DNA of 7,276 bases from Candidatus Martarchaeota archaeon (lineage in GTDB: Archaea > Micrarchaeota > Micrarchaeia > Micrarchaeales > CABMGC01). The notes beneath the pieces are model-generated. The model did not search any database. It had not been told where the DNA came from and saw nothing but the letters and a program-made list of their open reading frames with translations. A program made the position numbers and the translations under genes. Numbering within the stretch: position 1 is the first letter of the stretch; every line of letters begins with the position of its first letter. Where the stretch lies: NCBI GenBank assembly GCA_023487825.1, contig JAMDBP010000007.1, forward strand, positions 1 to 7,276. The letters run 5' to 3'. This document shows positions 1 through 7,276 of this stretch, piece after piece.

Positions 1-44
1 TGTTAATGTGTTGTATACGGTTATTTTGTTTTCAGGCATTGAAA

Positions 45-812
45 TCAACTACTGCTAGAAATGTTTGTGTTTACCAGTATGCCAGGCGTCTGTACAGGAG
101 ATGATCCTAAGTAGAAGTTTCCTGCGCTTATGTATGAGTACTTTGAGGATATTGAAGCTTCAAGGTCTGATACTATTCTAACGCTGGCATTCTGGCACAG
201 CAGAGGGTATAAGTTAATGCTACCGTTCATGTAAGTGGTAAAGTAGTTGGAAGTCAGGGATGAGTTAAAGGTATTGAAATGCACCTTCTCGAATACAGAA
301 TTATCAGATATTACCTCAAGATAAAGCCCTTTGTTCTGTGCAGAGAGTATTTTGAAGTTCAGATAAGGCTCAGTTACCAGAAACGGAGCTGATGTTAAAT
401 TGCCTTGACCAGATACGAACCCTTGGAAGGTTGAGGCTACGAAGGTATTGTTGTATCCTGACCATGGAGCTCCGTAGTAATTGTGCTGATTATTCTCGTA
501 GGTAAGGTTGATAGGTGCATTGCCGAAGGCTTTTCCGGTTATATTCCATCCGAGATAAGTGCCCGTAGAGAAGTTGCCATTATATATCGGCGTTGCTGTT
601 GGTGTTGATGGAACGCAGAACGTGTACGCGCTTCTTCTGGTAGTGGTAGATGTTGACGAGGTGGATATTGAAGTGGAAGTGGTAGTTGAAGTGGAAGTAG
701 TGGGCAGTACATGAATTACTGTTTTACCTCCTGTGTTCAGATTTAGCAATACTGCTATTATTACAAGTATGACGAGGACTCCTGCATATATGGCTAGTTT
801 CTTTGTGTTCAT
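45..812 (-). CDS. Membrane-anchored, Ser/Thr-stalked surface protein, probable N-glycoprotein with a jelly-roll-like ectodomain
   Basis: I do not recognise a named family. The 255-residue protein has a short basic N-terminus (KK at 4-5) and one hydrophobic segment at about 6-23, which looks like an uncleaved signal anchor. A low-complexity Thr/Ser stalk follows at 38-58, then an ectodomain of about 190 residues. The ectodomain carries nine N-X-S/T sequons (N80, N90, N102, N121, N138, N183, N196, N208, N250), so heavy archaeal N-glycosylation is plausible. The stretch from 78 to 96 (NGNF..G..LGW...G.AF) resembles the start of galactose-binding-like jelly-roll domains, and the rest looks beta-rich. 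Only two cysteines are present, C66 and C206, a possible disulfide closing the domain. The end is a Ser run before TGA. The ATG at 812 is followed directly by the anchor and is the only sensible start; it has no Shine-Dalgarno site. Role inferred: cell-surface or envelope protein. The ligand is unknown. Confidence 0.8.
   Translation of the reverse strand: MNTKKLAIYAGVLVILVIIAVLLNLNTGGKTVIHVLPTTSTSTTTSTSISTSSTSTTTRRSAYTFCVPSTPTATPIYNGNFSTGTYLGWNITGKAFGNAPINLTYENNQHNYYGAPWSGYNNTFVASTFQGFVSGQGNLTSAPFLVTEPYLNFKILSAQNKGLYLEVISDNSVFEKVHFNTFNSSLTSNYFTTYMNGSINLYPLLCQNASVRIVSDLEASISSKYSYISAGNFYLGSSPVQTPGILVNTNISSSS
669..703. repeat. Two-copy 18-bp-period tandem repeat in the Ser/Thr stalk
   Basis: On the plus strand TTGAAGTGGAAGT occurs twice at an 18-bp period (from 669 and from 687). 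It lies inside the stalk of the surface protein and encodes alternating Thr/Ser on the minus strand. Such short in-frame repeats can change length by slippage, which would shorten or lengthen the stalk without a frameshift. That role is inference. Confidence 0.5.
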
Positions 813-844
813 ATAGACATCTTAAGATAAAGATTTTAGTGTAT

Positions 845-854
845 ATTTATAAAT
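845..854 (-). promoter_or_regulatory. TATA box for the surface-protein gene, perfectly palindromic
   Basis: ATTTATAAAT is a perfect 10-bp palindrome centred about 38 bp upstream of the surface-protein ATG at 812. On the minus strand it would place transcription start near 820-825, giving a leader of about 10 nt. Because it is symmetric it could also bind TBP in the other orientation and contribute to eL41 transcription on the plus strand, with a leader of roughly 50 nt. Orientation is normally set by the flanking BRE, which I cannot decide here. Confidence 0.5.
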
Positions 855-870
855 TAGCTCTAATAAGCTT

Positions 871-883
871 AATAGATATATTG
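871..883 (+). promoter_or_regulatory. Candidate TATA element for eL41
   Basis: The A/T stretch AATAGATATATTG lies about 55 bp upstream of the eL41 TTG start. A start of transcription about 27 bp downstream would give a leader of about 28 nt containing the GGTG site, the same geometry as proposed for rpoH. The region is A/T-rich throughout, so other positions, including the palindromic box at 845-854, are possible. Confidence 0.3.
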
Positions 884-921
884 TTTTCATTATTTGTTAT
901 ATTTTAAGTATAATTAGCATT

Positions 922-925
922 GGTG
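922..925 (+). promoter_or_regulatory. Shine-Dalgarno site that decides the eL41 TTG start
   Basis: GGTG matches the anti-Shine-Dalgarno core at the archaeal 16S rRNA 3' end and sits 6 nt before the TTG at 932. It favours TTG932 over the in-frame GTG at 923, which overlaps the site itself, and over the ATG at 971, which would cut off the conserved N-terminal block. Confidence 0.6.
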
Positions 926-931
926 CTCATT

Positions 932-1045
932 TTGGGAAGCATACCTAGAAAATGGAAAAAGAAAGGACGAATGCGCTGGAAATGGGTAAAGAAAAGAAGG
1001 AAAAGAATAAAGAGAGCGCAGAAGAGAAGGGTAGGAGACCTTTAA
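932..1045 (+). CDS. rpl41e: Large-subunit ribosomal protein eL41 (L41e)
   Basis: This 37-residue, extremely basic protein begins MGSI and then contains the block [14 protein letters not shown], followed by [15 protein letters not shown] and a short VGDL tail. The block is essentially the archaeal eL41 sequence as I remember it from Thermococcales. The length also fits, since eL41 is 25-40 residues and one of the smallest ribosomal proteins. In the ribosome it is a single arginine/lysine-rich helix near the subunit interface, buried in rRNA. I start it at TTG932 because GGTG lies 6 nt upstream and the conserved PRKW block begins four codons later. Starting at ATG971 would lose that block. The gene stands alone, diverging from the surface-protein gene and converging on bud32 with 6 bp between the two stop codons. 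Confidence 0.88.
984..1012 (-). terminator. Pyrimidine-rich tract, candidate terminator of the trpS-kae1-bud32 operon
   Basis: Read on the minus strand, the antisense of the lysine-rich eL41 gene is a long T/C tract with several runs of three or four T, beginning about 40 nt past the bud32 stop. Archaeal intrinsic termination depends mainly on T-rich non-template tracts without a hairpin, so this is a plausible stop for the operon. No stem-loop is evident. Confidence 0.35.
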
Positions 1046-1051
1046 AGTTAG

Positions 1052-1639
1052 CTAAGCGAGTGTCCTTGTTTGGTATCTGCCTCTTTTCTTTATTTCGTTA
1101 AGTCTGGAGATTACCGTTAGGTACTCCTTTGATACCGAGGCATAGCCCTTCCTTGCATTTGCGTAATTAGCTTTGCTTACGGATCTTTCCAGCAGGAGCA
1201 GGTCTAACGCCTTCTCCTCCTCGCTGTTGGAGAAATTTCCAAGACCGAAATCTATTATGTACGGGCCGTTAGCAGTAAGTATAAGGTTTGCCGATGTGAA
1301 ATCCCCGTGGGTTATCCCTTTGGAATGCATGTAACCCAGGTACCTGCCTATGGTCTGCATGTCTTTTGCAGTAGGTTTTGAATCTTTGAGCAGCTTTCCT
1401 TCTATCTTCTGCATGAATATCGAGTATTTGCCTATTGCCGCTACCCCTGGCACGGCAGCGCCTGCCTTTTTTGCCATGACCATTAGCTTCGCTTCCTTCC
1501 TTGTCCTGCTTCTTCTTAGTTCCTCATCTATTATCTCTATCCGCCACGCTTTCCTGTTTCTCGCCTTTACAAGCAAAGGTCTGCCAGAAAGCCTTATCTC
1601 GAACATGACAGCTTCTGCACCCTCGCTTACCCTTTCCAT
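1052..1639 (-). CDS. bud32: KEOPS complex kinase/ATPase Bud32 (PRPK family)
   Basis: The 195-residue length is typical for stand-alone archaeal Bud32, a minimal RIO-like protein kinase. Visible motifs are the GAEA stretch at 7-10 in place of a glycine loop, the ATP-binding Lys in VKAR at K25, the AWR..IID..LRRSRT.KEA block at 31-50, the catalytic loop HGDFTSAN (H111-N118, D113 as base or ATPase Asp) and DFGLG (D130). The C-terminal tail ends with the basic RGR that Bud32 uses for Kae1 and tRNA contacts. In KEOPS, Bud32 acts as an ATPase supporting Kae1 in t6A37 tRNA modification in the cytoplasm. It overlaps kae1 by 13 bp in another frame. GAGGTGA lies 4 nt before the ATG, so its start is well supported. 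In several archaea the two are a single fused protein; here they are adjacent separate genes. Confidence 0.95.
   Translation of the reverse strand: MERVSEGAEAVMFEIRLSGRPLLVKARNRKAWRIEIIDEELRRSRTRKEAKLMVMAKKAGAAVPGVAAIGKYSIFMQKIEGKLLKDSKPTAKDMQTIGRYLGYMHSKGITHGDFTSANLILTANGPYIIDFGLGNFSNSEEEKALDLLLLERSVSKANYANARKGYASVSKEYLTVISRLNEIKKRGRYQTRTLA
1082..1095 (+). terminator. T-rich tract, candidate terminator of eL41
   Basis: TCTTTTCTTTATTT lies 37 nt past the eL41 stop on the plus strand and is antisense to the lysine/arginine-rich C-terminal codons of bud32. It has the T-rich character of archaeal intrinsic terminators, with no hairpin. It mirrors the opposite arrangement at 984-1012. Confidence 0.4.
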
Positions 1640-2598
1640 AATCTCACCTCGTCAATCCTGTATCTCTGCTCTATATCACATTCCTGGAGCTTCGCTTTTC
1701 TACCGTGTGAAAGCATCTGCTCTGCCACAAGTGCTATCATCGCACCGTTATCAGCATTGAATGTGTCTTCAGCAAAGCCGAATTTTATATGATGCTCCTC
1801 TGCCATACCTTTTAGCATGCGCTTCAGTCTCTTTGACTGTGCAACTCCTCCGCATACGCATAGTTCTTTTGAATTGGTCAGGAGCAGTGCACGTTCCGTG
1901 GCCTCCGTTAGCATGGCATACGCAGTCTCCTGAACTGAGAAGCATATATCCTTGTTGCTGTGCCTGCCTTTCATCTTTGAAGCATGTGTCAGAAGGCCGG
2001 TAAATGAAAAATCCATCCCTTTAACAGTATAGGGCATCTCTACGTATCTTCCTTTCTCTGCTGTCTTTTCCACTGTCGATCCCCATGCAGGATATAATTC
2101 AAGGGACCTTGCAAGCGAATCAAGCATGTTTCCTATCCCTATGTCGAATGTCTCTCCGAGTATCTTGTATCTGTCGCCGTATTTTTTTAATATCTGTGAA
2201 TTCCCGCCGCTTACGTAAAGAGCCAATGGGTCGTTTAACTTTGCTCTTCTCCTTGCTATCTCAATGTGGCCTATCCCATGGTTTACAGGGACTATTGGGA
2301 CGTTAAGCTTTTTTGCAATGGTCTTTGCAGAGAGCATGCCTACATGAAGGCAGTGTCCTATCCCTGGCCCTTTGGTGTAACCTATCCCGCTGATTTCTCT
2401 GAATTCTATTCCTGCTTCCTGTAGTGCATCTTGTATTACAATTGCAGCGTTATTCAGGTGCGTCTCGGCTACCTCTTTAGGTATCATGCCCTTGCTCCCT
2501 ATCTTATACATGGCCTTTGCATTTGCTATTACTCTCCCGTTATCGACTATGCCTACGCCAAATGTATGGGCACTGCTCTCTATTCCAAGTACTGCCAT
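1627..2598 (-). CDS. kae1: KEOPS catalytic subunit Kae1, tRNA N6-threonylcarbamoyladenosine transferase
   Basis: The 323-residue protein is full length for Kae1 (TsaD/Kae1/Qri7 family, ASKHA fold). It transfers the threonylcarbamoyl group to A37 of ANN-decoding tRNAs. Visible signatures are GIESSAHTFGVGIV at 5-18, the metal-binding pair H107 and H111 in VNHGIGHIE, Y128 with VSGGNSQ at 129-135, GETFDIGIGNMLD at 148-160, GGVA at 250-253 and the third metal ligand D283 in DNGAMIA. One deviation is that the Asn normally just after GGVA-X is Ser here (GGVAQSKRL, S255). The gene begins 10 bp after the trpS stop and overlaps bud32 at its end, so it is the middle gene of an operon. No strong Shine-Dalgarno site precedes ATG2598, so translation may be coupled to trpS. 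Confidence 0.96.
   Translation of the reverse strand: MAVLGIESSAHTFGVGIVDNGRVIANAKAMYKIGSKGMIPKEVAETHLNNAAIVIQDALQEAGIEFREISGIGYTKGPGIGHCLHVGMLSAKTIAKKLNVPIVPVNHGIGHIEIARRRAKLNDPLALYVSGGNSQILKKYGDRYKILGETFDIGIGNMLDSLARSLELYPAWGSTVEKTAEKGRYVEMPYTVKGMDFSFTGLLTHASKMKGRHSNKDICFSVQETAYAMLTEATERALLLTNSKELCVCGGVAQSKRLKRMLKGMAEEHHIKFGFAEDTFNADNGAMIALVAEQMLSHGRKAKLQECDIEQRYRIDEVRLWKG
1644..1650 (-). promoter_or_regulatory. Strong Shine-Dalgarno site of bud32 inside kae1
   Basis: On the minus strand GAGGTGA, a full match to the archaeal anti-Shine-Dalgarno sequence, sits 4 nt before the bud32 ATG at 1639 and lies within the last codons of kae1. It fixes the bud32 start and shows that bud32 is translated as a separate protein despite the overlap. 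Confidence 0.75.
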
Positions 2599-2608
2599 TT
2601 AATCAGGA

Positions 2609-3724
2609 TTAATCGTGTAACATGAAATCTTCAAGTTTATTCTCAAGCTTCTTCTTTGCTTCCCTGTGTTCCTTCAGGAATTTGTTTATGCGCATGGCAA
2701 GATCCTTCTTGTGTTCTCCTGCAAGAAGGCTGCCGTTCCTCTCACCTTCAAATATTGCATTTAGTTTTTTGTCATCAGGTTCAAACATGTATTTGTAGTA
2801 TTGGCACACTGCACATTTGTCGGGATTCCCACCGTGTTTCTTCTGAAGTTCTACCGTAGCCTGCTGTCCTGTTATCGCCTTGTTTACCTTCTTCACTACC
2901 GTCGCTTCGTCGTTAGAAAGATATATCGTATCGTTAGGGTCGCTTGATGACATCTTTGGGTTCATTGAGAGTCCGGGCATGAACTTTGATACAAGTGATG
3001 CAGGTTTATAATAGCCAAGCTTTGATATCGCGTTCCTTGCAACCCTGAAGTGCACATCCTGGTCAACTCCCATAGGGATAAGACAGGGAATGTTCTTCTC
3101 TGCCTGTACCGACTTCAGGAACGCAGGCACAGCCTGGAATGATGTGTAGAAGAGCGCGCCTATGTTCATGTCGTTACCGAATCCAAACGCATCCTTAACT
3201 ATCGAGTATGTTATGTATTTGGAGACACGGACCGCCTGCTTATACAGGGTCTTTGCGTATTCCGTATCTAGGAATATCTTCGTCTTTCTGCTGTCGAATC
3301 CCAAAGCAGCTACGTCCAGCGCGTCATCCATGGCAAGCGCATGCCCATTGTCAAGCGTGAATGCCGGATTGCGCTTGACCAGGAACTTTTCCTCGTCAGG
3401 AATCATTATCAGGACTTCAGCTCCGAACCTGTCTTGAAGCCATTTTGCCATCTGGAACTGCATGGTTTGTGCTATAGTCATCCCGCCTGACGGCGCTATC
3501 CCTGTATAAACGTAGAATCCGTTTCCTTTCTCATACTGGTCAAGAAGCCAGTTGAGATCCCTTTCTGCAAAGTATATGCCTCTGCGGATCATGTAGTTGC
3601 TGCCTTTTGCCAGTCTATCCAGTCTTTCCAGTGTTTCCGTGGTTAGCGGTTTGAGCCCGAAATCCGTAATTACCTTGTTGTAGTCTAGATCTCCTTTGAC
3701 TTCGTAGGGGTTTACTGTCTGCAT
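2609..3724 (-). CDS. trpS: Tryptophanyl-tRNA synthetase (archaeal/eukaryotic type) with a degenerate HIGH motif
   Basis: The 371-residue class Ic aminoacyl-tRNA synthetase aligns, from memory, with archaeal and human TrpRS along its length. It attaches tryptophan to tRNA-Trp. Visible landmarks are NPYEV at 5-9, RRGI.FAERD at 47-56, YTGIAPSG at 73-80, DEEKFL at 110-115, IPMGVDQD at 216-223, KMSSSDPND at 257-265, GG.ATVE..K.HGGNP in the C-terminal part and a helical end at 345-368. The HIGH motif, MHIGH in the family, reads MTIAQ (T83-Q86), so both histidines and the glycine are gone. The position equivalent to the tryptophan-contacting Gln (human Q194) appears to be M107. The reading frame is intact and KMSSS is perfect, so this is not simple decay. 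ATG3724 has a TATA box 29 bp upstream and is probably leaderless. It is first gene of the operon with kae1 and bud32. The family is clear; normal catalytic activity and specificity are uncertain. Confidence 0.88.
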   Translation of the reverse strand: MQTVNPYEVKGDLDYNKVITDFGLKPLTTETLERLDRLAKGSNYMIRRGIYFAERDLNWLLDQYEKGNGFYVYTGIAPSGGMTIAQTMQFQMAKWLQDRFGAEVLIMIPDEEKFLVKRNPAFTLDNGHALAMDDALDVAALGFDSRKTKIFLDTEYAKTLYKQAVRVSKYITYSIVKDAFGFGNDMNIGALFYTSFQAVPAFLKSVQAEKNIPCLIPMGVDQDVHFRVARNAISKLGYYKPASLVSKFMPGLSMNPKMSSSDPNDTIYLSNDEATVVKKVNKAITGQQATVELQKKHGGNPDKCAVCQYYKYMFEPDDKKLNAIFEGERNGSLLAGEHKKDLAMRINKFLKEHREAKKKLENKLEDFMLHD

Positions 3725-3748
3725 AGATATACATAGGGATAGATTATC

Positions 3749-3757
3749 TTATAATAC
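3749..3757 (-). promoter_or_regulatory. TATA box of the trpS-kae1-bud32 operon
   Basis: On the minus strand TATTATAAG is centred about 29 bp upstream of the trpS ATG. Archaeal transcription normally starts 25-30 bp from the TATA centre, which puts the start at or next to the A of the ATG, so the message is probably leaderless. No Shine-Dalgarno site precedes the ATG. Confidence 0.6.
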
Positions 3758-3869
3758 ATATTCTTATTTCACTTAAGAGGCATTAGCGTTTCCTTGCTGC
3801 ATTTACATTGTTTTAACCGGCATGTGTTATTTTTAATAGTGTTAGGTATCTGACCGCGCTTATTTGTCG

Positions 3870-3884
3870 TTCGTTATTTGCGAA
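3870..3884. repeat. Short inverted repeat upstream of the pilin-gene TATA box
   Basis: TTCG at 3870-3873 and CGAA at 3881-3884 form a 4-bp inverted repeat around 7 bases, ending 11 bp before the TATA box of the pilin-like gene. It could be a regulator site, but 4-bp arms are common by chance. Confidence 0.2.
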
Positions 3885-3895
3885 TGTATGATGGG

Positions 3896-3904
3896 TATTT
3901 AAAT
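3896..3904 (+). promoter_or_regulatory. TATA box of the pilin-like gene
   Basis: TATTTAAAT is centred 26 bp before ATG3926, with purine-rich GATGGG just upstream where a BRE would lie. Predicted transcription starts at the ATG, so the transcript is probably leaderless. No Shine-Dalgarno site is present. Confidence 0.65.
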
Positions 3905-3925
3905 GGGGGTTTTTAGAGTATATAG

Positions 3926-4756
3926 ATGTCGAAATTCCATGCAGATAAAGGTTCAGCCATATCAAGAAAACGTTCGGGAAAAGGACAGATATCATTAGAA
4001 TATATGCTAATATTTGCATTTGCATTTCTTATAGTAGCTGTTGTTCTGGCTCTCCTTTACGTTACAGGAACGCATAATACTACTGAATCGAACTCCTACT
4101 GCTATCTGACTCCTGACATGCCCTGCCAGGGAATGTATGTCATAGGCAATTCCGTAGATCCTACAAATGCAAAGGCATATGTGATATTCACAAATGAAAA
4201 AGGCATAGGAATAAATGTAAGGCCCGGTTCTTTTTACTTCTATCCGACGGCAAGCAATACCTTTTATTCTGGTGAATGCATCCCTTCAAACATACCGCAG
4301 GGAGGAATTGCTGTATGCAATGCTACTGTTAGCAATTTAGAGGAAGAGCTGCCCATAGGGATGCAGGTCAATCCGAAGTTCACTGTTGAATACAGTATTT
4401 GCAGCAATAATTATTGTGAGGGGCTTAGCCCTAATTCCATTAACTTCAACACTACAGGTACAGGAACAACATATGTGACACAGGGCACGCCTTCTCTTTA
4501 TTATATTACTATAAGTAGCAATAGCATAAACGTCACCGTGGACGGGGTAACTTATCTTCCAGGTTCAAAGCTTGCTGTGTTTAAGGGAGTGAGTTATACT
4601 ATTTTGGGGCAGGTCCCTCCCGGATATGTTTTTGGTTCATGGGCAAGCACCGGAGGAGTTAGTCTGTCTTCCGATTCACAATCAGCCATGTTTATCGCTT
4701 CTGCGAACGGAACAGTTTATGGAAGTAAAAATGCTGTGACAGCACCTGCATCATAG
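3926..4756 (+). CDS. Secreted pilin-like protein with class III signal peptide and C-terminal InlB-B-like beta repeat
   Basis: The 276-residue protein begins with a basic leader (RKRSGKG at 14-20), then QISLEYM at 21-27 and a hydrophobic helix to about 46. This is a class III (archaellin/type IV pilin) signal: a prepilin peptidase of the EppA/PibD/FlaK type would cut between G20 and Q21, leaving Glu at +5. A Cys-rich region follows (C59, C67, C118, C131, C159, C164; six, so possibly three disulfides) with several N-glycosylation sequons. The C-terminal part, about 192-264, has the pattern VDGVTYLPGS, GVSYTI, PPGYVFGSW, resembling divergent InlB B-type surface repeats. Inferred role: a minor pilin, adhesin or other surface-filament component. 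I see no pilin assembly ATPase, membrane platform protein or peptidase gene nearby, so it is an isolated pilin gene. The start is supported by the TATA box at 3896-3904. Confidence 0.85.
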   Translation: MSKFHADKGSAISRKRSGKGQISLEYMLIFAFAFLIVAVVLALLYVTGTHNTTESNSYCYLTPDMPCQGMYVIGNSVDPTNAKAYVIFTNEKGIGINVRPGSFYFYPTASNTFYSGECIPSNIPQGGIAVCNATVSNLEEELPIGMQVNPKFTVEYSICSNNYCEGLSPNSINFNTTGTGTTYVTQGTPSLYYITISSNSINVTVDGVTYLPGSKLAVFKGVSYTILGQVPPGYVFGSWASTGGVSLSSDSQSAMFIASANGTVYGSKNAVTAPAS

Positions 4757-4825
4757 GCTAATCCGATAATGGCTCTGTATTAGATTAATAGTATAGTCCG
4801 CGTAATGTTAACAAATCTATATAAA

Positions 4826-4836
4826 TCTTTTTATTC
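4826..4836 (+). terminator. T-rich tract, candidate terminator of the pilin-like gene
   Basis: TCTTTTTATTC, about 70 nt after the stop, is the strongest T-run in the intergenic stretch and fits an archaeal T-rich terminator. It lies just before the proposed rpoH TATA box, so transcription would stop where the next promoter begins. Confidence 0.4.
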
Positions 4837-4844
4837 TATAAATA
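4837..4844 (+). promoter_or_regulatory. TATA box of the rpoH-rpoB2-rpoB1 operon
   Basis: TATAAATA is centred about 53 bp before the rpoH start and predicts transcription from about 4867, giving a leader of about 27 nt that contains AGGTG. A second good TATA-like element, TATATAAAT at 4818-4826, lies 19 bp upstream and may be a tandem promoter. Confidence 0.5.
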
Positions 4845-4883
4845 GCGGAAGTGTCTGTGCTAGTCCCTACTCTTTATCTTTAT

Positions 4884-4888
4884 AGGTG
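4884..4888 (+). promoter_or_regulatory. Shine-Dalgarno site that decides the rpoH TTG start
   Basis: AGGTG lies 5 nt before the TTG at 4894 and matches the archaeal anti-Shine-Dalgarno sequence. No in-frame ATG exists before the conserved VPPHKLM block, so this site supports the TTG start. Confidence 0.65.
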
Positions 4889-4893
4889 TATAT

Positions 4894-5124
4894 TTGGCTG
4901 ATAGAAGTAATCATATTTTTGTACCGCCTCACAAATTAATGACTGATAAGGAGGTAAAAGAACTGCTGGAAGAATTGAGCCTGAAGCCTGAAAACCTGCC
5001 TAAAATCCTAGAGAGCGATCCGCAGGTGAAGATACTTAATGGCAAGGCTGGGCAGATAGTCAAGATAGACAGGACAGAGAACGGAGTCAAGGTACCTTAC
5101 TACAGAATGATTGTAGAAGGTTGA
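4894..5124 (+). CDS. rpoH: DNA-directed RNA polymerase subunit H (Rpo5, RPB5 homologue)
   Basis: The 76-residue protein is the archaeal form of RPB5: only the C-terminal assembly domain, without the eukaryotic N-terminal jaw. Family signatures are HIFVPPHKLM at 7-16 (usual H.LVP.HE.L), DKEVKELLEEL at 18-28, LPKILESDPQVK at 35-46 and PYYRMIVE near the end. In the enzyme it binds the largest subunit near the downstream DNA jaw and helps assembly. The start is TTG with AGGTG 5 nt upstream. The gene is first in the rpo operon, as in many archaea, and its TGA lies just before or within the possible starts of rpoB2, so translation is probably coupled. Confidence 0.96.
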   Translation: MADRSNHIFVPPHKLMTDKEVKELLEELSLKPENLPKILESDPQVKILNGKAGQIVKIDRTENGVKVPYYRMIVEG

Positions 5125-5126
5125 TT

Positions 5127-6614
5127 GTGGTTTCTATGGATAGTGAAAGCGTTTTGTTGGAATCTTATTTGGACACTATGCCTCTGATACAGCACCAGCT
5201 GGAGAGCTTCAACAGATTTGTAAGCCAGGGTTTGCAGCGTGTTGTAGACAGGCAGAATGTAGTGCAGCCTAGCGTCGAGGGCTTTTCATTGAAGCTTGGG
5301 AACGTCAGACTTGACAAGGCATCCATTATAGAAGCGGATGGGTCAAGAAGGCAGGTGATGCCTAATGAGGCCCGTCTGAGAAACCTCACATATTCTGCTC
5401 CTATATTCATAGAGGTAGTGCCGGTGATAAGAGGCATTGAGAAGAGGGCATCTTTTGGAGAGGTCTTCATAGGAGAGCTGCCTATCATGGTAAGAAGTGA
5501 TTTATGTTACATAAAGACAATGTCAAAACAGCAGCTGGTTGAAGAGGGAGAGGATGCTGATGACCCGGGAGGATATTTCATAATAAAGGGAGTTGAGCGC
5601 GTGCTCATAGGATTGGAAGACATAGCTCCTAACAGGATAATAACGACAAAGGGCAAAGGCGGAGACAAGGTAAACAGTGTTGTCTTCTCTACCGCACCAG
5701 GCTTCAGGGCTAGATGCGTGGTCTCAAGAAACCAGAACGGGGTCTACACTGTGGAATTCCCCACTATTTCAAAGAGTGTTAATCTGATACTTCTTCTTAG
5801 GGCGCTAGGAATGTCTGAAAAGGACCTTCTTAACAACGTATCAGATTCACTTTCATTCAGGAACGACATAATGTTGAACCTTGAGGTAAGCGATTACAAG
5901 GAGATGACACAGAATGAGGCAATATCAGAATTAGGAAGGATGGCAGCACCTGGACAGGCTGCAGAATACCAGTTATCTAGGGCAGAGACCCAGATAAACA
6001 ATTACCTTCTGCCTCACATAGGAGAGACAGCAGAAGACAAATACAAGAAAGCAGAGTATCTTCTTACAATGGCAAGGAAGGCGACAATGGTAGGTAACAA
6101 GCTCGCCCGCGAGGACGACAAGGACCATTACGCAAACAAGCGCATAAAGTTTGCAGGAGAACTGATGGAAGATCTTTTCACATATGCATTCAGATTCTTT
6201 ACAAAGGAGGTAAAGTATCAGATAGAGAGGACAAGTGCGCGTGGAAGGAAACTGAGCATACAGTCGATAATAAATCCTGACACAATAACAGAACGTATTT
6301 CTTATGCAATGGGAACAGGGACGTGGGTTGCAGGACAGACAGGAATATCGCAGGTTCTTGACCGCACAAATTTCTCCAGCGCTTACACTCATTTAAGGAG
6401 AGTGAAATCTCCTCTTGCAAAGAAGCATCCTCACTTCAAGGCAAGGGAGGTACACGGAACGCAGTGGGGTAAGATATGCCCTTCTGAAACTCCAGAGGGA
6501 CAGGAGGTAGGGCTTACGAAGTATCTTGCACTTATGTCCAAGGTTACGGTAGGTGCAGAAGAGTCTTCTTTCGAGGACAAATTAGTAGGTCTTAAGAAAA
6601 AGGCAAACGAGTGA
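5127..6614 (+). CDS. rpoB2: DNA-directed RNA polymerase subunit B'' (N-terminal half of the beta-like subunit)
   Basis: About 495 residues, the usual size of archaeal B'' when B is encoded by two genes. It corresponds to the protrusion, lobe and first part of the fork of RPB2. Diagnostic blocks are GYFIIKGVERVL followed by IAPNRI (about 5569-5640), DDKDHYANKR (6114-6143) and, near the end, SHLRRV-type THLRRVKSPLAKKHPHF, then GTQWGKICPSETPEG (about 6390-6500). The last block normally reads EGPNCGLVKN or EGQ.CGLVKN; here it is EGQEVGLTKY. Start choice is uncertain: TTG5121 overlaps the rpoH stop (TTGA) but has its AAGG directly adjacent, GTG5127 has AAGG 6 nt upstream and is preferred, and ATG5136 would remove only three more residues. 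None affects the conserved part. The next gene begins 4 bp after the stop. Confidence 0.97.
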   Translation: MVSMDSESVLLESYLDTMPLIQHQLESFNRFVSQGLQRVVDRQNVVQPSVEGFSLKLGNVRLDKASIIEADGSRRQVMPNEARLRNLTYSAPIFIEVVPVIRGIEKRASFGEVFIGELPIMVRSDLCYIKTMSKQQLVEEGEDADDPGGYFIIKGVERVLIGLEDIAPNRIITTKGKGGDKVNSVVFSTAPGFRARCVVSRNQNGVYTVEFPTISKSVNLILLLRALGMSEKDLLNNVSDSLSFRNDIMLNLEVSDYKEMTQNEAISELGRMAAPGQAAEYQLSRAETQINNYLLPHIGETAEDKYKKAEYLLTMARKATMVGNKLAREDDKDHYANKRIKFAGELMEDLFTYAFRFFTKEVKYQIERTSARGRKLSIQSIINPDTITERISYAMGTGTWVAGQTGISQVLDRTNFSSAYTHLRRVKSPLAKKHPHFKAREVHGTQWGKICPSETPEGQEVGLTKYLALMSKVTVGAEESSFEDKLVGLKKKANE

Positions 6615-6615
6615 T
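6609..6615 (+). promoter_or_regulatory. Shine-Dalgarno site of rpoB1 overlapping the rpoB2 stop
   Basis: GAGTGAT differs by one missing base from the ideal GAGGTGAT and lies 3 nt before ATG6619. It includes the rpoB2 TGA, so terminating ribosomes are already at the rpoB1 start, fitting equal production of the two halves of subunit B. Confidence 0.45.
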
Positions 6616-6618
6616 ATT

Positions 6619-7276
6619 ATGGCAAAGAACGAAATAACTCATGTTTACTTGAACGGAAGAGACATTGGAACCGTAGAGGATCCTCAGAAGTTCGTCAATG
6701 AGATAAGGAGTGCGAGAAGGACAGGAGTGATTTCAGGAGAGATAAACGTTGCGCACTATGCAAGGCAGCATTACATCAACATAAACAGCGACCGCGGAAG
6801 AGTTAGGAAACCATACGTAATAATAGAAAATGGAAAGTCAAAACTGACTAAGGAGATAATAGAGAAGCTTAAGAGCAAGGAGATAAATTTCAATTATTTG
6901 TTCAGGAACGGGATAGTAGAGTACTTGGACGCTGAAGAAGAGGAGAATGCGCTTGTCGCCTTCAACGAAAGCGATATAACAGAGAAACATACGCATGTCG
7001 AAGTGGACATCGCCTCGATATTCGGATTTACAGTGTCAACTTCCCCTTATGCAGAGCATAACAGTATTGCAAGGCACGCCATGCTTTCAAACTTCATAAA
7101 GCAGGCGCAGGGATTGTATGCGATTAACTTCAACCAGAGATTTGATTCAAGAAGCTATTTGCTTTTCTATCCGCAGGTACCTATAGTCAATACCGTTCCT
7201 TACAGAAAGACCAATATACAGAAACATCCTAGCGGACAGAATTTTGTAGTCGCGCTTTCAACATATTATGGATACA
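6619..7276 (+). CDS. rpoB1: DNA-directed RNA polymerase subunit B' (C-terminal half of the beta-like subunit), 3'-truncated by the window edge
   Basis: The frame is open from ATG6619 to the right edge, giving 219 codons, about a third of the usual B' length of 600 or more. It begins MAKNEITHVYLNGRDIG, matching the start of the external domain where archaeal B genes are split. Further landmarks are RRTGVISGEINVA, HTHVEVD..SIFGFTVSTSPYAEHN (usual ASL.PYPEHN), KQAQGLYAIN, YPQVPIV and, at the edge, SGQNFVVALSTYYGY (usual SGQN.VVA...Y.GYN.EDA). B' carries much of the hybrid-binding domain and the catalytic-centre contacts of the polymerase. The stop codon and C-terminal zinc clamp lie outside the window. 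The gene starts 4 bp after rpoB2, with a Shine-Dalgarno-like site over that stop. More rpo genes probably follow (rpoA1, rpoA2), as in other archaea. Confidence 0.97.
   Translation, partial: MAKNEITHVYLNGRDIGTVEDPQKFVNEIRSARRTGVISGEINVAHYARQHYININSDRGRVRKPYVIIENGKSKLTKEIIEKLKSKEINFNYLFRNGIVEYLDAEEEENALVAFNESDITEKHTHVEVDIASIFGFTVSTSPYAEHNSIARHAMLSNFIKQAQGLYAINFNQRFDSRSYLLFYPQVPIVNTVPYRKTNIQKHPSGQNFVVALSTYYGY

Follow-up and report, generated by a model that had tools for sequence, protein, structure and literature searches.

Tryptophanyl-tRNA synthetase gene and its genomic neighbourhood

The DNA analysed here (the window, 7,276 nucleotides) carries a gene for an archaeal/eukaryotic-type tryptophanyl-tRNA synthetase (TrpRS) in which the HIGH signature of class I synthetases reads TIAQ, and the question is whether such a protein can be the working TrpRS of its lineage. 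The features used below were as follows:

2609..3724, minus strand: trpS, archaeal/eukaryotic-type TrpRS of 371 aa (ORF and profiles)
3479..3508, minus strand: YTGIAPSGGM, strand and loop preceding the motif (alignment)
3497-3499, minus strand: Ile76, which is Arg in 32/34 outgroup TrpRS rows (alignment)
3467..3478, minus strand: TIAQ, residues 83-86, at the class I HIGH position (alignment and codons)
3404..3406, minus strand: Met107, aligned to human TrpRS Gln194 (alignment)
3059..3070, minus strand: GVDQ, residues 219-222, the class Ic GxDQ-type loop (alignment)
2942..2956, minus strand: KMSSS, residues 257-261, the second class I signature (alignment)
1627..2598, minus strand: kae1, downstream neighbour of trpS on the same strand (TIGR03722, 387.6 bits, cut-off 375)
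1052..1639, minus strand: bud32 kinase, separate from kae1 (TIGR03724, 169.7 bits, cut-off 125)

The replacement of HIGH by TIAQ reported in the initial annotation was confirmed by the codons (ACT ATA GCA CAA at 3478..3467) and by a phmmer alignment with solved structures, in which TIAQ was aligned without gaps to HIGH/HVGH of P. horikoshii (3jxe) and human TrpRS. These codons are at least four base changes away from any coding of HIGH and one change away from TIAH. The flanks had also been described as intact, which was true of KMSSS but not of YTGIAPSG, where Ile76 stands in place of the outgroup Arg.

The protein scored above the cut-offs of TIGR00233 (208.8 vs 176.75) and PF00579 (98.1 vs 21.1), while its score with NF008927, the best-scoring TrpRS equivalog of NCBIfam, was 423 bits against a cut-off of 478 and therefore placed it outside that equivalog. 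The predicted structure had a whole TrpRS subunit fold, its list of structure matches being Foldseek's own. A KMSKS-type motif was present as KMSSS, with K257 and M258 found in 172/172 rows of the tree alignment, and the second KMSKS Lys was missing from the window protein and likewise from all 172 rows. In the indole N1 contact pair (Tyr159 and Gln194 of human TrpRS), the Tyr was kept as Tyr73 and the Gln was changed to Met107. The canonical HIGH letters were absent, but this was not treated as defining since the accepted E. coli TrpRS (TIGN) and the cytosolic TyrRS of Plasmodium falciparum (PfTyrRS, HIAQ) lack them too.

The surroundings of trpS are an archaeal housekeeping region. Bud32 and Kae1 are encoded by separate, slightly overlapping genes (1052-2598, minus strand). 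On the plus strand lie genes for RNA polymerase subunit H (PF01191; under the NCBIfam cut-off) and, at 5121-7275, a divided RNA polymerase B, with a B'' gene and the first part of a second B subunit gene. Two ORFs, 3926-4756 on the plus strand and 45-812 on the minus strand, had no Pfam or NCBIfam match; the start of the former (GQISLEYMLIFAFAFLIVAVVLAL) resembles, in our reading, an archaeal pilin/flagellin-type signal.

Motif series and TrpRS tree

Among 121 rows (the window protein and the best 120 of 1787 hits), the motif was TIAH in 57, TVAH in 15, TIGH in 13, TLGH in 10, TIAQ in 6, TLAH in 6, TVGH in 4, HIGH in 3, TMAH in 2, HLGH in 2, and HIGQ, HCGH and TIGQ in 1 each. Matches near the window protein that had names or titles were Micrarchaeota, Micrarchaeaceae or Marsarchaeota. 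A TrpRS tree was built by a quick method from 172 of 230 aligned rows, with the motif columns excluded and SH-aLRT as the only support. The rows taken out were type-2 TrpRS (see below), partial rows L055, L058 and L061, distant rows L065 and L066, and near-duplicates (96.5% identity) that shared a motif; filtering also removed E. coli TrpRS, whose residues were read from its own sequence.

The tree showed a clade of 138 rows (support 100), whose titled loci are all Micrarchaeota or Marsarchaeota, separate from 34 outgroup rows, of which 28 are titled loci from other archaea and the remaining six (L138-L143) belong to genomes placed in the family of genome G002. These six, with canonical HIGH and 41-48% identity to the window TrpRS, are a TrpRS of a third kind. 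The outgroup had His at motif position 1 in 33/34 rows (L063 being TLGH) and Gly at position 3 in 34/34. Since the canonical motifs lie in this outgroup, L138-L143 included, the series HIGH, TIGH, TIAH, TIAQ belongs to one Micrarchaeota TrpRS clade and not to all members of the group, and the TIAQ of the window is its extreme.

The window's own clade consisted of eight rows (support 100, stem of 0.43 changes per column), seven with TIAQ and one with HIGQ. The latter (L004:8001-9113) was sister to the TIAQ row L003 with a support of 87 and is thus nested in the TIAQ clade, where either His and Gly were regained or they were repeatedly lost in its relatives. Another subclade also had TIAQ or TIGQ, in three of its rows (P0090, L025 and P0118). 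The minimum numbers of changes on the tree were 12, 36, 15 and 3 for positions 1 to 4, counts which do not separate gain from loss. The alignment with archaeal TrpRS of relatives, as proposed in the initial annotation, thus put TIAQ at the HIGH position as a clade-shared motif. Its suggestion of a harmless clade variant stands on the sequence side (7/8 clade rows), with normal charging as a presumption.

Pocket residues changing with the motif

Position 76 was Ile in 130/138 rows of the Micrarchaeota clade and was aligned with Arg162 of human TrpRS, as counted from the phmmer alignment. In eukaryotic TrpRS and TyrRS, which lack the second KMSKS lysine, its place is said to be taken by an N-terminal arginine, given without a number (PMC4082485; here and below, PMC papers are cited for excerpts), and Arg at position 76 may correspond to this arginine. 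Thr83 was paired with Ile76 in 120/127 rows and His83 with Arg76 in 32/44, and the Thr83-Ile76 pair gave an LR of 18.6 in a Pagel-type test, a value not ranked against all columns. In a search for a basic residue that might compensate for the lost Arg76, columns 204, 235, 303, 311 and 338 were basic in the Micrarchaeota clade and not in the outgroup, none of them being assigned to the ATP site.

Met107 was confined to the TIAQ clade, present in 8/8 of its rows and absent from the remainder of the 172; where motif position 4 was His (161 rows), position 107 was Gln (147), Glu (12) or Tyr (2). In human TrpRS the corresponding Gln194 contacts indole N1 (PMC2954223).

Gly219 accompanied Ala85 in 91/94 rows (the other three having Ala219) and Gly85 in 28/78. 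Position 219 was pointed to for Ala85 by a phi ranking of the columns, and the pair gave an LR of 20.7 in the Pagel-type test, which was 5th of 229 columns (99% quantile of the 229, 22.3) after columns 52, 360, 311 and 114. Independent pairs were few; in the pairings listed, 2-3 of 12 were concordant and 0-1 were discordant. The rank of 219 makes it no more than suggestive that a methyl group has shifted across the adenine, out of the GxDQ-type loop and into the motif.

Comparison with known synthetases

The window TrpRS resembles the archaeal/eukaryotic enzymes (P. horikoshii 3jxe, human 2qui) in whole length, predicted fold, KMS(A/S)S, the tyrosine (human Tyr159, here Tyr73) and the DQ of the GxDQ-type loop, whereas it has TIAQ for HIGH/HVGH, Ile76 for Arg, Met107 for Gln194 and Gly219 for Ala. 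With E. coli TrpRS (TIGN) it shares Thr at position 1, a side-chain amide at position 4 and Gly in the GxDQ-type loop (PVGEDQ in E. coli); the bacterial enzyme differs in having Gly at position 3 and Asn instead of Gln, and belongs to another subfamily by score. Because the subfamilies are separate by sequence score, the likeness of TIGN and TIAQ suggests convergence. The premise that a TrpRS needs the HIGH histidines proved too strong, given the E. coli motif.

I-A-Q at positions 2-4 and a GxDQ-type loop (GIDQ in PfTyrRS) are shared with PfTyrRS (3vgj), which differs in being a TyrRS and in its His at position 1 and KMSKS. The motifs of PfTyrRS and human TyrRS are given as HIAQ and HVAY, respectively (PMC2813244, PMC7613620). 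PfTyrRS is described as active and charging tRNA (PMC7613620), and the ATP-binding residues listed for it include Ala72 and Gln73 (PMC6366043). Measurable activity remained in the double-Ala variant AVGA of P. horikoshii LeuRS, and the same change in a cut-down urzyme of that enzyme raised activity (PMC10450160). Some IleRS2 enzymes have a swapped G/A-X-H-H motif with the third-position His in place of the first (PMC10485003). These working class I enzymes have lost HXGH naturally, as proposed for the window TrpRS, but they keep two His at positions 3 and 4.

According to a published rule, the Gly of the motif is essentially invariant and the His is never replaced by Gln. The TIAQ clade breaks both parts of this rule in one motif, and the rule is also contradicted by PfTyrRS HIAQ. 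Among the papers listed by searches of a library of open-licence literature, none described a TrpRS with an eroded HIGH in Micrarchaeota or DPANN. So far as that literature was searched, TIAQ is new in combination, each of its letters having a precedent in class Ic enzymes.

TrpRS copies per genome and tRNA-Trp

The initial annotation had considered that the TIAQ protein could be a paralogue with another role, the housekeeping TrpRS being a second gene with HIGH. The search for such a gene covered the genomes of relatives, which are bins of unstated completeness. Queries with the window protein and the type-2 TrpRS L088 found no second TrpRS in the TIAQ genomes G001, G002, G003, G005 and G065. 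G001 and G065 are not fully independent, as their copies (L001, and L024 by coordinates) were identical over 359 codons. A PF00579 scan covered G001, G002, G003 and G005 (G065 was covered by the protein queries) and matched a TrpRS and a TyrRS in G001 and G002, a TrpRS and two TyrRS in G003, and the TrpRS alone in G005. The presence of only TrpRS and TyrRS in G001-G003 argues against a paralogue, as does the strong purifying selection on the TIAQ gene (see below).

However, a divergent type-2 TrpRS (HxGH, KMSKS) does exist in the family of G002, where the search with the window protein covered 79 genomes and gave a match in 73. In some of them, e.g., G034, G035, G058 and G062, the type-2 enzyme was the only match, so that one TrpRS kind seems to substitute for another within this group. 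Two genomes with Gln at motif position 4 had the type-2 enzyme as a second copy: G004, of the window's clade (HIGQ and L088 with HIGH), and G013, of another subclade (TIAQ in L025, assigned by coordinates, and L128 with HLGH). These two keep the paralogue idea alive, and the long stem and changed Trp pocket of the TIAQ clade would also fit it. On balance we consider a paralogue with another role unlikely.

Other arrangements of TrpRS-like genes were also seen. In G010 (C1, about 902-913 kb; L144:8875-11260 into L145), a cluster of type-2 TrpRS-like genes with the motifs HIAQ, HLGH and HIGH adjoins an aminotransferase gene, and the genome also has a TLGH TrpRS; the cluster may relate to the TrpRS-A/TrpRS-A-like clusters in PMC5370408. 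At L129:179-2494 and L130:79-2550, a type-2 TrpRS is directly followed by a second, diverged TrpRS-like ORF with HLGH and TMSSS.

For the further idea that the lineage depends on a partner for Trp-tRNA, no evidence was found. Trp residues are present in Kae1, Bud32, RpoB'' and TrpRS of the window. ARAGORN without introns named no Trp tRNA among 38 loci of G002, and with introns (nine unnamed loci) it labelled L215 as tRNA-Arg(cct). Read by hand, L215 is likely a tRNA-Trp(CCA) with an intron and A73, in view of its GCTGG/CCAGC stem, its CT-CCA-intron-AA loop and an intronic box-C-like ATGATGA.

Codon usage, selection and other class I synthetases

The motif segment was present on six related contigs, five with TIAQ and one with HIGQ. 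TIAQ was spelt ACT-ATA-GCA-CAA in the window, ACC-ATA-GCG-CAA in L001 and L024, ACT-ATA-GCG-CAA in L002, ACG-ATA-GCA-CAG in L003 and ACT-ATT-GCG-CAG in L005, and the HIGQ of L004 was CAC-ATA-GGG-CAG. L024 adds no independent support because of its identity to L001. Motif letters that stay constant while synonymous sites vary are not expected from chance or error. The dN/dS was 0.022-0.064 in 18/21 pairs of TIAQ-clade trpS, rough figures with several dS >1.5, and three pairs gave no value, two having saturated dS and one consisting of identical sequences. The direction is clear despite the rough figures and indicates that trpS of the window's clade is under strong purifying selection.

Class I motifs were read across G001-G005 and G065, the set of enzymes varying from genome to genome, and enzyme names beyond the Pfam family are our reading. 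GluRS had HIGH in 6/6, ArgRS had HIGH in all four genomes with a match, and CysRS had HLGH in five long copies (the G005 copy was cut). A Leu-type enzyme had HMGH in five and HIGH in one, and another enzyme of 789-823 aa had HIGH in six. MetRS had HIGH or HLGH in three genomes and HIGS in G004 (L168), while an Ile-type enzyme had HPGH in three genomes and HPAH in two (L149, L151). Among the class I enzymes read, both histidines were lost only in class Ic (TrpRS and TyrRS).

These results bear on relaxed constraint, in which the motif would decay in a reduced DPANN symbiont that charges Trp slowly or receives part of the charging from a host. The small bins (0.6-0.8 Mb) and the abnormal motifs of both class Ic synthetases of the lineage would agree with it, but dN/dS values of 0.02-0.06, the constancy of the motif letters against varying synonymous sites, the HxGH kept in LeuRS, GluRS, ArgRS and CysRS copies of the same genomes and the recurrence of TIAQ or TIGQ in another subclade make it very improbable. 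A sequencing or assembly error can practically be dismissed, as the initial annotation had argued for a single error from the number of base changes, since TIAQ occurs on contigs L001, L002, L003 and L005 with differing synonymous codons and nothing was found in its favour.

TyrRS with an altered HIGH motif

The reading of class Ic motifs also showed an odd TyrRS lineage of Micrarchaeota:

L072:1399-2493, plus strand; L073:1417-2511, minus strand; L074:1399-2493, plus strand; L075:1148-2314, plus strand; and proteins P0121-P0240: odd TyrRS lineage, HIGH replaced by (P/G/A)-I-H-(F/S/T) or HIPF-like letters

The TyrRS of G001-G004 (L072-L075) had PIHS, PLHS or PLHT at the motif, and L072, L074 and L075, the three covered by the scan, were above the NF006330 cut-off. 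Among 130 rows (the best 120 of 3858 hits and ten loci), the motif was PIHF in 63, GIHF in 22, AIHF in 8, PLHF in 8 and PIHS in 5, with others making up the rest. Positions 1 and 3 were P-H in 84, G-H in 24, A-H in 9, S-H in 1, H-P in 6, P-Y in 1 and H-G in 5. The five H-G rows (L079, L081, L083, L090 and L091; HFGT, HLGH, HLGS or HIGH) come from other or the same genomes, G003 having both TyrRS kinds, and for this reason the odd motif is a lineage trait and not a rule of the phylum. In 124 of the 125 odd TyrRS rows, a single His occupied either position 1 or position 3.

The odd TyrRS aligned without gaps to the HIAQ of PfTyrRS, and its model had a pLDDT of 89.6 and a TM of 0.90 to PfTyrRS. 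KMSKS was kept in the ten TyrRS loci, and dN/dS of the L072-L075 TyrRS was 0.033-0.050 with dS partly saturated. We propose that the motif of this TyrRS, rather than that of the window TrpRS, resembles the swapped motif of IleRS2, except that its position 4 is Phe, Ser or Thr. This TyrRS result is a stronger side finding than the TrpRS motif.

Proposed function of the TIAQ enzyme

Overall, sequence, alignment, clade distribution, selection and predicted fold make it highly likely that the window protein is a working, and probably the sole, TrpRS of a Micrarchaeota lineage in which HIGH was changed stepwise under purifying selection. The TIAQ TrpRS is very probably a real, clade-wide and functional variant, its activity being what we infer from these lines of evidence. 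In such an enzyme, Thr83 would take the role of the first His, like the Thr of bacterial TIGN, and the side-chain amide of Gln86 that of the second, like the Asn of TIGN and Gln73 of PfTyrRS HIAQ. Ala85 would pack on the adenine at the usual Gly site, as Ala in HIAQ and HVAY, in a pocket whose GxDQ-type loop usually has Gly219 instead of Ala, and the KMSSS loop and overall geometry would supply most of the transition-state work. The altered activation mechanism suggested in the initial annotation is thereby retained in a mild form, as a probably remodelled ATP pocket.

Several findings stand against a working TrpRS. The long stem (0.43) and Met107 would also fit an altered specificity, Arg76 and the second KMSKS Lys are both missing, and the nested L004 has His and Gly. 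In the same family L138-L143 keep HIGH and others have only the type-2 TrpRS with HxGH. The proposed pocket pairing also has to accommodate the three Ala85 rows with Ala219 and the rank of column 219.

That the sole TrpRS activates Trp by ATP positioning alone, with no His or Gly of HIGH, no second KMSKS Lys and no replacing Arg, is possible but doubtful. If this is true, and with the His moved from position 1 to position 3 in the TyrRS lineage, these Micrarchaeota would amount to a natural experiment on how a class Ic active site can be rebuilt. The natural series HIGH, TIGH, TIAH, TIAQ and HIGQ in one clade offers ready constructs for the contribution of each residue. The HIGH signature would be less indispensable than often stated, and the motif alone is insufficient to call a synthetase inactive.
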